Shown piece after piece: positions 1 to 64,000 of a stretch of 64,000 bases of DNA. The notes under the pieces were generated by a model that did no database searches, was not told the origin of the DNA, and saw only the letters and a list, made by a program, of their open reading frames with translations. The DNA lies in NCBI GenBank assembly GCA_017615275.1, contig JAGAAO010000038.1, forward strand, positions 1 through 64,000, written 5' to 3'. The stretch's first letter is position 1, and the number at the start of each line of letters is the position of its first letter. Position numbers and translations under genes: made by a program. This stretch comes from Butyrivibrio sp. (GTDB lineage Bacteria; Bacillota; Clostridia; Lachnospirales; Lachnospiraceae).

Positions 1-141
1 CTCCGAAACACTGATCTCATCTGCCAGTAAGCGTTCAACTATCTTTACTTTTTCTGCTGAGTCAATCTTACTTTTTCTGGACATAAAAATACCCCCAAGT
101 AGGTTTTATATTTCAGTGTCCTACTTGGGGGTAGCATATCA
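1..141 (-). mobile_element. Left end of an IS3/IS150-like insertion sequence with 5' part of its first ORF
   Basis: The reverse strand reads an open frame from an ATG at 82-84 to the window edge. It encodes 28 residues rich in Lys and Glu, starting MSRKSKIDSAEKVKIVERLL, which resembles the N-terminal helix-turn-helix of IS3/IS150-type OrfA proteins. Just upstream, 91-103 and 120-132 form a perfect 13-bp inverted repeat (ACCCCCAAGTAGG and its complement). The element end is placed near 141 because the reverse strand there starts TGATATGC followed by a C-run, like the terminal repeats of IS150-type elements; that boundary is inferred. Only the end is in the window, so family and intactness are uncertain. 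Confidence 0.6.
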
Positions 142-177
142 GTCAAATGTCCGGTGCTGTTTTTTAATGCTATGCTT

Positions 178-218
178 CTATTAGCCAAAAATGAAAAAAT
201 ATTGAAAATGGCTAATAG
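178..218. repeat. Palindromic repeat, copy 1 (upstream of DUF4143 ATPase)
   Basis: CTATTAGCCA (178-187) and TGGCTAATAG (209-218) are perfect 10-bp inverted repeats separated by 21 A-rich bases. A second copy with the same arms (8 bp, ATTAGCCA/TGGCTAAT) and the same 21-base spacer lies just after the ATPase stop codon. The arms could form a hairpin or be an operator. Confidence 0.75.
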
Positions 219-255
219 ACATGATAGAATAATCTCATCAAACAGAAGGAGAGAA

Positions 256-1458
256 ATGGATATTATGAGGCTCATCCCAAGAAATTCCTATATGGAGAAA
301 ATAATCAATGTAATAGGAACTCCGGATATAAAAGTCATTACCGGTGTAAGACGATGCGGAAAGTCAAAGCTTTTGGAATCATTAAAAAAATATATAGATG
401 AAAATATACAAGATGCAAATATAATCCATATCAATTTTAACCTGCCGGAGTTTGAAGAACTGCTCACTTTTCGAGCGCTGTATGAACATATAAACTCTTT
501 GTATAAAGAGAATATGCAGAACTTTGTTTTGATAGATGAAGTTCAAATGTGTGAGGATTTTGAAAAGGCCATCAATGGACTGCATGCATCCGAAAAGTAT
601 GATATATATATAACCGGTTCAAATGCTTTTTTGCTTAGTTCAGATCTTGCCACACTTTTTACTGGACGAACATTTGAAATAAAAGTTTTTCCATTTTCCT
701 TCAAGGAATATGTCAGGTATTTTGATTTGAGCGACAGATATGAGGCCCTATCATCATATATTAAAGAAGGTGGAATGGCAGGCTCTTATCTATATAAAAA
801 TCCGGAAGCAAAGTATGATTACATTGCAGATGTATTTGACACTCTGATTGTAAGGGATATCAGACAGAAATATAAAATAAGAAATACTCAGTTGATGGAC
901 AGAATTGTAGATTTTCTTATGGATAACATTTCAAATCTTTCATCGGCCAGGAATATTACAAATGTCCTTGGCAGCATGAATGAGAAAATCCACCATACAA
1001 CGGTTGGTTCGTACATGCAATACCTATGCAATGCATTTGCGTTTTATAAAATCCGTAGATACGATATCAAAGGGAAAAAATATTTATCAAGTAATGATAA
1101 GTATTATCTCAGTGATCATACATTTCGGTACGCAAAGCTCGGCACAAGAAATATGGATTATGGAAGAATCCTTGAGAATATTGTGGCTATAGAACTTCTT
1201 CGCAGAGGGTATGAGGTTTATGTCGGGGGATTATATAAAAAAGAGATAGATTTTGTGGCGATAAAACGTAGCGAAAAAATCTATATTCAAGTATCCGATA
1301 ACATAAGCGATGATAAGACTTTTGAGAGAGAAGTTTCACCACTTTTGCAGATAAAAGATGCATATCCCAAGATGCTTATCGCACGTACAAGAAATGATGA
1401 ATACCAATACGAAGGTATAAAAATTGTCGATTTAGCTGATTGGCTGTTAGAAGCATGA
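256..1458 (+). CDS. AAA-type ATPase with C-terminal DUF4143 domain
   Basis: The 400-residue product has a P-loop at residues 30-37 (GVRRCGKS) and a Walker B segment FVLIDEVQ. The C-terminal DUF4143 region contains a nuclease-like strand pattern around EIDFVA and IYIQVS. Proteins of this family are abundant in Clostridia and Bacteroidetes; their cellular role is not established. The start at 256 is preferred over 154 because AGAAGGAGAG ends a few bases upstream and the usual N-terminus begins there. The gene is visibly more A+T-rich than the housekeeping genes further right and is bracketed by two copies of a palindromic repeat, consistent with an accessory or transferred unit. No partner gene is adjacent. 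Confidence 0.85.
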   Translation: MDIMRLIPRNSYMEKIINVIGTPDIKVITGVRRCGKSKLLESLKKYIDENIQDANIIHINFNLPEFEELLTFRALYEHINSLYKENMQNFVLIDEVQMCEDFEKAINGLHASEKYDIYITGSNAFLLSSDLATLFTGRTFEIKVFPFSFKEYVRYFDLSDRYEALSSYIKEGGMAGSYLYKNPEAKYDYIADVFDTLIVRDIRQKYKIRNTQLMDRIVDFLMDNISNLSSARNITNVLGSMNEKIHHTTVGSYMQYLCNAFAFYKIRRYDIKGKKYLSSNDKYYLSDHTFRYAKLGTRNMDYGRILENIVAIELLRRGYEVYVGGLYKKEIDFVAIKRSEKIYIQVSDNISDDKTFEREVSPLLQIKDAYPKMLIARTRNDEYQYEGIKIVDLADWLLEA

Positions 1459-1495
1459 ATTAGCCAAAAGCAGAAAAAAATTAAAAATGGCTAAT
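1459..1495. repeat. Palindromic repeat, copy 2 (downstream of DUF4143 ATPase)
   Basis: ATTAGCCA (1459-1466) and TGGCTAAT (1488-1495) repeat the arms of the copy at 178-218 with the same 21-base A-rich spacer. It begins directly after the ATPase stop codon. Confidence 0.75.
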
Positions 1496-1499
1496 AGAA

Positions 1500-1740
1500 A
1501 TAAGGTTCCGAACTTAAATGTAAATTATTTCTTATGCGGTCAGGGATGTGCCCGAAATGAGGCGGCTGATGGAAATGCTGGTAGTCGCAGAGAGGGAGCG
1601 GAAGTTTGTGATACATTTTGGGGTGTAGAATATGGAATAATGGCTTGTGTAAAGACCTTCGGAAAGTCAGTTTTTTGAAGGTCTTTCTTAATGGCTGTTG
1701 TCTCGATGGTTGTGGTTTGAAAATTTTTTTGATTTTAACC
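1500..1740 (+). other. Gene-poor stretch with decayed coding remnant and a hairpin
   Basis: No intact gene is visible. One frame from about 1538 to 1632 reads a short helix-like peptide (VRDVPEMRRLMEMLVVAERE and onward) that ends in a stop after FGV and looks like the tail of a lost protein; I do not recognise it. A 10-bp stem (AAAGACCTTC at 1651-1660 with GAAGGTCTTT at 1677-1686) follows but lacks a good U-tract. Confidence 0.35.
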
Positions 1741-1798
1741 GCACATTTATATGGACGAATCCGTTATACATAGTGGAAGGAGGAAAAATCGACCATCC

Positions 1799-2062
1799 AT
1801 GGATATAGAAGAGCATTACGACAAAATATACCGGTTTTGTTATTACAAATTACAATCAAAAGAGCTTGCAGAGGACTTAACCCAAGAAACCTTTTTGCGG
1901 TTTCTGGACAGTGAGTATAGAGAGCAGGGAATGTGTATCAGATATTTGTGAAATAACCGGCAGTTCGAGGTTTGCGTTGACTATCTTGGAGAGCACAGAG
2001 GCGCAGACGTAATTCCTGGACCTTTTGCCACAAAAGAAGATGCTACAATGCAGATATTTTAA
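1799..2062 (+). pseudogene. Remnant of an ECF-type RNA polymerase sigma factor (region 2)
   Basis: From ATG 1799, behind an AAGGAGG at 1777-1783, the frame encodes about 50 residues (MDIEEHYDKIYRFCYYKLQS, then AEDLTQETFLRF) typical of sigma-70 region 2.1-2.2, followed by a TGA at 1949. The same frame then continues for 36 more residues (FEVCVDYLGEHRGADVIPGP onward) that do not look like sigma region 4 and end at TAA 2060-2062. A working ECF factor needs about 160 residues with region 4, so this is a truncated or rearranged gene. The second half may be the tail of a different gene joined by deletion. Confidence 0.6.
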
Positions 2063-2071
2063 ATGTTTTTT

Positions 2072-2101
2072 AGGAGTGACCTTGCGGTCACTCCTTTTTT
2101 T
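2072..2101 (+). terminator. Rho-independent terminator
   Basis: A perfect 10-bp stem (AGGAGTGACC at 2072-2081, GGTCACTCCT at 2086-2095) with a TTGC loop is followed by a run of T. It closes the decayed region and insulates the GH43 gene. Confidence 0.85.
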
Positions 2102-2188
2102 CTTGGTAACTTTTGCAATTCTACAAGCACTTTTGCGTGTTATTATAAAAAAGTGTTCAAAAAATAGCATATAGAAGGAGCGGTAAGA

Positions 2189-3052
2189 ATGAGACTTGAA
2201 GATATCAATATAAGAGATCCTTTTGTTTTGCCATATGGTGGAGTTTACTATATGTATGGAACTAGAGCGAAAACCTGTTGGGGCAAAGCAGATGGTTTTG
2301 ACTGTTACACCAGTAGCGACCTTGTGTCCTGGGATGGCCCATTTGAGGTATTTCATAAGCCGGAGGACTTTTGGGCCGACAAAAATTACTGGGCACCAGA
2401 AGTACACGTGTATAAAGATTCTTTTTACATGTTTGCCACATTTAATTCTGAGGCACTAGACAAAAAAGGAACAATGATCCTTTCTTCAAATAGTCCACTA
2501 GGCCCCTTCAAGATCCACAGTGAGGGAAAGATAACTCCTGATGAGTGGAACTGCCTTGATGGAACATTCTATCTTTCTCCTGATCAAAAACCTTATATGG
2601 TTTTTTCCCATGAGTGGATGGATGTGGGAGATGGACAGATCTGTGCAGTTGAGCTTTCAGATGATCTGAAAAGACCTTTATCTGAGCCTAGGACTCTCTT
2701 TTGCGCTTCAATGGCCAGTCCCTGGGTAAAGAGCATAACCCACAGGCTCTGGAAGGGCCCTGTATATGTCACCGACGGTCCCTTCCTGTACAGACTTAAA
2801 AGCGGAGAACTTATCATGCTGTGGGCTACTATGACGGATGCAGGATATGCAGAGGGAATCGCAAGATCAGATAATGGCGATATTAGTGGCAACTGGACAG
2901 TGGATAACAAGCCGCTTTTTGACAAGGATGGTGGACATGGAATGTTGTTTGAGACCTTTGAAGGAGAGCTTCTTTTGGTGCTCCATCAGCCAAACGAAAC
3001 CCCTCTAGAACATCCGGTTTTTATCAGAATTGATGAAAAAGATATTTCTTAA
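2189..3052 (+). CDS. Family 43-type glycoside hydrolase (five-bladed beta-propeller)
   Basis: The 287-residue protein has the GH43 pattern: an N-terminal RDPFV segment carrying the candidate catalytic base Asp, YYMYG and DLVSW blade strands, WAPEV, and LDGTF carrying the second Asp. At the place where many GH43 enzymes have the acid Glu (EGP), it reads TDGPFLYR. There is no signal peptide, so it should act in the cytoplasm on imported oligosaccharides, probably trimming arabinose- or xylose-type residues. The start is supported by AGAAGGAGCGG just upstream. It opens a locus with an AraC regulator, a sugar ABC transporter and a GH28 protein. Substrate is an inference from context. Confidence 0.85.
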   Translation: MRLEDINIRDPFVLPYGGVYYMYGTRAKTCWGKADGFDCYTSSDLVSWDGPFEVFHKPEDFWADKNYWAPEVHVYKDSFYMFATFNSEALDKKGTMILSSNSPLGPFKIHSEGKITPDEWNCLDGTFYLSPDQKPYMVFSHEWMDVGDGQICAVELSDDLKRPLSEPRTLFCASMASPWVKSITHRLWKGPVYVTDGPFLYRLKSGELIMLWATMTDAGYAEGIARSDNGDISGNWTVDNKPLFDKDGGHGMLFETFEGELLLVLHQPNETPLEHPVFIRIDEKDIS

Positions 3053-3079
3053 ATACGTTCATTATGGTAGAGGTGGAGA

Positions 3080-3952
3080 ATGTTTAAAGAAATTTACAAG
3101 GGTGATTTTGATGGTATAGCTGTTGGAAGAGTATCGAGAAATCAGGACTTTACCAAGGCTCTTGGCTTTTATCACAATGAATATCAGATACAGTATATAT
3201 TCGGCGGGCAGAGGAATTTCTTTTATGAGGGCGCGTGCTATCGCATGGTGCCAGGAACTATCACTATCATCGACAAAGCCAAGATTGCCAAGACCAATAT
3301 AATAGGCGGAAACAGTCATGACAGGCTTTTGATCGAGCTTAAGGAAAGCTTTATTGTTCCGATGTGCGCCATGTTTGGCATAGATGCTAAAAGCTTTTTT
3401 TCCAAGTATCATGGTGTTTATCAGGTGGGAGAAGATGACTTGATACAGGATGTATTGGCTAACATAGAAAAACTTGCCACTGGTAAAAAAGACAAAATGA
3501 CAGCAGGCAGGATAAAGCTTGAAATCCTAAGATTATTTCTCGATGCAGACAGATTTGAGCAGAGAAAACTTGGCAAACTGGATGATGTGGGAGTAAAAAC
3601 TCACATAGAAAAGCAGAAAAGAGTCCATCAGGTTGCGGACTATATTGCAGAGAATTATGACAGGATCAGTTCAGTAACTGTACTAGCTGAACATTTCTAC
3701 ATGAGTAATGCGTATCTATGCCGCATTTTTAAGGAGGTCACAAACTTTACGATTTCTGAATACATAAATCTTTACAGGATAGCGGCCAGCAGACAGTATC
3801 TTATGGATGAGAGTATGAGCATGGCTGAGATTGCCAACAGACTTGGATATGACAGTCTTACTTACTTTGAGAGGGTGTTTAAAAAGCAGATGACAATAAC
3901 TCCACTTCAGTATCGTAAGTCTATTCTGAAAGGAAAGGTAAATATAGTTTGA
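3080..3952 (+). CDS. AraC-family transcriptional regulator
   Basis: The 290-residue protein has an N-terminal cupin-like ligand domain (about residues 1-140) and a C-terminal double helix-turn-helix (about residues 185-285) with AEHFYMSNAYLCRIFKE in the first motif and IANRLGYDSLTYFERVFKK in the second, the classic AraC signature. It starts 27 bases after the GH43 stop, so the two are probably one transcript. It most likely activates the downstream transporter and glycosidase genes in response to a pectin-derived sugar. The 183-base gap between it and the binding-protein gene is the obvious place for its operator; I could not define one with confidence. Confidence 0.9.
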   Translation: MFKEIYKGDFDGIAVGRVSRNQDFTKALGFYHNEYQIQYIFGGQRNFFYEGACYRMVPGTITIIDKAKIAKTNIIGGNSHDRLLIELKESFIVPMCAMFGIDAKSFFSKYHGVYQVGEDDLIQDVLANIEKLATGKKDKMTAGRIKLEILRLFLDADRFEQRKLGKLDDVGVKTHIEKQKRVHQVADYIAENYDRISSVTVLAEHFYMSNAYLCRIFKEVTNFTISEYINLYRIAASRQYLMDESMSMAEIANRLGYDSLTYFERVFKKQMTITPLQYRKSILKGKVNIV

Positions 3953-4135
3953 AAATTCTATAGGTTATCACTTTATTGTCACAATTGCCCTAAAATATTG
4001 AAAATATCCCTTTGCAGTTATAAGATTTTTACAACAAAAGACGTCTTGAGGGAATTAAAAAATTACTTGTGAGAGAAGGTAATGTCGTAAAAGTTCTATT
4101 TTTGGATGATTGCGACAGGGATATTGGAGGAAAAA

Positions 4136-5536
4136 ATGAAGAAAAAGTTAGTTGGCATAATGATGGCTGCAACAATGATCGTAGGCTCACTTGCGGGATG
4201 CGGCAGCCAGACAGATAGTACTACAGCAAATGACGCACAGACTAAGGATGTTGCTGAGGCTTCAACCAAAGAAGAAACGGCGGCTACAGAAGATAAGGCT
4301 GATGATACCAATAGTGATGAGCCAATTACCTTGAGAATGGCATGGTGGGGATCTCAGGATAGACATGACAAGACTATAGCAGCAATTGAGTTGTATGAAA
4401 GCCTTAATCCTAACGTAACTATTGAATATGAGTATTATTCATTTGATGATTATTTTACCAAGCTTAAGACTTTAGTCGCTTCTGATGAAGTATGGGATGT
4501 ATTCCAACTTGGCGGAAACTTCCCTATGTACCTCGATAAGATCTATCCACTTGATGAGTTCATTGCCACAGGTGTTGTAGATGTTTCCAAGATATCGGAG
4601 GCTAACTTAAAGACAACAAGAGAAACAGATGGAACACAGCTTGGGCTTACCAATGGAATCAACACATATGGCATTGCTTATGACCCTGCCATATTTGAAG
4701 AAGCCGGAGCTGCAATTCCAACAGATGATTGGACCTGGGAAGATTACCAGAAGGCTGCAGATACTATTACTGAAAAGCTTGGTATATTTGGTTCATCTAC
4801 ATTCCTTACATCAGACTTCATAGCAGGTTGCTCTACATACATCGGACAGCAGGGAGACCTGGGGCAATACAGTTTCTTCAATCTTGATCTCACAGGAATG
4901 GGATTTGATAATCCACAGATGCTGGCACCTTTTATCCAAATGAGAGCAGATATGATCAAAAAGGGTTCGTATCCTGACGCAGGTGCTTCTGCAGAGGTCA
5001 CAAACATCGAAAATGATTTCCTGGTTACAGGAGAAGCAGCAATGACTTGGGTTGCTGTAAACCAGTTTCCTACAATTTACAATGTTTGTGCTGAGCAGGG
5101 AAGAGAACTTGCTCTTGCACCTCTTCCAAAGGTAGTAGCAGGTGGAAATAGCGGAACATTGATCCAGTCTTCACAGATGCTGTGTGTATCACAGGATTCT
5201 GAGCATAAGGAAGCAGCTGCAGCATTTATCAGCTGGTTTGAAAATGACGTAGACTGCAATAATATTCTTCAGGCTGAAAGGGGTATCCCAGCCAATGAGA
5301 ATGTAAGAGAAGCACTTTCAGCATCTTCAACCAAAGGACAGCAGATCATGTACAATTACGTCGACAGTGTCAGTAAGAATCCTACTCCTAAGGAATACAA
5401 TGTTCTTTCTCCTGATGGACAGGATCAGGTACAGGATAATTACCTTAACTACATCCAGCAGGTTGCTAGTGGTGAGATTACAGCAGAAGAGGCAGCAGAA
5501 AAGACCTATGCTGATGCCCAGGCAATTTTTAAGTAA
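4136..5536 (+). CDS. Sugar ABC transporter substrate-binding lipoprotein (family 1)
   Basis: The 466-residue product begins with a lipoprotein signal (MKKKLVGIMM... then LAG-C, with the lipidated Cys at residue 22) and an acidic Ser/Thr/Ala-rich linker. The SBP family 1 body follows (LRMAWWGSQDRHD, later VWDVFQLGGNFPMYLDKIYP). It captures oligosaccharides outside the membrane for the two permeases that follow. The start at 4136 is chosen over 4106 because GGAGG lies at 4126-4130 and the signal peptide begins there. Neighbouring GH28 and GH43 genes suggest galacturonide or arabinan oligomers; that is inference. Confidence 0.92.
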   Translation: MKKKLVGIMMAATMIVGSLAGCGSQTDSTTANDAQTKDVAEASTKEETAATEDKADDTNSDEPITLRMAWWGSQDRHDKTIAAIELYESLNPNVTIEYEYYSFDDYFTKLKTLVASDEVWDVFQLGGNFPMYLDKIYPLDEFIATGVVDVSKISEANLKTTRETDGTQLGLTNGINTYGIAYDPAIFEEAGAAIPTDDWTWEDYQKAADTITEKLGIFGSSTFLTSDFIAGCSTYIGQQGDLGQYSFFNLDLTGMGFDNPQMLAPFIQMRADMIKKGSYPDAGASAEVTNIENDFLVTGEAAMTWVAVNQFPTIYNVCAEQGRELALAPLPKVVAGGNSGTLIQSSQMLCVSQDSEHKEAAAAFISWFENDVDCNNILQAERGIPANENVREALSASSTKGQQIMYNYVDSVSKNPTPKEYNVLSPDGQDQVQDNYLNYIQQVASGEITAEEAAEKTYADAQAIFK

Positions 5537-5546
5537 TGAATTTTTA

Positions 5547-5580
5547 AATCCTGCTCGTGTAAAAACGGGCAGGATTTTTT
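5547..5580 (+). terminator. Intra-operon terminator/attenuator after the binding protein
   Basis: A 12-bp stem with one G-U pair (5547-5558 with 5565-5576) followed by a T-run lies between the binding-protein and permease genes. Partial termination here would give more binding protein than permease, the usual stoichiometry in such operons. Confidence 0.75.
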
Positions 5581-5605
5581 AGGACTTGAAAGGGGAGTTT
5601 TTTAC

Positions 5606-6526
5606 ATGGGAGATAAGACGAAAACAAAAGCAGATTCCCTAAGTATGCTTATAAATAATGACAATGTTGTAGGGCATATCTTTGCCGCACCATTTATCTT
5701 TGGATTTATTTGCTTTTCATTTATACCGATCTGCATGTCTTTATATTATGCATTCACGGATTATTCTCTTGGAAACAAAGTGGCAGTTTTTGTAGGGCTC
5801 AAGAACTTTTTAATGCTATTTAAGGATGAAGTATTTTTGAAGTCGATCAGTAAGACACTGCAATATGTGTTGATAGCTGTGCCTTTGAAGCTTACCTTTG
5901 CGCTACTTGTGGCTTTTTTACTAACAAGGAAGAGCAGGATGGTAACATTCTACAGATCTCTTTACTATGTGCCTTCTCTTGTTGGTGGTTCAGTGGCAGT
6001 GGCACTTGTGTGGAAACAGCTCTTTGCCAGAAAGGGACTTTTTAATTCAGTTCTCATGGACCTGGGACTTAAAAAGATAAACTGGTTTGGAAGCGAAGCT
6101 CTTGCTATCTATCCGCTTATTCTGATGGCAGTATGGCAGTTTGGCTCATCCATGATCATATTTGCGGCAGGTCTAAAAGAGATACCTACAACCTATTATG
6201 AAGCCTCTGAAATTGATGGAGCAAACGGCTTTCAGAGATTCTTTAAGATTACTTTGCCATGCCTTTCGCCCATTATCTTATACAACCTTGTGATGCAGAC
6301 AATTTCAGCATTTATGACCTTTACGCAGGCCTTCATCATTACAGGTGGTGGACCTAATAACTCAACCATGCTCTATGCACTTAACGTGTATAATCAGGCC
6401 TTTAAGTACAATAACATGGGATATGCCTGTGCTATGAGTTGGGTCATGCTGATAGTTATGAGTCTTATTACACTTGTTATATTCAGAACCTCTAAGTTCT
6501 GGGTATTTAGTGAATCTGAAGGTTAA
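5606..6526 (+). CDS. Sugar ABC transporter permease, MalF type
   Basis: The 306-residue integral membrane protein has about six hydrophobic segments and the binding-protein-dependent permease loop (EASEIDGANGFQRFFKITLP) that contacts the ATPase. It pairs with the second permease 14 bases downstream. No ATPase gene is in the locus, so a shared MsmK/UgpC-type ATPase elsewhere in the genome is likely to energise it. Confidence 0.92.
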   Translation: MGDKTKTKADSLSMLINNDNVVGHIFAAPFIFGFICFSFIPICMSLYYAFTDYSLGNKVAVFVGLKNFLMLFKDEVFLKSISKTLQYVLIAVPLKLTFALLVAFLLTRKSRMVTFYRSLYYVPSLVGGSVAVALVWKQLFARKGLFNSVLMDLGLKKINWFGSEALAIYPLILMAVWQFGSSMIIFAAGLKEIPTTYYEASEIDGANGFQRFFKITLPCLSPIILYNLVMQTISAFMTFTQAFIITGGGPNNSTMLYALNVYNQAFKYNNMGYACAMSWVMLIVMSLITLVIFRTSKFWVFSESEG

Positions 6527-6540
6527 GGGGGCAGCAGGCT

Positions 6541-7383
6541 ATGAGAGAAAAGAAAATAGTAAAAAAGGTGTTCTATCACCTGTTTGTCCTTCTATTTGGC
6601 TTTGTAATGATCTATCCGGTTTTGTGGATGATAAGCGGTTCATTTAAGGATAACGGTGAAATCTTAAGGGGAACATTGAGCCTTATTCCACAGTCCTCAA
6701 AGATTTCCAATTATAACACCGGCTGGAAGGGCTTTGGCGGAACTACATTTGCAACATTTTTTAAGAATTCACTTTTTGTAACTACAATTGCAACCTTTGG
6801 AACAGTGATCTCATCTTCATTGGTGGCATATTCCTTTTCCAGGATAAAATTTAAGGGAAGAAAGCTTTGGTTCACCTTTATGCTGGCAACTATGATGCTT
6901 CCAGGGCAGGTTATCATGATCCCTCAGTACCTTATCTATTACAGATTTGGACTTGTGCCCGGATATGTGCCGCTTATACTTCCATATTTTTGTGGACAGG
7001 CATTCTTTATCTATCAGATGATGCAGTTCATGCAGGGAATTCCAAGAGAATTGGACGAGGCAGCTAAGATTGATGGATGTAGCAAATATGGTATTTATAG
7101 CAAGATCATTTTGCCACTCTTAAAACCTGCAATTGTAACGACTATAATAATTCAATTTTATTGGAAGTGGGACGATTATATGGGACCTTTGCTGTATCTT
7201 TCAAGACCTCAGTCCTATACTGCGTCCATAGCTATAAAGCTCTTTGCAGATTCCACGTCTGTTACTGACTATGGAGCAATGTTTGCTATGTCCACATTAT
7301 CTCTGATTCCGGTTTTCCTGATATTCCTGTTTTTTAACAAGTATCTGGTAGAAGGTATTGGAACTAGTGGGCTGAAGGGATGA
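6541..7383 (+). CDS. Sugar ABC transporter permease, MalG type
   Basis: The 280-residue membrane protein has the EAA loop ELDEAAKIDGCSKYGIYSKI and six predicted membrane spans, typical of the second permease of carbohydrate (CUT1) importers. It lies between its partner permease and a glycosidase gene that starts 4 bases after its stop, so all are translated from one message. Confidence 0.92.
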   Translation: MREKKIVKKVFYHLFVLLFGFVMIYPVLWMISGSFKDNGEILRGTLSLIPQSSKISNYNTGWKGFGGTTFATFFKNSLFVTTIATFGTVISSSLVAYSFSRIKFKGRKLWFTFMLATMMLPGQVIMIPQYLIYYRFGLVPGYVPLILPYFCGQAFFIYQMMQFMQGIPRELDEAAKIDGCSKYGIYSKIILPLLKPAIVTTIIIQFYWKWDDYMGPLLYLSRPQSYTASIAIKLFADSTSVTDYGAMFAMSTLSLIPVFLIFLFFNKYLVEGIGTSGLKG

Positions 7384-7387
7384 GTTT

Positions 7388-8785
7388 ATGGGAGAAACAA
7401 AAGTAGTTTTTAAGATTTCGGATAGATTATTGCAAAAGCTTTTCGACTCTGCAGAAGAAAAATGCAGGCAGAATATAAAGTCTTTTGCTGGGATAAATGT
7501 CCTTATCGAAGGTGGTGGCTATAACAAGGTTTGGATCGAGACTCAGCCTATGGGCGGTGCAATGTATGGAAAAAGAAATCTTGAAGTAGCTTATAACAAT
7601 CAGAAAATATTTATGGATAATCAGAGAAGTGACGGAAGACTTCCTGGAAGCATTGAATATACAGGAGAAAAGTTGATCCCGCAGTATGATAAATTTCAGG
7701 GGTTCTGCTTTCCAGATCCTGCTTTGGATGTCTACTATATGACAGGGAAGGATCCTGCTTTTCTTGATCAGCTCTATGATGTGCTAAAAAAGTATGATGA
7801 ATATCTGTGGAAATACAGGGATTCAGATAGTGATGGCTGTTTAGAGAGCTGGTGCAAGTATGACACTGGTGAAGATAACGCAGCAAGGTATGGAGATGCA
7901 CCTGATTACTGGGAAGAAGAAACAGCTCCCCAGGGATATGAAGTTGTACCAATGGCTTCTATGGATTTTATGAGTTATTCATATGCTGCCAGAGATACAA
8001 TGGCAGAAATCGCCAGAATCAGGGGCGACATGGATTTATATGCCTGTCATAGAAAAGATGCTGATTCTCTGCAGGTTCGCATCAGAGAAATTCTCTGGGA
8101 CGATGAAAAAGGAGCCTTTTTTGACAGGGACAATAAGCATAGAAAATTGGAAACACTGATCCACAACAATCTTAGGATGATGTACTGGAAAAGTATGACC
8201 AAGGAGGATGCCAGGAGATTTGTTGAAGAACATCTATTAAATGAAAAAGAGTTCTGGACTCCTATGCCACTTCCATCAGTTGCTATTTCGGATCCTTTGT
8301 ATAGAAATGATGAGCTGAATAACTGGAGCGGGCAAGCCCAGGCCCTTACCTATCAAAGAGCTATCGCAGCCCTTGAAAACTATGGATACTACGGACTTAT
8401 TCCAAGGCTTGGAAGAAAGCTCTTTGAAGCAATAGGAGAAGACTGTATATTTGTGCAACAGTACGATCCGATGACCATGAAGCCATCACTGATCGGAGTT
8501 GAGGGGGAGCAGGATGCCTATGGACCAGCCATGCTGGCTGTGCTTGAGTATATCAGCAGAATGTATGGAGTGGTGGTCAAGAGAGACAGACTCATCTGGA
8601 GCAGCGTAAAGGATTACACTGGCTATTATGAGCAGCATATGAATGGGCATGTTTACAGGATTGAGCATATAAAGGATAAAGTATATGCATTTATTGATGA
8701 CAGGCAGATAGGTTGCTTTGACAGGGGGATAAGGCTTGAGACAGATATGAATGGAAAGGAATTGTATAGATATAATGGTCTATAA
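7388..8785 (+). CDS. Six-hairpin glycosidase, GH63/MGH1-like
   Basis: The 465-residue cytoplasmic protein has the (alpha/alpha)6-barrel features of GH63, trehalase and mannosylglycerate hydrolase-type enzymes: DSDSDGCLESW in the middle, PMASMDFMSYSY, LWDDEKGAFFDRD, and NNWSGQAQALTYQRAI near the C-terminus. Acidic residues in the first and last of these are plausible catalytic pairs but I cannot assign them. Its place between the transporter and a GH28 gene suggests it hydrolyses an imported pectin-derived oligosaccharide. The specific substrate is unknown. It overlaps the start of the GH28 frame by about 11 bases. Confidence 0.75.
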   Translation: MGETKVVFKISDRLLQKLFDSAEEKCRQNIKSFAGINVLIEGGGYNKVWIETQPMGGAMYGKRNLEVAYNNQKIFMDNQRSDGRLPGSIEYTGEKLIPQYDKFQGFCFPDPALDVYYMTGKDPAFLDQLYDVLKKYDEYLWKYRDSDSDGCLESWCKYDTGEDNAARYGDAPDYWEEETAPQGYEVVPMASMDFMSYSYAARDTMAEIARIRGDMDLYACHRKDADSLQVRIREILWDDEKGAFFDRDNKHRKLETLIHNNLRMMYWKSMTKEDARRFVEEHLLNEKEFWTPMPLPSVAISDPLYRNDELNNWSGQAQALTYQRAIAALENYGYYGLIPRLGRKLFEAIGEDCIFVQQYDPMTMKPSLIGVEGEQDAYGPAMLAVLEYISRMYGVVVKRDRLIWSSVKDYTGYYEQHMNGHVYRIEHIKDKVYAFIDDRQIGCFDRGIRLETDMNGKELYRYNGL

Positions 8786-10064
8786 TATTTTGGACTTTGG
8801 AGCTATCCCTGATGGAAAGACAGTGTGTACTGGGGCAATCCAAAGAGCGATAGATGAATGTACAAAAACTGGCGGAAGAGTTTTGGTTCCAGCAGGATTT
8901 TTTTTATCTGGAACTTTAAGACTGAGGTCTGAAGTAGAACTATATTTAGAGCATGGCTCTCGTCTCATATCAAGTCTTGATGAAAGAGATATCATTGATT
9001 ATTTCAAGGAAAATAGCGATGACAGCGAAGTTGATGGCTGGGAAGGTGGATGCTTTCTGTTTGCTCTTCATGAAAAGAATGTTGCAATAACTGGAACTGG
9101 AGTAATCGATGGTCAGGGAAGAAAAGTCTTTTTTGACGATGATCCCGAGCATTCTGAAGAAGGAAGTCCACTGGCTGTTACCGGATTCAGGCCAAGAATG
9201 AGTTATCTGGAAGATGTGGAAAACCTTCTGGTATCTGATGTTACCTTTTTAGATTCTGCTTTTTGGACTCTTCATCTTGCTGGTTGCAGGAAGGTGAGAA
9301 TAGAAAATATTGTCATTGAGAATAACAAAAGAGGACCCAATACTGATGGCATTGATCCGGATTGCTGCCAGGAAGTGATCATAAGAGGCTGCAGGATCGT
9401 AAGCGGGGATGACAGTATTGTTATTAAGTCTACAACGCCAATGTATAAAAGATATGGGGATTGTAGGGATATTATTGTAAGCGACTGTATCTTGTCATCA
9501 AACTGTTCTGGAATAAAAATAGGAACTGAGACATATGGGGATATTCACGATATAACAGTTAGCAACTGTATTCTTAAGGACTGTATAAGGGGAATAGGAA
9601 TATGGTCTAGAGATGGAGGGGGGATATATAATGTTTTCATAGATCACATCGTAGGCAATACAAGGAATTTCTTTGACTCAAGAGTAAGGACTACTGGTGT
9701 CTGTAACTGGTGGGGAGAGGGTGAGCCTATAGCTATCACAGCAACAAAAAGAGAAGGCACCACAAGACTTCCGGGTAGAGTTCACAATATACGTATGAGC
9801 CATATCAACATCACCTGCGAATCCCCTCTATTGTTCCTTGGAGAAAACTATGCTCCTATAGACAATATTTCCATTACAGAATCTTCTTTTCACTTCACAA
9901 ATCAGTCTGGAAAAACAAAGATGGTAGTCGATGAACGTCCGTCTGAAAGGGGGAGATACCCCGTAAAGGCAACCTGTAAAATGCTAAGAAATGCGCAAAA
10001 CATCGAAATAGACGCTAAGATTGTAGTTGATGACAGCATGAAATCTATGTTTGATATGATATAG
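8775..10064 (+). CDS. GH28-family (polygalacturonase-like) right-handed beta-helix protein
   Basis: The 429-residue protein starts with the GH28 hallmark YNILDFGAIPDGKTVCTGAI and has NTDGIDPD and SGDDSIVIKS, which carry the catalytic aspartates. The later GHG motif is replaced by CSGIKIGTE and the RIK motif by IGIWSRDGGG, so the usual His and Lys are missing. Such variants are seen among intracellular GH28-like proteins, and the substrate may not be plain galacturonan. There is no signal peptide. The start at 8775, inside the previous gene, fits the domain boundary better than 8751. It is the last gene of the pectin locus. Confidence 0.82.
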   Translation: MVYNILDFGAIPDGKTVCTGAIQRAIDECTKTGGRVLVPAGFFLSGTLRLRSEVELYLEHGSRLISSLDERDIIDYFKENSDDSEVDGWEGGCFLFALHEKNVAITGTGVIDGQGRKVFFDDDPEHSEEGSPLAVTGFRPRMSYLEDVENLLVSDVTFLDSAFWTLHLAGCRKVRIENIVIENNKRGPNTDGIDPDCCQEVIIRGCRIVSGDDSIVIKSTTPMYKRYGDCRDIIVSDCILSSNCSGIKIGTETYGDIHDITVSNCILKDCIRGIGIWSRDGGGIYNVFIDHIVGNTRNFFDSRVRTTGVCNWWGEGEPIAITATKREGTTRLPGRVHNIRMSHINITCESPLLFLGENYAPIDNISITESSFHFTNQSGKTKMVVDERPSERGRYPVKATCKMLRNAQNIEIDAKIVVDDSMKSMFDMI

Positions 10065-10113
10065 ATTGCTGAAACGGTAAAAAATGGTTTTGGAACAAAA
10101 AAGAATTATGAAT

Positions 10114-10159
10114 GTCTGCTGTATTTTTGGATACTTCCGATTGCAGCAGACTTTTTTTT
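10114..10159 (+). terminator. Terminator of the pectin locus
   Basis: An 8-bp stem (GTCTGCTG at 10114-10121, CAGCAGAC at 10144-10151) with a 22-base loop is followed by eight T residues. It lies 50 bases after the GH28 stop. Confidence 0.7.
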
Positions 10160-10287
10160 AGAAAGTGTCTGATCAGATGGAAATATATTGAATCACTGCA
10201 GACTATGAAAAAAGTTAGCGGCAGCTAACAGAAAGTGATATCATAGGATTTGAATCTGGATAAATTGTTTTTGATAAGGGAAAAAAT

Positions 10288-10614
10288 ATGGAGAAAAATG
10301 GTAGGGGGAAAGTGACACAGATAGAATTCAAGATTCCGGGAGATAGTAGTGAGCGAGAAAGGAAGATGAAATGGATCGCGGTAGATGAGTGCCTGTATAT
10401 TGGATATATTACAGCGTTGTCCGCCATGTTGGAAAAAAATGGAGAGATGATCTTTTCTATTATTCATCCGGTGTATTCTGCGCAGTATCCAAAAGCTCAT
10501 GGCGAGAGATTTCCTGAGGATGAGGAATGGGTAGTGGACTATTTGAATCACTCAGAACGTGCATATCCCAACCGATACTGGTCTATTTTAATGAAATATG
10601 ATAATATACATTAG
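10288..10614 (+). CDS. Hypothetical protein, 108 residues
   Basis: I do not recognise this protein. It is soluble, mixed-charge and has one hydrophobic segment (CLYIGYITALSAMLEKNG) that is more likely a buried helix than a membrane span. The ribosome binding site (AAGGG) is modest. It stands alone between the pectin-locus terminator and ychF. The open frame could be real or a remnant. Confidence 0.5.
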   Translation: MEKNGRGKVTQIEFKIPGDSSERERKMKWIAVDECLYIGYITALSAMLEKNGEMIFSIIHPVYSAQYPKAHGERFPEDEEWVVDYLNHSERAYPNRYWSILMKYDNIH

Positions 10615-10674
10615 ATTTGTACTAGATAAAACATAAAGGCTTATGAAAGTCTTTTAGAAGGAGAAATATATCAT

Positions 10675-11772
10675 ATGAAACTAGGCATTGTGGGGCTTCC
10701 GAACGTCGGAAAGAGTACCCTTTTCAACTCACTTACAAACGCAGGAGCGCTTGCTGCGAACTATCCGTTTGCGACTATAGATCCTAATGTGGGTATTGTT
10801 GCTGTTCCGGATATAAGACTTAAGCAGCTCGGTGACCTTTATAATTCAAAAAAGGTTACTCCGGCAACAATAGAATTTGTTGATATCGCCGGACTTGTAA
10901 AGGGGGCATCCAAGGGAGAAGGACTCGGAAACCAGTTCCTTGCAAATATTCGTGAAACCGATGCTATAGTGCATGTTGTACGATGCTTTGAAGATCCAAA
11001 CGTAGTGCACGTTGACGGAAGCGTTGATCCTGCAAGGGATATTGAGACAATTAATCTTGAGCTTGTGTTTGCAGACCTTGAAGTACTTGAGCGTAGAATC
11101 GCCAAGGTTTCCAAGACTGCAAGAATGGATAAGGCAGCAGCTAAGGAACTTGACATTTTAAATAAGATAAAAGAGGTTCTTGAGGCCGGAAAGATGGCAA
11201 GAGAACTTGAAGTGGATGACGATGAGGAAAGAGCATTTATTAATACTCTCGATCTCCTCACATGGAAACCAGTAATCTACGCGGCAAATGTTAAAGATGA
11301 GGATCTTGCCGATGACGGAGCATCCAATAAGTATGTTGCCGCTGTTAGAGAACTTGCATCCAAGTCGGGAAGTGAAGTGTTTGTTATAAGTGCTCAGATA
11401 GAAGCAGAGATTTCAGAGCTTGATGAGGATGAAAAGGCAGAGTTTCTCGAGAGTATGGGACTTTCGGAGTCAGGACTTGATAAACTCATTGCAGCAAGTT
11501 ATAAAACACTCGGACTTATGAGTTTCCTTACATCCGGAGAGGATGAGACAAGAGCTTGGACAATCAAGATCGGAACAAAGGCTCCACAGGCAGCCGGTAA
11601 GATCCACACAGACTTTGAGAGGGGATTTATCAAAGCGGAAGTAATCAACTATCAGGATCTTCTTCGTGAAGGATCTCTTGCTGCGGCAAGAGAGAAGGGA
11701 CTTGTACGTATGGAAGGAAAAGAATACGTTGTCCGTGACGGTGATGTTATCCTGTTTAGATTCAATGTTTGA
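10675..11772 (+). CDS. ychF: Ribosome-associated ATPase YchF (Obg family)
   Basis: The 365-residue protein starts with the P-loop GLPNVGKSTLFN and has the Obg-family switch DIAGLVKGASKGEGLGNQFL and a C-terminal TGS domain (TWTIKIGTKAPQAAGKIHTDF region; EYVVRDGDVILFRFNV end). YchF binds ATP rather than GTP because the G4 motif is altered, and acts at the ribosome in stress responses. AGAAGGAGAAA precedes the start. The stop is 14 bases before the lgt start, suggesting co-transcription. Confidence 0.96.
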   Translation: MKLGIVGLPNVGKSTLFNSLTNAGALAANYPFATIDPNVGIVAVPDIRLKQLGDLYNSKKVTPATIEFVDIAGLVKGASKGEGLGNQFLANIRETDAIVHVVRCFEDPNVVHVDGSVDPARDIETINLELVFADLEVLERRIAKVSKTARMDKAAAKELDILNKIKEVLEAGKMARELEVDDDEERAFINTLDLLTWKPVIYAANVKDEDLADDGASNKYVAAVRELASKSGSEVFVISAQIEAEISELDEDEKAEFLESMGLSESGLDKLIAASYKTLGLMSFLTSGEDETRAWTIKIGTKAPQAAGKIHTDFERGFIKAEVINYQDLLREGSLAAAREKGLVRMEGKEYVVRDGDVILFRFNV

Positions 11773-11786
11773 TTTGGAGGATCAAC

Positions 11787-14219
11787 ATGACAGAGATGGG
11801 AAGAATGGACATCTGGTTTCCTAATTTAAATATGTATATCAGCGATGTCCCTAAAAATTTTGAAATATTCGGATTCACTATTGCACTTTATGGTGTGATC
11901 ATAGGAATGGGTTTTTTACTTGCGCTTTTCCTTATCGCCAGACTGGCAAAAGTGAACGGCCAGAATCCCGATACATATTGGGATCTTGCGGCTTATCTGA
12001 TTGTTTTTTCAATACTGGGTGCGAGGACGTATTATGTTATCTTTGCGTGGGATAAGTATAAAGACGATCTTCTCAGTGTGTTTGCAATCAGAAACGGCGG
12101 ACTTGCCATTTACGGCGGAGTTATCGCAGGATTTTTGACTATATTTATTTTCTCAAAGATAAAAAAACAGAATTTCTTTGAGATTTCCGATACCATTATG
12201 CCGGGACTTTTGCTCGGTCAGGCTATCGGTAGATGGGGAAACTACACTAACAGAGAGGTCTTTGGTGAGTATACCGACGGACTCTTTGCAATGCGTCTTC
12301 CTGTAGAGATGGTAAGAAGCAGTGATATTTCCGAACTTATGAGACAGCACATGCAGGGGGTTAACTACATTCAGGTTACACCTACATTCCTATATGAGAG
12401 TATGTGGAATTTTGCACTTCTTATAATAGTGCTTGTTTATTTTAAACATAAGAAGTTTGATGGTGAGATTGTTCTGTTATATCTCTTTGGCGAAGGAATC
12501 GGAAGATTCTGGATCGAGGGTATCAGAACCGATCAGCTTCTTGTTCCTGGAACCGAGCTTCCTGTATCTCAGCTCATCTCAGCACTGATGGTTATCTTTG
12601 CGGTTGTGGCAGAGACTATGGCTCGTTTGAAGCTGCAGAAGGCAGGTGGTGAACTTTCGGCTCCGAAGCAGAAAAAGAGAAGGGCAAAGGCCAAAACAAA
12701 ACAGTCCAGAGGAATCAGAGAATCTAGAGAAGCCGGAGAAAATGGAGAACCCAGAAGACCCAGAAGATTAAGAGAACCCGGAGAGGGTAGAGAACCAAGG
12801 GAATCAAGAGATTCAAGAGAGGCAAGAGATCCCCGAGGTGTTAGAGAAACGAGAGAACAAAGAGAAGCAAGAGATCCCAGAGAGCTCAGAGAGGGCAGAG
12901 AACCAAGGAATTCAAGAGAGTCTAGAGAGTCCAGAGAGGGACGAGAAGCAAGGGATCCGAGAGAACAAAGAGAACCTGTTGAACAAAGAAGATTAGATAG
13001 AAGAAAGACTGACGACAGACGTAGACAAAGACCTGCAGAAGAAAATGAAAATGTTAGAGCAGGCAGAGAAGAGAACTTTGCCGGCGAAGAAGGCTTTGCA
13101 AGAGCGGAATTGGAACATGATAATCATGCGGAAGATGTGACTGTACAGGAAAATCCCGGCGGTGATGCGGCTTCACGAGATGAACGCGGAAGGGAAGAAG
13201 CTGTGCAGGAGAGTCGCAGACGTGTCAGAGTTGCGAGAGTTAAGCGCGAGCGTGCTAAGGCAGAAGCTGAAAGCCCCGAGCGTGTGGAAGTTGAAGCTGA
13301 AAACCACGAGCATATAGAAGCTGTACAGGATGATCTTGACAGAAACGAAGCAGTGCATGAGGAACGTGGCAGAGCGGTTCCGCTACAAGAAGAACATGTT
13401 GAGGCTCAAGTGACGCATGAAGCGCGTAGCCGTGCGGTTCCCATACCGGATGATTTTGCCAAGGTAGAGCCTGTACATGAAGATTTTGGCCGTGCAATGC
13501 CTATGCCGAACGATTTTGCGGGAACTGAACCTGTGATGGAGAATCATGTTAAACCGGAAGCTGTACAGGAAGATTATGCCCAAGCGGAATCTGAAAGCGA
13601 CAATTATGCCGAAGAACCTGCGCGCAATGTTCGTGCTGAAAAAGAGCCTGTACGTGATGAGTACGTTGAAGAAGAACCTAAGCGCAGAGTTCGCGTTGAA
13701 AAAGAAACTGTGCTTGACAATTATGTTGATGAAGAGCTTGTTCACGATGATTATTTCGAAGCAGAACCTGTAGATGATAATTATGCCGATGAATCTGCGC
13801 GCGATGATTATGCCGAAGAAGAGCGCGACGATTATGTTGAGGCAAGAGCGACACGTGACGATTTTGGCAGACCGGAAGCAGCTAAGGATGATTTCGATCA
13901 GGCGGGATTTGATAAGGATGATTTTGATCAGGTTGAGATTGAGAAAGATGATTTTGATCTCAAGCAGGTTGAGCAGGATGATTTTGATACCGTTGTGGGT
14001 GAAGAAGACGATTTTGATCATGGAGAAACGGTTCGGACAAGACCTGTGCGCAAGCGCGTGGCTGCAGAGAAAGCTTATCGCCAGGATGCAAATGTAAATG
14101 CTGAGCAGCTTAGTGCTCCCACGCAGAGGTTTGATGATGACGTTACCGTTGATGTTGAGCCCAATATTGATGATGAAGAAATAATTATTGAACCGGTTTT
14201 CGTTGATAAACAGAAATAA
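11787..14219 (+). CDS. lgt: Prolipoprotein diacylglyceryl transferase with ~520-residue charged repetitive C-terminal extension
   Basis: Residues 1 to about 285 are a full Lgt: several membrane spans, NGGLAIYGG, the signature GQAIGRWGNYTNREVFG with the essential Arg and Asn, and GRFWIEGIRTDQL with the second Arg/Glu pair. Lgt transfers diacylglycerol to the lipobox Cys of prolipoproteins, such as the three encoded in this window. A typical Lgt ends here near 260-300 residues. This one continues to residue 810 with a Lys-rich stretch, an Arg/Glu/Ser/Pro-rich repeat (residues ~305-420), and a strongly acidic region ending in repeats of DDFD every ~11 residues. The start at 11787 follows GGAGG at 11776-11780. 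The extension should be cytoplasmic or membrane-adjacent; its function is unknown. Confidence 0.93.
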   Translation: MTEMGRMDIWFPNLNMYISDVPKNFEIFGFTIALYGVIIGMGFLLALFLIARLAKVNGQNPDTYWDLAAYLIVFSILGARTYYVIFAWDKYKDDLLSVFAIRNGGLAIYGGVIAGFLTIFIFSKIKKQNFFEISDTIMPGLLLGQAIGRWGNYTNREVFGEYTDGLFAMRLPVEMVRSSDISELMRQHMQGVNYIQVTPTFLYESMWNFALLIIVLVYFKHKKFDGEIVLLYLFGEGIGRFWIEGIRTDQLLVPGTELPVSQLISALMVIFAVVAETMARLKLQKAGGELSAPKQKKRRAKAKTKQSRGIRESREAGENGEPRRPRRLREPGEGREPRESRDSREARDPRGVRETREQREARDPRELREGREPRNSRESRESREGREARDPREQREPVEQRRLDRRKTDDRRRQRPAEENENVRAGREENFAGEEGFARAELEHDNHAEDVTVQENPGGDAASRDERGREEAVQESRRRVRVARVKRERAKAEAESPERVEVEAENHEHIEAVQDDLDRNEAVHEERGRAVPLQEEHVEAQVTHEARSRAVPIPDDFAKVEPVHEDFGRAMPMPNDFAGTEPVMENHVKPEAVQEDYAQAESESDNYAEEPARNVRAEKEPVRDEYVEEEPKRRVRVEKETVLDNYVDEELVHDDYFEAEPVDDNYADESARDDYAEEERDDYVEARATRDDFGRPEAAKDDFDQAGFDKDDFDQVEIEKDDFDLKQVEQDDFDTVVGEEDDFDHGETVRTRPVRKRVAAEKAYRQDANVNAEQLSAPTQRFDDDVTVDVEPNIDDEEIIIEPVFVDKQK

Positions 14220-14281
14220 TATATGCAAAACTGATTAATGAAATACAATGTGGTGAAGATTAACTTTACTTAATAACGATT

Positions 14282-14310
14282 AAAAAAGAGTCCGAAAAGG
14301 GCTCTTTTTT
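14282..14310 (+). terminator. Terminator after lgt
   Basis: A 12-bp A/T-flanked stem with one G-U pair (14282-14293 with 14299-14310) ends in six T residues. It separates lgt from the division cluster. Confidence 0.8.
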
Positions 14311-14380
14311 ATTGCTTAAACAGGAAAAATTCGCTTTATAACGAGACTTAGCATTTTATTAATTTTTTATATAATTTAGG

Positions 14381-14409
14381 TTGTTTAATAAAAAAAAATG
14401 ATTTATAAT
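14381..14409 (+). promoter_or_regulatory. Sigma-A-type promoter of the dcw cluster
   Basis: TTGTTT (14381-14386), a 17-base spacer and a perfect TATAAT (14404-14409) predict a transcript starting near 14416, immediately at the MraZ-box array. Confidence 0.75.
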
Positions 14410-14414
14410 TAGCT

Positions 14415-14462
14415 CAGGTGGTAAAAAGTGTTAAAAAGTGGTTGAAAGTGGTAGAAAAGTGG
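14415..14462 (+). promoter_or_regulatory. MraZ box array (operator of the dcw cluster)
   Basis: Heptamers AAAGTGT (14425), AAAGTGG (14435), AAAGTGG (14445) and AAAGTGG (14456) recur every 10-11 bases, with a weaker CAGGTGG at 14415. Direct repeats of AAAGTG(T/G) with 3-base spacers are the known MraZ target in other Firmicutes/Mollicutes. They lie just downstream of the -10 box and overlap the mraZ start, implying autoregulation. Confidence 0.85.
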
Positions 14463-14899
14463 GAACAGCATTTAAAGGTGAATACAGTCATTCCATAGAT
14501 GCTAAGGGAAGACTCATAATTCCTGCTAAATTCCGTGAACTCCTTGGCGAGCAGTTTGTAGTCACCAAGGGATTTGACGGATGTCTTTTCGTGTTCGCTG
14601 AAGAAGGCTGGGAACAGTTCGAAGAGAAACTTCAATCACTTCCTATGGATAAACCCGAAGCCAGAATGTTGGGACGTTTCTTTATTGCCGGTGCAATTGA
14701 TGCAGAGGTAGATAAGCAGGGAAGAATACTCATTCCATCTAATCTGTTACAGCATGCCAAGATCGAGAAGGAAGCGATCATTGCAGGAGTGGGTAACAGA
14801 GCTGAGATCTGGAGTAAGGCGGAATGGGAGAAGGCTAGTACCTTTGACGATATCAATTTGGTAGCAGCCAAGATGAGTGAATACGGACTGAGTATTTAA
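14459..14899 (+). CDS. mraZ: Transcriptional regulator MraZ
   Basis: The product has the two AbrB-like SpoVT folds of MraZ, each with its DxKGR signature: [16 protein letters not shown] near the start and [11 protein letters not shown] in the second half. MraZ forms a ring oligomer that binds repeated boxes and controls the division/cell-wall cluster. I chose the GTG at 14459 (146 residues) because the family normally starts only a few residues before GEYSH; an upstream GTG at 14438 is also possible. Either start lies within or next to the box array, so bound MraZ could block both transcription and ribosome access. Confidence 0.92.
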
Positions 14900-14908
14900 G
14901 GGAAATAC

Positions 14909-15847
14909 ATGGAATTTAAGCACTATTCTGTACTCCTTGAGGAGTCACTTGAAAATCTGAATATTAAACCGAACGGAATATATCTGGACGGAACACTTGG
15001 AGGAGCGGGACATTCTTATCATATAGCGGAGAAGCTCACCGAAGGCGGTCATCTGTACGGGACCGATCAGGATGAAGATGCTATCGCCGCAGCGACTAAG
15101 AAACTCGAACCCTTCAAGGACAGAGTAACTGTCATCAGAGACAATTACGAGAATGCAGTGACAAGACTCAGAGAACTTGGTGTTACAGGAGTGGACGGAA
15201 TATTACTTGATCTCGGAGTGTCATCTTACCAGCTTGACAACGCCGAGAGAGGTTTTACCTACAAAGAGGACGTTCCTTTGGACATGAGAATGGATCAAAG
15301 GCAGGAACTCACAGCAAGAGATATAGTAAATGAGTATTCGGAAACCGAGATTTTCCATATTATAAGAGATTTCGGCGAAGACAAGTTCGCTAAAAATATT
15401 GCAAAGCATATTTGTATCGAGAGAGCAAAGAGCCCTATCGATACTACTTTCAGACTCAATGAGATCATCAAGGCGGCAATCCCTGCCAAGATGAGGGAAA
15501 AGGGCGGACACCCTTCAAAGAGAACTTATCAGGCTATACGAATTGCTTTAAACAGAGAGCTTGACGTATTATCAGGTTCTTTGGACGGATTCATAGACTT
15601 TTTGAATCCGGGCGGAAGACTTTGCGTTATCACATTCCATTCTTTGGAAGACAGAATAACCAAGAACAATTTCAGAACAAATGAGAATCCGTGCACATGC
15701 CCATCTGATTTTCCGGTATGTGTCTGCGGCAAAGTCTCAAAAGGAAAAGTAATAACAAGAAAACCCATACTCCCGAGTGAGAAGGAGTTATCCGAAAACA
15801 AGAGGTCACAGAGCGCAAAACTCAGAGTTTTTGAGAAAGCGCAGTGA
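14909..15847 (+). CDS. rsmH: 16S rRNA m4C1402 methyltransferase RsmH (MraW)
   Basis: The 312-residue protein starts [13 protein letters not shown] and has the SAM-binding motif [24 protein letters not shown], and the C-terminal [15 protein letters not shown], all diagnostic. It methylates N4 of C1402 in the decoding centre. It follows mraZ by 9 bases, the standard order of the cluster. Confidence 0.96.
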
Positions 15848-15884
15848 TGTGCAGATTTAAAAGAAAATAGAAAGGAGAATGAAC

Positions 15885-16328
15885 ATGGCAAATGCATACA
15901 TCCATGGAAACACAGCTAGAAGAATATATGAGCCCGATTACGTTCGTAGAAGAGTTCATGTTCAGGAACCTTTAAGAAGGAATAACAGGCGTCGTCATAT
16001 GAGCCTTGGCTATTTGATGTTTTTGTCTTTTGCAATGCTTCTTATGGTAGGAGCACTGGCTTTTTATATTTCACTTCAGTCACATATCACTAACAGTGTT
16101 AAGAATATAGCCAATCTTGAAAAAGAATTGAATCGCATGAAACAGGACAATGACGAAGCGTACAACAGAGCTAACGGCAATATAGATCTCGATGAGATCC
16201 AGAGAATTGCTATCCAGGAATATGGTATGGTCCATGCTACAGGAGACCAGATTGTTACATATTCCGACGGAGGCGGAAATGACTATGTCAGACAGGTTGC
16301 ACCCGTTCCGTCTACGCCAAGTAAGTAA
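15885..16328 (+). CDS. ftsL: FtsL-like cell division membrane protein
   Basis: The 147-residue product has a basic cytoplasmic N-terminus of about 45 residues, one membrane span (YLMFLSFAMLLMVGALAFYI) and an extracytoplasmic coiled coil (IANLEKELNRMKQDND) followed by a conserved-looking AIQEYGM segment. This topology and its position between rsmH and the PBP gene identify it as FtsL, a partner of FtsQ/DivIB and DivIC that activates septal peptidoglycan synthesis. AAAGGAG at 15871-15877 fits the ATG at 15885 better than that at 15879. Sequence conservation of FtsL is low, so the name relies on synteny and topology. Confidence 0.8.
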   Translation: MANAYIHGNTARRIYEPDYVRRRVHVQEPLRRNNRRRHMSLGYLMFLSFAMLLMVGALAFYISLQSHITNSVKNIANLEKELNRMKQDNDEAYNRANGNIDLDEIQRIAIQEYGMVHATGDQIVTYSDGGGNDYVRQVAPVPSTPSK

Positions 16329-16336
16329 TTGAGGAA

Positions 16337-18631
16337 ATGTCTTTTGTTATGAAACCAAGAAAAACGAAGAATGCACAGAAGTTTACAATTGGAATGAAGA
16401 AAAAGCTGGTAGTACTGTTTGTATTGGTATTACTGGCTTTCATTGGATTAGGACTCAGGCTTATCAACATCACGACCAAGAATGGTGAAGAGTATGAAAA
16501 GAAGGTCCTTTCTCAGCAACGGTATGAATCAATAACCATCCCGTTCAGAAGAGGAGATATATTGGACCGAAACGGCACAGTCCTTGCCCGCAGTGAGAAA
16601 GTGTACAACGTTATACTTGATACAAAACTTCTTTTGAGAGATCCGGATTTTCTGGAGCCCACTCTCAGTGCATTACAAAGTTGCTTTGGACTTGACGCCA
16701 CGAGAATGGGAGAAATACGTACTTATATAAGTAACAATCCGACATCTCATTACTATGTGGTTGACAATAAAAGAGAATATGCTGATGTAAAGAAGTTTCA
16801 GGACCTGACCGACAAGGAATCGGAAACCTACAACAAGGATATTGCTGAAAATATTCAGGGAATCTTTTTTACGGAAGACTACAAGAGAATTTATCCAAAC
16901 AATACGCTTGCGTGTGACGCCATTGGTTTTACGACGAGTGACAACATCGGATTGAATGGTCTTGAAAAGCAGTACAACAGTGTGCTCAGCGGAACTTTCG
17001 GAAGAGAGTACGGATATCTCGATGAGGATCTGAACCTTGAGAGAACGACTATCCCCGCTGTTGACGGTAATAATATAGTAACAACTATAGACGGCAAGCT
17101 TCAGACAATAGTTGAGAAATATCTTGCTGAATTCAATGAAGAAAACAAGGATAAAGCCCATACGGGAAACGGTGCCGTTGACGTCGGCTGCATAATGATG
17201 GATGTTCATTCAGGTGAGATACTTGCCATGGCAAGCTATCCAAATTATGACCTGAACAATCCCAAAGATCCGTCGAAACTTCTCGGAATGAAGGGAAGAG
17301 TCATCGATCACGAGAAAAAAGAGGAAGACGAGAAAGAAGCCGAGAAGAAAGAGGCTGAGGAAAAAGAAGCCGAAGCTGCTGAAAACGAAGAAGATGATGA
17401 TTCGGAATATGCAGATGTTACAGGTGGCGCAGACGAGGAAGAAGAAAAAGAGGAAGAAGAAAAGGAAAAAGAGAAGATTCCTACTGTCCCGGATTACATC
17501 ACACAAGAGAAACTCGATGAGCTGTCTAAGCCGGAAAATTATGAAGTGCTTCTTGAAAATTACAATGCACTCTGGAAAAATTTCTGCGTATCTGATACAT
17601 ACGAGCCGGGATCAGTATCAAAGCCTTTTACGGTGGCAATCGGACTTGAGACCGGATCGATCACCGGAGATGAAGTGTATCAGTGCGGCGGTTCCATGGA
17701 AGTTCCCGGATGGAAAAAACCTGTCAAGTGCCATGGTGTACACGGTGCAGTTACAATAGATAAAGGAATAGAAGCATCCTGCAACGTATGCATGATGAAT
17801 GTTGCCAGGGCAACGGGAAAAGAGAAATTCAGTAAATTCCAGAAGATTTTCGGTTTTGGACTTAAGACCAATATTGATCTTGACGGCGAACCCATCGCAA
17901 CACATCTTGTGCATAGCGCAGATAAAATGGATGGTTCTGACATTTATACATATTCTTTCGGACAGAGTTATAACTGTACCATGATCGAGATGATAGCAGG
18001 CTTTGCTTCATTAATAAATGGCGGAAAATATTACGAGCCGCATATGGTAAAAAAGATTGTTTCAAGCAGCGGCGCAACGATCAAGAATATTGAGCCCAGA
18101 GTACTCAGGCAGACTATTTCCGAAGATACATCCAAGAGGATAATCCAATGCTGTAACAGGGTTGTAACAGGAAAAGACGGTACAGGTGGAAGTGCAAAAC
18201 CCATCGGCTATACGATAGGTGGTAAGACAGGAACAGCGGAGACATCTCCCCGTGATAAAAGAGACTATGTAGTATCATTTATGGGATATGCGCCCGCAGA
18301 CAACCCAAGATATCTTATCTATGTTGTTGTTAACAGAGCTAACGCAGTAGATCAGGCTGATGCTAAGTTTGCAACCAGAATCGTTAATAAAGTTCTTCAG
18401 GAAGCACTTCCTTATCTGGGACTTGAAATGACGGAAGAGTTATCTGAAGAAGATCAGGTTAAGTATCAGGAATTTATGGAACAGAACGGATATGTCCAGA
18501 AGGTAACGGAAGAGAGCGCGGAAGGTGAAGAAAACGCAGAGAATGCGGACGGAGAAAACACTTCCGAAGATGAGCAGAAACCTGAAGGAGAACAGAAAAC
18601 GGAAGAAGAGAAAAAAGAGACGGACGAATAG
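16337..18631 (+). CDS. Division-associated class B penicillin-binding protein (FtsI/PBP2B type) with acidic insertion
   Basis: The 764-residue transpeptidase has an N-terminal membrane anchor, the dimerisation segment RRGDILDRNGTVLA, and the three active-site motifs: S426-V-S-K, S481-C-N and K630-T-G. Between the end of the N-terminal domain and the active-site serine there is an insertion, residues ~326-380, made almost only of Glu, Lys, Asp and Ala. The protein also ends in a Glu-rich tail of about 60 residues and has no PASTA domain, unlike SpoVD of spore formers. It makes septal cross-links together with FtsW. Its place between ftsL and mraY is conserved. Confidence 0.92.
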   Translation: MSFVMKPRKTKNAQKFTIGMKKKLVVLFVLVLLAFIGLGLRLINITTKNGEEYEKKVLSQQRYESITIPFRRGDILDRNGTVLARSEKVYNVILDTKLLLRDPDFLEPTLSALQSCFGLDATRMGEIRTYISNNPTSHYYVVDNKREYADVKKFQDLTDKESETYNKDIAENIQGIFFTEDYKRIYPNNTLACDAIGFTTSDNIGLNGLEKQYNSVLSGTFGREYGYLDEDLNLERTTIPAVDGNNIVTTIDGKLQTIVEKYLAEFNEENKDKAHTGNGAVDVGCIMMDVHSGEILAMASYPNYDLNNPKDPSKLLGMKGRVIDHEKKEEDEKEAEKKEAEEKEAEAAENEEDDDSEYADVTGGADEEEEKEEEEKEKEKIPTVPDYITQEKLDELSKPENYEVLLENYNALWKNFCVSDTYEPGSVSKPFTVAIGLETGSITGDEVYQCGGSMEVPGWKKPVKCHGVHGAVTIDKGIEASCNVCMMNVARATGKEKFSKFQKIFGFGLKTNIDLDGEPIATHLVHSADKMDGSDIYTYSFGQSYNCTMIEMIAGFASLINGGKYYEPHMVKKIVSSSGATIKNIEPRVLRQTISEDTSKRIIQCCNRVVTGKDGTGGSAKPIGYTIGGKTGTAETSPRDKRDYVVSFMGYAPADNPRYLIYVVVNRANAVDQADAKFATRIVNKVLQEALPYLGLEMTEELSEEDQVKYQEFMEQNGYVQKVTEESAEGEENAENADGENTSEDEQKPEGEQKTEEEKKETDE

Positions 18632-18758
18632 TGCTAAGGAATCGGAATCATTTGACGTAGGCACTGCAACAGGGTATCATATTGACCCGAACACAAGTGA
18701 TTTTTCGCTCCAAAAATCGGAAACGAAATAACAATTTAAAGTCAGTGAGGATAAGAAC

Positions 18759-19724
18759 GTGAATGATTATGTTGTAAGAACTTTGATCCCGACATGTGTA
18801 TCTTGTTTAATTGCAGTACTTGCGGGACCCAAAATAATAGCGCTTTTACGAAAACTTAAGGCGGGACAGACCGAAAGAGAAGAGGGACTCGAATCTCATC
18901 AGAAGAAGACGGGTACACCGACAATGGGAGGAATAATTTTTTTGCTTCCTTTCCTTATTATAGGTGTTATTTATTCTGCTTCTCATAAGGAAGTAATACC
19001 TATCCTTATTCTGACATTCGGATTTGGAGTGATCGGATTTATAGATGATTACATCAAGGTTGTAAAAAAGCATAATCTGGGCCTCAGAGCCTGGCAGAAG
19101 ATTGTCGGTCAGCTTATTGTTACTGTGATATTCGCCTTGTATGTTCAGAACTTTACCGATCTTACGCTTGAAATGAATGTTCCGTTTTTAGGTAACACTA
19201 TCAATTTTGGAATTTTCAACATACCGATACTGTTCTTTATCGCACTCGGAACAGCGAACGGAACCAATTTCACGGACGGAGTTGACGGACTTTGCGCATC
19301 GGTAACGGTTGTTGTTGCAGGATTTTTTGCCCTCGCAGCCATGCGATATGGTTCAACCGGAGCTGAGGTTATGTCAGCATCCATGATGGGTGCGCTCCTT
19401 GGATATCTCGTATATAACGTATATCCCGGCAAGGTTATGATGGGCGATACGGGCTCTCTTGCAATCGGAGGTTTTGTAACCGGAGTAGCATATGTTATGA
19501 ATATGCCGATATTTATTGCAATTGTCGGATTCATCTATGCTCTTGAAGTTATCTCCGTAATAATGCAGGTTACATATTTTAAACTTACAAACGGAAAAAG
19601 AATCTTCAGAATGGCGCCTATTCATCATCATTTTGAGAAGGGCGGCTGGTCTGAAACAAAGGTAGTAAATGTATTTACAACGGTAACACTTATTTTGTGC
19701 CTTATAGCATATGCAGGGTTATAA
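18759..19724 (+). CDS. mraY: Phospho-N-acetylmuramoyl-pentapeptide transferase MraY
   Basis: The 321-residue polytopic protein has the MraY signatures TPTMGGIIFLLP, FGVIGFIDDYIKVVKKHNLGL, NFTDGVDGL and FRMAPIHHHFE. It transfers phospho-MurNAc-pentapeptide to undecaprenyl phosphate, making lipid I. The start is a GTG behind GTGAGG with 8-base spacing. A 127-base gap from the PBP gene contains no obvious terminator. Confidence 0.97.
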   Translation: MNDYVVRTLIPTCVSCLIAVLAGPKIIALLRKLKAGQTEREEGLESHQKKTGTPTMGGIIFLLPFLIIGVIYSASHKEVIPILILTFGFGVIGFIDDYIKVVKKHNLGLRAWQKIVGQLIVTVIFALYVQNFTDLTLEMNVPFLGNTINFGIFNIPILFFIALGTANGTNFTDGVDGLCASVTVVVAGFFALAAMRYGSTGAEVMSASMMGALLGYLVYNVYPGKVMMGDTGSLAIGGFVTGVAYVMNMPIFIAIVGFIYALEVISVIMQVTYFKLTNGKRIFRMAPIHHHFEKGGWSETKVVNVFTTVTLILCLIAYAGL

Positions 19725-19739
19725 CAGAGGTTAAATGAT

Positions 19740-21110
19740 ATGAATGCAAAAGAAATTAATGGAAAAAAAGTACTTGTTATCGGAACAGGATTGTCAGGTG
19801 TCGGATCGGTAAGGCTTCTTCACCGTGTCGGAGCCGTTCCGGTAATGCTTGAAGAAAATACGAAAGTAACAAAAGAAGATATAGTAAAAAAGCTTCATGA
19901 TGAGGATAAGGACAATACAGATATTATCATCGGAGAGATATCAGATGATATGCTTGATGAGATTGCGCTTGTTGTACCAAGCCCTGCGGTTCCTCTCGAT
20001 GCTCCTACGATAATGAGAATAAAAGAAAAGAATATTCCCATTTGGAGTGAGATCGAGCTTGCATATAATTTCGCAAAAGGAAAGCTTGTTGCGATCACAG
20101 GAACAAACGGAAAGACAACAACTACAACGCTTGTCGGAGAGATCATGAAAGCTCATTTTAAGAGTAGCTATGTTGTCGGCAACATCGGAGTGTCTTATGC
20201 AGAGAGCGCTCTCGATATGACAGATGATACGGTTACAGTAGGAGAGATCAGTTCTTTCCAGCTTGAAGCGGTTGATAATTTCCATGCGCAGGTTTCTGCA
20301 ATCCTTAACATAACACCTGATCATTTAAACAGGCATCATACCATGGAATGTTATGCGCAGATGAAGCAGAACATTACGCACAACCAGACAGCTGATGATA
20401 CCTGCGTACTTAACTATGACAATCAGTATACAAGAGAGTTTGCAAAAAAATGTCCTTCAAAGGTGGTTTTCTTTTCAACTACCGAGAAACTTGAAGACGG
20501 ATTCTATCTTGACGGCGAGGAGATTTATATGAGTATCTCCGGAGAAGCTGTTCGGGTTATGAATATACATGACATGAACCTCGTTGGAATGTGCAACGTG
20601 GAAAATGTCATGGCTGCGATAGCTATGTCTGTTGCAATGGACGTTCCGCTTACAACAATCCTTAAGGTGATACGTGACTTCAAGGCTGTTGAGCACAGGA
20701 TAGAGTTTGTTGCGACCAAGAACGGAGTAGATTATTATAATGATTCCAAGGGAACCAATCCCGATGCGGCCATTCAGGGTATCAAGGCTATGTGTAAGCC
20801 TACAATCCTGATAGGTGGCGGATATGACAAGGGAAGCGAGTATGATGAGTGGATAGAGAACTTCGGAGATACGGTAAAGCTTCTCGTACTCATTGGTCAG
20901 ACCAAGGAAAAAATCGCAGAGTGTGCCAAGAAACATGGCTTTACGAAATATGTATTTAAAGATACCTTCGAGGAAGCACTTGAATATTGCAGTGCGAATG
21001 CTGATGAAGGTGATGCGGTGCTTCTTTCTCCTGCTTGTGCAAGTTGGGATATGTTCCCCAACTATGAGACAAGAGGAAAGAAATTTAAGGAGTACGTAAA
21101 TAAACTCTAA
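19740..21110 (+). CDS. murD: UDP-N-acetylmuramoylalanine--D-glutamate ligase MurD
   Basis: The 456-residue cytoplasmic Mur ligase has an N-terminal Rossmann-like segment (KVLVIGTGLSGVGSVRLL), the ATP site AITGTNGKTTTTTLVGEIM, and EISSFQLEAVDNFHAQVSAI with NITPDHLNRH, matching MurD. It adds D-Glu to UDP-MurNAc-L-Ala. It begins 15 bases after mraY. Confidence 0.97.
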   Translation: MNAKEINGKKVLVIGTGLSGVGSVRLLHRVGAVPVMLEENTKVTKEDIVKKLHDEDKDNTDIIIGEISDDMLDEIALVVPSPAVPLDAPTIMRIKEKNIPIWSEIELAYNFAKGKLVAITGTNGKTTTTTLVGEIMKAHFKSSYVVGNIGVSYAESALDMTDDTVTVGEISSFQLEAVDNFHAQVSAILNITPDHLNRHHTMECYAQMKQNITHNQTADDTCVLNYDNQYTREFAKKCPSKVVFFSTTEKLEDGFYLDGEEIYMSISGEAVRVMNIHDMNLVGMCNVENVMAAIAMSVAMDVPLTTILKVIRDFKAVEHRIEFVATKNGVDYYNDSKGTNPDAAIQGIKAMCKPTILIGGGYDKGSEYDEWIENFGDTVKLLVLIGQTKEKIAECAKKHGFTKYVFKDTFEEALEYCSANADEGDAVLLSPACASWDMFPNYETRGKKFKEYVNKL

Positions 21111-21142
21111 TCTAATATTTTTGAAACGATGAGGGGAACAAC

Positions 21143-22324
21143 GTGGAAAGAGTAGCCGGAATTTTACGAAGACAGAGTATAAGAAGACAAATAATGGGAA
21201 AGCAGAAAGAGGAGACATATGTTGATTACAGCATGATCTTCATAATACTTTTTCTGCTGGCTTTCGGACTTGTGATGATATATTCAACAAGTTCTTACGG
21301 AGCCTATATGACACAGCAAGGAGATTCGGCATATTTCTTTAAGCACCAGTTTGTGTCGGTACTTATCGGTATTACTGCAATGCTATTTATGTCATATTTT
21401 CCGTACAATATATTGAAGCAGCTTTCTTTCCCGATATATGCGGTTTCCGTAGTTCTTCTGATCATGGTCGGCCCGTTTGGTAAAAGACTCAACGGTGCCA
21501 AGAGATGGCTCAGGATTTTCGGAGTGTCGATTCAGCCGGCTGAGATAGCCAAAATCGCGGTTATTATATTGACGGCGACGCTCATTATCAAGCTGAAAAA
21601 GCAGCTTATGACGCAAAAGGGATTTTGTGTTGCGCTTGGAGTGGCGGCGCTGCCTTCTTTTTTGATCTACGCGGTAACGCATGACTTAAGTTCCGCCATT
21701 ATTACAATGGGAATCGGTGTCGTAATGCTCTTTATATCAACACCGGGATATAAGAGATATGTTTTGGCGGCGTTTTCTGTTATTGCTTTTGCGGCAGTTA
21801 TAGTTCTTATTGTAAAAAATGCGGATCCTTCAAGCAAAATGAATTACAGATTTGAGCGTATTCTTGCCTGGCTCGATCCCACAGCTCATGCGAGCGGAAG
21901 AGGATTCCAGACGCTGCAGGCTCTATATGCGATTGGTTCCGGCGGATTTTTCGGAAAAGGTCTCGGAGAAAGCATGCAGAAGCTTGGCTTTATTCCCGAG
22001 CCTCAGAACGATATGATCTTTTCTATCATATGTGAAGAGCTTGGACTTTTCGGAGCAATCGCTGTTATGCTTATGTTCCTTATTCTTATCTGGAGACTTA
22101 TGATCATTGCAAACAATTCACCTGATATGTTTGGCGCCCTGCTTGTTATCGGAGTTATGGGACATATTGCTATTCAGGTTATTCTTAATATAGCGGTTGC
22201 TACCAATACGATTCCCAACACGGGAATTACACTTCCTTTTATCAGTTACGGTGGTACTGCGGTTATTTTCCAGCTTGCAGAGATCGGTATAGCACTCAAT
22301 GTGGGAAGAAATATAGGAAGATAG
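21143..22324 (+). CDS. ftsW: Septal peptidoglycan glycosyltransferase FtsW (SEDS family)
   Basis: The 393-residue protein has about ten membrane spans and SEDS signatures: FGLVMIYSTSSY, NGAKRWLRI, QPAEIAKIA, PEPQNDMIFSIICEELGLFG and PFISYGGTAVIF. FtsW polymerises lipid II at the septum with its cognate class B PBP, encoded three genes upstream. The GTG start at 21143 follows GATGAGGGGAAC. In Bacillus the next gene is murG; here ftsQ follows directly. Confidence 0.95.
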   Translation: MERVAGILRRQSIRRQIMGKQKEETYVDYSMIFIILFLLAFGLVMIYSTSSYGAYMTQQGDSAYFFKHQFVSVLIGITAMLFMSYFPYNILKQLSFPIYAVSVVLLIMVGPFGKRLNGAKRWLRIFGVSIQPAEIAKIAVIILTATLIIKLKKQLMTQKGFCVALGVAALPSFLIYAVTHDLSSAIITMGIGVVMLFISTPGYKRYVLAAFSVIAFAAVIVLIVKNADPSSKMNYRFERILAWLDPTAHASGRGFQTLQALYAIGSGGFFGKGLGESMQKLGFIPEPQNDMIFSIICEELGLFGAIAVMLMFLILIWRLMIIANNSPDMFGALLVIGVMGHIAIQVILNIAVATNTIPNTGITLPFISYGGTAVIFQLAEIGIALNVGRNIGR

Positions 22325-22331
22325 TTTTGAT

Positions 22332-23171
22332 ATGGCGAAGAAACGCAGGAAAAAGAGAAAAAAACGTTCATATGTCGAGAGACGCTCGTATAGCATGATA
22401 GATAAAATTAAAGACTCCTTTATATATAAACGGAGTCTTTATATTATTGCAGGTATTGTCATTACTATACTTGTCCTGCTGATCGCGGTGATCAAGTATA
22501 TTCTGGATAATTACACCATCGAGAAAGTCTATGTGGAGGGATCTACTCACTACACCAACGAAGAGATCACCGATATGGTTATGGACAGCAAGCTGTGTCG
22601 GAATTCTATTTTTCTCAGTATTAAGTACAAGAATAAAAGCATAGACGGAGTTCCTTTTGTTCAAAAGATTGATGTGGACATTCTTTCCAAGGATACGGTA
22701 AGGATCAATGTTTATGAAAAAGCAATTGCGGGATATATTTCGTATCTTGGCCAGTATATGTACTTTGACAGGGAAGGTATCGTAGTCGAAAGTTCGTCTG
22801 AGCCTTCGGACGATGTACCGCAGGTTATGGGACTTAAATTTGATTACGTGGTTCTTCACGACAAGCTCCCTGTGGAAAAAGACGATATTTTTGATGAGAT
22901 ACTTGATATTACCCAATTATTGGCTAAATATGAACTTCATGCGGACAGAATTTTTTTCGACAGTGAGTATAATCTTTATCTTTATTTTGATGAGCTGGAA
23001 GTCAGCATTGGAAAAAAAGATAACATTGACGAAAAAATTATTCAGCTCAAAAGTATGTTCGAGACGACGAAACTTGACGGAAAAGCGGGAATTTTGGTGC
23101 TTGAAGAATATTCGGAAGATAATAAGACAATAAAGTTCAAAGAGAGAACACAGGAAATTACACCTGAGTAA
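22332..23171 (+). CDS. ftsQ: Cell division protein FtsQ/DivIB
   Basis: The 279-residue protein has a very basic cytoplasmic N-terminus ([10 protein letters not shown]), one membrane span (about residues 34-58) and an external POTRA domain ([20 protein letters not shown]) followed by the FtsQ beta-domain. It is the divisome scaffold that pairs with FtsL and DivIC. It starts 7 bases after ftsW. Confidence 0.9.
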
Positions 23172-23265
23172 GATAAAATTAATCAAAAAAAACGGGTTGA
23201 TAATTAGCCCAAAAAATCGTATCATAGCTAATAAGGAGTCTATTGGTTATGAAGGAGGAGTTAAC

Positions 23266-24504
23266 TTGCTTGAAATAAAGTCAAACGATGCTGAGAGTAC
23301 TTGTAAAATCATCGTGGTAGGGGTTGGCGGTGCAGGTAATAATGCTGTCAATAGGATGGTAGACGAAAATATTACCGGCGTTGAGTTTGTCGGTATTAAT
23401 ACTGATAAGCAGGCGCTTCAGCTCTGTAAGGCGCCCAAGCTTTTACAGATTGGAGAAAAGCTTACAAAAGGACTGGGAGCCGGCGCAAAGCCCGAGATCG
23501 GTCAGAAAGCTGCTGAGGAGAGTGCGGAGGAAATTTCTGCAGCTCTTAAGGGTGCTGACATGGTCTTTGTTACTTGCGGAATGGGCGGCGGAACCGGTAC
23601 AGGTGCAGCTCCTGTTGTAGCTAAGCTCGCAAGAGAGATGGGAATTCTGACGGTAGGCGTTGTTACAAAGCCTTTCGCTTTTGAAGCGCGCGTACGTATG
23701 CAGAATGCTATGCTTGGTATTCAGAATATCAAGACTAACGTTGATACCCTAATTGTGATTCCAAATGACAAGCTTCTTCAGATAGTAGACAGACGTACAA
23801 CCATGCCCGACGCACTCAAGAAAGCAGACGAAGTGCTTCAGCAGGCAGTACAGGGAATTACAGATCTTATCAATGTTCCTGCTGTTATCAACCTTGACTT
23901 TGCCGATGTCCAGACTGTTATGAAGGACAAGGGCATTGCTCATATCGGTATCGGTAACGGTAAGGGAGATGAGAAGGCTATCGACGCTGTTAAGATGGCG
24001 GTAGAGAGCCCTCTTCTTGAGACAAAGATTAACGGAGCTTCCAGTGTTATCATCAACATTTCCGGTGATATCACACTTCAGGATGCATCCGATGCTTCAG
24101 AATATGTTCGTCAGCTTGCAGGAAATGATGTAAACATCATTTTCGGTGCAATGTATGATGAAGGCAAGACAGACACATGTACGATAACTGTTATCGCGAC
24201 AGGTATTGATGATAAGGCTACGACTGCTTCGCAGCCGAAGGCTGCTCCTGCACATTCTACACCGCACATTTATACAGCACCACAGCCTACACCGATACCT
24301 ACACCCGTAGCTGCAACACCGGTTACACCTATAACCCCTGTTCAGCCGATAATTTCACCTATCAGTGTGGCTGCCGATACAACAGCTGCAGGTACATCTG
24401 CAACATCATCGAGACCCGGCTTTTCGATCAATCGCCCAAGCGAGATCAAAGCCACAGTGGAACCGAAATCACTCAAGATTCCGGATTTCCTTCAGAGAAA
24501 GTGA
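23266..24504 (+). CDS. ftsZ: Cell division GTPase FtsZ
   Basis: The 412-residue tubulin homolog has [13 protein letters not shown], the nucleotide signature [15 protein letters not shown] and TKPFAFEA. A Pro/Thr/Ala-rich linker (about residues 325-395) leads to the conserved C-terminal peptide ([10 protein letters not shown]) that binds membrane tethers. I chose the TTG at 23266 because GGAGGAG sits 5 bases upstream; the longer frame from 23197 adds a non-homologous leader. No ftsA gene is adjacent. Confidence 0.96.
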
Positions 24505-24507
24505 TAG

Positions 24508-24539
24508 AAAGCCTTCCGCATTCTGCGGAAGGCTTTTTT
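24508..24539 (+). terminator. Terminator of the dcw cluster
   Basis: A perfect 13-bp stem (24508-24520 with 24524-24536) with a 3-base loop and a T-run follows the ftsZ stop. Confidence 0.92.
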
Positions 24540-24552
24540 CCATCCGGTGTCG

Positions 24553-24634
24553 ACAATAAATTGTGTGGAAAAATACGAAAAATGATGATACAATAATTTG
24601 TGGAAAAGTTTTTTGTATAGGCAATATATTGTGG
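24553..24634 (+). promoter_or_regulatory. Three NrdR-like boxes upstream of nrdR
   Basis: Three copies of the motif CAATA(A/T)(A/T)TTGTG occur at 24554-24566, 24591-24603 and 24622-24634. The third, CAATATATTGTGG, matches the NrdR consensus core at all but one base. The cores are 37 and 31 bp apart; 31 bp is a usual spacing of NrdR box pairs. A TACAAT at 24589-24594 could be the -10 box, overlapped by box 2. Confidence 0.65.
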
Positions 24635-24653
24635 ACATTATGGAGGATTCTAT

Positions 24654-25166
24654 ATGAAGTGCCCGTTCTGCGGTAAAGATGATACGAGAGTAATTGATTC
24701 CAGACCTGCCGATGAAAATACTTCTATTAGAAGAAGACGTGTATGTGATTCGTGTGGTAAGAGATTTACAACTTACGAAAAGGTTGAGACAATTCCTCTT
24801 ATTGTTATTAAGAAAGGTGATATTAGAGAGCCTTACGACAGAGCTAAGATTGAAGCGGGAGTTTTCAGGGCATGTCATAAGAGACCTGTAAGTGCAGAGC
24901 AGATTACCAAGATGGTAGATGCGGTAGAAACAGAAGTTTTTAACCTTGAACAGAAAGAAATACCAAGCAGAGCTATAGGTGAGATAGTAATGGATAAGAT
25001 GAAGAATCTTGATCCTGTAGCATATGTAAGATTCGCATCTGTATACAGAGAGTTCAAGGATGTAAATACATTTATGGACGAGCTTAAATCTGTCCTCAGA
25101 AAAGAGGCTGAAGGCACCATAACAGATACAACTGATAAGAACACGCCACTTCTTAAAAAGGAGTGA
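24654..25166 (+). CDS. nrdR: Transcriptional repressor NrdR
   Basis: The 170-residue protein has the N-terminal zinc ribbon (MKCPFCGKDDTRVIDSR, CDSCGKRF) and the ATP-cone that senses ATP/dATP (LIVIKKGDIREPYDRAKIEA). NrdR represses ribonucleotide reductase genes. It is preceded by TGGAGG and by NrdR-like boxes, so it may regulate itself. No nrd gene is in the window. Confidence 0.96.
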   Translation: MKCPFCGKDDTRVIDSRPADENTSIRRRRVCDSCGKRFTTYEKVETIPLIVIKKGDIREPYDRAKIEAGVFRACHKRPVSAEQITKMVDAVETEVFNLEQKEIPSRAIGEIVMDKMKNLDPVAYVRFASVYREFKDVNTFMDELKSVLRKEAEGTITDTTDKNTPLLKKE

Positions 25167-25171
25167 TTTCG

Positions 25172-25204
25172 AGCCTTGACAAAAAGTTGTCAAGGCTTTA
25201 TATT
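25172..25204 (+). promoter_or_regulatory. Perfect palindrome containing a consensus promoter, upstream of the peptide ABC operon
   Basis: An 11-bp inverted repeat (AGCCTTGACAA at 25172-25182, TTGTCAAGGCT at 25187-25197) sits 5 bases after the nrdR stop. It contains a perfect TTGACA (25176-25181), then a 17-base spacer, then TATATT (25199-25204). It has no long U-tract, so it may be an operator-promoter as much as a terminator. Confidence 0.65.
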
Positions 25205-25257
25205 TGAGCAGTATAGCACAGAAAATGCTGAATAATCCTAAGGAGGAAGATTGTGAC

Positions 25258-26838
25258 ATGATGAAAAGGAGTTTTGGCAGAAAGCGTATCTGCTCACTTC
25301 TGATGGTTGTGTTTGCAACACTGACTGTTGCATTGAGTGGATGCTCAAGTGATAAGACAGGGAATTCCGCTGACAACTCGGCCGCAGGTACATCTGCAGC
25401 ACCTGAGTCTGCAAATGCGGGAGATACTTCCAAACTTATCGTAGGAATACCTCAGGACATCGACAGTCTTGACCCACATTATATGACAGGGGCAGGAACG
25501 AAAGAGGTAATGTTTAACGTGTTCGAGGGACTCGTTAAACCTGATGAGAACGGTAATCTTAACCCTGCTGTAGCCAGTGAATACACAGTATCAGAGGACA
25601 ATAAGGTATATACCTTTACACTCAGAGACGGAGTGAAGTTCCATGACGGAACCGAAGTTACAGCGGAGGATGTCAAATATTCTTTGGAGCGTAACGCGGG
25701 AACAGATGGCGGAGAACCGCTTGTTTCTTCTTTTTCCGAGATTGAAAGTGTAAATATTGTTGATGATAAGCATATAGAGGTAGTTCTTAACAAGGCTGAT
25801 TCGGAGCTTCTTCCGCAGTTTACTGTGGCAATTATCCCTGCAGCCAACGAACATCCCGAGACCAATCCAATTGGTACGGGCCCTTACAAGTATGTTTCAA
25901 ACGCACCGCAGGAGAATCTTATAGTTACAAGATTTGACGATTATTGGGGCGAGAAGGCATATATCAAGGATGTGGTGTTCAAGATTGAGGCTAACTCGGA
26001 TGCGATCGTACTTGACCTTGAAGGCGGTTCTATAGATATGTATGCGAGAATTCCTTCTGCACAGGTCGCTCAGCTCTCAGACAAGTTTGAGATTTACGAG
26101 GGAACAATGAATCTTGTTCAGGCTCTTTATCTCAACAATGCAGTTAAACCGTTTGATGACGTGAGAGTTCGTCAGGCGTTGTGTTATGCGATAGATCCTC
26201 AGGAGATTATGGATTTTGTATCTGACGGAGCAGGCACAGAGATTGGAAGTGCTATGTATCCTTCATTTGCAAAGTACTATATGCCTGAGCTTAACGACAC
26301 ATATAATCACGATCCCGAGAAGGCTAAGGCGCTTCTTACAGAGGCCGGATATCCAAACGGGTTCGAGTTTACAATAACTGTTCCTTCCAATTATAAGCAG
26401 CACGTAGATACGGCGCAGGTTATAGTTGAGGAACTCAAGGCAATCGGTGTTACAGCCAATATTCAGGAAGTTGAATGGAATACATGGCTCAGCGATGTAT
26501 ATACGGACAAGAAGTACGAGTCTACGGTAGTCGGATTTGATGCTTCCACTGTATCTGCGGGAGCTCTTCTTGCAAGATATGAGTCGACCAACAGCAAGAA
26601 TATGTTCAACTACAGCAATAAGGCTTATGATGAGGCACTTCAGAACGCCAATGCGACAGCCGATGATGCCAAGAAGACAGAGTACTATAAAGAGTGTGAG
26701 AAAATCCTTTCCGAGGATGCCGCAAACGTATATATTCAGGATCTTCCTGAGTACGTAGCGCTCAACAAGAAGTTTACAGGCTATGTGTTCTATCCTATCT
26801 ACATTCAGGATATTGCCAAGATCAGACCTGCACAGTAA
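25258..26838 (+). CDS. Peptide/nickel-type ABC transporter substrate-binding lipoprotein (SBP_bac_5)
   Basis: The 526-residue product has a lipoprotein signal with a lipobox ending ALSG-C (Cys29), a Ser/Ala/Asn-rich linker, and the family 5 signature (IPQDIDSLDPHY, LRDGVKFHDGTEVTAEDVKYSLER). It delivers oligopeptides or a related ligand to the permeases that follow. AGGAGG at 25241-25246 favours the ATG at 25258. Specificity cannot be told from sequence; the short ATPases of this operon leave nickel or another small ligand possible. Confidence 0.92.
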   Translation: MMKRSFGRKRICSLLMVVFATLTVALSGCSSDKTGNSADNSAAGTSAAPESANAGDTSKLIVGIPQDIDSLDPHYMTGAGTKEVMFNVFEGLVKPDENGNLNPAVASEYTVSEDNKVYTFTLRDGVKFHDGTEVTAEDVKYSLERNAGTDGGEPLVSSFSEIESVNIVDDKHIEVVLNKADSELLPQFTVAIIPAANEHPETNPIGTGPYKYVSNAPQENLIVTRFDDYWGEKAYIKDVVFKIEANSDAIVLDLEGGSIDMYARIPSAQVAQLSDKFEIYEGTMNLVQALYLNNAVKPFDDVRVRQALCYAIDPQEIMDFVSDGAGTEIGSAMYPSFAKYYMPELNDTYNHDPEKAKALLTEAGYPNGFEFTITVPSNYKQHVDTAQVIVEELKAIGVTANIQEVEWNTWLSDVYTDKKYESTVVGFDASTVSAGALLARYESTNSKNMFNYSNKAYDEALQNANATADDAKKTEYYKECEKILSEDAANVYIQDLPEYVALNKKFTGYVFYPIYIQDIAKIRPAQ

Positions 26839-26893
26839 GAAAACGCCGAAATACGGCATTTCCCATATTTGATGATTTGCGAGGAATATGCAC

Positions 26894-27838
26894 ATGAAAT
26901 ATATCATTAAAAAAATTATTTCTATGATAATTACTTTAGTGGTGGTTTCGCTGTGTGTATTCCTCGCTTTTAATATTATTCCGGGAGATCCGGCACTTAG
27001 AATGCTGGGAACGGAGGCTTCTCCCGAACTTATTGCTCAGACAAGAGAACAGATGGGGCTTAACGATCCCGTTATTATCAGATATTTCAGATGGTTCATA
27101 GCTTTTTTACATGGAGATATGGGAAAAAGCTACAACTACAGCGTTCCTGTTGCGGGAATGATATTAAATAAGATACCGATCACGCTTACAATGGCTATTA
27201 TGTCATTTTTGCTTACAATTTTGGTTTCAATTCCCCTTGGAATTATCACAGCCAAACATGAGGGAGGAGTGTTGGACCGTGTGGTTACGGTTATAAACCA
27301 GATAATCATGGCTGTTCCGCCTTTCTTTTCGGGAATCCTGATAACTTTCATTTTTGGCATGGTTTTAAAAATGTTTAAACCCGGGGGATTTATTTCATAC
27401 AGTGATGATTTTGCGGGATTTGTGGGATATCTTGTGTTTCCGTCCATAGCAGTGGCGCTTCCAAAGATTGCCATGACGGTCAAGATGCTCAGAGGAAGTG
27501 TTATCGATGAGGCACAGAAAGATTACACAAGAACCGCTTACAGCAGAGGAAACAATACTAACGGCGTTCTCTACAGACACGTTCTTAAGAACGCGCTTAT
27601 TCCGGTTATAACCTTCCTTGGTATGATCCTTGCGGACATGATCGCGGGAAGTATTGTAATAGAGCAGGTTTTTGGAATTCCGGGAATCAGCAGGATCCTG
27701 CTTACCAGTATAAGCAACAGAGATTATCCCGTGGTGGAAGCGATAATCATGGGAATTGCAATGATAGTTATTATGACAAATCTTTTGGTTGATATAATTT
27801 ACAGAATAGTTGACCCGAGAATAGGGATTGAAGAATGA
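26894..27838 (+). CDS. Peptide-type ABC transporter permease, DppB class
   Basis: The 314-residue protein has the DppB layout: N-terminal span, NIIPGDPALRMLGTEA and QTREQMGLNDP external segment, then five spans and the ATPase-contact loop (DYTRTAYSRGNNTNGVLYRH). GAGGA at 26881-26885 fits the ATG at 26894 better than the one at 26888. Its stop overlaps the next start (ATGA). Confidence 0.93.
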   Translation: MKYIIKKIISMIITLVVVSLCVFLAFNIIPGDPALRMLGTEASPELIAQTREQMGLNDPVIIRYFRWFIAFLHGDMGKSYNYSVPVAGMILNKIPITLTMAIMSFLLTILVSIPLGIITAKHEGGVLDRVVTVINQIIMAVPPFFSGILITFIFGMVLKMFKPGGFISYSDDFAGFVGYLVFPSIAVALPKIAMTVKMLRGSVIDEAQKDYTRTAYSRGNNTNGVLYRHVLKNALIPVITFLGMILADMIAGSIVIEQVFGIPGISRILLTSISNRDYPVVEAIIMGIAMIVIMTNLLVDIIYRIVDPRIGIEE

Positions 27839-28659
27839 AGAATAAGTACTCAGTTTTTTTAAAGAAAATAAGAAAAGATCCCTATATGTGCGCAGGGGTA
27901 ATAATTACAGGAATAATCCTGCTTATGATAATCGTGGGATTGTTCTGGATGCCCTACGAGCCTACCAAGATGAATGCGGCAGAGAAACTTAAGGGAATCT
28001 CTTTTAAACATATAATGGGAACCGACAACATGGGAAGAGATGTGTTCAGCAGAGTTATGTACGGAAGCAGAGTGACTCTTTTGATCGCGCTTGGAACTGT
28101 TTTTATCGGAGCCTTTGTCGGAACTATAATAGGAGCGCTTACAGGCTATTACGGCGGTATTTTTGACGAAGTTACCATGAGAGTCATTGATGCCATGTTT
28201 GCTTTTCCCAGTATCTTGCTTGCGCTTGTTATTGTCAGCGTATTTGGCACAGGATGGATACAGCTTCTTGTTTCTCTGGGAATTGCTTTTATCCCGAGCT
28301 TTGCAAGGATTGTGCGAGGCGAAGTGCTCAGATGCAGGAATACCGACTATGTGGAAAGCGCCAAGCTTCAGGGCGTGTCGGATGCGAGGATGATATTTGC
28401 ACATATTTTGCCCAATATTAAGGGAGTTTTGGCGTCATCGATACTTATCGGTTTTAACAACGCGGTGCTTGCGGAAGCGGGACTTAGTTACCTCGGAGTC
28501 GGATCACAGCCTCCCTATGCAAGTCTTGGTAAAATGCTCTCAGATGCGCAGCAGTACATGTTTACTACGCCGAGCTATTGTCTTTGCCCCGGACTTGTTA
28601 TTGTTTTGATGGTTTTGGGCTTTTCGTTTTTGGGTGAGGGTATCAGAAGATGGGAGTAA
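27835..28659 (+). CDS. Peptide-type ABC transporter permease, DppC class
   Basis: The 274-residue protein has the OppC/DppC N-terminal cytoplasmic segment and span, the MGTDNMGRDVFSRVMYGSR signature, and the contact loop ESAKLQGVSDARMIFAHILP. It overlaps the upstream permease by 4 bases and the downstream ATPase by 10, so the three are translationally coupled. Confidence 0.94.
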   Translation: MKNKYSVFLKKIRKDPYMCAGVIITGIILLMIIVGLFWMPYEPTKMNAAEKLKGISFKHIMGTDNMGRDVFSRVMYGSRVTLLIALGTVFIGAFVGTIIGALTGYYGGIFDEVTMRVIDAMFAFPSILLALVIVSVFGTGWIQLLVSLGIAFIPSFARIVRGEVLRCRNTDYVESAKLQGVSDARMIFAHILPNIKGVLASSILIGFNNAVLAEAGLSYLGVGSQPPYASLGKMLSDAQQYMFTTPSYCLCPGLVIVLMVLGFSFLGEGIRRWE

Positions 28660-29450
28660 TACTTGATGTAACTGATCTTCATATAGAATTTCACGATCAC
28701 GGATTTCCTGAGGTTGCGGTTGAAGATTTTGACCTTATGCTTGAGGAGGGCGAGATTGTTGGTATAGTTGGTGAGTCGGGCTCGGGAAAAAGCATGAGTG
28801 CGCTTGCGATAGCAGGTCTTTTGAGCAGACATTCCATCACCAAGACGGGCAGGATAATGTTTAACGGAGACGATCTTCTTACCTGCGACAGAAAGACTTT
28901 GCGGTCTTATCAGGGAGATGAGATCTCGATGATCTTCCAGGAGCCTATGACGAGCCTGAATCCCGTAAAGAGGATAGGATGGCAGGTTGAAGAATCTCTT
29001 TTTATCCATCATCCCGATATTGACAAGAAGAAGCGCAAAGAGATGGCGATAGATATGCTGAAGGCCGTAGGACTTAGCGATGCGGAGAATGTTTACTATA
29101 TGTATCCGCATGAGCTTTCGGGCGGCATGAGACAGAGAGTAATGATCGCGGCAGCAATGATAGGAAATCCCAAGATTCTTATTGCGGATGAGCCTACGAC
29201 GGCGCTTGATGTGACGGTGCAGGCGCAGATTGTAGAACTTCTTAAAAAGATAAATAAAGAGCGCGGCACGTCCATAATATTTATCTCGCATGATCTCAGT
29301 CTGGTAAATCAGCTCTGCGAGAGAGTCATAGTTATGCAGAAGGGAAACATAGTTGAGAGTGGGGAGACGAGCAGGGTGTTCGGCGCTCCGCAGGATATCT
29401 ACACCAAGAAACTTATTGCGGCAATTCCAAAGATCGACATAGGAAACTGA
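28650..29450 (+). CDS. Peptide/nickel-type ABC transporter ATPase, DppD class
   Basis: The 266-residue ATPase has Walker A GESGSGKSMSAL, signature ELSGGMRQRV and Walker B ILIADEPTTALDVT, the DppD/NikD pattern. At 266 residues it lacks the C-terminal oligopeptide-type extension of OppD/DppD, resembling NikD in size. Confidence 0.94.
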   Translation: MGVILDVTDLHIEFHDHGFPEVAVEDFDLMLEEGEIVGIVGESGSGKSMSALAIAGLLSRHSITKTGRIMFNGDDLLTCDRKTLRSYQGDEISMIFQEPMTSLNPVKRIGWQVEESLFIHHPDIDKKKRKEMAIDMLKAVGLSDAENVYYMYPHELSGGMRQRVMIAAAMIGNPKILIADEPTTALDVTVQAQIVELLKKINKERGTSIIFISHDLSLVNQLCERVIVMQKGNIVESGETSRVFGAPQDIYTKKLIAAIPKIDIGN

Positions 29451-29452
29451 GT

Positions 29453-30208
29453 ATGAGCGAAGATAAAGTTTTGAGAGCTTCCAATCTCAATGTTTTTTAC
29501 AAGAACAGAAAGAGAAAGCTCTTTTCCAAGAATAAAAAAATACAGATCCTTCATGATGTGACCTTTGATATGGAGGAGGGAGAAGTGCTTGCGATAGCGG
29601 GAGAGTCGGGCTGCGGAAAGTCGACTCTTGCAAGAGCGATAGTCGGTATCAACAAGGACTACACGGGAGAACTCAAGCAGAAGTATGAGGGGCCGCAGAT
29701 GGTCTTTCAGGATCCATACAGCTCGTTGAATCCTTCCAAGAAGATAGGCTGGCTTATGGAGGAGCCCCTCAAAGTCGATAAGAAACGTAAGTGGACCAAG
29801 GAAGAGCGCCTTGCGAGGGTAAAAGAGGTCATGAAGGAAGTTGAACTTCCGATAGAGATGATGGACAGATATCCTTCGCAGCTTTCGGGCGGACAGAGGC
29901 AGAGAGTGTGCATTGGCATCGCTCTTATGAGATATCCAAAGTTGTTGATCGCGGATGAGCCGGTTTCTGCGCTTGATGTGACGATACAGTCGCAGATAAT
30001 GGAACTTCTCAGGACTCTTCATAAGAAGCTTGGCATTTCAATTATCTTTATCTCACATGATCTCAGAGTTGTTTATCAGATAAGTGACCACGTTATGATC
30101 ATGAAGGACGGAAAGATAGTAGAACACGGCAAAACGGATGATGTTTACAGAAATCCTCAGGCTGAGTATACAAAGAAACTTTTGAAAGCCGCAGGAATAA
30201 GAAAATAG
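29453..30208 (+). CDS. Peptide/nickel-type ABC transporter ATPase, DppF class
   Basis: The 251-residue ATPase has Walker A GESGCGKSTLARAIV, signature QLSGGQRQRVCI and Walker B LLIADEPVSALDVT. It forms the second half of the ATPase pair and starts 2 bases after its partner. It also lacks the long C-terminal extension of OppF. It ends the operon. Confidence 0.94.
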   Translation: MSEDKVLRASNLNVFYKNRKRKLFSKNKKIQILHDVTFDMEEGEVLAIAGESGCGKSTLARAIVGINKDYTGELKQKYEGPQMVFQDPYSSLNPSKKIGWLMEEPLKVDKKRKWTKEERLARVKEVMKEVELPIEMMDRYPSQLSGGQRQRVCIGIALMRYPKLLIADEPVSALDVTIQSQIMELLRTLHKKLGISIIFISHDLRVVYQISDHVMIMKDGKIVEHGKTDDVYRNPQAEYTKKLLKAAGIRK

Positions 30209-30355
30209 CGGGTTTTGCAGAATGATAATCTGCAAGACATACTTTTTAAAGCGATTTTTTATAATTATTTTATGATATGTGCTTAATTTATGGACCTCGT
30301 TTCCGATATATATAGTGTAATCACAGATATAGTAAGAAAAAGGAGGTAAGGTGTT

Positions 30356-30757
30356 ATGGCATATAGCAGAATAAGTGGCTTTGGCGGATACAGTGCTTAC
30401 AACATCCCCACAGCATACGACAGTGACATAAACAATAACACCGAGACTCTTACACCTGGTAAGGCACAAGAGCAAGATATAGTAAAAAAAGCAGAACTTA
30501 AAGATGAGACGACCGGTCTTAAGGGCAATGCTTCCATCGAAAACGCAGCAATTTCTTTCGGAATATTCGATGATTCCGCAATAGATCTTTTCAAAGCCAG
30601 CGGAATTGTCTCAAATGATATGAGAAAAGCCATCTCGGGAATGCAGAAAGATCAGATCCTCCATGAGTATCAGTACTTCGTCGGAGAAGATCTTGCAGGA
30701 AACAAGAGCAATATCATCGCAAGCACCGAAGACGGAATGGTAATCAAAAAGAATTGA
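30356..30757 (+). CDS. Small protein of unknown function, 133 residues
   Basis: I do not recognise a family. The N-terminus is Gly/Ser/Tyr/Asn-rich and looks disordered (SRISGFGGYSAYNIP), the middle is charged, and the C-terminal half (ISFGIFDDSAIDLFKASG onward, then QKDQILHEYQYFVGEDL) could fold as short helices. There is no signal peptide. A very strong ribosome binding site (AAAGGAGG) and its own terminator argue that it is a real, well-expressed monocistronic gene. Confidence 0.75.
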   Translation: MAYSRISGFGGYSAYNIPTAYDSDINNNTETLTPGKAQEQDIVKKAELKDETTGLKGNASIENAAISFGIFDDSAIDLFKASGIVSNDMRKAISGMQKDQILHEYQYFVGEDLAGNKSNIIASTEDGMVIKKN

Positions 30758-30769
30758 GGAAAAAGAGTG

Positions 30770-30805
30770 ACAGCCGCATCAAAATTTGATGCGGCTGTTT
30801 TTTTT
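30770..30805 (+). terminator. Terminator of the small-protein gene
   Basis: A 13- to 14-bp stem (ACAGCCGCATCAAA at 30770-30783, complement ending at 30798) with a tiny loop is followed by eight or more T residues. Confidence 0.92.
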
Positions 30806-30858
30806 GCTACGAGTCGCACAATAGCTGAAACGATGTAACTACATAGGAAAGTTATGAC

Positions 30859-31049
30859 GATTCCAGATTAAAGTGATGTAAATGAACCTATTTATCTGGG
30901 ATTCTTTGAAGATTTTGCAAGAAAAACCGCGGTGATTCCAGATAAAAGTGGTGAAAGTGGTCCTATTTATCTGTGTTTTTATAAAAATTTTGTTAGCAAA
31001 GCTGCGATAATCCCAGATAAAACATGCAAAAGAGGCGTTTTTATCTGTG
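30859..31049. repeat. Tandem repeat: three ~75-bp units, each an imperfect palindrome
   Basis: Units begin at 30859, 30934 and 31008. Each starts with ATTCCAGATAAA or a variant and reads TTTATCTG about 30 bases later, giving an inverted repeat with an AAAGTGG-like middle; the ~33-base linkers also match. A related single unit lies at 47091-47136. Open frames across it follow the repeat phase and are not real genes. Confidence 0.8.
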
Positions 31050-31096
31050 TATTGCTTGGCTTTGCAATATGGCATAGGTCAATCGACGAAATGCTC

Positions 31097-31280
31097 TCAA
31101 TTCTCTGGTATGCCGTGCTCCTTGAGAAGAGCTTGAAGGCGTGATACTTCATCCTTGAGGCTTGAGTTCTCGTCCTCAAGATTATCTATTATAGGTTGCA
31201 TCTTCTTCTTGGTATCAATGACTCCGTAGAAGTCGGCAAGAATGACCGGAATCGGTCGACCGACAAAGACTATGTTATCA
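31097..31280 (-). pseudogene. 3' remnant of a coding region with C-terminal coiled coil
   Basis: The reverse strand from about 31280 to the stop at 31097-31099 reads an uninterrupted frame (VGRPIPVILADFYGVIDTKK, then DNLEDENSSLKDEVSRLQ and an end in LLKEHGIPEN). The leucine-heptad tail resembles the C-termini of Rpn/PD-(D/E)XK nuclease-transposase proteins common in Lachnospiraceae, but that likeness is loose. Upstream stops show it is only a fragment. Confidence 0.4.
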
Positions 31281-31286
31281 GAAAAA

Positions 31287-31343
31287 TCTTAAGATATACC
31301 GTCGAAATTTCTTAAGATTTTTTGTATCGCGATGGGATATAAT
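31287..31343 (+). promoter_or_regulatory. Promoter region of the first FtsX permease with paired TCTTAAGAT elements
   Basis: TCTTAAGAT occurs at 31287-31295 and 31310-31318, 23 bases apart, inside a 12-bp inverted repeat that could also act as a terminator for upstream transcription. The second copy covers the -35 position of a TATAAT at 31338-31343. This is a plausible response-regulator site. Confidence 0.5.
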
Positions 31344-31459
31344 ATATCTTGTGGGGGAAGTGTGATGAATTACGATGAATTGCGCGCAGGGTTTGAAACA
31401 GCATATATTGACGGCTCGGTGGCATCCGGTGCTGTGTAGTGTAGGAGGAGAATCCTAGG

Positions 31460-33898
31460 ATGTTTTTTAGGATGTTAAAAAAAGACATAACGGACAAAAA
31501 AGGATTGAATCTGATCCTTTTGCTCTTTATGTGTTTTTCTTCGGTACTGACTGTAAGCAGTGCCGTGATGCTCTATGCCAATACGGTAGGCTTTAAGAAG
31601 AATAATGAGAAAGTAAATGCAGCGGAAGAAAAAATTATTACAACCAGAAGTTTTGGGGATACCTCCGATAAACAAGAGGCGACAATTAATTGGTTCAGGA
31701 ATCGGAAGGAAGTCGTTGATATTGAATGCGTCGATGCTATCAAATTCATGTGCGATGCAGTTGATTATTCCGAATGCGATGAGAGTTCAGACGAAGTTTT
31801 TGCAAATGGAATATACTATTACGCTTTCGATTTCTCCTCTGAACATGACAGAGTAACAGATTATGACAGCAACTTTTTTGACCTTCCTTGCGGAACGATA
31901 GCAATACCTGAGTGTATCGGTAGAAATGCCAATGTTAATATCGGTGATACGGTCAGGATTACGACTCAAATGGGGAATATATATGAGTTCAAAGTTGCCG
32001 TTATAACAAAAGATCCTGCTATGGAGGGAAGTAACAGACTTATTTTTAATAACAAAGATTTTGAAGTGTTAAAGAATGACAGCCCTGTGATCAATAGTTT
32101 CTATATGATAGATCTTGTCGATGAAGCAACGTTAAACGATACGCTTAATCTTGCCAACGATTTTTGCGAAGCGGGAGATAAAGGCGTTGTTGAAAAATTT
32201 GTTGAATTTTGCGTTGCCGCAACTATCTATCGCAACGAGATAACGCCAATTGTAATAAATATTTTTATGATCATCTTTTCTGTTTTGTCTGTGATCATGG
32301 AGTTTTTGTCGATAAGCTTTACGATCAAGACAGCTATAAAAAGTGAAGAGAAGGAGCTTGGAATAATAAAAGCTCTTGGAGTTGACTCTGCATCATTTAA
32401 CTTGCTGTTTGCAACCAAGTATGTGGTGATATCGCTGATAGCGGCAGTTGTCGGCTTTTTCGGAGGCATCGTACATGCCGAATATGTGCTTAAGAATTTT
32501 GCGTACGGACAGCTCAGGCCGGAGTTTGGGCAAATAATCGGATATGCTCTGGCTGCAGCGTTTATGGGGCTTTTAATTATTTTCATCTTTGTTGTGATCG
32601 CACTAAGGAAACTTGGAAAGATCAGTATCAGGGATGCAATCTCGGGAGAAAACAGAGGCGAGAGTTATAAAAAGGCAAAAGGACCAAAGCTTTATAAGAT
32701 AAAGAATAAAAATATTCCGTTTTATCTGGCATTTACCGATCTTATCAAAAGATTTAAGCAATACAGATTTTTGCTGTTTGCTTATATGATCGGAATCTCA
32801 ATCGTCCTTGCCGTTTTGGAAATATTGAACACTGTTCATTCACCCTATTGGGTTGAGCGGGTATGGTCAGAACCTGAGTATGATTTTAGAATGACGCTGC
32901 CCGATGAAGTTATGGAAGAGTACCGGGCAAGAGGCGGAGGATCAAAGGGGGCATACGAACTTATAAATGAAGAACTTGCGGAAGCAAATATTCCGGCAAA
33001 GCTTTGTTATGAAATGGCTTCCGCGGGAACAGTTATATATAACGGTGACAATTATGCTTTCTGTAATTTTTTTTACGACCGATCATATGATGATGAAGTG
33101 GAATTATATGAGGGTGTCAGACCGGTGCTCAGAAATGAAGTGGTGATCGATACATTTTCTTCAAAGCGGCTTGGTATAAAGGTTGGAGATAGCATCAGAA
33201 TGAAGTATCCCAAATATAATGAGGACGGACTTTCATATAGTTATATGATCGAAGATTTTATTGTGACGGGTTTTCGGGATATTACTTCGCGTGATGCATT
33301 ATTTGTTTATATGAGCGACGAGTTTACGGGGGCGTACGGCGATGTGAGCGATGTGCACGGTATAATTGATGCTCCGAAGAAGATGCATGCGGAATACGTA
33401 GAACAGATGCGCGCAATATACGGTAATAACAGTATCAGAACGATGAAGGAAGATCTTGATTATCAAAATACAACATATGATTCGTTCTTTGTTTTGTGTA
33501 AGTGGGGATTTATTCCGCTTATAGTGGGCATGATGATAATGCTGACCGTTTTGTATCAGTTCGTAAATATACTTGAAGAATTACCTGAGATTGCTTTTTT
33601 GAAAAGCTGCGGTTTCTCAAACGGAAGTATAAAAGCGTGGCAGGTTTCAAGGAGTGTGTTGATTTCCGTATTGTCATCGGTTTTGGCAATAATCTGTTTA
33701 AACACGGTGACTTTTGTTTTTCACAGGAAACTCTTTGAAATGATGGGGCTTATTATGGCATATGAACCGCAAAGAAAAGTATTCGCTTATTATATCTGCA
33801 TTCCGGTGGTGATAACAATCGTATTGGCAGCGGTCGTATATATGACACTCGGAAAAGTTGAAAAGGCTGAGTTGTCGCAGCTTCGCAATGATTTATAG
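31460..33898 (+). CDS. FtsX-family ABC transporter permease, copy 1
   Basis: The 812-residue membrane protein has an N-terminal span (about residues 18-40), an extracytoplasmic region of ~200 residues, an FtsX domain with three spans (about 260-390), a central span near residue 440, a second large external region, and a C-terminal FtsX domain (about 685-800). The same cytoplasmic entry (MLKKDITDKKGLNLILLLFM) recurs in the next gene. Such proteins work with a MacB/BceA-type ATPase, here encoded at 37028, to sense or remove peptides or lipids. AGGAGGAG precedes the start. Confidence 0.9.
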   Translation: MFFRMLKKDITDKKGLNLILLLFMCFSSVLTVSSAVMLYANTVGFKKNNEKVNAAEEKIITTRSFGDTSDKQEATINWFRNRKEVVDIECVDAIKFMCDAVDYSECDESSDEVFANGIYYYAFDFSSEHDRVTDYDSNFFDLPCGTIAIPECIGRNANVNIGDTVRITTQMGNIYEFKVAVITKDPAMEGSNRLIFNNKDFEVLKNDSPVINSFYMIDLVDEATLNDTLNLANDFCEAGDKGVVEKFVEFCVAATIYRNEITPIVINIFMIIFSVLSVIMEFLSISFTIKTAIKSEEKELGIIKALGVDSASFNLLFATKYVVISLIAAVVGFFGGIVHAEYVLKNFAYGQLRPEFGQIIGYALAAAFMGLLIIFIFVVIALRKLGKISIRDAISGENRGESYKKAKGPKLYKIKNKNIPFYLAFTDLIKRFKQYRFLLFAYMIGISIVLAVLEILNTVHSPYWVERVWSEPEYDFRMTLPDEVMEEYRARGGGSKGAYELINEELAEANIPAKLCYEMASAGTVIYNGDNYAFCNFFYDRSYDDEVELYEGVRPVLRNEVVIDTFSSKRLGIKVGDSIRMKYPKYNEDGLSYSYMIEDFIVTGFRDITSRDALFVYMSDEFTGAYGDVSDVHGIIDAPKKMHAEYVEQMRAIYGNNSIRTMKEDLDYQNTTYDSFFVLCKWGFIPLIVGMMIMLTVLYQFVNILEELPEIAFLKSCGFSNGSIKAWQVSRSVLISVLSSVLAIICLNTVTFVFHRKLFEMMGLIMAYEPQRKVFAYYICIPVVITIVLAAVVYMTLGKVEKAELSQLRNDL

Positions 33899-33961
33899 TT
33901 TAAGCTGTTGAAGATAATAAGTTTGTACATTTGAAAAATAATGTGCAAGCTTCTTTTTCTA

Positions 33962-33993
33962 TTTAAAGATTTTTTAAGAATTGTTTTTTATTA
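33962..33993 (+). promoter_or_regulatory. Promoter element of permease copy 2, shared with the ATPase gene
   Basis: A 22-base A/T-rich element (33962-33983: TTTAAAGA, T-run, AAGAATTG) matches 20 of 22 positions in the element at 36903-36924, and both are followed within a few bases by TATTAT. It may be the binding site of the adjacent response regulator in place of a -35 box. Confidence 0.5.
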
Positions 33994-34028
33994 TATGTTT
34001 AGTTGTTAGAGCAGGAGGATTCCCGCAG

Positions 34029-36470
34029 ATGTTTTTTAAGATGTTGAAAAAAGACATAGCGAATAAGAAGAGTTTAAATTTCATCCTCTTATTGTTTATG
34101 TGCTTTGCTTCAATATTGACAGTCTGCAGCTCCGTAATGATCTATGTAAATACAATAGGAATAAAGAAAAATCAGCAAAAAGTAAACTCGGCGGAATTGA
34201 TGATCTTTTGTGACCGCAATTTTAATGAGATTAAAGGAACTCGGGAAAAAAGCACAGAATGGTTTCTGGACCAAAAGGGAGTAACGGATGTTGAGTGCGT
34301 GGATGACATAGAATTATCCCCAAGTTCTGTTGATTTTGTCGGGATTGATGAAGAAGACTACAAGCTTACTGACGAAGGTTATTATTTTGCTTTCGATATT
34401 TCCATGGAACATGACCGTGTTACGGATAGTGAGAGCGAGTTTTTTGACCTGCCGTACGGAACAGTTGCTGTATCGGAATGCATACAAAGAATTGCCGGTG
34501 TCAAGGTTGGCGACGTAGTGCGTATTACTACTCAGATGGGAAATATCTATGAGTTTAAGATTGCGGTTATAACCAAAGATCCAACGTTTCCGGGGGGGGC
34601 CAGATTGCTTTTCAACAAAGAAGATTTTGAGGCACTTAAGAATGACAGTCCTGTGGTTCAAAGTTGCTACATGATCGATTTTGATGATTCAATCACAGAT
34701 GCTGATGACTGGTTCAATGTTATAAAGAATTATGTTTTGGACGAAAGCGGCATGGAAAGCGCTACTGTGTATGATATGACTTCTTTAGCAGTCTGGCATT
34801 ACGATAAGCTTGTTATTGTAAATGTTGCTATGATCATGTTTTCATGCCTGGCGATGGCGATGGTTTTTATGTCAATATATTTTACTGTCAAGACCGCAAT
34901 AAAGGATGAAGAAAAAGAATTGGCGTTGCTAAAAGCCATGGGCGTTGATTCTAAGGCTTATAACCTGTTCTTTATGGCAAAGTATCTGGCAGTAGCACTG
35001 ATTTCGGCAGTTGTCGGTTTCTTTGGGGGAATATGGATTGCGGAGTATGAACTAAAGAATATTGAAATGGGACAGCTTAAGCCACTGACAATCTATGTGG
35101 TAGGTTATGCGTTTATCGCATCGCTTTTCTGTTTTTTCCTTATTTTGATCTTTGTTGCAATTTCAATCAGAAGATTAAGTAAGATAAGCATAATAGATAT
35201 TATCTCGGGAGAAAGCAGGGGCGAGAGATTTAAGAAAACTCACGGTATACATCTTTATAAGATTAAGCATACAGATGTTCCGTTTTATCTTGCGTTTACC
35301 GATCTTATAAACGGATTGGGACGGTATAAATTTTTGATTCCGGCATATGCTTTGGGAATTGCACTCATGATTTTTGTTTACGAAGTATATAACACGGTTC
35401 ATTCACCTGACTGGTTTGCATGTACTCATGCAATACCAAAGTTTGATTTTGCAATGGAACTTCCGATTGAAAAAATGGAAGAATATCTAATAAGAGGAGG
35501 CGGTTATAAGGGGGCTTTTGATATCATCAATGAAGAATTGAAAAATGCAGATATCCCGGCTCACCTGGAATACAGAATTACAAACGGAGTCGATCTGATA
35601 TATGGCGAAGATAAGAAGACTACTTTAGGCAATATTATTTACGGCTGTTCATATGAGGATGAATGGGATACCTATAAAGGAGTAAAGCCTGTACTGAGGA
35701 ATGAAGTAATGCTTGAAGCCGTTGCTGCCAAAAAACTCGGCATCAATGTAGGAGACAATATATCTTTATGTTTTTATGAATATAAAGAGGATGATGACGC
35801 TGTTACGCAATATAATGTGACGGAAGATTTTATTGTAACGGGGCTTTGTGATTCTTTTGTGAATAGTGTTCCGGGTATATATATGAGCGATGCTTTTCCT
35901 ATTTGTAGGGGTGGACATGCCGAAGCGGTCGGAGGACATATAGATGCTCCCGAAAAGATGCATGATACGTATATAGAGCAGATGCGCGAAATGTACGGTA
36001 AGAATTGTATCAGGACAAGGAATGAAGAAACAGATCGTCAGATGGCAGGATATGACACATTATTCTTTCTACTGCGGTGGGGCTTCGTGCCGATGATAGG
36101 AATTATGATGGTTCTTTTGACTGTTTTGTATCAGGCGGTAGACATGAAAAGCGGGACACCTGAAATTGCTTTATTAAAGTGCTGCGGCTTTTCAAACAGG
36201 AGTATAAAGGCCTGGCATGTTATGAGAAGTGTATTGATCTCGTTGGTGTCATCGATACTTGCAATAATTTTTTTGAATACCGGATTACATGCTTTTATCA
36301 GAAAATCATTTGAAAAAATGGAGTATATATTAGCTTATAAACCGGTTCGCAATATATTTGGTTTATATATATGTTTCCCTGTGGTTGCCACGATCGTTCT
36401 TGCGTTGATCGTGTATATGACACTTGGAAAAGTTGGAAAAATCGAAGTTTCTAAACTTCGGGATAATTAA
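34029..36470 (+). CDS. FtsX-family ABC transporter permease, copy 2
   Basis: The 813-residue protein is a clear tandem paralog of the previous gene along its whole length: same topology, same MFF.MLKKDI start, same FDLPxGT, VRITTQMGNIYEFK, FYLAFTDLI, NTVHSP and CGFSN motifs. The external regions differ most. The pair may form a heterodimeric permease with one ATPase, or two pumps of different specificity. GCAGGAGGAT supports the ATG at 34029 over 33981. The gene has its own promoter-like element. Confidence 0.9.
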   Translation: MFFKMLKKDIANKKSLNFILLLFMCFASILTVCSSVMIYVNTIGIKKNQQKVNSAELMIFCDRNFNEIKGTREKSTEWFLDQKGVTDVECVDDIELSPSSVDFVGIDEEDYKLTDEGYYFAFDISMEHDRVTDSESEFFDLPYGTVAVSECIQRIAGVKVGDVVRITTQMGNIYEFKIAVITKDPTFPGGARLLFNKEDFEALKNDSPVVQSCYMIDFDDSITDADDWFNVIKNYVLDESGMESATVYDMTSLAVWHYDKLVIVNVAMIMFSCLAMAMVFMSIYFTVKTAIKDEEKELALLKAMGVDSKAYNLFFMAKYLAVALISAVVGFFGGIWIAEYELKNIEMGQLKPLTIYVVGYAFIASLFCFFLILIFVAISIRRLSKISIIDIISGESRGERFKKTHGIHLYKIKHTDVPFYLAFTDLINGLGRYKFLIPAYALGIALMIFVYEVYNTVHSPDWFACTHAIPKFDFAMELPIEKMEEYLIRGGGYKGAFDIINEELKNADIPAHLEYRITNGVDLIYGEDKKTTLGNIIYGCSYEDEWDTYKGVKPVLRNEVMLEAVAAKKLGINVGDNISLCFYEYKEDDDAVTQYNVTEDFIVTGLCDSFVNSVPGIYMSDAFPICRGGHAEAVGGHIDAPEKMHDTYIEQMREMYGKNCIRTRNEETDRQMAGYDTLFFLLRWGFVPMIGIMMVLLTVLYQAVDMKSGTPEIALLKCCGFSNRSIKAWHVMRSVLISLVSSILAIIFLNTGLHAFIRKSFEKMEYILAYKPVRNIFGLYICFPVVATIVLALIVYMTLGKVGKIEVSKLRDN

Positions 36471-36548
36471 AAGGCAAATAACGCCGTATACGATTATTGT
36501 TCGTAATCCACAGCGAATGATATTTACGGTACGGTGTTTATCCATAAA

Positions 36549-36862
36549 ACAACGGCTGCATACCGAATGCTAGCCCGATGAAAAAGCCACACTATATGAG
36601 GCCGGTGTGGCAGTGGTGCGAAGATAGTAACTAAATATTCTTCCCATATACCTAACATCACTTGAAGCGTACCTAGTTGGGTGAAAATTAAGCGCGTTTC
36701 CTGCGTTCGGTATGATCCCACGGCCGTTGTATCCGTTCTGTATCTACAATTTTATGTTATGCACATAATAAGCAAGAAAGGCGAGCTTGCGAATGGCCTC
36801 AGCATAAAAGAATAGTACATTAATGAGGCGAAAGAGGTTATCTGTGCGGTAACCTCTTTTGT
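36549..36862 (+). ncRNA. Candidate structured non-coding RNA with its own terminator
   Basis: This stretch between permease 2 and the ATPase gene has no good open frame but folds by eye into nested helices. P1 pairs 36549-36558 with 36721-36730 (10 bp, one G-U) and P2 pairs 36559-36567 with 36706-36714 (9 bp). A 7-bp hairpin lies at 36586-36611, and a further helix pairs 36612-36618 with 36656-36662 around an inner hairpin at 36620-36643. A canonical terminator ends it at 36862. I cannot name the family; size and multi-branched shape invite comparison with raiA/ARRPOF-type RNAs, but no conserved motif was checked. The 5' end is unknown. Confidence 0.6.
36832..36862 (+). terminator. Terminator of the candidate RNA
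   Basis: An 11-bp stem with one G-U pair (36832-36842 with 36848-36858) and a 5-base loop is followed by T residues. Confidence 0.85.
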
Positions 36863-36902
36863 CTTGCTTTGCAATACCGCTCGCGCGCTAAAAAATTCAG
36901 AA

Positions 36903-36940
36903 TTTAAAGACTTTTTAATAATTGGACTATTATTATGACT
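36903..36940 (+). promoter_or_regulatory. Promoter element of the ATPase-TCS operon
   Basis: 36903-36924 repeats the element found before permease copy 2 (20 of 22 bases identical) and is followed by TATTATG. It probably starts the transcript for the ATPase, lipoprotein and two-component genes. Confidence 0.5.
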
Positions 36941-37027
36941 TTATGATATAACACTTGGTTTTGCTGTAATAACAGCGAAGACGATAGTAAAATAATATAA
37001 GGAGAGTTGTTTAATGCGGAGGAATAC

Positions 37028-37792
37028 ATGAGTAAAACAGTTTTGGAATCGAAGGAATTATGCAAGACTTATATCGTAGATAAATACAGTAATAATGTGC
37101 TTCAGAATGTCGATTTTAAACTTGAAGAGGGAGAGTTTGTTTCCATCATGGGCCCTTCGGGTTCGGGAAAATCAACGCTTCTTTATACACTTAGCGGAAT
37201 GGATAAGCTCACTTCGGGAAAGGTAATATTCGACGGAGTGGACATTGCTTCCATGGATCACAAACAGCTTGCCGATATAAGACTAAACAAGATGGGATTT
37301 GTTTTTCAGCAGATGTATATGCTGAAAAAACTATGCATCTTTGACAATATAATCTTGCCCGGATATCAGGCATCGAAAAGCAGTAAAGATGAGATAAACG
37401 ACAGAGCCCGCAAACTCATGCAGAATCTGGGAATAGAGGATATTGCAAACAATGAGATCTTTGAAGTCTCCGGAGGACAGTTGCAGCGCGCATGCATCTG
37501 CAGGGCGCTTATAAATTCGCCGAAGATTCTTTTTGCGGATGAGCCGACGGGAGCGCTCAATTCAAAAGCTTCAGCGGAAGTAATGAATGAGCTCAGAAAA
37601 GCGAACATCGGCGGCATGACAATACTGATGGTAACTCACAGTGAGAAAGTGGCTGCAAGTTCGGAGCGTGTCATTTTTCTTGTTGACGGTAACATAAAAG
37701 GTGAGCTTAAGCTCGGAAGACAGGAAGATGAGAACGAGGGCCCGATCAGGGAAAGAATACTTAAAAACTGGCTGGATGAGATGGGATGGTAA
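37028..37792 (+). CDS. ABC transporter ATPase of MacB/BceA type
   Basis: The 254-residue ATPase has Walker A GPSGSGKSTLLY, a Q-loop GFVFQQMYML, signature VSGGQLQRACI and Walker B ILFADEPTGALNS, the LolD/MacB class that serves FtsX-type permeases. It should energise one or both large permeases upstream. GGAGG at 37018-37022 fixes the start at 37028. Its stop overlaps the next open frame. Confidence 0.94.
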   Translation: MSKTVLESKELCKTYIVDKYSNNVLQNVDFKLEEGEFVSIMGPSGSGKSTLLYTLSGMDKLTSGKVIFDGVDIASMDHKQLADIRLNKMGFVFQQMYMLKKLCIFDNIILPGYQASKSSKDEINDRARKLMQNLGIEDIANNEIFEVSGGQLQRACICRALINSPKILFADEPTGALNSKASAEVMNELRKANIGGMTILMVTHSEKVAASSERVIFLVDGNIKGELKLGRQEDENEGPIRERILKNWLDEMGW

Positions 37793-37797
37793 GATGT

Positions 37798-39192
37798 ATG
37801 AAAAATAAAGTGATCGCACTTATTTTGTCTGCATGTTTTTTCCTGAGTGCGTGCGGTGCAAAAGCGCCTGAGCAGCTTGGACTTGATGAACCTGTAAAGC
37901 CTGTAGACAATTTAAATACAAAAGAGACAAAAGAATATACCGAAGGAGGAGAAAAGGCAACTGTTATACGTGAATACGCAGCGCCTGACGGTTTATGCAA
38001 CATAAAGGTGACGGATGCATATTTTGATGTGACTCTTAATGAGGAAGATGCCATACCGTTTGAAGTCGGATTGGCATACGGAGCAGCTGTAAAAGAGGTT
38101 TGCCCTAATTATGCCCAGATACTTGAACCATATTTGTTTGACAGTATAAGAAGTGCTTTTTCGAATCTTGATGGTAACTATAAGGCTGTCGAAGTAAGAA
38201 CAAATACTTTGTTCGCGGGGCTTGATAATCGCTATAAGCAGGAAATAGACGGATTTGCAAAGGGGATTGGAGCAACCGGCAACGGAATAGCTCAGGATGG
38301 AGTTCTTACCGAAACAGAGGTCAAACTTGCGCAGATTGGTCCCGATTGCCTGAGGCAAACGGCATGTTCGGGATTATCTCTCTGGGGACAAAAAACATAC
38401 ACGGGTGATACGCTTGCGGTAAGATGCCTTGAATGGCTCCTTGGAAAAGACAAGAGCATATGCACGCTGCATACGGTGCTTCATGTCAGAAATAAGGATA
38501 AGAGTTTTACAAGTATCGGTTTCTTAGGAATGTTGAATGTTGTATCCGGAATAAATGATAACGGCTTGTTTGCGGCAATCCTTGATGTGGACACAAAAAG
38601 AGAATATGCCTGTGAAAACAAGGCATGTTACAGCTTTGCCGTTCGTCATATTTTGGAAGAATATGACAATGCAACGGATGCGGGAAACTATATGGTTGAT
38701 AACAGTGAGAATTTTACTTTCAGTCACAACGTAATGCTTACCGACGGTAAGCACTCTTACTGCGCCGAAGATACCTGCGAAAAGAGAAAAGATGATGAAA
38801 AAGGATATTCCGTTCTTCGTGATAACAAGACTCCCCTCATGAAGGATTTAAAATTGGATAATCCCGACAGTTTGTGCATCGTAAATGCTTATGTGACTGA
38901 AAACAATTACGATGCTATTTCGGGGAATGCCGTAAATGCTGTCAAATTTGCCAAGTACAACAGATGGGTGGCGGAAAGAGATAAATTCAGCATGACCGCT
39001 TTAAAAGACATGATGACTCAGGAGGTTGTAGACAGCGAGAATTCAGGCTCAAAAGTCGTTGAAAACGTGCATAGCAAGTATTTGACACAGATGATCCTGT
39101 TAGATTATCATCAAGGAAGCGTACAGGCTGCATTTACGGGAGTTGATGGTGTAACAGATAAACCGGTTTTTTATGAGATCGCAGAGTTTTAA
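37798..39192 (+). CDS. Lipoprotein related to C45-type Ntn hydrolases (acyltransferase/amidase fold)
   Basis: The 464-residue product has a lipoprotein signal ending LSA-C (Cys19). The body matches the C45/NAAA/penicillin acyltransferase layout: a candidate nucleophile Cys190 in TACSGLSLWGQKT, RCLEWLL where the family has RNLDW, GFLGMLNVVSGINDNGLFAAI, AVRHILEEYDNATDA and VMLTDGKHSYCAED. These enzymes cleave or transfer amide-linked acyl groups, usually after self-processing at the Cys. Tethered outside the membrane beside an FtsX transporter and a two-component system, it could modify or inactivate an amide-bearing compound such as an antimicrobial peptide or beta-lactam; this is inference. 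Confidence 0.78.
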   Translation: MKNKVIALILSACFFLSACGAKAPEQLGLDEPVKPVDNLNTKETKEYTEGGEKATVIREYAAPDGLCNIKVTDAYFDVTLNEEDAIPFEVGLAYGAAVKEVCPNYAQILEPYLFDSIRSAFSNLDGNYKAVEVRTNTLFAGLDNRYKQEIDGFAKGIGATGNGIAQDGVLTETEVKLAQIGPDCLRQTACSGLSLWGQKTYTGDTLAVRCLEWLLGKDKSICTLHTVLHVRNKDKSFTSIGFLGMLNVVSGINDNGLFAAILDVDTKREYACENKACYSFAVRHILEEYDNATDAGNYMVDNSENFTFSHNVMLTDGKHSYCAEDTCEKRKDDEKGYSVLRDNKTPLMKDLKLDNPDSLCIVNAYVTENNYDAISGNAVNAVKFAKYNRWVAERDKFSMTALKDMMTQEVVDSENSGSKVVENVHSKYLTQMILLDYHQGSVQAAFTGVDGVTDKPVFYEIAEF

Positions 39193-39206
39193 TAATGGTG
39201 GTGTAT

Positions 39207-39878
39207 ATGGATATTTTGCTTATTGAAGATAACGAAGAACTTGGACAGCTTATCTATGATTTTGTGAAAAATTCGGATTACAGCGTGGACTGGGTTAAAT
39301 CCGCCGAGGAAGGATTTGATAGGATGGAGAAGAATACCTACAAACTTCTTCTTTTGGATGTTATGCTCCCCGGGCAGGATGGCTTTACTGCGCTTACTCA
39401 GATAAGGAAAGAAAACAATATGCCTGTGCTTATGATGAGCGCAAGGGCGGACGATGACAGCAAGATCCTCGGAATGGAAACCGGGGCTGATGATTATATA
39501 GAAAAACCATTTTCGATTCCTGTGCTTTTGTCCAAGATAAAAGCACTTCTAAGAAGATCATATCCGGATCAGGATAACGGAATCCTTACATATAAGAGTA
39601 TTAAAGTTGATATAGGTGCAAGAACTGTGACCAAGGCGGGAAAAGCTTTGGATATTACGGGAAAAGAATTCGATATTCTCGTATGTCTTATGAAGAATGC
39701 CGGCAAAGTGGTTGATAAGAATGCACTGTTCGATGAAGTTTGGGGATATTACAGCGATACTGAGATGAGTTCGCTGAATGTATATATAAGATGGCTGCGG
39801 GAAAAGATTGAAGAAAACCCAAAGGAACCTGAATACATAATAACAATCTGGCGTGTAGGATATAGATTCGGAGAGTAA
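39207..39878 (+). CDS. OmpR-family response regulator
   Basis: The 223-residue regulator has a receiver domain with acidic pocket IEDNEEL, phospho-acceptor Asp51 in LLLDVMLPGQDGF, Lys in EKPFSIP, and a C-terminal winged helix ending ITIWRVGYRFGE. It is followed one base later by its histidine kinase. The ATG at 39207 behind GGTGG is preferred over 39195. Likely targets are the shared A/T-rich elements before the permease and ATPase genes. Confidence 0.94.
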   Translation: MDILLIEDNEELGQLIYDFVKNSDYSVDWVKSAEEGFDRMEKNTYKLLLLDVMLPGQDGFTALTQIRKENNMPVLMMSARADDDSKILGMETGADDYIEKPFSIPVLLSKIKALLRRSYPDQDNGILTYKSIKVDIGARTVTKAGKALDITGKEFDILVCLMKNAGKVVDKNALFDEVWGYYSDTEMSSLNVYIRWLREKIEENPKEPEYIITIWRVGYRFGE

Positions 39879-39879
39879 T

Positions 39880-41148
39880 ATGAAAAGATATCTAAAGTAT
39901 TGCATGGTTGTAGCTTTGTATTTTCTCTGCTGGATGGCGGTTATATATGTTGTTTTTAAGAAGTGCTCCGCGAACGATCACAGGAACCGAATAACATATA
40001 TGAACCGAATGACCGAGCAGATATCACAAACCGGTGAAATGCCTGATCTTGAAGATTTTCCCGATGAAGACAGGGCTATAGATATTCGGATATACAGTTC
40101 TGCTGACAGAGTCCCCGGATGGGTCGGCGGAGAAGACAATACCTACGTATGGACACTTAAGGATGAGAATGGGAACATAACCGGATTTGTAAGATATGTT
40201 TTTAAGTCCAACACAGCAAACAGGATGTTTATTCTTGCCGAGTTGTCGGCTTTTGTTTTTTTCATACCTCTTGTTGTATGCTGGCTGGTAATGGACAGAA
40301 GAGTTTTAAAGCCGTTTAGAGACTTTTCCGATTATCCCGAGAAGCTCTCAAAAGGGCTTACTTCCGACGGACTTCCCGAGACCAAGAGCCGTCTGTTTGG
40401 AAAGTATGTCTGGGGCATGAATATGCTGAGCGACAAGCTTGAATATGACAGAAAAGAAATCGAGAGACTTCTTTATGACAGGAAGAAGTTCATATCTACT
40501 CTTGCACACGGTATCAAAACTCCGGTGGCAAATATAAAGCTCTACTCCGAAGCTATAGGGGCAGGGCTTTACAGGGGCGGTGTTCCCGATGAGAATGACA
40601 GCAAGATAGCGGAAAAGATAAATAAGAATGCGGATGATATTACCGAGCTTGTCAGGGGTATACTTGAAGATCCCGGTGCGCTTAAGAGTTCTTACAATCC
40701 CAAGTTTGAGAGTTTCTATCTTCAGGATATAAAAGATAAACTTATAGAAGATTTCCAAAACAGATGTATGGTGAACAACACGCCTTTTGAAGTTGAGCTT
40801 ACAGGCAATCCGCTTGTTACAAGTGATATAGGCATGGTGATCAAGTGCCTTACGCAGCTTATGGAAAATGCCATTAAGTACGGTGACGGAACGGGCATAA
40901 AGGTTAAGCTTTACAGGCAGGATGACGTCACGTTTTTCAGCGTGATCAACAATGGCGTGACCATAAATAAGGAGGAGATTCCTTTTCTTTTCAACTGTTA
41001 TTACAGAGGGTCCAATTCCGCAGACAAAGAGGGCAGCGGTATAGGTCTCTATGAGGCGAGGTCAGTTGCAAGAAGTCTTGGCGGTGACATAATCATGAAC
41101 ATAAGTGGCAACAAAACCGAGGTTCTTATGTACGTTACAAAAGTGTGA
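39880..41148 (+). CDS. Sensor histidine kinase
   Basis: The 422-residue kinase has two membrane spans (about residues 8-27 and 118-138) framing an external sensor of about 90 residues. The cytoplasmic part carries the H-box at His210 (LAHGIKTPVANIKLYSE) and an HATPase domain with MENAIKYGDGTG and GSGIGLYEARSVA. The small sensor and nearby FtsX transporter resemble peptide- or envelope-sensing kinases that detect via the transporter. It completes the operon. Confidence 0.93.
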   Translation: MKRYLKYCMVVALYFLCWMAVIYVVFKKCSANDHRNRITYMNRMTEQISQTGEMPDLEDFPDEDRAIDIRIYSSADRVPGWVGGEDNTYVWTLKDENGNITGFVRYVFKSNTANRMFILAELSAFVFFIPLVVCWLVMDRRVLKPFRDFSDYPEKLSKGLTSDGLPETKSRLFGKYVWGMNMLSDKLEYDRKEIERLLYDRKKFISTLAHGIKTPVANIKLYSEAIGAGLYRGGVPDENDSKIAEKINKNADDITELVRGILEDPGALKSSYNPKFESFYLQDIKDKLIEDFQNRCMVNNTPFEVELTGNPLVTSDIGMVIKCLTQLMENAIKYGDGTGIKVKLYRQDDVTFFSVINNGVTINKEEIPFLFNCYYRGSNSADKEGSGIGLYEARSVARSLGGDIIMNISGNKTEVLMYVTKV

Positions 41149-41229
41149 TGCCCTTTGCTAAATTCTGCAGGTAATCTATAATGGTATGTTGTATAGCATA
41201 TTAATAATCTAAGACTGAAGAGGTGACCT

Positions 41230-42654
41230 ATGAATCATACGGATGGAAATACTGTAACTTGTGGAATAATCGGAAATCCTGTGAGGCACACATTGTCGCC
41301 TCTTATTCACAATAGCTTTGCGAAGATGTTTGGCATAAATCTTGTATATGTTCCATTTGAGGTAAAAGAGGGAGCGGTAAAGGCTGCCATAAAGGGGGCG
41401 ACCGCACTGAATATAAGAGGAATGAATGTGACTGTTCCGTATAAGAGCGATGTAATTCCTTTTCTTGAAGAGATTGATCCGCTCGCAGAGGGAATAGGTG
41501 CGGTAAATACGCTTGTCAGGACAAAAAGAGGCGGATTTAAGGGATACAACACCGATATGTCGGGACTTGAGCACGCTATGAAGGACGAGGGGATCGATCT
41601 TACGGATGATACCGTTGTTATACTTGGAGCGGGCGGAGTGGCAAGACCTGTTGCCTATCTGTGTGCAAGCATAGGCGCATCCAAAATATATATTTTGAAC
41701 AGGACGTTTGAGAAAGCGCAGGTTGTTGCGGATGAGGTTCTGGGAGCACTTGAAGATACAGGAATTGATGCGGATATTGTGCCTATGCCGCTTGAAGATT
41801 ACAAAGAAATATTAAAGACGGAAGATAAGTTTTTTGCTGTGCAGTGTACTTCGGTAGGTCTTTTCCCCGATGTGAACAGCGCGGTTATAGAGGATGAGGA
41901 GTTCTATAAGCATGTGCATTCTGTGCTTGATGTGGTATACAAGCCTCTTGAGACCAAGTTTATGAAGCTTGCAAAGGACGCGGGTGCCAAGACTTTCTCG
42001 GGACTTAAGATGCTTCTTTACCAGGGGATCGACGCGTTCGAGCTCTGGAACAAAGATGAGAACATTAAGATAAGTAAAGAGCAGGCTGACGTGGTTTATA
42101 AATCTCTTCAGATGGACGTTCTGGGCGCGACCAACATAATCCTTGAAGGCTTTATGGGAAGCGGAAAGAGCACGGTATCTGAGATCCTGGCTGAGGGACT
42201 TGATCTTGAGCTTCTTGATACGGACGAAGCTATAGAGGAAGCGGAGGGCAGGAAGATTTCCGATATATTTGAAACGGACGGAGAGGACGCTTTCAGAGAT
42301 ATGGAGACCGGTCTTATGGATATGATAGTATCCGAGCATATAAGAGAGACCGTTATTTCTCTTGGTGGCGGGCTTCCCGTCAGAGAAGAGAACAGAGAGC
42401 TTCTTAAGAAAGCGGGCAAGATTGTGTATTTGAGGACGGCGCCTGAAACCGTGTACGAGAGGCTTAAAGGTGATGATACGAGACCGCTCCTTAAGAGCGA
42501 GGATCCGCTTGCAAGAATAAAAGAGCTTCAGGATAAGCGCGGCAAGATCTACGAAGATGCGGCAGATCTTATTGTCGATACAGACGGCAAGACGCCGCTT
42601 GAAGTTGCTAATGAGATTGTGAAAGCTATAGGATTTGCCGTAACAATCGTATGA
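41230..42654 (+). CDS. aroE-aroK: Bifunctional shikimate dehydrogenase / shikimate kinase
   Basis: The 474-residue product joins two enzymes of the shikimate pathway. Residues 1 to ~285 are AroE: GNPVRHTLSPLIHN, NVTVPYKSDVIPFLEEID, GYNTDMSGL, the NADP loop ILGAGGVARPVAYL. Residues ~296-474 are AroK: P-loop GFMGSGKSTVSEIL, LLDTDEAIE, GEDAFRDME, SLGGGLPV and DDTRPLL. Dehydroshikimate would be reduced and phosphorylated by one chain on the way to chorismate. GAGGTGA precedes the start. No other aro gene is next to it. Confidence 0.95.
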   Translation: MNHTDGNTVTCGIIGNPVRHTLSPLIHNSFAKMFGINLVYVPFEVKEGAVKAAIKGATALNIRGMNVTVPYKSDVIPFLEEIDPLAEGIGAVNTLVRTKRGGFKGYNTDMSGLEHAMKDEGIDLTDDTVVILGAGGVARPVAYLCASIGASKIYILNRTFEKAQVVADEVLGALEDTGIDADIVPMPLEDYKEILKTEDKFFAVQCTSVGLFPDVNSAVIEDEEFYKHVHSVLDVVYKPLETKFMKLAKDAGAKTFSGLKMLLYQGIDAFELWNKDENIKISKEQADVVYKSLQMDVLGATNIILEGFMGSGKSTVSEILAEGLDLELLDTDEAIEEAEGRKISDIFETDGEDAFRDMETGLMDMIVSEHIRETVISLGGGLPVREENRELLKKAGKIVYLRTAPETVYERLKGDDTRPLLKSEDPLARIKELQDKRGKIYEDAADLIVDTDGKTPLEVANEIVKAIGFAVTIV

Positions 42655-42668
42655 TAAAGGTAATTTAA

Positions 42669-43376
42669 GTGAACAAGATAAACTATTCCAAGGAACTTGA
42701 AAAAAGAATAGAGGAATTTAGGGAAAAGAAAGAGGTGCCAAAGCTTCTTTTGCATGTGTGCTGCGCACCCTGCTCATCGCACTGTCTTGAGTATTTAAGA
42801 GAGTTTTTTGATGTTACGGTATTTTTTTACAACCCGAATATTACAGAATCTGCTGAGTATGACTATAGGCTAAAAGAGGAAAAGAGGCTTATCGAGGAGT
42901 ACAACAGACAGGTTGAGGAAAGTGATTTTGAGGGCATGAACTCCGATGAGCGCGCGCGGAAGATAGACATTATCGATGCGACCTACGATGTTTCCGAGTA
43001 CTATGAGGCGGTTAAGGGCTATGAGCAGTGCAAGGAAGGCGGAGATAGGTGCAGGAAGTGTTTTGAACTAAGGCTTTCTGAAACTGCGCGTGTCGCGGCG
43101 AAGGAGGGCTTTAAGTATTTTACGACGACGCTTACGATAAGTCCTTTGAAGAATGTGGATGTTCTCAATGAAGTGGGAGAGGCCGCGGCGAGGAGCGTCA
43201 ATGAGAGTAAGATTTATGACGGCGAGGTGTTTTTTTTGCCTTCCGATTTTAAGAAAAAGAACGGATATAAGCGGTCTATAGAGCTTTCACAGAAGTTTGG
43301 GCTCTACAGGCAGGATTTCTGCGGATGTGGTTTTTCCAAGGCGCAGCGCGAGAAGGAAAAGGCACAGAAGTGTTGA
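42669..43376 (+). CDS. queH: Epoxyqueuosine reductase QueH
   Basis: The 235-residue protein has the DUF208/QueH pattern: HVCCAPCSSHCLEYL with the paired cysteines, FFYNPNI, GGDRCRKCFELRL, LTISPLKN and a C-terminal DFCGCGFSKA. QueH performs the last step of queuosine synthesis, reducing epoxyqueuosine in tRNA. The start is a GTG with AAAGG 8 bases upstream. Confidence 0.93.
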   Translation: MNKINYSKELEKRIEEFREKKEVPKLLLHVCCAPCSSHCLEYLREFFDVTVFFYNPNITESAEYDYRLKEEKRLIEEYNRQVEESDFEGMNSDERARKIDIIDATYDVSEYYEAVKGYEQCKEGGDRCRKCFELRLSETARVAAKEGFKYFTTTLTISPLKNVDVLNEVGEAAARSVNESKIYDGEVFFLPSDFKKKNGYKRSIELSQKFGLYRQDFCGCGFSKAQREKEKAQKC

Positions 43377-43444
43377 TTGAAAAGTGATATTCTGCTAAAA
43401 TTTTTAAACTATAGGACAGGAATAATCAGAAAGAAGGTTGTATT

Positions 43445-45214
43445 TTGGAAAAAGTACTGGAATTGATATCTAAGGAAGTGGGAAATGCATTCGAGGCAGC
43501 AGGCTATGAGCGCGAACTCGGAAGGGTTACGATCTCTAACAGACCCGATCTGTGCGAATACCAGTGTAACGGAGCTATGGCGGGTGCCAAGAAGTACGGC
43601 AAAGCGCCTTTTATGATAGCTGATGATGTTGCGGCTAAGCTTCAGGACAACGACATGTTTGAAAAAGTTGAGTCTGTGAAGCCCGGATTTCTTAATATTA
43701 TTGTGAGCGGCGATTTTGCTCGCAGCTATATTGTTAAGATGCTTCATGAGAAGCACATGGGAGTTACTCTTCCGGGACACGAGCCCACATTCATTCTCGA
43801 TTACGGCGGACCCAATGTGGCTAAGCCTCTTCACGTCGGACATCTTCGTTCAGCGGTTATCGGAGAGAGTATCAAGAGAATCCTCAGATATACGGGACAT
43901 AAGGTTACGGGAGATATCCATCTTGGCGATTGGGGGCTTCAGATGGGACTTGTTATCACAGGTTTAAAAGAGAGAAAGCCCGACCTTTGCTATTTTGATC
44001 CCGATTATACCGGTGCATATCCAAAGGAAGCACCTTTTACTGTTTCAGAGCTTGAAGAGATCTATCCCGAAGCAAGCAAGAAGTCCAAAGAGGACGAGGC
44101 GTTCAAGGCAGCAGCCATGGAGGCTACAAAGCTTCTTCAGGACGGTTACAAGCCGTACAGAGCTCTTTGGCATCATATATTGAATGTGTCTGTTACAGAC
44201 CTTAAGAAGAATTACAAGAATCTTTCAGTTGATTTTGACCTCTGGAGAGGTGAGTCTAATGTTCACGACATCATCCCCGGAATGGTTGATTATATGAAAT
44301 CGCATGACTATGCGCATGAGAGCCAGGGAGCTCTTGTGGTTGATGTTGCAGAGGAGACCGATACAAAAGAGATTCCGCCTTGCATGATCCTTAAGTCAGA
44401 CGGAGCTTCTTTGTACAACACAACAGACCTCGCAACTATTATGCAGCGTATGGAGGAGTTTAAGCCTGAAGGACTTATCTATGTTGTAGATAAGAGACAG
44501 GAGCTTTACTTTACGCAGGTATTCCGCTGCGCAAGAAAGACCAAGCTCGTTATGCCCGAGACAGAACTTCACTTTGTTGGTTTCGGAACAATGAACGGTG
44601 CGGACGGAAAGCCGTTTAAGACAAGAGATGGCGGAGTTATGCGTCTTGAGAATCTCATTGCAGAGATTGATGAGAAGATGTATGCAAGGATAAAAGAAGG
44701 CAATGCCGATATCAGCGATGAGGAAGCAAAAGATACAGCTCACAAGGTTGCGCTTGCTGCAATCAAGTACGGCGATCTTTCAAATCAGCCTTCTAAAGAT
44801 TACATTTTTGATATTGATAAATTTACTTCATTTGAGGGAGATACAGGTCCGTACATTCTCTATACAATGGTTCGTATCAAATCTATCCTCAAGAAGTACG
44901 AGGAAGCGGGCGGAAACGTCAAGGAAGCAAAGCTTGGCAATCCCGACAGCGATGCTATGAAGAGCCTCATGCTTCTTCTTACAAGATTTGCCGATTCTGT
45001 TGAAAGTGCAGCTAAGGATCTTGCTCCTAACAGAATCTGTGCATATATTTACGATCTCAGCAATGCATTCAACAGTTTCTATCACGGAACCAAGATTCTT
45101 GCAGAGACTGATGAGTACAAAAAGGAAAGCTATATTGCATTGTTATCCGTGACTTTGGGAATACTCGAGAAAGGCATCGATCTTCTCGGATTCAGCGCAC
45201 CTGAGCGCATGTAA
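43445..45214 (+). CDS. argS: Arginyl-tRNA synthetase
   Basis: The 589-residue class I synthetase has the N-terminal Add-1 domain, the HIGH-type motif KPLHVGHLRSAVIG, DWGLQMGL, and the C-terminal DALR anticodon-binding domain (YILYTMVRIKSILKKYEEAG onward). The start is a TTG preceded by AGAAAGAAGG. Confidence 0.97.
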   Translation: MEKVLELISKEVGNAFEAAGYERELGRVTISNRPDLCEYQCNGAMAGAKKYGKAPFMIADDVAAKLQDNDMFEKVESVKPGFLNIIVSGDFARSYIVKMLHEKHMGVTLPGHEPTFILDYGGPNVAKPLHVGHLRSAVIGESIKRILRYTGHKVTGDIHLGDWGLQMGLVITGLKERKPDLCYFDPDYTGAYPKEAPFTVSELEEIYPEASKKSKEDEAFKAAAMEATKLLQDGYKPYRALWHHILNVSVTDLKKNYKNLSVDFDLWRGESNVHDIIPGMVDYMKSHDYAHESQGALVVDVAEETDTKEIPPCMILKSDGASLYNTTDLATIMQRMEEFKPEGLIYVVDKRQELYFTQVFRCARKTKLVMPETELHFVGFGTMNGADGKPFKTRDGGVMRLENLIAEIDEKMYARIKEGNADISDEEAKDTAHKVALAAIKYGDLSNQPSKDYIFDIDKFTSFEGDTGPYILYTMVRIKSILKKYEEAGGNVKEAKLGNPDSDAMKSLMLLLTRFADSVESAAKDLAPNRICAYIYDLSNAFNSFYHGTKILAETDEYKKESYIALLSVTLGILEKGIDLLGFSAPERM

Positions 45215-45223
45215 AGGAATGAT

Positions 45224-46582
45224 ATGAGAATATCCAAGGATAGTACAAATGACCATATAATCAGCAACAGGAAAATGCTCCTGTTGCTGATTCCTATTAT
45301 AGCGGAACAGTTTTTGACTTCTCTTATGGGAATGGCTGATTCCATGATGGTGAGTAATGTCGGTGCGGCGGCTCTTTCGGGAGTTTCGCTTGTCGACTCG
45401 ATCAACATTCTGGTGGTGCAGGCATTTAATGCGATGGCTACAGGCGGCGTTATCATTTGTTCCACTTACATAGGGCAGGGTGACAAGAAAAGAGCCAATG
45501 AATCCGCAAGGCAGGTTCTTCTGGTGTCTACGGTGATGGCTGTCACGTTGATGATCTTGGGACTTATATTCAGAGTGAGACTTCTTAGGCTTGTGTTCGG
45601 GCAGGTTGATCCCGATGTTATGTCCGCTGCGAATATCTATTTTCTTTTGACCATAATCTCGTACCCCGGCGTATCTATAGCCGCTGCGGGAAGTGCGATA
45701 TTCAGATCTCAGGACAATACAAAGCTTCCAATGAACGTGGCTATAGTGTCCAATATACTCAATGTTGCGGGAAACGCTGTTCTGATCTACGGCTTTAAGA
45801 TGGGCGTTACGGGAGCTGCCATAGCTACTTTGGCTTCTAGGATATTTTCGGCGGTCGTTCTGATGGTTCTGCTTCGAAGAGATAAATATGAGATTTCGGT
45901 GAGAGATTACTTCAAGATAAGGCCTGATGCAGATAAGATAAAAAGGATTCTGTCGATGGGCATTCCGAACGGCATAGAGAATTCTATGTTCCAGTTCGGC
46001 AAGCTTGCGATCCAGTCGTCGGTTTCGACTCTCGGAACGGTTGCAATCGCTGCTCAGGCTATGACAAATATTCTTGAGAATGTTAACGGTGTTGCGGGAA
46101 TCGGCGTCGGTATTGGTCTTATGACTATTGTCGGTCACTGTCTCGGCGCGGGCAGGAAGGACGAAGCAATCTACTACACCAAGAAGATGGTGGGCTGGGG
46201 ATATATTGCAATCCTTTTAAGCTGTCTTCTTGCCTATGCGATTGCATTCCCTGTGACGAGTCTTGCGGGTATGACTAAGGAGAGTGCAAGTCTCTGTATC
46301 TATATGCTTGGCTGGATAACGATCGTAAAGCCGATCTTATGGGCGCCGTCGTTTGTGACTCCGTATGCAATGCGCGCAGCGGGAGATGTGAAGTTCTCGA
46401 TGCTTATCGCTACACTTACCATGTGGCTCTGCCGCGTATCAATGGCGGTCTATCTCATAAGAGTGGCACACATTGGCGCAATGGGCGTGTGGATCGGCAT
46501 GTTCTGCGACTGGGGCATAAGGGGAATTATTTTCACTTGGAGATTTAAGAGTAGGAAATGGATTCATAAAGTGGTAGAATGA
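45224..46582 (+). CDS. MATE-family multidrug/metabolite efflux transporter
   Basis: The 452-residue protein has twelve predicted membrane spans in two similar halves and MATE features (IIAEQFLTSLMGMADSMMVS at the start, FNAMATGGVIICSTYIGQGD). It would export a cation or drug using Na+ or H+. It begins 9 bases after argS. The substrate is unknown. Confidence 0.92.
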   Translation: MRISKDSTNDHIISNRKMLLLLIPIIAEQFLTSLMGMADSMMVSNVGAAALSGVSLVDSINILVVQAFNAMATGGVIICSTYIGQGDKKRANESARQVLLVSTVMAVTLMILGLIFRVRLLRLVFGQVDPDVMSAANIYFLLTIISYPGVSIAAAGSAIFRSQDNTKLPMNVAIVSNILNVAGNAVLIYGFKMGVTGAAIATLASRIFSAVVLMVLLRRDKYEISVRDYFKIRPDADKIKRILSMGIPNGIENSMFQFGKLAIQSSVSTLGTVAIAAQAMTNILENVNGVAGIGVGIGLMTIVGHCLGAGRKDEAIYYTKKMVGWGYIAILLSCLLAYAIAFPVTSLAGMTKESASLCIYMLGWITIVKPILWAPSFVTPYAMRAAGDVKFSMLIATLTMWLCRVSMAVYLIRVAHIGAMGVWIGMFCDWGIRGIIFTWRFKSRKWIHKVVE

Positions 46583-46704
46583 GGAACTGATAAGATGTGA
46601 TTCAGTTGTGCTCCCTGCCGTAAGGCATGAAGCTTGACTGAAGGATTCTTAGTAGACAATTATTATAGTAATACACCGAAAATATTGTAAGGAGAGTAAA
46701 GGAA

Positions 46705-46998
46705 ATGGCAGATTTTGTAAGCATTGATCCTGAGGAGGATTCACTGGCGTATCGTTATGATACACAGCTTCTTATAGACAGAAGAGACAAGGACCTTGAC
46801 GAGGATGAGATACAGGAATACATCATGGAAGTTATCGAAGGCAACAGTCTTATCGTTGCGGGAGATGAGGATCTTATAAAGATTCATTATCATACCAACG
46901 AGCCGTGGCGCGTTCTTGAGTACTGCAACACGGTAGGCGAGATCTACGACATCGTAGTGGAAGATATGATCCGCCAGTCAAATGGATTGCAGGGGTAA
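46705..46998 (+). CDS. Stand-alone C-terminal domain related to DAK2/FakA-type kinases
   Basis: The 97-residue protein matches a segment of the DAK2-domain fatty-acid/DhaK-like kinase proteins: YRYDTQLLIDRRDKDLDEDE, GNSLIVAGDEDLIKIHYHTN, and WRVLEYCNTVGEIYDIVVED. In full-length FakA-type proteins this region lies after the kinase domain and contacts the DegV-type lipid carrier. Here it is alone behind GTAAGGAGAG, so it appears to be an intact small gene. The 122-base leader has weak hairpins but nothing I can name. Confidence 0.75.
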   Translation: MADFVSIDPEEDSLAYRYDTQLLIDRRDKDLDEDEIQEYIMEVIEGNSLIVAGDEDLIKIHYHTNEPWRVLEYCNTVGEIYDIVVEDMIRQSNGLQG

Positions 46999-47090
46999 TT
47001 GTATAAGGATAAAGTATAAAGGATGATGTATCAAGGTTCTGACAAAAAGGATTGTGATGGATAGCAGACTGCGGATAGCAGATTGCTGCT

Positions 47091-47136
47091 GAATCCAGAT
47101 AAGAATGCCGCGAGTGATGGCTTTTATCTGGGATTA
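47091..47136. repeat. Single unit of the CCAGATAA...TTATCTGG palindromic repeat
   Basis: AATCCAGATAAGA at 47092 is matched by TTTTATCTGGGATT about 20 bases later. It is the same palindrome type as the three tandem units at 30859-31049, and here it sits at the convergent ends of two genes. Confidence 0.65.
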
Positions 47137-48105
47137 TTCCAGACTGTCAATATGATCTTTTATGATTTTTGCACATTCTTCTGTACGATCCATGTATATT
47201 GCATGTTTACCATGTAAAGGAACATACTCACATTTTCCGATTTTTTCTTCTAATGGAGTCCAATATGTTTCTTTGAATTCAGGTTTTTCATCAAAGGAAT
47301 ATGTAGCATCAATAAAGAGCTTGGGAATATCGTTTGGCTTTAAATTGTCCAGAACAGTTTTAGCATTTTGGTATGCTAAATTTACTTCAGACATATTTGC
47401 GTGTGAACCGGTTGTTTTTGAAAACATATAGACATTCATATCAAGTTCTTTATTGGTCATACTATCAATATCAGCAAGAGCTCCATATACTGATTTCATA
47501 AAAATTGATTCAAGACCAACTTTTTCTGCTACATTAAGTGTATGCCACTTCTTTTTATCTTTGCGGTTTTTTTCTTCGTCTATATAGGTGCAAAGTGAAC
47601 CATCCATAAATATTACATCTTCAATTTCATCCGGATATTTGTTCTGCCAATAAGTTGAATAAAGTCCACCGATTGAGTGTGCAAGCAAAACATAAGGACC
47701 TTCTTCACCCATATTTTTAAGAACCGTTCTATAATCTTCCACAATCTGTTCTACGGTACGGTCAGTTTTTGTATCTTCACTGAAACCATAGCCCGCTCTG
47801 TCTATAAATATAAGCTGATTATCCTTTTCAATATCTTTCGTCATATTTCGCCATGCAAAATTCATGGTGCCGTCATTAAGTCCCGAACAGCATACTATTT
47901 TGTGCTTTCCGTTTTCGTTTCCAACTTTTAATGCGTTTAGTTTATAATCTCCTGCGGATACCAAATTACAATATCCGTCATTTTTCAACTGGTTCATTAT
48001 GTTATGAAGTTTAATCCTGTAGTGAATAGATGTGATTAATAATAAAACAACTATAACTCCCAGAATTATTGCAAGACCTTTGCCTATTATTTTTAATACC
48101 TTCAT
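47134..48105 (-). CDS. Membrane-anchored alpha/beta hydrolase
   Basis: The 323-residue protein has one N-terminal membrane span (about residues 9-30) and an external alpha/beta-hydrolase domain. The nucleophile elbow is AHSIGGLY, DRAGYGFS forms an oxyanion-side loop, and the catalytic His is in LHGKHAIYMD near the C-terminus. Substrate is unknown. The gene is on the minus strand, is visibly more A+T-rich than its neighbours, and has its own promoter with an operator-like palindrome, which suggests acquisition by transfer. Confidence 0.85.
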   Translation of the reverse strand: MKVLKIIGKGLAIILGVIVVLLLITSIHYRIKLHNIMNQLKNDGYCNLVSAGDYKLNALKVGNENGKHKIVCCSGLNDGTMNFAWRNMTKDIEKDNQLIFIDRAGYGFSEDTKTDRTVEQIVEDYRTVLKNMGEEGPYVLLAHSIGGLYSTYWQNKYPDEIEDVIFMDGSLCTYIDEEKNRKDKKKWHTLNVAEKVGLESIFMKSVYGALADIDSMTNKELDMNVYMFSKTTGSHANMSEVNLAYQNAKTVLDNLKPNDIPKLFIDATYSFDEKPEFKETYWTPLEEKIGKCEYVPLHGKHAIYMDRTEECAKIIKDHIDSLE

Positions 48106-48151
48106 ACCATTTTCTCCATTTTCTTACTGCATTCATTATACCATGTGTGTC

Positions 48152-48202
48152 GTAGTACTCTATCTATCGTAGTATACTACTACGGCTTGTATGGTGTGTC
48201 AA
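48152..48202 (-). promoter_or_regulatory. Promoter with operator-like palindrome for the alpha/beta hydrolase
   Basis: On the minus strand TTGACA (48197-48202), a 17-base spacer and TAGTAT (48174-48179) form a good promoter. The -10 box lies inside the palindrome CGTAGTATACTACTACG (48168-48184), and a GTAGTAC half-site lies at 48152-48158. A second TATAAT is at 48135-48140. A repressor is likely but not encoded next door. Confidence 0.65.
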
Positions 48203-48360
48203 TACTTTGTTTTGGCGTATGTAGCTGTTTGGGATAAAATATATATTATTATTGAGAATGAAGGATAAATATTAAGCTCAAAATCTGACCAAAAGAAAAA
48301 CTGCTAAACAGTGGCTTCTATAATCCTGTAACTGTTTAGCAGTCTGTGCATATCAACTTT

Positions 48361-49671
48361 TTATACTTCGGTGCGAATCAGATATGAGGTGTAGGGCGGG
48401 ATGTCGAGACCGCCGCCAAAATCGATTTCGTCACCTGTTATGAGGTCGACGCCTTTACCTGCGTTTGCGTTAAAGTCAGCGTGGAAAGGAGCGCCGTCGA
48501 CATTGATAACGGTAAGGACGCGGTCGCTTTCACTTTTTCTCTGGAAAATGCATTGCCTGTTGGTAAGAAGAAGTGAAGAGAAGTCGCCGTAATTCAATGC
48601 TTCTGAGTCAGCTTTTGCTTTGCAAAGCATTGAAATGTGTTCTGTGAGTTCATTCCATTTTGGCTTGTCAAAGCTTGGTCTGAGCGCAGGGTCACCCTCT
48701 GATTTCAGTGCTTTTACGCCCCATTCACTTCCATAGTAGATAGTAGGAATTCCGGGCATTCCGAACATCAAAGTGTAGATGAGCTTTAGGTGCTCGGGAT
48801 TAGTGAGGATGCTTGCAATTCGGCTGACATCATGGTTATCTACAAAAGACAGAAGGTGTTTTCCTCTGTACAAAGTCCAGTTTTCGGGGCCAAATTGACG
48901 AAGGAGAGAGTGGACTATCTCAAACAGGTTCATGCTGTTAAGAGCCGAGAACATGCCTTTATAGCATTCATAGTTGGTTGCGCTGTGGCAGAGATCGTCG
49001 CCCATGATCCTGTTGTAATCACCGCCGATCATTTCTCCCGTAAGGAAGAATTCATCTTTCATAGATGCCGTCTCTCTTCTGAGAGTCCTTAAGAAGTCCT
49101 GATCGATACAGTAGGCAACGTCGAGCCTTAGCCCGTCTATATCAAATTCTTTTATCCAGAGACGAATACTGTCAAGAAGGTATTCTGTGACCTGGGGATT
49201 CTTGAGATTGAGTTTTACAAGGTCGTAGTTGCCTTCCCAGCCTTCGTACCACAGACCGTCATTGTAGTTGCTGTTTCCGTCAAAATTAATGTGGAACCAA
49301 TCTTTGTATTTTGAATCCCACTTTTTTTCAACAACATCTTTAAAACCAAAGAACCCTCTGCCTGCATGGTTAAAGACTCCGTCGAGAATGACTTTTATTC
49401 CTTTCTCGTGAAGCGCTTCGCAGACTTTGGCAAAATCTTCGTTTGTACCGAGCCTTACGTCAATCTTGCGGTAGTCTCTTGTGTTGTAGCCGTGAGTGTC
49501 TGATTCGAAGATGGGGTTAAACAAAACAGCGCCAACACCGAGTTTTTCAAGGTGCGGTATCCAATCGATGAACTTGAGGATTCTGTGCTCGAGTTTTCCG
49601 TCATTCTCATAGGGTGCGCCGCAGAATCCAAGCGGATATATCTGATAAAAAGAAGTTTCATAAGCCCACAT
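48361..49671 (-). CDS. GH13 alpha-amylase family enzyme (neopullulanase/cyclomaltodextrinase-like)
   Basis: The 436-residue cytoplasmic enzyme has the four GH13 regions: DGVFNHAG, DGLRLDVA with the nucleophile Asp, LTGEMIGG with the acid Glu, and FVDNHDVSR with the transition-state Asp. It should hydrolyse imported maltodextrins. AAAGGAGG 9 bases upstream of the ATG at 49671 fixes the start; the longer frame reads into the tRNA promoter region. The previous gene on this strand is a different, separately promoted hydrolase. Confidence 0.92.
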   Translation of the reverse strand: MWAYETSFYQIYPLGFCGAPYENDGKLEHRILKFIDWIPHLEKLGVGAVLFNPIFESDTHGYNTRDYRKIDVRLGTNEDFAKVCEALHEKGIKVILDGVFNHAGRGFFGFKDVVEKKWDSKYKDWFHINFDGNSNYNDGLWYEGWEGNYDLVKLNLKNPQVTEYLLDSIRLWIKEFDIDGLRLDVAYCIDQDFLRTLRRETASMKDEFFLTGEMIGGDYNRIMGDDLCHSATNYECYKGMFSALNSMNLFEIVHSLLRQFGPENWTLYRGKHLLSFVDNHDVSRIASILTNPEHLKLIYTLMFGMPGIPTIYYGSEWGVKALKSEGDPALRPSFDKPKWNELTEHISMLCKAKADSEALNYGDFSSLLLTNRQCIFQRKSESDRVLTVINVDGAPFHADFNANAGKGVDLITGDEIDFGGGLDIPPYTSYLIRTEV

Positions 49672-49761
49672 GTTTGTAGCCTCCTTTGACGAAATACTAT
49701 TCATAAGCATATTATATACCGATTTATTCCGATAAATTGGAAAATTTTTGAAAAATACGTG

Positions 49762-49791
49762 TTGACAACGGGTATAGCTACGATGTATAGT
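49762..49791 (+). promoter_or_regulatory. Promoter of the tRNA-Met gene
   Basis: A perfect TTGACA (49762-49767), an 18-base spacer and TATAGT (49786-49791) lie about 37 bases before the mature tRNA. The amylase gene diverges from this region. Confidence 0.8.
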
Positions 49792-49827
49792 ATCTAAGTC
49801 GGCTGTTTCAAACGGCCGGTCGGACAT

Positions 49828-49901
49828 GGCGAGATAGCTCAGTTGGCTAGAGCACGCGGTTCATACCCGCGGTGTCGAGGGTTCGAATCCCCCTCTCGCT
49901 A
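49828..49901 (+). tRNA. tRNA-Met (anticodon CAT)
   Basis: A full cloverleaf is visible: acceptor GGCGAGA/TCTCGCT (first pair G-U), D-arm GCTC/GAGC, anticodon arm CGCGG-TTCATAC-CCGCG with CAT at 49862-49864, and T-arm GAGGG-TTCGAAT-CCCCC. The second T-stem pair is A-C rather than A-T. No CCA is encoded; the next bases after the discriminator A are CTA. The normal D-arm and acceptor pairing suggest an elongator tRNA, though a CAT anticodon modified to read isoleucine AUA cannot be excluded. Confidence 0.93.
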
Positions 49902-49908
49902 CTAATTT

Positions 49909-49965
49909 AAAAACTCAGCAATCATGCAAAAAGATTCTTAAAGGGGCATGGTTGCTGAGTTTTTT
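49909..49965 (+). terminator. Terminator of the tRNA gene
   Basis: A 19-bp stem with one G-U pair (49909-49927 with 49946-49964) ends in a T-run. Confidence 0.9.
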
Positions 49966-50061
49966 AATGTAAATAGTAATTGTTATTGTTTAGATTTTAA
50001 ACATAAAAAATCACTTTTTAAATATCAAAGGGCACACGAAAAGGCACACGACATTTTTGTA

Positions 50062-50277
50062 TTATCCGAATAATTCTCTCTCATATTCTTTTGAAATTTT
50101 TTCATTAAATATCTTGGAATACTCCTCTCTTTTTTCCTTAAAAGGTCGATCATATATTGTTGTAAGAATATTTGAGTTTTTGCTCCATCCGCCTTCAGCT
50201 TCTATATATTTTGTCGGCATAAATTCGGATCTTATTGACGCTGCAAATTTTCGGAGGTCATGCAGCCTGCAATTCAC
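50062..50277 (-). pseudogene. C-terminal fragment of a tyrosine recombinase (phage/ICE integrase)
   Basis: The 71-residue frame carries the catalytic end of a tyrosine recombinase: RLHDLRKFAAS with the His-x-x-Arg motif, EGGWSKNSN at the third motif position, and TIYDRPFKEKREE with the nucleophile Tyr. A functional integrase is about 350-400 residues, and the rest is missing. It points toward the tRNA-Met gene 160 bases away, as integrases do after insertion into a tRNA 3' end. It marks a decayed integrated element. Confidence 0.8.
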
Positions 50278-50385
50278 ACAAGAAAAATTGGAAAAAGTAA
50301 AATAAATATTGTATTATATTGTACAGGTTAGGAGCGGCGTTTTATTTTCCTTGTAAAGAGCGAATAAAAAAGACCGTCAAAAATG

Positions 50386-50417
50386 AACCGCTTAGCATTA
50401 AAAGCTAGGCGGTTTTT
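50386..50417 (+). terminator. Terminator-like hairpin before the orphan gene
   Basis: An 11-bp stem with one G-U pair (AACCGCTTAGC at 50386-50396, GCTAGGCGGTT at 50404-50414) is followed by T residues. It sits 27 bases before the next start codon, so it may act as a leader attenuator or end a lost upstream gene. Confidence 0.6.
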
Positions 50418-50443
50418 GTTTATGTAAGAAGGTAGGAAAAATA

Positions 50444-51046
50444 ATGGATTCTATAGAAAACAAAACACCAAAAACAGTTGAAGAATTGAGGGAGTGTTGC
50501 GATTGTATCGAGTTGACGATACCTGTTATACCCGGTGATAGTAGGCGACCCAAATATGGGATATATAAAGATAAAAAAACAGGGGAGTATTTTTTATGTT
50601 ACAAAAAATACTCCCCAAATGATGGTCGTGAATATGTAGAAAAAATTTCTTTTAGTGATGAAGAAAGTGTAGTTACAGAGCTATATAGGCGATTAAAAGA
50701 AGAATATGATGGACTCAGGTTTGAAAAGAATCTGAAAAAGTATTCGGCTCAACAGACGGAGCCAATAGATCCTTTTTATTATGCGGAACTTGCCAAAAAA
50801 ACTATGCAAGAAGAAAAAGAAAAAAAAGAAAGTGACGAGGTTATAAAGGCACACCGTGAAAAAGCTACATTGTGGCGCAAGGGAGAATCATCTAATTCAT
50901 TGAAGAAAGAAGCGTCTCACGTGTATGACGGCGGATGGATCGAGATGCTTTCTGAAAAAATTAAGGATACCGTTGCTATGATAAAAGATAGGGGGAAGGA
51001 TATACTTGTTGCGATAAAAGATTGGGTTATGGATATATTTTCATAA
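50444..51046 (+). CDS. Hypothetical protein, 200 residues, within the relic element
   Basis: I do not recognise this protein. It is soluble and highly charged, with a compact N-terminal part (KYGIYKDKKTGEYFLCYKKY looks like beta strands) and a long Lys/Glu helix, ending in two short amphipathic helices (IKDTVAMIKDRGKDILVAIK). The A+T-rich base use and location beside an integrase relic suggest it arrived with the mobile element. AAGGTAGG precedes the start. Confidence 0.65.
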   Translation: MDSIENKTPKTVEELRECCDCIELTIPVIPGDSRRPKYGIYKDKKTGEYFLCYKKYSPNDGREYVEKISFSDEESVVTELYRRLKEEYDGLRFEKNLKKYSAQQTEPIDPFYYAELAKKTMQEEKEKKESDEVIKAHREKATLWRKGESSNSLKKEASHVYDGGWIEMLSEKIKDTVAMIKDRGKDILVAIKDWVMDIFS

Positions 51047-51099
51047 CAGGGATGCCTGTATTCTTTATCTTTTTTGTAATGGCATTCAATCACATAATA

Positions 51100-51134
51100 T
51101 ATACAACGCCGAAAAAAGATACTATAATCAATAT
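51100..51134 (+). promoter_or_regulatory. Promoter placing the EAL gene transcript start at its ATG
   Basis: A perfect TATAAT at 51123-51128 with TATACA at 51100-51105 (17-base spacer) predicts transcription from about 51134-51136, the first base of the ATG at 51135. No ribosome binding site exists upstream of the ATG. Confidence 0.55.
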
Positions 51135-53051
51135 ATGGAAATACGTACACCTATTATTGCAATTTTCGTATTGGTTATATTGATGTTTATTTATATTAGA
51201 AAGAACATTCCTCAACTTTCTTCCTCAAGGATGTTCTATCTTTTCTTAGTGTTGGCAATTTTCAATGTAGTCACGGAAATTCTGGAATGTGTAGTATTTC
51301 TGTATATGGACAACGTGTTCTATAAAGTCAGAGGTCTTGTTCAGATATTTTATGTGGCGACGTTGATGTTGACAGCTTATGCGCTGTGTCTTTATACATA
51401 TTCCAAATTTACTTCCAAAAGGGGCGTTTCGCTCAGCTTTATAATAATACATGCAATCCCCATGTTGATTGGAATCGCACTTACACTAATCTTCGGAGTT
51501 ACGTTCGGAAGAACTATTGACGGTCATTATTTCACATCCGGAAGCACTATTCCGCTGTGTTATGCGCTTTGCCTATTATATCCCTTTATATCCGGAGTTC
51601 TGGCAATTGTTCACAGAGGAAGAGTGAAAAAAGAGGATTTTCATGCAATTCTGTTGGCTCATGCAGTGTGGTGCTTGACCGTTGCTTTCCAGTTTGTAAG
51701 AAAAGATTCTCAGGTTTCATCCGTTGCGATCATGCTGACGGCGCTGATCATATACATAGCTACTGAGAATCCCAAGGAATATTATGAAAAGTATATGCCC
51801 GGCGTAAGGACTAAAGATGCGTTCATATCCATGCTGGCAGAGCGTTTTGCGCGTCATAAATCTTTTTACATAGTGTCTGTTATTTTTAGAGGAAAGACAA
51901 ATCTCCTTACGGGATCTGACAGAAGAGAGCTTGAAAACATTCAGAAGAAGATCGCCGAACTAGCACAGTCGGAGTTTGGGCTTAATGCATATCTATCAAA
52001 TTGGAATACACTCAGTTTTATTACCAAGAGTACAGAGCTGGTCGAAAAATCCATGGCTGTGATAAATGGATACAAGGACGATGAAGTTGTGAATTACAGG
52101 CTTACTTTTACGGTGCTGGAAGTTCCGGTGGTTGTAAGGGAGCTTGATAAAGCTATACAGGTTCTTTCTTATGTGTCAGGGGAATATGTCTATACGCAGT
52201 CATCGCCGAATCTGGTTATTGATGAGAACATCGTCGACAAGATGGTTTACAGAAATACCATCGAGGATGTTGTAAGGCAGGCTGTAAAAGACAAGAGCTT
52301 TGAGGTATATTATCAGCCTATTCTCAGCGTTACAGAGGGAACTTTTTCATCTGCGGAAGCACTTGTAAGATTGAAAAAAGAAAACAGCGAAACCTTCATT
52401 TCTCCGGAGGACTTCATACCTGTTGCCGAGAAATGCGGGCTTGTTCAGGAAATCGACGATTTTGTATTTGAAAAAGTATGCTCTTTTATCGCAAGAGAGA
52501 ATCTTTCAAGCTACGGCATCAAGACGGTTGAGGTCAATCTGTCCGGTAACGAAGTTGTCGATGAGCATACGCACGAAAGACTTATAAGGAAGATGGAGAA
52601 ATACCATATTCCGCCCAAATATATCAATTTTGAGATCACTGAGACTTCTTATATAAATGACGATGAGACGTTTAAAGAGAACTTTAGGAAGCTTAGGGAA
52701 AAAGGAAGTACCTTCTCAATGGACGATTTCGGTTCGGGTTATTCCAATCTTCTTGAGATCCTTAAGATGGACTATGTACTTGTCAAGCTGGATAAAGAGT
52801 TTGTATGGAACTGCCTGGATGCAGACAAGCCGGAGAATCTCAAGATGCTCAAATATACCATTAAGTTCCTTAAAGATTACGGGCTCCATATTCTGGCAGA
52901 GGGTGTCGAAACACTCGAGCAGGCAAAAACACTCATAGATAACGGTGTCGAGTTTCTTCAGGGCTTTTATTATTCAAGACCTATTCCTGAAGATGAGTAT
53001 TTGGAATTCTTAAAAACACAAAAAGGACTGGTACAGAAGAGTAACAGCTGA
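51135..53051 (+). CDS. Membrane-bound EAL-domain cyclic di-GMP phosphodiesterase
   Basis: The 638-residue protein has an N-terminal block of seven or so membrane spans (residues 1 to ~210), a central region (~225-370) that looks like a degenerate GGDEF domain without the active-site motif, and a C-terminal EAL domain (~388-630). The EAL residues appear intact: E408-A-L-V-R, the Asn in EVNLSGNE, Glu in FEITET, DDFGSG, LVKLDK, AEGVET and LQGFYYSRP. It should hydrolyse c-di-GMP in response to a signal at or in the membrane. No ribosome binding site is seen. Confidence 0.92.
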   Translation: MEIRTPIIAIFVLVILMFIYIRKNIPQLSSSRMFYLFLVLAIFNVVTEILECVVFLYMDNVFYKVRGLVQIFYVATLMLTAYALCLYTYSKFTSKRGVSLSFIIIHAIPMLIGIALTLIFGVTFGRTIDGHYFTSGSTIPLCYALCLLYPFISGVLAIVHRGRVKKEDFHAILLAHAVWCLTVAFQFVRKDSQVSSVAIMLTALIIYIATENPKEYYEKYMPGVRTKDAFISMLAERFARHKSFYIVSVIFRGKTNLLTGSDRRELENIQKKIAELAQSEFGLNAYLSNWNTLSFITKSTELVEKSMAVINGYKDDEVVNYRLTFTVLEVPVVVRELDKAIQVLSYVSGEYVYTQSSPNLVIDENIVDKMVYRNTIEDVVRQAVKDKSFEVYYQPILSVTEGTFSSAEALVRLKKENSETFISPEDFIPVAEKCGLVQEIDDFVFEKVCSFIARENLSSYGIKTVEVNLSGNEVVDEHTHERLIRKMEKYHIPPKYINFEITETSYINDDETFKENFRKLREKGSTFSMDDFGSGYSNLLEILKMDYVLVKLDKEFVWNCLDADKPENLKMLKYTIKFLKDYGLHILAEGVETLEQAKTLIDNGVEFLQGFYYSRPIPEDEYLEFLKTQKGLVQKSNS

Positions 53052-53052
53052 T

Positions 53053-53610
53053 ATGAAACTTGAGACGGAGAGATTGATATTAAGGCATTGGAAAGACAGC
53101 GATGCGGCTGCTCTTTACAAATATGCAAAAGACAAAAGAATAGGACCTCCGGCGGGCTGGCTTCCACACACGGATGAGGCATACAGCAGGGCTATAATCA
53201 GAACGGTTCTTGCCAAAGACGAGGTGTATGCAATCTGCGCCAAAAATCGTAAGGGTGAAGTTATAGGCAGCATCGGACTTACACTTGAAGGAAGTCCCGA
53301 AAGACCGATAGGTCCCGATGAAGCGGAGCTTGGCTATTGGATAGGGTACCCTTTTTGGGGCAGAGGACTGGCAACGGAAGCGTCAATGGAGATAATTAGA
53401 CATGGCTTTGAGGAGCTTAATCTCAGCCGTGTTTTTTGCGCATATTTTGAGGGAAATGAGAGGTCAAAAAAGGTTCAGGAGAAGTGCGGATTTAAACCTC
53501 ACCACGTGAACTGCATGACCAGAGTTGCGATGCTCGGAGAGCTGCGCGTGGAGTATGTCAACGTGCTCACATCTGAGCAGTGGAGTAGGAAAAAAGAAAT
53601 AAAAGTATAA
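53053..53610 (+). CDS. GNAT-family N-acetyltransferase (RimJ/RimL type)
   Basis: The 185-residue protein starts MKLETERLILRHWKDSDAAA and has GYWIGYPFWGRGLATEA, the acetyl-CoA pyrophosphate-binding loop, then NERSKKVQEKCGF. This is the RimJ/RimL branch that acetylates protein N-termini or small amines. It starts one base after the EAL gene stop, so they are probably co-transcribed. The substrate is unknown. Confidence 0.9.
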   Translation: MKLETERLILRHWKDSDAAALYKYAKDKRIGPPAGWLPHTDEAYSRAIIRTVLAKDEVYAICAKNRKGEVIGSIGLTLEGSPERPIGPDEAELGYWIGYPFWGRGLATEASMEIIRHGFEELNLSRVFCAYFEGNERSKKVQEKCGFKPHHVNCMTRVAMLGELRVEYVNVLTSEQWSRKKEIKV

Positions 53611-53663
53611 AAAATTTATAAAGTTTTTGACGGTTTTCTATTACAAAATTTTCACTATTGTGA

Positions 53664-53716
53664 TATACTGAATAAGACTCGCGCACAGGCATTTTGCGAG
53701 CAAAATGATTTTTTTC
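53664..53716 (+). promoter_or_regulatory. Promoter and attenuator-like leader of the CarD-like gene
   Basis: TATACT at 53664-53669 predicts a start near 53676. Two alternative hairpins follow: CTCGC (53678) with GCGAG (53696-53700), and CATTTTG (53690-53696) with CAAAATG (53701-53707), the latter followed by seven T residues like a terminator. The two overlap at 53696 and so exclude each other. Confidence 0.5.
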
Positions 53717-53782
53717 ATGTTTACTGAAAGCGCTTACACAAGAATCCGTTGACCGTTTGTGGTAATTGTAAGGAGGAACATG

Positions 53783-54301
53783 ATGTTAAATGTAGGTGAA
53801 TGCGTAATATACGGTAATCATGGCTTATGTAAGGTTCGAGAAATTCTTATACCGTCATTCCTTGAAAGAGGAATGGAAAAACCGTACTACATGATGGTTT
53901 CTGCGGTTGATGCGGGCAGTGTTATCTATGTTCCTGTGGAAGGAGCAGAAGATAAGGTTCGCGATGTAATGAGTGCTGATGATGCCGAAGGGTTGATCTG
54001 TGACATAGATGAAGTAACGGAACTTGAACTTCCCGAAGGCAAGAAGGCAGAACCGGAGATAGCGGAGATCATCAAGAGGAATCTCGCGGATGAGATGATG
54101 AGTCTTGTAAAGTCTCTTCATAAGATCAAAGCGATTCGCGAATCGGAGGGCAAGAAATTTGCCGCACTTAATGAGAAATATTTAAATATGGCTGAGAAGC
54201 TTCTTTACACTGAGATGGCATTTTCACTCAAGACTGAGAAGGATATCATCAAAAACAGAGTAATCGAAGAATTATCACACTTACCGATAGAGACTGCTTG
54301 A
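53783..54301 (+). CDS. CarD/CdnL-type transcriptional regulator
   Basis: The 172-residue protein has the CarD/TRCF RNA-polymerase-interacting Tudor-like domain at the N-terminus (LNVGECVIYGNHGLCKVREI, YYMMVS, VIYVPVEGA) and a helical C-terminal DNA-contact domain. CarD proteins bind the RNA polymerase beta subunit and stabilise open complexes, often at rRNA promoters. AGGAGG at 53771-53776 best fits the ATG at 53783. A structured leader with a terminator-like hairpin precedes it. Confidence 0.88.
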   Translation: MLNVGECVIYGNHGLCKVREILIPSFLERGMEKPYYMMVSAVDAGSVIYVPVEGAEDKVRDVMSADDAEGLICDIDEVTELELPEGKKAEPEIAEIIKRNLADEMMSLVKSLHKIKAIRESEGKKFAALNEKYLNMAEKLLYTEMAFSLKTEKDIIKNRVIEELSHLPIETA

Positions 54302-54320
54302 CGCAGTCTCTTCTTTATTA

Positions 54321-54616
54321 TTCACGTAATTATTACATGATTTGCGTTTGCTTTACGTGAAAAGGCATTGATTTTTTGTGCCGTTCACGTAAAAAGACTT
54401 GATTTTGCTTTGAATTTACGTGAATAATATCAAGCTTTTTATTCTTTTCACGTAAAAGGACTTGATTTTGCTTTAGATTTACGTGAATAATATCAAGCTT
54501 TTTATTCTTTTCACGTAAAAAGACTTGATTTTACTTTGAATTTACGTGAATAATATCAAGCTTTTTATTTCTATTCACGTAAAAAACTCGTTACTTGCTA
54601 AAATTTACGTGAATTG
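54321..54616. repeat. Tandem array of five ~63-bp units with internal palindromes
   Basis: Copies of TTCACGTAA start at 54321, 54384, 54447, 54510 and 54574 (steps 63, 63, 63, 64). Each unit also holds the complementary TTTACGTGAA, and most include CTTGATTTT and ATATCAAGCTTTTTATT, so alternate hairpins can form. The middle three units are nearly identical; the first and last are diverged. The array fills the gap between two genes and encodes no protein. Confidence 0.9.
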
Positions 54617-54729
54617 AATTGTTTTTACTCAAACTAGCACGTAGATTTGCCTACAACCTGCTACCGGGAAAACGTAACCACAAACAGGAACTGTGGTGCA
54701 GTTTGCTTTAATGTGTTAAAATACATGCT

Positions 54730-55935
54730 ATGGGTAAAACAGTAGAACTTTACTATGAAAATGCATATATAAATGAATTTGACGCCGAAGTCCTGTCATG
54801 TAAGGAGGCAGGTGACGGCAAGTATGAAGCTGTTCTTGATAAGACGGCTTTTTTTCCTGAACAGGGAGGACAAACTTCCGATACAGGAAAGCTTGTGACG
54901 GAAGGCGGCGAGAGCGCCTCGGTTCTGTATACAGGAATCAGGAAGTGTGAAGAGACAGGCGAAGATGAGATATATCATGTGCTTGATAAGTGCATAGATG
55001 CGGGAACGAGTATCAAGGGCACTATAGATTGGGAGCACAGATTCAGCAATATGCAGCAGCATACGGGCGAGCATATCTTCTCGGGCATCGTGAATTCGGA
55101 GTTTGGCTACGACAATGTGGGCTTTCATCTTAGTGATACGGAAGTAACCATGGATTATAACGGTGTGCTCAGCAGCGAAGATGTGGCGAGAATAGAGAAA
55201 CTCGTAAATGAAGCTATTTGGAAGAACGTGAGAGTAGTCGCAGCTTTTCCAAGTGAAGAAGAGCTTAAGGAAATCGATTACAGAAGTAAAAAAGAGCTCA
55301 CGGGCGCCATACGTATTGTTACCATAGAAGGCTATGATATCTGCGCATGTTGTGCGCCTCATGTTGAAAGGACAGGAGAAGTCGGATTTCTGAAAGTTGT
55401 GGGTGTCCATAACTACAAGGGTGGCGTGAGAGTCAATATTTTGTGCGGAAAGAGAGCATTTGAGTTCCTTACTGAAGAACATGACATAATATCGGGACTT
55501 GCGGCAGGCTTTTCAACATCTTTTGACAAGGTTGTTGCATCGGTTGATAAGCTGAAAGATGACAATGCGGCTCTTAAAGCGGATCTTTTGACAGAAAGAG
55601 AAAAACTCCTTGGATATGAGCTTTCTGGGATAGACAAGAGTCTTAAAAATGTATTTCTGTTTAAGAGTGCGGACACGGATACAAATCTTATGAGAAAAAC
55701 TGTCAATAAGCTTGCGGAGGATCACGAGGGATTTTGTGGTATATTTGCAGGGGACGATAAGACAGGATACAGATATATAGTAGCTTCCGGAAATGCCGGA
55801 GGCGATGCGCGGCATGTAGCTCAGCTTCTAAGAGAGAAGTTTGGAGCCAAAGGCGGTGGAAGTGAGCAGATGGTTCAGGGCAGCTTATCGGGAGCACTTC
55901 AAAAAGATATAGCGGATTGCTGTAATAATCTATAA
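54730..55935 (+). CDS. Alanyl-tRNA editing protein, AlaX-L type with DHHA1 domain
   Basis: The 401-residue protein resembles the editing and C-Ala parts of AlaRS without the aminoacylation core: FFPEQGGQTSDTG, the zinc motif QQHTGEHIFSG with HxxxH, CACCAPHV with the Cys-x3-His ligands, a helical linker, and the C-terminal DHHA1 domain with GAKGGGSEQMVQGS. It should hydrolyse Ser- or Gly-tRNA-Ala. No ribosome binding site is visible, but an extended -10 (TGT then TAAAAT at 54717-54722) lies 7 bases before the ATG, suggesting a leaderless transcript. Confidence 0.92.
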   Translation: MGKTVELYYENAYINEFDAEVLSCKEAGDGKYEAVLDKTAFFPEQGGQTSDTGKLVTEGGESASVLYTGIRKCEETGEDEIYHVLDKCIDAGTSIKGTIDWEHRFSNMQQHTGEHIFSGIVNSEFGYDNVGFHLSDTEVTMDYNGVLSSEDVARIEKLVNEAIWKNVRVVAAFPSEEELKEIDYRSKKELTGAIRIVTIEGYDICACCAPHVERTGEVGFLKVVGVHNYKGGVRVNILCGKRAFEFLTEEHDIISGLAAGFSTSFDKVVASVDKLKDDNAALKADLLTEREKLLGYELSGIDKSLKNVFLFKSADTDTNLMRKTVNKLAEDHEGFCGIFAGDDKTGYRYIVASGNAGGDARHVAQLLREKFGAKGGGSEQMVQGSLSGALQKDIADCCNNL

Positions 55936-55957
55936 AGTTGGGGATAGATGGCAGAGT

Positions 55958-56674
55958 ATGAACATTGGTAAATTCAGCGACTTCAAAGAGGGAGTCAGGG
56001 ACGCTGTTCCGATATTTCTGGGATATATAGCGGTTTCTTTTGCATTCGGTATAGAGAGCTCCAAGATCGGTATGACTGTGGTTCAGTCGGCGATGACATC
56101 TCTTTTAAATGTAACGAGTGCAGGTCAGTTTTCGGCTCTTAAGATCATTCACGAGAACGGAAGTTTTATTGAACTTGCGGTTTTACAGTTTATAATCAAT
56201 CTAAGATATATGCTTATGTCTGCAGCTTTGTCACAAAGGCTTGATCCAAGGCTTGGCACGCTTCACAGGCTCGGTATCTCTTACGGTGTCACGGATGAGA
56301 TATTTGGTGTGAGCGTTCTGAAAAAAGGCGGTCTTTATCCCATGTATTCATACGGACTTATATCGCTTTCGGTGTTTGGGTGGGTTCTTGGAACCGTTCT
56401 GGGTGCCATTGCGGGGCAGATAATGCCTCAGAGGCTTATAAGTTGTTTGGGACTGGCCATTTATGGTATGTTTATTGCAATAATAATCCCGGATACGAGA
56501 GAAAATAAGAATGTGCGCGCGGTTGTTGTGATTGCCATGGTGCTCAGCACGATTTTTGCTTTTGCACCTTTTCTTAATTGTATATCTTCGGGATTCAGAA
56601 TTATAATAATTACAGTGCTTGTTGCGGCTGGTGCTGCAAAGGTCGCACCTGTCAGGGAGGAAGAGAATGAATAA
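55958..56674 (+). CDS. azlC: Branched-chain amino acid exporter subunit AzlC
   Basis: The 238-residue membrane protein has AzlC features: FKEGVRDAVPIFLGYIAVSF, followed by SKIGMTVVQSAMTSLL and LRYMLMSAALSQRL. With AzlD, encoded by the overlapping next gene, it exports branched-chain amino acids or analogs. It begins 22 bases after the AlaX gene. Confidence 0.93.
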   Translation: MNIGKFSDFKEGVRDAVPIFLGYIAVSFAFGIESSKIGMTVVQSAMTSLLNVTSAGQFSALKIIHENGSFIELAVLQFIINLRYMLMSAALSQRLDPRLGTLHRLGISYGVTDEIFGVSVLKKGGLYPMYSYGLISLSVFGWVLGTVLGAIAGQIMPQRLISCLGLAIYGMFIAIIIPDTRENKNVRAVVVIAMVLSTIFAFAPFLNCISSGFRIIIITVLVAAGAAKVAPVREEENE

Positions 56675-56972
56675 CGTATACGCATATATTCTTCTTATGG
56701 CAGTTGTAACCTATGCTATAAGGGCACTTCCGCTTACTCTTATAAGAAAAGAGATAAAGAGTACTTTTATAAGATCGTTTCTTTATTATGTGCCGTATGC
56801 TACTTTGGCGGCGATGACGTTTCCCGCCATATTGTCTGCAACAGACAGCCGTTTTTCGGCAATCGCAGGCTTTGCGGTGGCACTTATACTTGCTTTTTAC
56901 AAAAAGAGTCTTTTGACTGTGGCAGGATGCGCCTGCGCAGCGGCTTTTTTGGTTGAATTGTTTATCAGGTAG
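56667..56972 (+). CDS. azlD: Branched-chain amino acid exporter subunit AzlD
   Basis: The 101-residue protein has three to four membrane spans and the AzlD pattern [15 protein letters not shown] and [25 protein letters not shown] at 56655-56660 supports the ATG at 56667, which overlaps the end of azlC by 8 bases. Confidence 0.92.
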
Positions 56973-56986
56973 ATCGGAGGATTAAA

Positions 56987-57532
56987 ATGCATATAGGAAT
57001 GGGATATGATGTACATCGACTTGTCCCGGACAGGGACCTTATCATAGGCGGAGTAAAGATTCCGTATGAAAAGGGACTTCTTGGACATTCGGATGCAGAT
57101 GTACTTTTGCATGCTATAATGGATGCGCTTTTGGGAGCGGCGGCTCTCGGCGATATCGGAAAGCATTTTCCGGACACGGATCCCAAGTATAAAGGGGCTG
57201 ATTCGATTGCTCTTTTAAAAGAAGTGGGAAAAATGCTTGATGAGAACCGATATCTTATCGAAAATATCGATGCGACGATAATTGCTCAGGCGCCCAAGAT
57301 GAGGCCTCACATTGATACAATGAGGCAGAATATCGCGGATGCACTCGGAATAGAGCTGAGTCAGATCAATGTCAAGGCTACGACCGAGGAAGGACTTGGA
57401 TTTACCGGAAGCGGAGAAGGAATATCATCGCAGGCGATATGTCTTTTGACAAGCCCTATTGAACTTCATTCCACAAACGTTACATTTCAGAATGGCGAAG
57501 AGCCCAAAGCCTGTTGCGGCGGCTGCTCATAA
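56987..57532 (+). CDS. ispF: 2-C-methyl-D-erythritol 2,4-cyclodiphosphate synthase
   Basis: IspF of the MEP isoprenoid pathway is recognised from [10 protein letters not shown] with the metal-binding Asp and His, [32 protein letters not shown] and [16 protein letters not shown]. At 181 residues it is about 20 residues longer than usual; the extra C-terminal tail ends in a Cys/Gly cluster (ACCGGCS). No ispD gene is adjacent. Confidence 0.96.
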
Positions 57533-57589
57533 AATAACACCGGAAATGAAACAGTAATGAAGTCAAATAACAAGGAGAAGATACAGATC

Positions 57590-59014
57590 ATGGCAAATAC
57601 ATTTTCTTTTTATAATACATTATCAAGAAAAGTTGAGGAGTTTGTGCCGGAAGTTCCGGGCAAAGTGTCGATGTACACATGCGGCCCTACGGTATATCAT
57701 TTCGCTCATATAGGAAACATCAGAACATATATCATGCAGGATGTTCTTATTAAAGCGCTTGAGTACTCGGGATACGAGGTTAAAAGAGTTATGAACATAA
57801 CCGATGTCGGACATCTTGCATCTGATGCCGACACAGGCGAAGATAAGATGGTGGCAGGGGCAAAAAGAGAGCACAAGACCGTTATGGAGATCGCAAAGTT
57901 CTATACCGATGCGTTCTTTAAGGATTTTGATGCGGTCGGAAACAAGCGCCCCGACATCACAGAGCCCGCTACTAACTGCATTCCTGAATTTATTCATATG
58001 ATAGAAGTGCTTCTTGAAAAGGGATTTGCATATGTTGCCGGCGGAAACGTGTATTTTGACACGGGAAAGCTTGATAATTACTATGTCTTTTCATCGGAAG
58101 TTGAAAAAGAGCAGCTTCAGGTCGGCGTCAGAGATGATGTTGAAGAAGATTTAAACAAAAAGAATAAGACTGACTTCGTTCTTTGGTTTACAAAATCAAA
58201 GTTCGAGGATCAGGCGCTTAAGTGGGACAGCCCTTGGGGCGTTGGATATCCCGGGTGGCACATAGAGTGCTCATGCATTTCAATGAAGCATCTTGGAAAT
58301 ACCATAGATATCCACTGCGGTGGAGTAGACAATATCTTCCCGCATCACACAAACGAGATTGCGCAGTCTGAGAGTTATCTCGGCTCAACATGGTGCAAAT
58401 ACTGGTTTCACAGCAATCACTTAAACGACAGGGCAGGTAAGATGTCGAAGTCAAAAGGAGCCGTGCTTACAGTTTCTGTTCTCAAGGAAAAAGGATACGA
58501 TCCTCTTGCTTACAGATTTTTCTGCCTGCAGTCACATTATCGCAAGCCGCTTGAGTTCTCGTTTGAGGCGCTTGATAACGTAACAGGTGCTTTCAATAAG
58601 CTTATCAATAAGATAGCTGAGCTTAAAGAGGGCGGAGAAGTTGATGCTAAGGCAAAAGAGAAGTATGAGGGCGAATTTAGGGATGCTGTTGCAAACGACC
58701 TCAATACTTCAATGGCTATAACTGTTCTTTACGATGTACTCAAGGCAGATATGAACGATGCGACAAAGCTTGCGCTTGTTGAGAGCTTTGACAGAGTTCT
58801 TTCTCTTGATCTTATAGGCCATGCGAAGGCTCTTTCCGAAGGACCCAAAGTGGATTCGGAGCTTGAGGCTTATATTCTCGATGCCATCGATAGAAGAGCA
58901 AAGGCTAAGAAGGAAAAGGATTTTGCGACCGCAGATGCTATCCGCGACGAGCTTTTGAGCAAGGGTGTTGAGATAAAGGATACTCGTGAGGGAGTAAAAT
59001 GGCAGTTGATTTAA
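57590..59014 (+). CDS. cysS: Cysteinyl-tRNA synthetase
   Basis: The 474-residue class I synthetase has MYTCGPTVYHFAHIGNIR with the zinc Cys and HIGH motif, WHIECSCISM, HHTNEIAQSE and KMSKSKGAVL. It opens a block (cysS, mrnC, rlmB, sigH) that matches the gene order in Bacillus. AAGGAG at 57572-57577 and family start favour the ATG at 57590 over 57557. Confidence 0.97.
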   Translation: MANTFSFYNTLSRKVEEFVPEVPGKVSMYTCGPTVYHFAHIGNIRTYIMQDVLIKALEYSGYEVKRVMNITDVGHLASDADTGEDKMVAGAKREHKTVMEIAKFYTDAFFKDFDAVGNKRPDITEPATNCIPEFIHMIEVLLEKGFAYVAGGNVYFDTGKLDNYYVFSSEVEKEQLQVGVRDDVEEDLNKKNKTDFVLWFTKSKFEDQALKWDSPWGVGYPGWHIECSCISMKHLGNTIDIHCGGVDNIFPHHTNEIAQSESYLGSTWCKYWFHSNHLNDRAGKMSKSKGAVLTVSVLKEKGYDPLAYRFFCLQSHYRKPLEFSFEALDNVTGAFNKLINKIAELKEGGEVDAKAKEKYEGEFRDAVANDLNTSMAITVLYDVLKADMNDATKLALVESFDRVLSLDLIGHAKALSEGPKVDSELEAYILDAIDRRAKAKKEKDFATADAIRDELLSKGVEIKDTREGVKWQLI

Positions 59015-59439
59015 ACAAATATCTTAATGAGAGATTCAAGATAGAAAGCAAGGATATAAGGACATATTCGCCTCTTACGCTTGCGTATATAGGTGATGCG
59101 GTCTTTGAGATCATCATAAGGTCAATTCTTGTGAACAAAGGAAATACGTCGGTAAACAAACTTCATAAAAGAGCAAGCGATATTGTTAAAGCCGGCACGC
59201 AGGCTAAGCTTGCCGAGCTTCTTAGGGACTCTTTTACGGAAGAGGAGAGTGATGTTTTCAAAAGAGGACGCAATTCCAAACCGCACACGAAGGCAAAGAA
59301 CGCATCGGTCATGGAATATCTTGAAGCGACCGGATTTGAGGCTCTTATCGGCTATCTGTATCTCACGGACAACATGGATAGAGCATGTGACCTTGTGGCT
59401 CTGGGAATTGAAAAGGCAGAGCTTGATATTCTTAAATGA
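58999..59439 (+). CDS. mrnC: Mini-ribonuclease III
   Basis: The 146-residue protein is an RNase III catalytic domain without a double-strand RNA-binding domain: LTLAYIGDAVFEIIIRSILV with catalytic Asp, then KPHTKAKNASVMEYLEATGFEALIGYLYL. It matures 23S rRNA 3' and 5' ends. The start overlaps the end of cysS by 16 bases. Confidence 0.95.
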   Translation: MAVDLNKYLNERFKIESKDIRTYSPLTLAYIGDAVFEIIIRSILVNKGNTSVNKLHKRASDIVKAGTQAKLAELLRDSFTEEESDVFKRGRNSKPHTKAKNASVMEYLEATGFEALIGYLYLTDNMDRACDLVALGIEKAELDILK

Positions 59440-59455
59440 TTTTGAGGAAGTATAG

Positions 59456-60205
59456 ATGGAAGACAATTTTGAAAGCAGAATAATAGAGGGAAGAAACGCG
59501 GTTCTTGAGGCGTTTCGTGCAGGAAAGACTATAGACAGGCTCTTTGTTCTTGACGGATGCAAGGACGGCCCCGTTCAGACAATAATGCGCGAGGCTAAAA
59601 AGCACAAGGACACAGTTGTAAGCTTTGTAAAAAAAGAGAGACTTGATCAGCTATCTGAGACAGGAAAGCATCAGGGTGTCATCGCCTATGCGGCATCCTA
59701 TGAATATGCGGAGGTTGAGGATATTCTTGAAAAGGCGGCAGCCAAAAATGAGGATCCTTTTGTTATTATTCTTGATAATATAGAAGATCCGCACAACCTC
59801 GGTGCGATAATCAGAACAGCCAACCTTGCGGGTGCTCACGGCGTGATTATTCCCAAGCACAGAGCAGTCGGACTTACCGCTACGGTTGCAAAGGCTTCCG
59901 CAGGTGCGATTAATTACACACCTGTTGCGAAGGTGACAAATATTGTCAAGACAATAGAGGAATTAAAAGAAAAAGGTCTTTGGTTTGCCTGCGCCGATAT
60001 GGGCGGTACTGAGATGTATAAGCTTAATCTCAAGGGACCCATCGGCATTGTAATAGGAAATGAAGGAAGCGGAGTGGGAAGACTTGTAAAAGAGAAGTGT
60101 GATATGGTCGCATCTATTCCCATGAAGGGCGACATAGATTCGCTCAATGCTTCGGTGGCTGCGGGTGTACTCGCTTTTGAGGTTGTAAGACAGAGACTTA
60201 TGTGA
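59456..60205 (+). CDS. rlmB: 23S rRNA (guanosine-2'-O)-methyltransferase RlmB (TrmH/SpoU family)
   Basis: The 249-residue protein has the RlmB N-terminal substrate-binding domain (IIEGRNAVLEAFRAGKTIDR) and the SpoU knot methylase domain with ILDNIEDPHNLGAIIRTANL, VIGNEGSGVGRLV and IPMKGDIDSLNASVAAGVLAFE. It methylates G2251-type sites in the peptidyl-transferase region. GAGGAAG precedes the start. Confidence 0.94.
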   Translation: MEDNFESRIIEGRNAVLEAFRAGKTIDRLFVLDGCKDGPVQTIMREAKKHKDTVVSFVKKERLDQLSETGKHQGVIAYAASYEYAEVEDILEKAAAKNEDPFVIILDNIEDPHNLGAIIRTANLAGAHGVIIPKHRAVGLTATVAKASAGAINYTPVAKVTNIVKTIEELKEKGLWFACADMGGTEMYKLNLKGPIGIVIGNEGSGVGRLVKEKCDMVASIPMKGDIDSLNASVAAGVLAFEVVRQRLM

Positions 60206-60213
60206 GAATATCT

Positions 60214-60846
60214 ATGGGAAAATCATGGGAAGATCTTAGTGATGAGCAGCTCATATCCGGAATGAGGGATGAGAGCTTTAATGAATCGGATATCATGGAC
60301 TTTCTTATGAACAAGTACAAGAACCTTGTTCGCAAAAAAGCTGTGTCCATGTTTATTCTTGGTGCAGACAGAGATGATTTGATTCAAGAGGGCATGATAG
60401 GTCTGTTCAAAGCCATCAGAGATTATGATTTCGGAAGAGACGCCGGCTTTGCCACTTTTGCGGAGCTGTGTATCTCAAGACAGATGTACTCGGCAATTAA
60501 AGCTTCTAATAGGAAGAAACACGCGCCGCTAAACAGTTATATATCTCTCTATTCTCAAAATAGTGATTCAAATTCGGAAGGAGAGGTGGCGCTGGAAGAT
60601 GTGCTTGAATCCGATGCGGGCTCGACTCCCGAGCAGCGTGTGATCGATAAAGAAGATCTGGAGGCTCTTGAAAAAGAGATAGACAACAGTCTCAGCAGCT
60701 TTGAGAGGCAGGTTCTGGATCTGTACATCACAGGTATGAGCATAAAAGATATTTCGGGTGTCCTTGGTCGGGATGAGAAATCAACAGATAATGCAATGCA
60801 GAGAATAAAGAACAAACTCAGAAAATATTTGAAGGGGAATGCATAA
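60214..60846 (+). CDS. sigH: RNA polymerase sigma-H factor
   Basis: The 210-residue sigma-70 protein resembles Spo0H: LIQEGMIGLFKAIRDYDFGRDAGFATFAELC (region 2) with CISRQMYSAIKASNRKKHAPLNS, and a region 4 helix-turn-helix (MSIKDISGVLGRDEKSTDNAMQRIKNKLRKYL). SigH controls transition-state and, in spore formers, early sporulation genes. Position after rlmB matches Bacillus except that the yacP (rae1) gene is missing. The ATG at 60214 is chosen; 60202 is possible. Confidence 0.88.
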   Translation: MGKSWEDLSDEQLISGMRDESFNESDIMDFLMNKYKNLVRKKAVSMFILGADRDDLIQEGMIGLFKAIRDYDFGRDAGFATFAELCISRQMYSAIKASNRKKHAPLNSYISLYSQNSDSNSEGEVALEDVLESDAGSTPEQRVIDKEDLEALEKEIDNSLSSFERQVLDLYITGMSIKDISGVLGRDEKSTDNAMQRIKNKLRKYLKGNA

Positions 60847-60931
60847 AACTGCACGTTTTCTGGTGTTAAGAAAAAGAGAAAAATATTAAAATATTTTTCA
60901 GAAACATCTTTTTTAGATTGAACTTGTGTGC

Positions 60932-60937
60932 TATAAT
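60932..60937 (+). promoter_or_regulatory. -10 box of the zinc-ribbon protein gene
   Basis: A perfect TATAAT lies 42 bases before the start codon, with only a T-rich -35 region. The mRNA would start near 60944. Confidence 0.5.
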
Positions 60938-60979
60938 CAGTAAAGTGTTAACAATTAATTTAAAAAAGAGGAATGAGAA

Positions 60980-61717
60980 ATGATATGCAATAATTGTGGA
61001 ACAGAGATTGAACCAAACGCAAGATTTTGTACATGTTGCGGCACAGTTGTATCCGCAACTTCAATGCAGGAGAATGCATCGGTATATACAGATAGCGCAC
61101 ATCAGGTATATAATAATACAGTAAACGCAAATCCGACTAATACAAACTCATATAATGCAAATTCGGTCAATGCGAATCCGTATAATGCAAATCCTGTTAA
61201 TCCCAATCCGTACAATGCAAACCCTGCATACAACGGCGGGATGATGAATTCGAATCCTATGAATGCGGCATCTGCAGATCCGCTTGATAATATCTTGGAG
61301 AAAAAAGAAGGTCCTGCAGCTGCTTACGGTTATGCTACGCTTAAAAAGAAGGAGTTTATAAACCTTCCTGTTTTTGCGAAGCTTAAGAAAGGTATAACAG
61401 GAACAGTAATAGGCATGTATGTTATATGCGGTATTAATGTTGCTTTGATGTGTATCGGAATGGGCTCCATTGTCGATCTGCTTATCATGCTTGGATTGTC
61501 TGTGGCAATTCATCTGTTGTATAGCTTTGGCGCATCGATTGCGTATTTGGTATATGGTATTATTAACTTAATATATATGTTAATAGCTTTACATACTCCC
61601 GGAGGATGGTACATTATTATTTGCGGAATTTGTGCTGTAATCTATACGAGCAAAATCTCAAAATATTACAAAGAATATCAGAGAACAGGCTATATACCTG
61701 AATATCCTGTCGCTTAA
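60980..61717 (+). CDS. Zinc-ribbon membrane protein with Asn/Pro-rich repeat linker
   Basis: The 245-residue protein has an N-terminal zinc ribbon (CNNCGTEIEPNARFCTCCG). A low-complexity linker (about residues 45-100) follows, built from NANP/NPYN-type units (NANPYNANPVNPNPYNANP). A C-terminal membrane domain has three or four spans. The architecture is seen in many uncharacterised Firmicutes proteins; the function is unknown. It is monocistronic, with its own TATAAT upstream and the rpmE promoter downstream. Confidence 0.85.
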   Translation: MICNNCGTEIEPNARFCTCCGTVVSATSMQENASVYTDSAHQVYNNTVNANPTNTNSYNANSVNANPYNANPVNPNPYNANPAYNGGMMNSNPMNAASADPLDNILEKKEGPAAAYGYATLKKKEFINLPVFAKLKKGITGTVIGMYVICGINVALMCIGMGSIVDLLIMLGLSVAIHLLYSFGASIAYLVYGIINLIYMLIALHTPGGWYIIICGICAVIYTSKISKYYKEYQRTGYIPEYPVA

Positions 61718-61725
61718 AAAAACAC

Positions 61726-61754
61726 TTGCATAAGAATTTTTTGTATGTTATATT
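61726..61754 (+). promoter_or_regulatory. Promoter of rpmE
   Basis: TTGCAT (61726-61731), a 17-base spacer and TATATT (61749-61754) precede the rpmE ribosome binding site by about 60 bases. Confidence 0.65.
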
Positions 61755-61826
61755 TATATAGCTGTTGTAAACGGCAGACACTATAGTATTTAAGAAGATT
61801 CTTTGTATATAGAGAGGTGAGAAAAG

Positions 61827-62033
61827 ATGAGACAGGACATTCAGCCGGAATTCCATCAGGCCACTGTTACTTGCAACTGCGGTAACACATTTACAGTTGG
61901 ATCAACTAAGAGCGATATCCACGTAGAAATTTGCTCTAAGTGCCATCCGTTTTACACAGGCCAGCAGAAGGCTACAGCTGCTCGTGGACGTATTGATAAG
62001 TTCAACAAGAAATACGGCATGAGCAATCAGTAA
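61827..62033 (+). CDS. rpmE: Ribosomal protein L31 (zinc-binding form)
   Basis: The 68-residue protein starts [20 protein letters not shown] and keeps the four Cys ligands (CNC, then CSKC), so it is the zinc-containing type. It bridges the ribosomal subunits. GAGAGGTGAG precedes the start. It is followed by a terminator and then DUF1385 and prmC, a common clostridial order. Confidence 0.97.
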
Positions 62034-62052
62034 AATGTAGAAATTAAGAGAG

Positions 62053-62082
62053 AGGTTGAGGCTGTTGGTCTCAACCTTTTTT
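62053..62082 (+). terminator. Terminator after rpmE
   Basis: An 8-bp stem (AGGTTGAG at 62053-62060, CTCAACCT at 62070-62077) is followed by T residues. Confidence 0.8.
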
Positions 62083-62093
62083 ATTCAATTTCG

Positions 62094-62116
62094 CTCGCGC
62101 GATAGCATTTCGCGAG
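62094..62116. repeat. CTCGCG hairpin
   Basis: CTCGCG at 62094-62099 and CGCGAG at 62111-62116 form a 6-bp stem around CGATAGCATTT. A similar sequence with GCATTTT in the loop occurs at 53678-53700. Confidence 0.45.
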
Positions 62117-62192
62117 TGAGAAGCTCTTTTGATAAATGTTGTTAATCACGAGTTTTTAAAGCGTTTATAAAAAATACGAGTGAGGTATAAGG

Positions 62193-63806
62193 ATGAAAAA
62201 ACGCAGGATAGATCACTATTCCGGAATTGGAGGACAGGCAGTACTTGAAGGCGTTATGATGCGCAACAAGGACATGTATTCTGTCGCAGTCAGAAAGCCT
62301 AACGGCGAAATTGACGTAGAGATCGATGAATTTCATGGAGTAGCGTACGGCAGTAAGCTGCTTAATATCCCATTTGTTCGAGGAATATTCGTATTCATCG
62401 ATTCGCTTATGCTTGGACTTAAGGCAATAAATCATTCATCTTCGTTCTATGAAGAGGATGCAAGTAAAAAGCCTTCCAAGTTCGATGAGGAACTTGATAA
62501 AGTATCCAGTGGACATGAGGGCAAAGTGCTCATGTTCTTTACCACGCTCGCTTCTTTTGGTTTCGCTATTGCACTTTTTATGGTGCTCCCATACGTACTT
62601 TCTGAGATAGCAGGGAAATATATAAGAAACGAATCCCTTATTGCTATTGCGGAAGGTGCTTTAAGAATTGTCATTTTCATCATTTATGTACTTATGATAT
62701 CAAGGATGGAAGATATAAAACGACTATTCCGGTATCATGGTGCGGAACACAAATGTATTAACTGTATCGAAGGCGGAAGACCTCTTACTGTTAAGAATGT
62801 AAGAAACAGTTCAAGGCTCCACAAGAGATGCGGAAGCAGTTTTATACTGTTTGTAATGTTTGTCAGCATTGTAGTGTTCTTTTTTGTAAGAGTTGATTCT
62901 ATTCTTGCTAAGATTGTGATCAGAATCTTACTCCTTCCTGTTATTTCGGGTATTTCATATGAGATAATCAGAATTGCGGGAAAGAGCGACTTTTTCCTTA
63001 TCACAATTATTTCAGCTCCGGGTCTTTGGTTGCAGAGACTTACAACCAAGGAGCCTGACGATCAGATGATCGAAGTTGCGATCAAGTCTGTTGAGGCTGT
63101 ATTTGACTGGAAGAGATTTTTTATGGATTCTTTTGGTTACAATATGGAAGATGAGAGTAGCAACAGAATTGTCGAAAGACGTAAAACTGCCAGAACCGAA
63201 CAGGACGATGAATATGAATCCTACGAAGATCAGAGATATTCGGAAGATACATATGCTGACGATGGGTATGCGGACGACAGATATGATGACAGATATGCTG
63301 ATGGCAGATATGCAGATGACAGATACGATGATGAACCTTATCCGGATGACGCGGATCTTAATTATGATGCGGAAGATGCGGATTGGGATGACGAATATGT
63401 TGAACCCGAAGATCCTGATTGGGAATTTATTGAGCCCGAAGATCCGGATTATGACGGTATTGACGTAGAGGATACAGAGTTTGACGGATTGAATCCTGAA
63501 GACGTTGATTGGGATAGCGCAGAAGCGGGAAATGCCGAGTATGATGGCATAGACGAAGAAGATACAGAGTTTGACGGAGTTGGCTACGAAGATGCAGACT
63601 ACGACGGTATGGACGCTGATGATTGGGGCGACGTTGAGGCAGAGAGACCAAGATACGAAGATGAACCCGTAAGATCAAGACGCGGCGTTGAACCGAGAAG
63701 ACCCAGATGGGATGATGAAGATCCCGATTGGGACGATGACGAAGAAGATGCACATTGGGAAGAAGACGACGTCGATGACTCCGAATGGGAGAAACTTCTG
63801 AAGTAA
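62193..63806 (+). CDS. DUF1385 membrane protein with ~220-residue acidic Asp/Tyr/Trp repeat tail
   Basis: The first ~310 residues are a DUF1385 (YqhQ-like) protein: GIGGQAVLEGVMMRNKDMYS at the start, four or more membrane spans, FRYHGAEHKCINCIEGG and LHKRCGSSFILFV with conserved His and Cys, and GLWLQRLTTKEPDDQMIEVA. From about residue 320 it carries a tail not expected for the family, with RYADD/YDDRY units and then repeats of the form EDxDWDD, EDTEFDG and EDADYDG. The tail should be cytoplasmic and strongly negative. Function is unknown; the family often sits beside rpmE and prmC, as here. Confidence 0.9.
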   Translation: MKKRRIDHYSGIGGQAVLEGVMMRNKDMYSVAVRKPNGEIDVEIDEFHGVAYGSKLLNIPFVRGIFVFIDSLMLGLKAINHSSSFYEEDASKKPSKFDEELDKVSSGHEGKVLMFFTTLASFGFAIALFMVLPYVLSEIAGKYIRNESLIAIAEGALRIVIFIIYVLMISRMEDIKRLFRYHGAEHKCINCIEGGRPLTVKNVRNSSRLHKRCGSSFILFVMFVSIVVFFFVRVDSILAKIVIRILLLPVISGISYEIIRIAGKSDFFLITIISAPGLWLQRLTTKEPDDQMIEVAIKSVEAVFDWKRFFMDSFGYNMEDESSNRIVERRKTARTEQDDEYESYEDQRYSEDTYADDGYADDRYDDRYADGRYADDRYDDEPYPDDADLNYDAEDADWDDEYVEPEDPDWEFIEPEDPDYDGIDVEDTEFDGLNPEDVDWDSAEAGNAEYDGIDEEDTEFDGVGYEDADYDGMDADDWGDVEAERPRYEDEPVRSRRGVEPRRPRWDDEDPDWDDDEEDAHWEEDDVDDSEWEKLLK

Positions 63807-63809
63807 AAT

Positions 63810-64000
63810 ATGAATTACAAACATTGTTTGGAAAATGGAACAGATAATCTGAAAAGAGCCGGAATCACAGAAGCTAAGCTTGATGCCCGGCTCCTTTTAG
63901 AGTATATATGTAAAACGGATCACAGCACTCTTTTTGCCCATCCTGACAGACCTGTGTCGGAAGAAGAAGAGAAACTCTATAATGAGTTCATAGAAAGAAG
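63810..64000 (+). CDS. prmC: Peptide chain release factor methyltransferase PrmC (5' part)
   Basis: The frame runs off the window after 63 codons. The visible part is the N-terminal helical domain of PrmC/HemK (GTDNLKRAGITEAKLDARLL, then EYICKTDHSTLFAHPDRPVS). The enzyme N5-methylates the Gln of the GGQ motif in release factors. It starts 3 bases after the DUF1385 stop. The catalytic NPPY motif would lie beyond the edge. Confidence 0.85.
   Translation, partial: MNYKHCLENGTDNLKRAGITEAKLDARLLLEYICKTDHSTLFAHPDRPVSEEEEKLYNEFIER

What the first reader, a model, noticed from the sequence alone, without database searches (positions are those of the whole stretch)
31460..41148. Ten-kilobase envelope-response module: two paralogous FtsX permeases, an RNA, one ATPase, an Ntn-hydrolase lipoprotein and a two-component system
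Seen: tandem 812/813-residue permeases, one ATPase of the matching class, a lipoprotein with C45-type motifs, and an OmpR regulator with a short-sensor kinase, all co-directional. Known: FtsX-type transporters with such two-component systems (Bce/Mac classes) respond to antimicrobial peptides or cell-wall stress. Inference: the lipoprotein is a surface amidase or acyltransferase that modifies the compound which the transporter senses or removes, giving a sense-modify-expel system I do not know as a described unit.
Basis: partly seen in the sequence, partly recalled or inferred. Interest (0 to 1): 0.75.

Follow-up and report, generated by a model that had tools for sequence, protein, structure and literature searches.

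The report
Sensor-controlled membrane pump with surface amidase
A gut bacterium carries a switchable set of genes in which a membrane ABC transporter is paired with a surface enzyme of the penicillin-acylase type and a two-part sensor; the set recurs in many gut Clostridia and may pull an amide-linked compound out of the membrane and break it down.

Summary
The core observation holds: two paralogous 8-helix FtsX permeases (P1, P2), one ATPase, a lipoprotein of the C45 Ntn-hydrolase family, an OmpR regulator and a kinase lie in one direction at 31460-41148. The association is real. Of 56 named-genome loci with enough flank around the lipoprotein gene, 52 also hold ATPase, permease, regulator and kinase. 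Among 397 family genomes, high-scoring permeases and full-length lipoproteins occur in the same six. A 21-bp operator, TTTAAAGATTTTTTAAGAATT, precedes the transporter genes in 64 of 67 loci; the window has two copies, before P2 and before the ATPase, none before P1. The permease pair is a lineage-specific duplication, seen in 0 of 80 loci. Related permease loci without the lipoprotein carry operator-like sites (13 of 13 examined). The Bce label does not fit: 8 helices, two extracellular domains, a ~90-residue sensor. Closest in working is E. coli YbbAP-TesA; closest in gene content is nsr-nsrFP-nsrRK. I read it as a sensor-controlled extract-and-hydrolyse machine for a membrane-partitioned amide. 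Fold, substrate and complex are untested, and the 'RNA' is unproven.

The parts
31460..33898 (+). P1: 8-helix FtsX-type (Type VII) ABC permease, paralogue of P2, 812 aa; no operator upstream
   Evidence: sister of P2 with SH-aLRT 100 in a quick tree; 52.6% identical to P2
33919..33952 (+). terminator-like hairpin between P1 and P2
   Evidence: consensus scan only; 14 sites found, 7.4 expected
33962..33982 (+). operator, perfect match to TTTAAAGATTTTTTAAGAATT, upstream of P2
   Evidence: best of all sites in the 64-kb window, 33.1 bits
34029..36470 (+). P2: 8-helix FtsX-type permease, 813 aa; operator upstream, as for the single permease of the nearest relatives
36471..36870 (+). structured intergenic stretch (orphan RNA or 3' region), with a terminator-like hairpin at 36830-36860
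   Evidence: z -6.0, -3.4 for 36471-36760; no Rfam family; no homologue found beyond short stretches
36903..36923 (+). second operator, TTTAAAGACTTTTTAATAATT, upstream of the ATPase
   Evidence: second best site of the window, 31.1 bits
37028..37792 (+). ABC ATPase, MacB/LolD class, 254 aa
   Evidence: 62-84% identical in relatives
37798..39192 (+). C45-family Ntn-hydrolase lipoprotein, 464 aa; lipid Cys19; predicted nucleophile Cys190 (codon 38365-38367)
   Evidence: NF040521 89.6 bits; conservation in 71 sequences
39207..39878 (+). OmpR/PhoB-type response regulator, 223 aa from ATG
   Evidence: Pfam Response_reg and Trans_reg_C
39880..41148 (+). sensor histidine kinase, two helices around about 90 extracytoplasmic residues, 422 aa
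   Evidence: Pfam HisKA and HATPase_c; hydropathy over 45 kinases

Best explanation
This is a conserved, probably self-regulated envelope module built around a Type VII (mechanotransmission) ABC transporter. Shown by sequence: an 8-helix permease with two large extracellular domains, its ATPase, a lipid-anchored C45 Ntn hydrolase and a two-component system are inherited together, and one operator-like sequence marks the transporter genes. Inferred: a harmful hydrophobic compound carrying an N-acyl amide bond enters the outer leaflet of the membrane; the kinase detects it or the damage; the regulator binds the operator and raises transporter and hydrolase; ATP-driven motion of the permease lifts the compound out of the membrane and hands it to the hydrolase docked on the two extracellular domains; Cys190 cleaves the amide. 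It would work like YbbAP-TesA, with an unrelated amide hydrolase instead of a serine esterase and with its own sensor. In this Butyrivibrio the permease has duplicated (P1 outside the operator, P2 under it), so one ATPase and one hydrolase may serve two permeases with differing outer domains.
For: Co-occurrence: 52 of 56 loci with at least 6 kb left and 3.5 kb right of the lipoprotein gene (24 of the 80 loci lie nearer a contig end and were left out) hold ATPase, permease, regulator and kinase. Beside the module the commonest other family is generic ABC ATPases (24 of 77 loci, either side); the next is in 6 of 77. Exclusivity: in 397 family genomes, permeases above 940 bits and full-length lipoproteins occur in the same six; the next permeases score 454 bits or less, and 0 of 13 such loci examined encode the lipoprotein. 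Regulation: operator within 6 mismatches in 64 of 67 upstream regions, against 4 of 201 random 250-base stretches of the same loci; a PWM from 64 non-window sites puts its two best window hits before P2 and before the ATPase (33.1 and 31.1 bits; next 9.7; best of 20 shuffled windows, one strand each, 12.5). Enzyme: Cys190, Arg186, Arg209, Trp213 and Asn363 in 71 of 71, Glu/Asp212 in 71, Asn253 in 69; 71 of 71 match NF040521; hhalign places Cys190, the Asn253 motif and His-Asn 310-311 on the matching residues of a C45 relative, which itself matches penicillin V acylase 3pva at E 0.0024; the R-x-x-[E/D] and Asn363 motifs match that family by eye only. Partnership: lipoprotein distances follow permease distances after allowing for the ATPase (partial r 0.41-0.69) more than they follow the regulator (0.08-0.37). 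Precedent: YbbAP-TesA (abstract, passages and Discussion of PMC12646458). Four further operator-like sites in the genome precede HAAS-toastrack, MFS, alpha/beta-hydrolase and lipoprotein genes.
Against: No structure could be predicted, so fold and docking are untested. The profile of the 71 lipoproteins finds no solved structure even at E 1, Pfam AAT matches only 5 of 71, and hhalign to the C45 relative gives 5% probability (E 0.008) and leaves the Arg209 stretch and Asn363 unaligned. The residue before Cys190 is Ala (51), Cys (10), Ser (7) or Asn (3), not the Gly of fungal isopenicillin N acyltransferase (recalled), so autoprocessing is uncertain. Distance correlation cannot fully separate interaction from linkage. 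Permease profile A3 was built from lipoprotein-linked permeases, so part of the score gap is built in, and that search scored only two candidates per genome. The version without the lipoprotein shows that such transporters and sensors do not need a hydrolase. The operator was found in and tested on largely the same loci; whole-genome sites number 7 against 2 for the reversed pattern, and one of the 7 lies inside a gene. Three of 67 upstream regions have no operator, and binding by the regulator is inferred only. Four of 56 loci lack a partner.
Confidence: 0.5

Rival explanations
1. Antimicrobial-peptide resistance unit of the Nsr kind: the kinase senses an exogenous (lipo)peptide or beta-lactam-like antibiotic, the lipoprotein inactivates it by amide hydrolysis, and the transporter independently expels it or frees its target. 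Enzyme and pump act in parallel, not as one complex.
For: nsr-nsrFP-nsrRK of Streptococcus agalactiae combines a membrane-anchored protease, an ABC transporter and a two-component system (passages of PMC5786555); same gene classes here; patchy presence, 2 of 79 genomes of the genus, own included, as expected of a resistance trait; an operator-like site before an MFS gene.
Against: Permease and kinase are not of the BceB/BceS build. The hydrolase is tied to one permease subclass, which a parallel enzyme would not need.
Confidence: 0.25
2. Endogenous envelope maintenance: the module removes or recycles an N-acylated membrane lipid or lipoprotein by-product made by the cell, and the sensor responds to its build-up.
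For: YbbAP-TesA is proposed to act on lysophospholipids or acyl-CoA (Discussion of PMC12646458); related permeases without the hydrolase occur in 67 further family genomes; an operator-like site before HAAS-toastrack genes, a pairing linked with membrane stress (passages of PMC11237479).
Against: The lipoprotein is found full-length in only 6 of 397 family genomes and 2 of 79 of the genus, which is rare for housekeeping.
Confidence: 0.15
3. Maturation and export of a self-made N-acylated product: the Ntn hydrolase removes a protecting acyl group, as prodrug peptidases do, while the transporter exports the product.
For: C45/penicillin-acylase relatives cleave N-acyl groups (family knowledge); MacB-type exporters carry natural products (recalled).
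Against: No biosynthetic family recurs beside the module among flanking ORFs of 77 loci (within 5 kb; only the 12 commonest clusters were printed); a neighbouring two-component system and the operator point to an inducible response.
Confidence: 0.05
4. The lipoprotein is a catalytically dead binding protein that presents ligand to the kinase or permease.
For: Lipoproteins often serve as receptors; Pfam AAT scores are weak.
Against: Cys190, Arg209, Asn363 invariant in 71 of 71, Asn253 in 69; a binding-only protein would hardly keep this set.
Confidence: 0.05

Closest known systems
YbbAP-TesA of Escherichia coli (Type VII ABC transporter with hydrolase; PMC12646458)
   Same: One ATPase, one internally duplicated permease with two extracytoplasmic MacB-like domains, one extracytoplasmic hydrolase encoded beside them; permease profile reaches YbbP (9ge6) weakly, E 0.036.
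   Different: 8 helices here, 10 there; C45 Ntn cysteine hydrolase here, GDSL serine esterase TesA there; lipid-anchored hydrolase, neighbouring two-component system and operator here.
nsr-nsrFP-nsrRK of Streptococcus agalactiae (passages of PMC5786555)
   Same: Membrane-anchored hydrolase, ABC transporter and OmpR-type two-component system in one locus.
   Different: SaNSR is a serine protease cutting nisin; NsrP is BceB-type; here the hydrolase is of Ntn type by sequence and the permease has two extracellular domains.
BceAB-RS (Peptide-7 exporter) systems
   Same: ABC transporter with neighbouring OmpR-type two-component system.
   Different: 10 helices, a single extracellular domain between helices VII and VIII and a loop-less kinase (recalled) there; none of these here.
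C45 (isopenicillin N acyltransferase) and choloylglycine/penicillin V acylase Ntn hydrolases
   Same: NF040521 above cut-off for the window protein; predicted nucleophile and Arg, Asp/Glu, Asn, Asn set conserved (partly by eye).
   Different: Lipid-anchored, a conserved N-terminal region of about 170 residues before Cys190, usually Glu at the Asp position, and linkage to a transporter and sensor.
Unnamed permease-ATPase-RR-HK sets of other Lachnospiraceae
   Same: Same permease family, an operator-like site upstream in 13 of 13 examined, regulator and kinase nearby in 11 of 13, ATPase in 12 of 13 (one shortened).
   Different: No C45 lipoprotein in 13 of 13 examined; permease scores 454 bits or less against 940 or more.

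Membership tests
BceAB-RS | permease with 10 helices and one large extracellular domain between VII and VIII | tested here: not met
   8 helices by hydropathy, extracellular domains after helix 1 and helix 5, over 58 sequences (one peak was split in two by the script and counted once)
BceAB-RS | intramembrane-sensing kinase without extracytoplasmic domain (recalled) | tested here: not met
   about 90 residues between the two helices, 45 kinases
BceAB-RS | adjacent OmpR-type two-component system | tested here: met
   52 of 56 loci
YbbAP-TesA-type Type VII ABC with hydrolase | internally duplicated FtsX permease with two extracytoplasmic domains | tested here: met
   two FtsX matches per permease
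YbbAP-TesA-type Type VII ABC with hydrolase | 10 helices with a linking pair | tested here: not met
   8 helices by hydropathy
YbbAP-TesA-type Type VII ABC with hydrolase | partner is a GDSL serine hydrolase | tested here: not met
   partner matches C45_proenzyme
YbbAP-TesA-type Type VII ABC with hydrolase | 2:1:1 complex with hydrolase on the extracytoplasmic domains | not testable with these tools
   structure prediction switched off
C45 Ntn hydrolase (NF040521) | profile score above curated cut-off | tested here: met
   89.6 against 85 bits for the window protein; 71 of 71 match at E 0.001 or better (scores of the other members against the cut-off were not shown)
C45 Ntn hydrolase (Pfam AAT PF03417) | gathering score | tested here: not met
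   21.3 against 23.2 bits; 5 of 71 at E 0.01
C45 Ntn hydrolase | catalytic Cys and supporting Arg, Asp/Glu, Asn, Asn (roles recalled) | tested here: met
   conservation; Cys and first Asn aligned by hhalign (5% probability); Arg, Asp/Glu and second Asn matched by eye to the R-N-x-D and T-N motifs
C45 Ntn hydrolase | alpha-beta-beta-alpha fold and autoproteolysis at Cys | not testable with these tools
   structure prediction switched off
Bacterial lipoprotein | lipobox with cysteine after a signal peptide | tested here: met
   LSAC, Cys19; Cys in 65 of 71 rows, 3 gaps, 3 other residues
Nsr nisin-resistance operon | SaNSR-type serine protease | tested here: not met
   hydrolase matches C45, no protease family

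The most novel reading that the evidence does not exclude
A sensor-controlled 'extract and de-acylate' machine: a Type VII ABC transporter of Clostridia that recruited an Ntn amide hydrolase, independently of the YbbAP-TesA esterase, by inserting it into an older permease-ATPase-sensor regulon. Transporter, enzyme and sensor form one surface complex, and lineages vary it by duplicating the permease (window) or the enzyme (L022, L087) around a single ATPase.
Probability: 0.4. Interest if true: 0.75.

Novelty: new variant of a known kind. Interest (0 to 1): 0.6.

Why it matters
Type VII ABC transporters are typically defined by their extracytoplasmic partner (Discussion of PMC12646458); YbbAP-TesA (2025) is the one I found in print that hands substrate to a docked lipid hydrolase. 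This module would be a second, convergent example with a different chemistry, in gut Clostridia, and with its own sensor and operator, so its substrate can be sought by asking what switches the operator on. The operator also ties together a wider, unnamed family of permease-ATPase-sensor sets in Lachnospiraceae and a candidate envelope regulon.

Tried and rejected
Considered and rejected. (1) One co-transcribed 10-kb unit: hairpins and operators probably split it into P1, P2 and ATPase-to-kinase stretches. (2) TTAAGA repeats upstream of P1 as a regulator site: they belong to an interspersed palindromic repeat, about 31263-31327, with matches in 16 of 41 genomes, all of one genus, and the operator PWM scores below zero there. 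(3) Heterodimeric permease pair: each permease is already an internal duplicate, relatives use one, and P1 and P2 are sisters. (4) Known riboswitch or sRNA in the gap: no Rfam match at gathering score, two chance matches at E 1.5 and 2.1. (5) Anti-phage defence: no PADLOC match for P1, P2 or the lipoprotein. (6) Biosynthetic-cluster transporter: the commonest flanking family is generic ABC ATPases, 24 of 77 loci, the next is in 6 of 77. (7) Direct match of the lipoprotein to a solved structure: none at E 1.

Led nowhere: paper searches for the module by gene names listed no paper that describes it (listings only); Pfam on the 24-codon frame upstream of P1 gave nothing.

Rows dropped before counts. 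One search leaves out 24 of 80 loci near contig ends; its four exceptions are L037 and L043 (no sensor pair within reach), L047 (only the lipoprotein by tblastn, though one search shows a permease ORF beside it) and L086 (no ATPase; permease match stops at residue 625 against the lipoprotein). The P-P tandem count (0 of 80) includes those 24 cut loci, in which a second permease could lie beyond the end. One search uses 67 of 80 loci with a readable upstream. Alignments A2 (71 rows of 73 possible) and A3 (58 rows of 69) hold only uninterrupted, near full-length proteins, from which I left a few out by hand. One search reported 120 relatives and kept 80. One search opened 13 loci, one per genome, from the 67 further genomes; one search scored at most two candidates per genome.


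Full report
What is there. ORF calls and profile searches confirm six co-directional genes at 31460-41148: permeases P1 (812 aa) and P2 (813 aa), each with two FtsX matches; an ATPase of the MacB/LolD class; a lipoprotein; an OmpR-type regulator; a kinase. The window is part of contig C4 of a 3.18-Mb, 99-contig assembly, 84.8% complete. It shares its genus with a genome (G482) whose two lipoprotein hits have nearly the same contig coordinates as those of a record labelled Butyrivibrio (L022), so I take the host to be Butyrivibrio (inference).

The association is real. The lipoprotein has full-length relatives in 6 of 397 family genomes, own included; the five other matches in that search are short and weak. 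All five other full-length relatives sit with ATPase, permease, regulator and kinase. A scan of named genomes gave 120 relatives, 80 kept: Butyrivibrio, Pseudobutyrivibrio, other Lachnospiraceae, Ruminococcaceae/Saccharofermentans, Acetivibrio mesophilus and one Treponema MAG, many from ruminant guts by their titles. Of the 56 with enough flank, 52 hold all four partners. Gene order varies (P-ATP-LIP-RR-HK, ATP-P-LIP-RR-HK, RR-HK-ATP-P-LIP) while content does not, which argues for functional linkage. Beside the module the commonest other family is generic ABC ATPases (24 of 77 loci); the next is in 6 of 77.

What is peculiar to the window. None of the 80 loci shows two permeases in tandem, 24 of them being cut by a contig end. 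P1 and P2 are sisters (SH-aLRT 100, quick tree), 52.6% identical, and each is 42-48% identical to the single permease of the nearest relatives. Their extracellular domains differ more (47-49% identical) than the rest (59%), but the same pattern holds for P2 against the eight nearest other permeases, so it is no proof of new specificity. Two other loci duplicate the lipoprotein instead (L022; L087). In 79 genomes of the genus the lipoprotein occurs in 2, own included, so the module is an accessory trait.

Regulation. Upstream regions of the transporter genes share a 21-bp near-direct repeat, TTTAAAGATTTTTTAAGAATT, two TTTAA half-sites 11 bp apart, as OmpR/PhoB regulators bind (general knowledge): at most 6 mismatches in 64 of 67 loci, against 4 of 201 random stretches, which could themselves include the site. 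Loci with the sensor genes upstream still carry it before the ATPase. A PWM from 64 sites outside the window finds two strong sites in the whole window: 33962-33982 (33.1 bits) before P2 and 36903-36923 (31.1) before the ATPase; the next scores 9.7 and the best of 20 shuffled windows (one strand each) 12.5. P1 has none; the TTAAGA repeats before it are part of a palindromic interspersed repeat of the genus. So P2, ATPase, lipoprotein, regulator and kinase look like the inherited operon, now split in two, and P1 an added copy outside the switch (inference). In the whole genome the loose pattern gives 7 sites against 2 for the reversed control. Two are the ones above, one lies inside a gene, and four lie about 30 to 113 bases before starts in the right direction: HAAS plus toastrack (PF22564, PF13349), an MFS transporter, a membrane-anchored alpha/beta-hydrolase, and a lipoprotein without a Pfam match. 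HAAS and toastrack are linked with membrane stress (passages of PMC11237479). This is a candidate regulon, not a proven one.

An older set without the enzyme. A permease profile over the 397 family genomes (two candidates scored per genome) splits cleanly: 8 genes at 943-1069 bits in the six lipoprotein genomes, then 454 bits and below, down to the cut-off, in 67 others. The second copy in G089 is also followed by the start of a lipoprotein gene at its contig end (25.8 bits over 91 codons). Of 13 lower-scoring loci opened, 13 have an operator-like site upstream of the permease on its strand (19.0-31.8 bits), 12 an ATPase (one shortened), 11 regulator and kinase nearby, and none the lipoprotein. 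The simplest history is that a permease-ATPase-sensor regulon came first and the C45 enzyme was inserted once, together with divergence of the permease (inference; the profile was built from lipoprotein-linked permeases, which widens the gap).

The enzyme. NF040521 matches 71 of 71 lipoproteins; Pfam AAT does not pass its cut-off for the window protein and matches 5 of 71. Cys190, Arg186, Arg209, Trp213 and Asn363 are invariant, Asn253 stands in 69 of 71, position 212 is Glu (57) or Asp (14), position 383 is Arg in 70 and Lys only in the window. hhalign aligns a C45 relative at Cys-Ser, Asn-x-x-Gly and His-Asn, though with low probability (5%, E 0.008), and leaves the Arg209 and Asn363 stretches out; those I match by eye to the R-N-x-D and T-N motifs of seven C45 and choloylglycine-type proteins. 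The C45 relative itself matches penicillin V acylase 3pva at E 0.0024. So the enzyme class is well supported by sequence, the fold is not shown, and neither substrate nor autoprocessing is known. A conserved region of about 170 residues lies between the lipid anchor and Cys190; if the chain is cut there, it would stay on the membrane and hold the catalytic chain (inference).

The transporter. Hydropathy over 58 permeases gives 8 helices and two extracellular domains of roughly 210-225 residues after helices 1 and 5. BceB has 10 helices and one such domain (passages of PMC5786555); YbbP has 10 helices and two (passages of PMC12646458). The profile reaches YtrF (E 2.8e-12), LolF (0.0019) and weakly YbbP (0.036) and MacB (0.088) among solved structures. 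A permease of this build would serve as a monomer with two ATPases (inference from YbbP's 2:1:1 complex). Distances among 58 loci plus the window show the lipoprotein following the permease more closely than the regulator once the ATPase is allowed for; linkage alone may explain part of it.

Mechanism and novelty. The best precedent for the working is YbbAP-TesA, where the transporter is proposed to lift hydrophobic molecules from the membrane and present them to a docked hydrolase (Discussion of PMC12646458). The best precedent for the gene set is nsr-nsrFP-nsrRK, hydrolase, pump and sensor together. The module fails defining features of both families, so I file it as a new variant of a known kind. 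Seven paper searches aimed at the module listed no description of it in the open-access library; three more were aimed at the precedents and the regulon. I saw listings only, except passages of PMC5786555 and PMC11237479 and the abstract, passages and Discussion of PMC12646458. Subscription journals are mostly not covered.

The RNA. The stretch 36471-36870 folds well (z -6.0), less so for 36471-36760 without its end hairpin (-3.4; two of 26 other window pieces score lower; a 183-nt core gives -4.8), matches no Rfam family at gathering score and has no relative in the 61 and 299 genomes searched beyond short stretches and a 29-base dispersed repeat at 36864-36892. It may be a 3' region ending the P2 transcript. 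It is not part of the conserved module: in the relatives that place the permease before the ATPase, 25 of 28 measured gaps are 28 bases or less (the others 105, 106 and 247).

Noticed in passing
31263-31327: Palindromic interspersed repeat (AAAAATCTTAAGA ... TTCTTAAGATTTTT) upstream of P1; 11 matches in the own genome, itself included, and matches in 16 of 41 genomes searched, all of one genus. Function unknown.
   Followed up: partly
36864-36892: Short dispersed repeat beside the hairpin after P2, with 10 further matches in the own genome and more in congeners.
   Followed up: no
31365-31439: 24-codon frame with no Pfam match just before P1; by memory it resembles the start of a DEAD/DEAH helicase, possibly a gene remnant.
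   Followed up: partly
L109:4688-6087, L110:7451-8799, L111:2805-3868, L113:7334-8483: Operator-like sites before HAAS-toastrack, MFS, membrane alpha/beta-hydrolase and lipoprotein genes elsewhere in the genome: candidate regulon.
   Followed up: partly
L022:787-5995 and L087: Duplicated C45 lipoprotein genes in a Butyrivibrio MAG and in Acetivibrio mesophilus: the enzyme, not the permease, was doubled, as far as the cut L022 contig shows.
   Followed up: no
L090: The whole module in a Treponema MAG from horse faeces: transfer to another phylum, or contamination of the bin. Its upstream lacks the operator.
   Followed up: no
39880-41148: The kinase phospho-acceptor motif reads HGIKTP, with Gly where Glu or Asp is usual (recalled); conserved in at least 85% of 45 kinases.
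   Followed up: no
37798-39192: The window lipoprotein alone among 71 has Lys instead of Arg at position 383.
   Followed up: no
G089 (L014 and L184): One genome appears to hold two separate lipoprotein-linked modules, the second cut by a contig end.
   Followed up: partly
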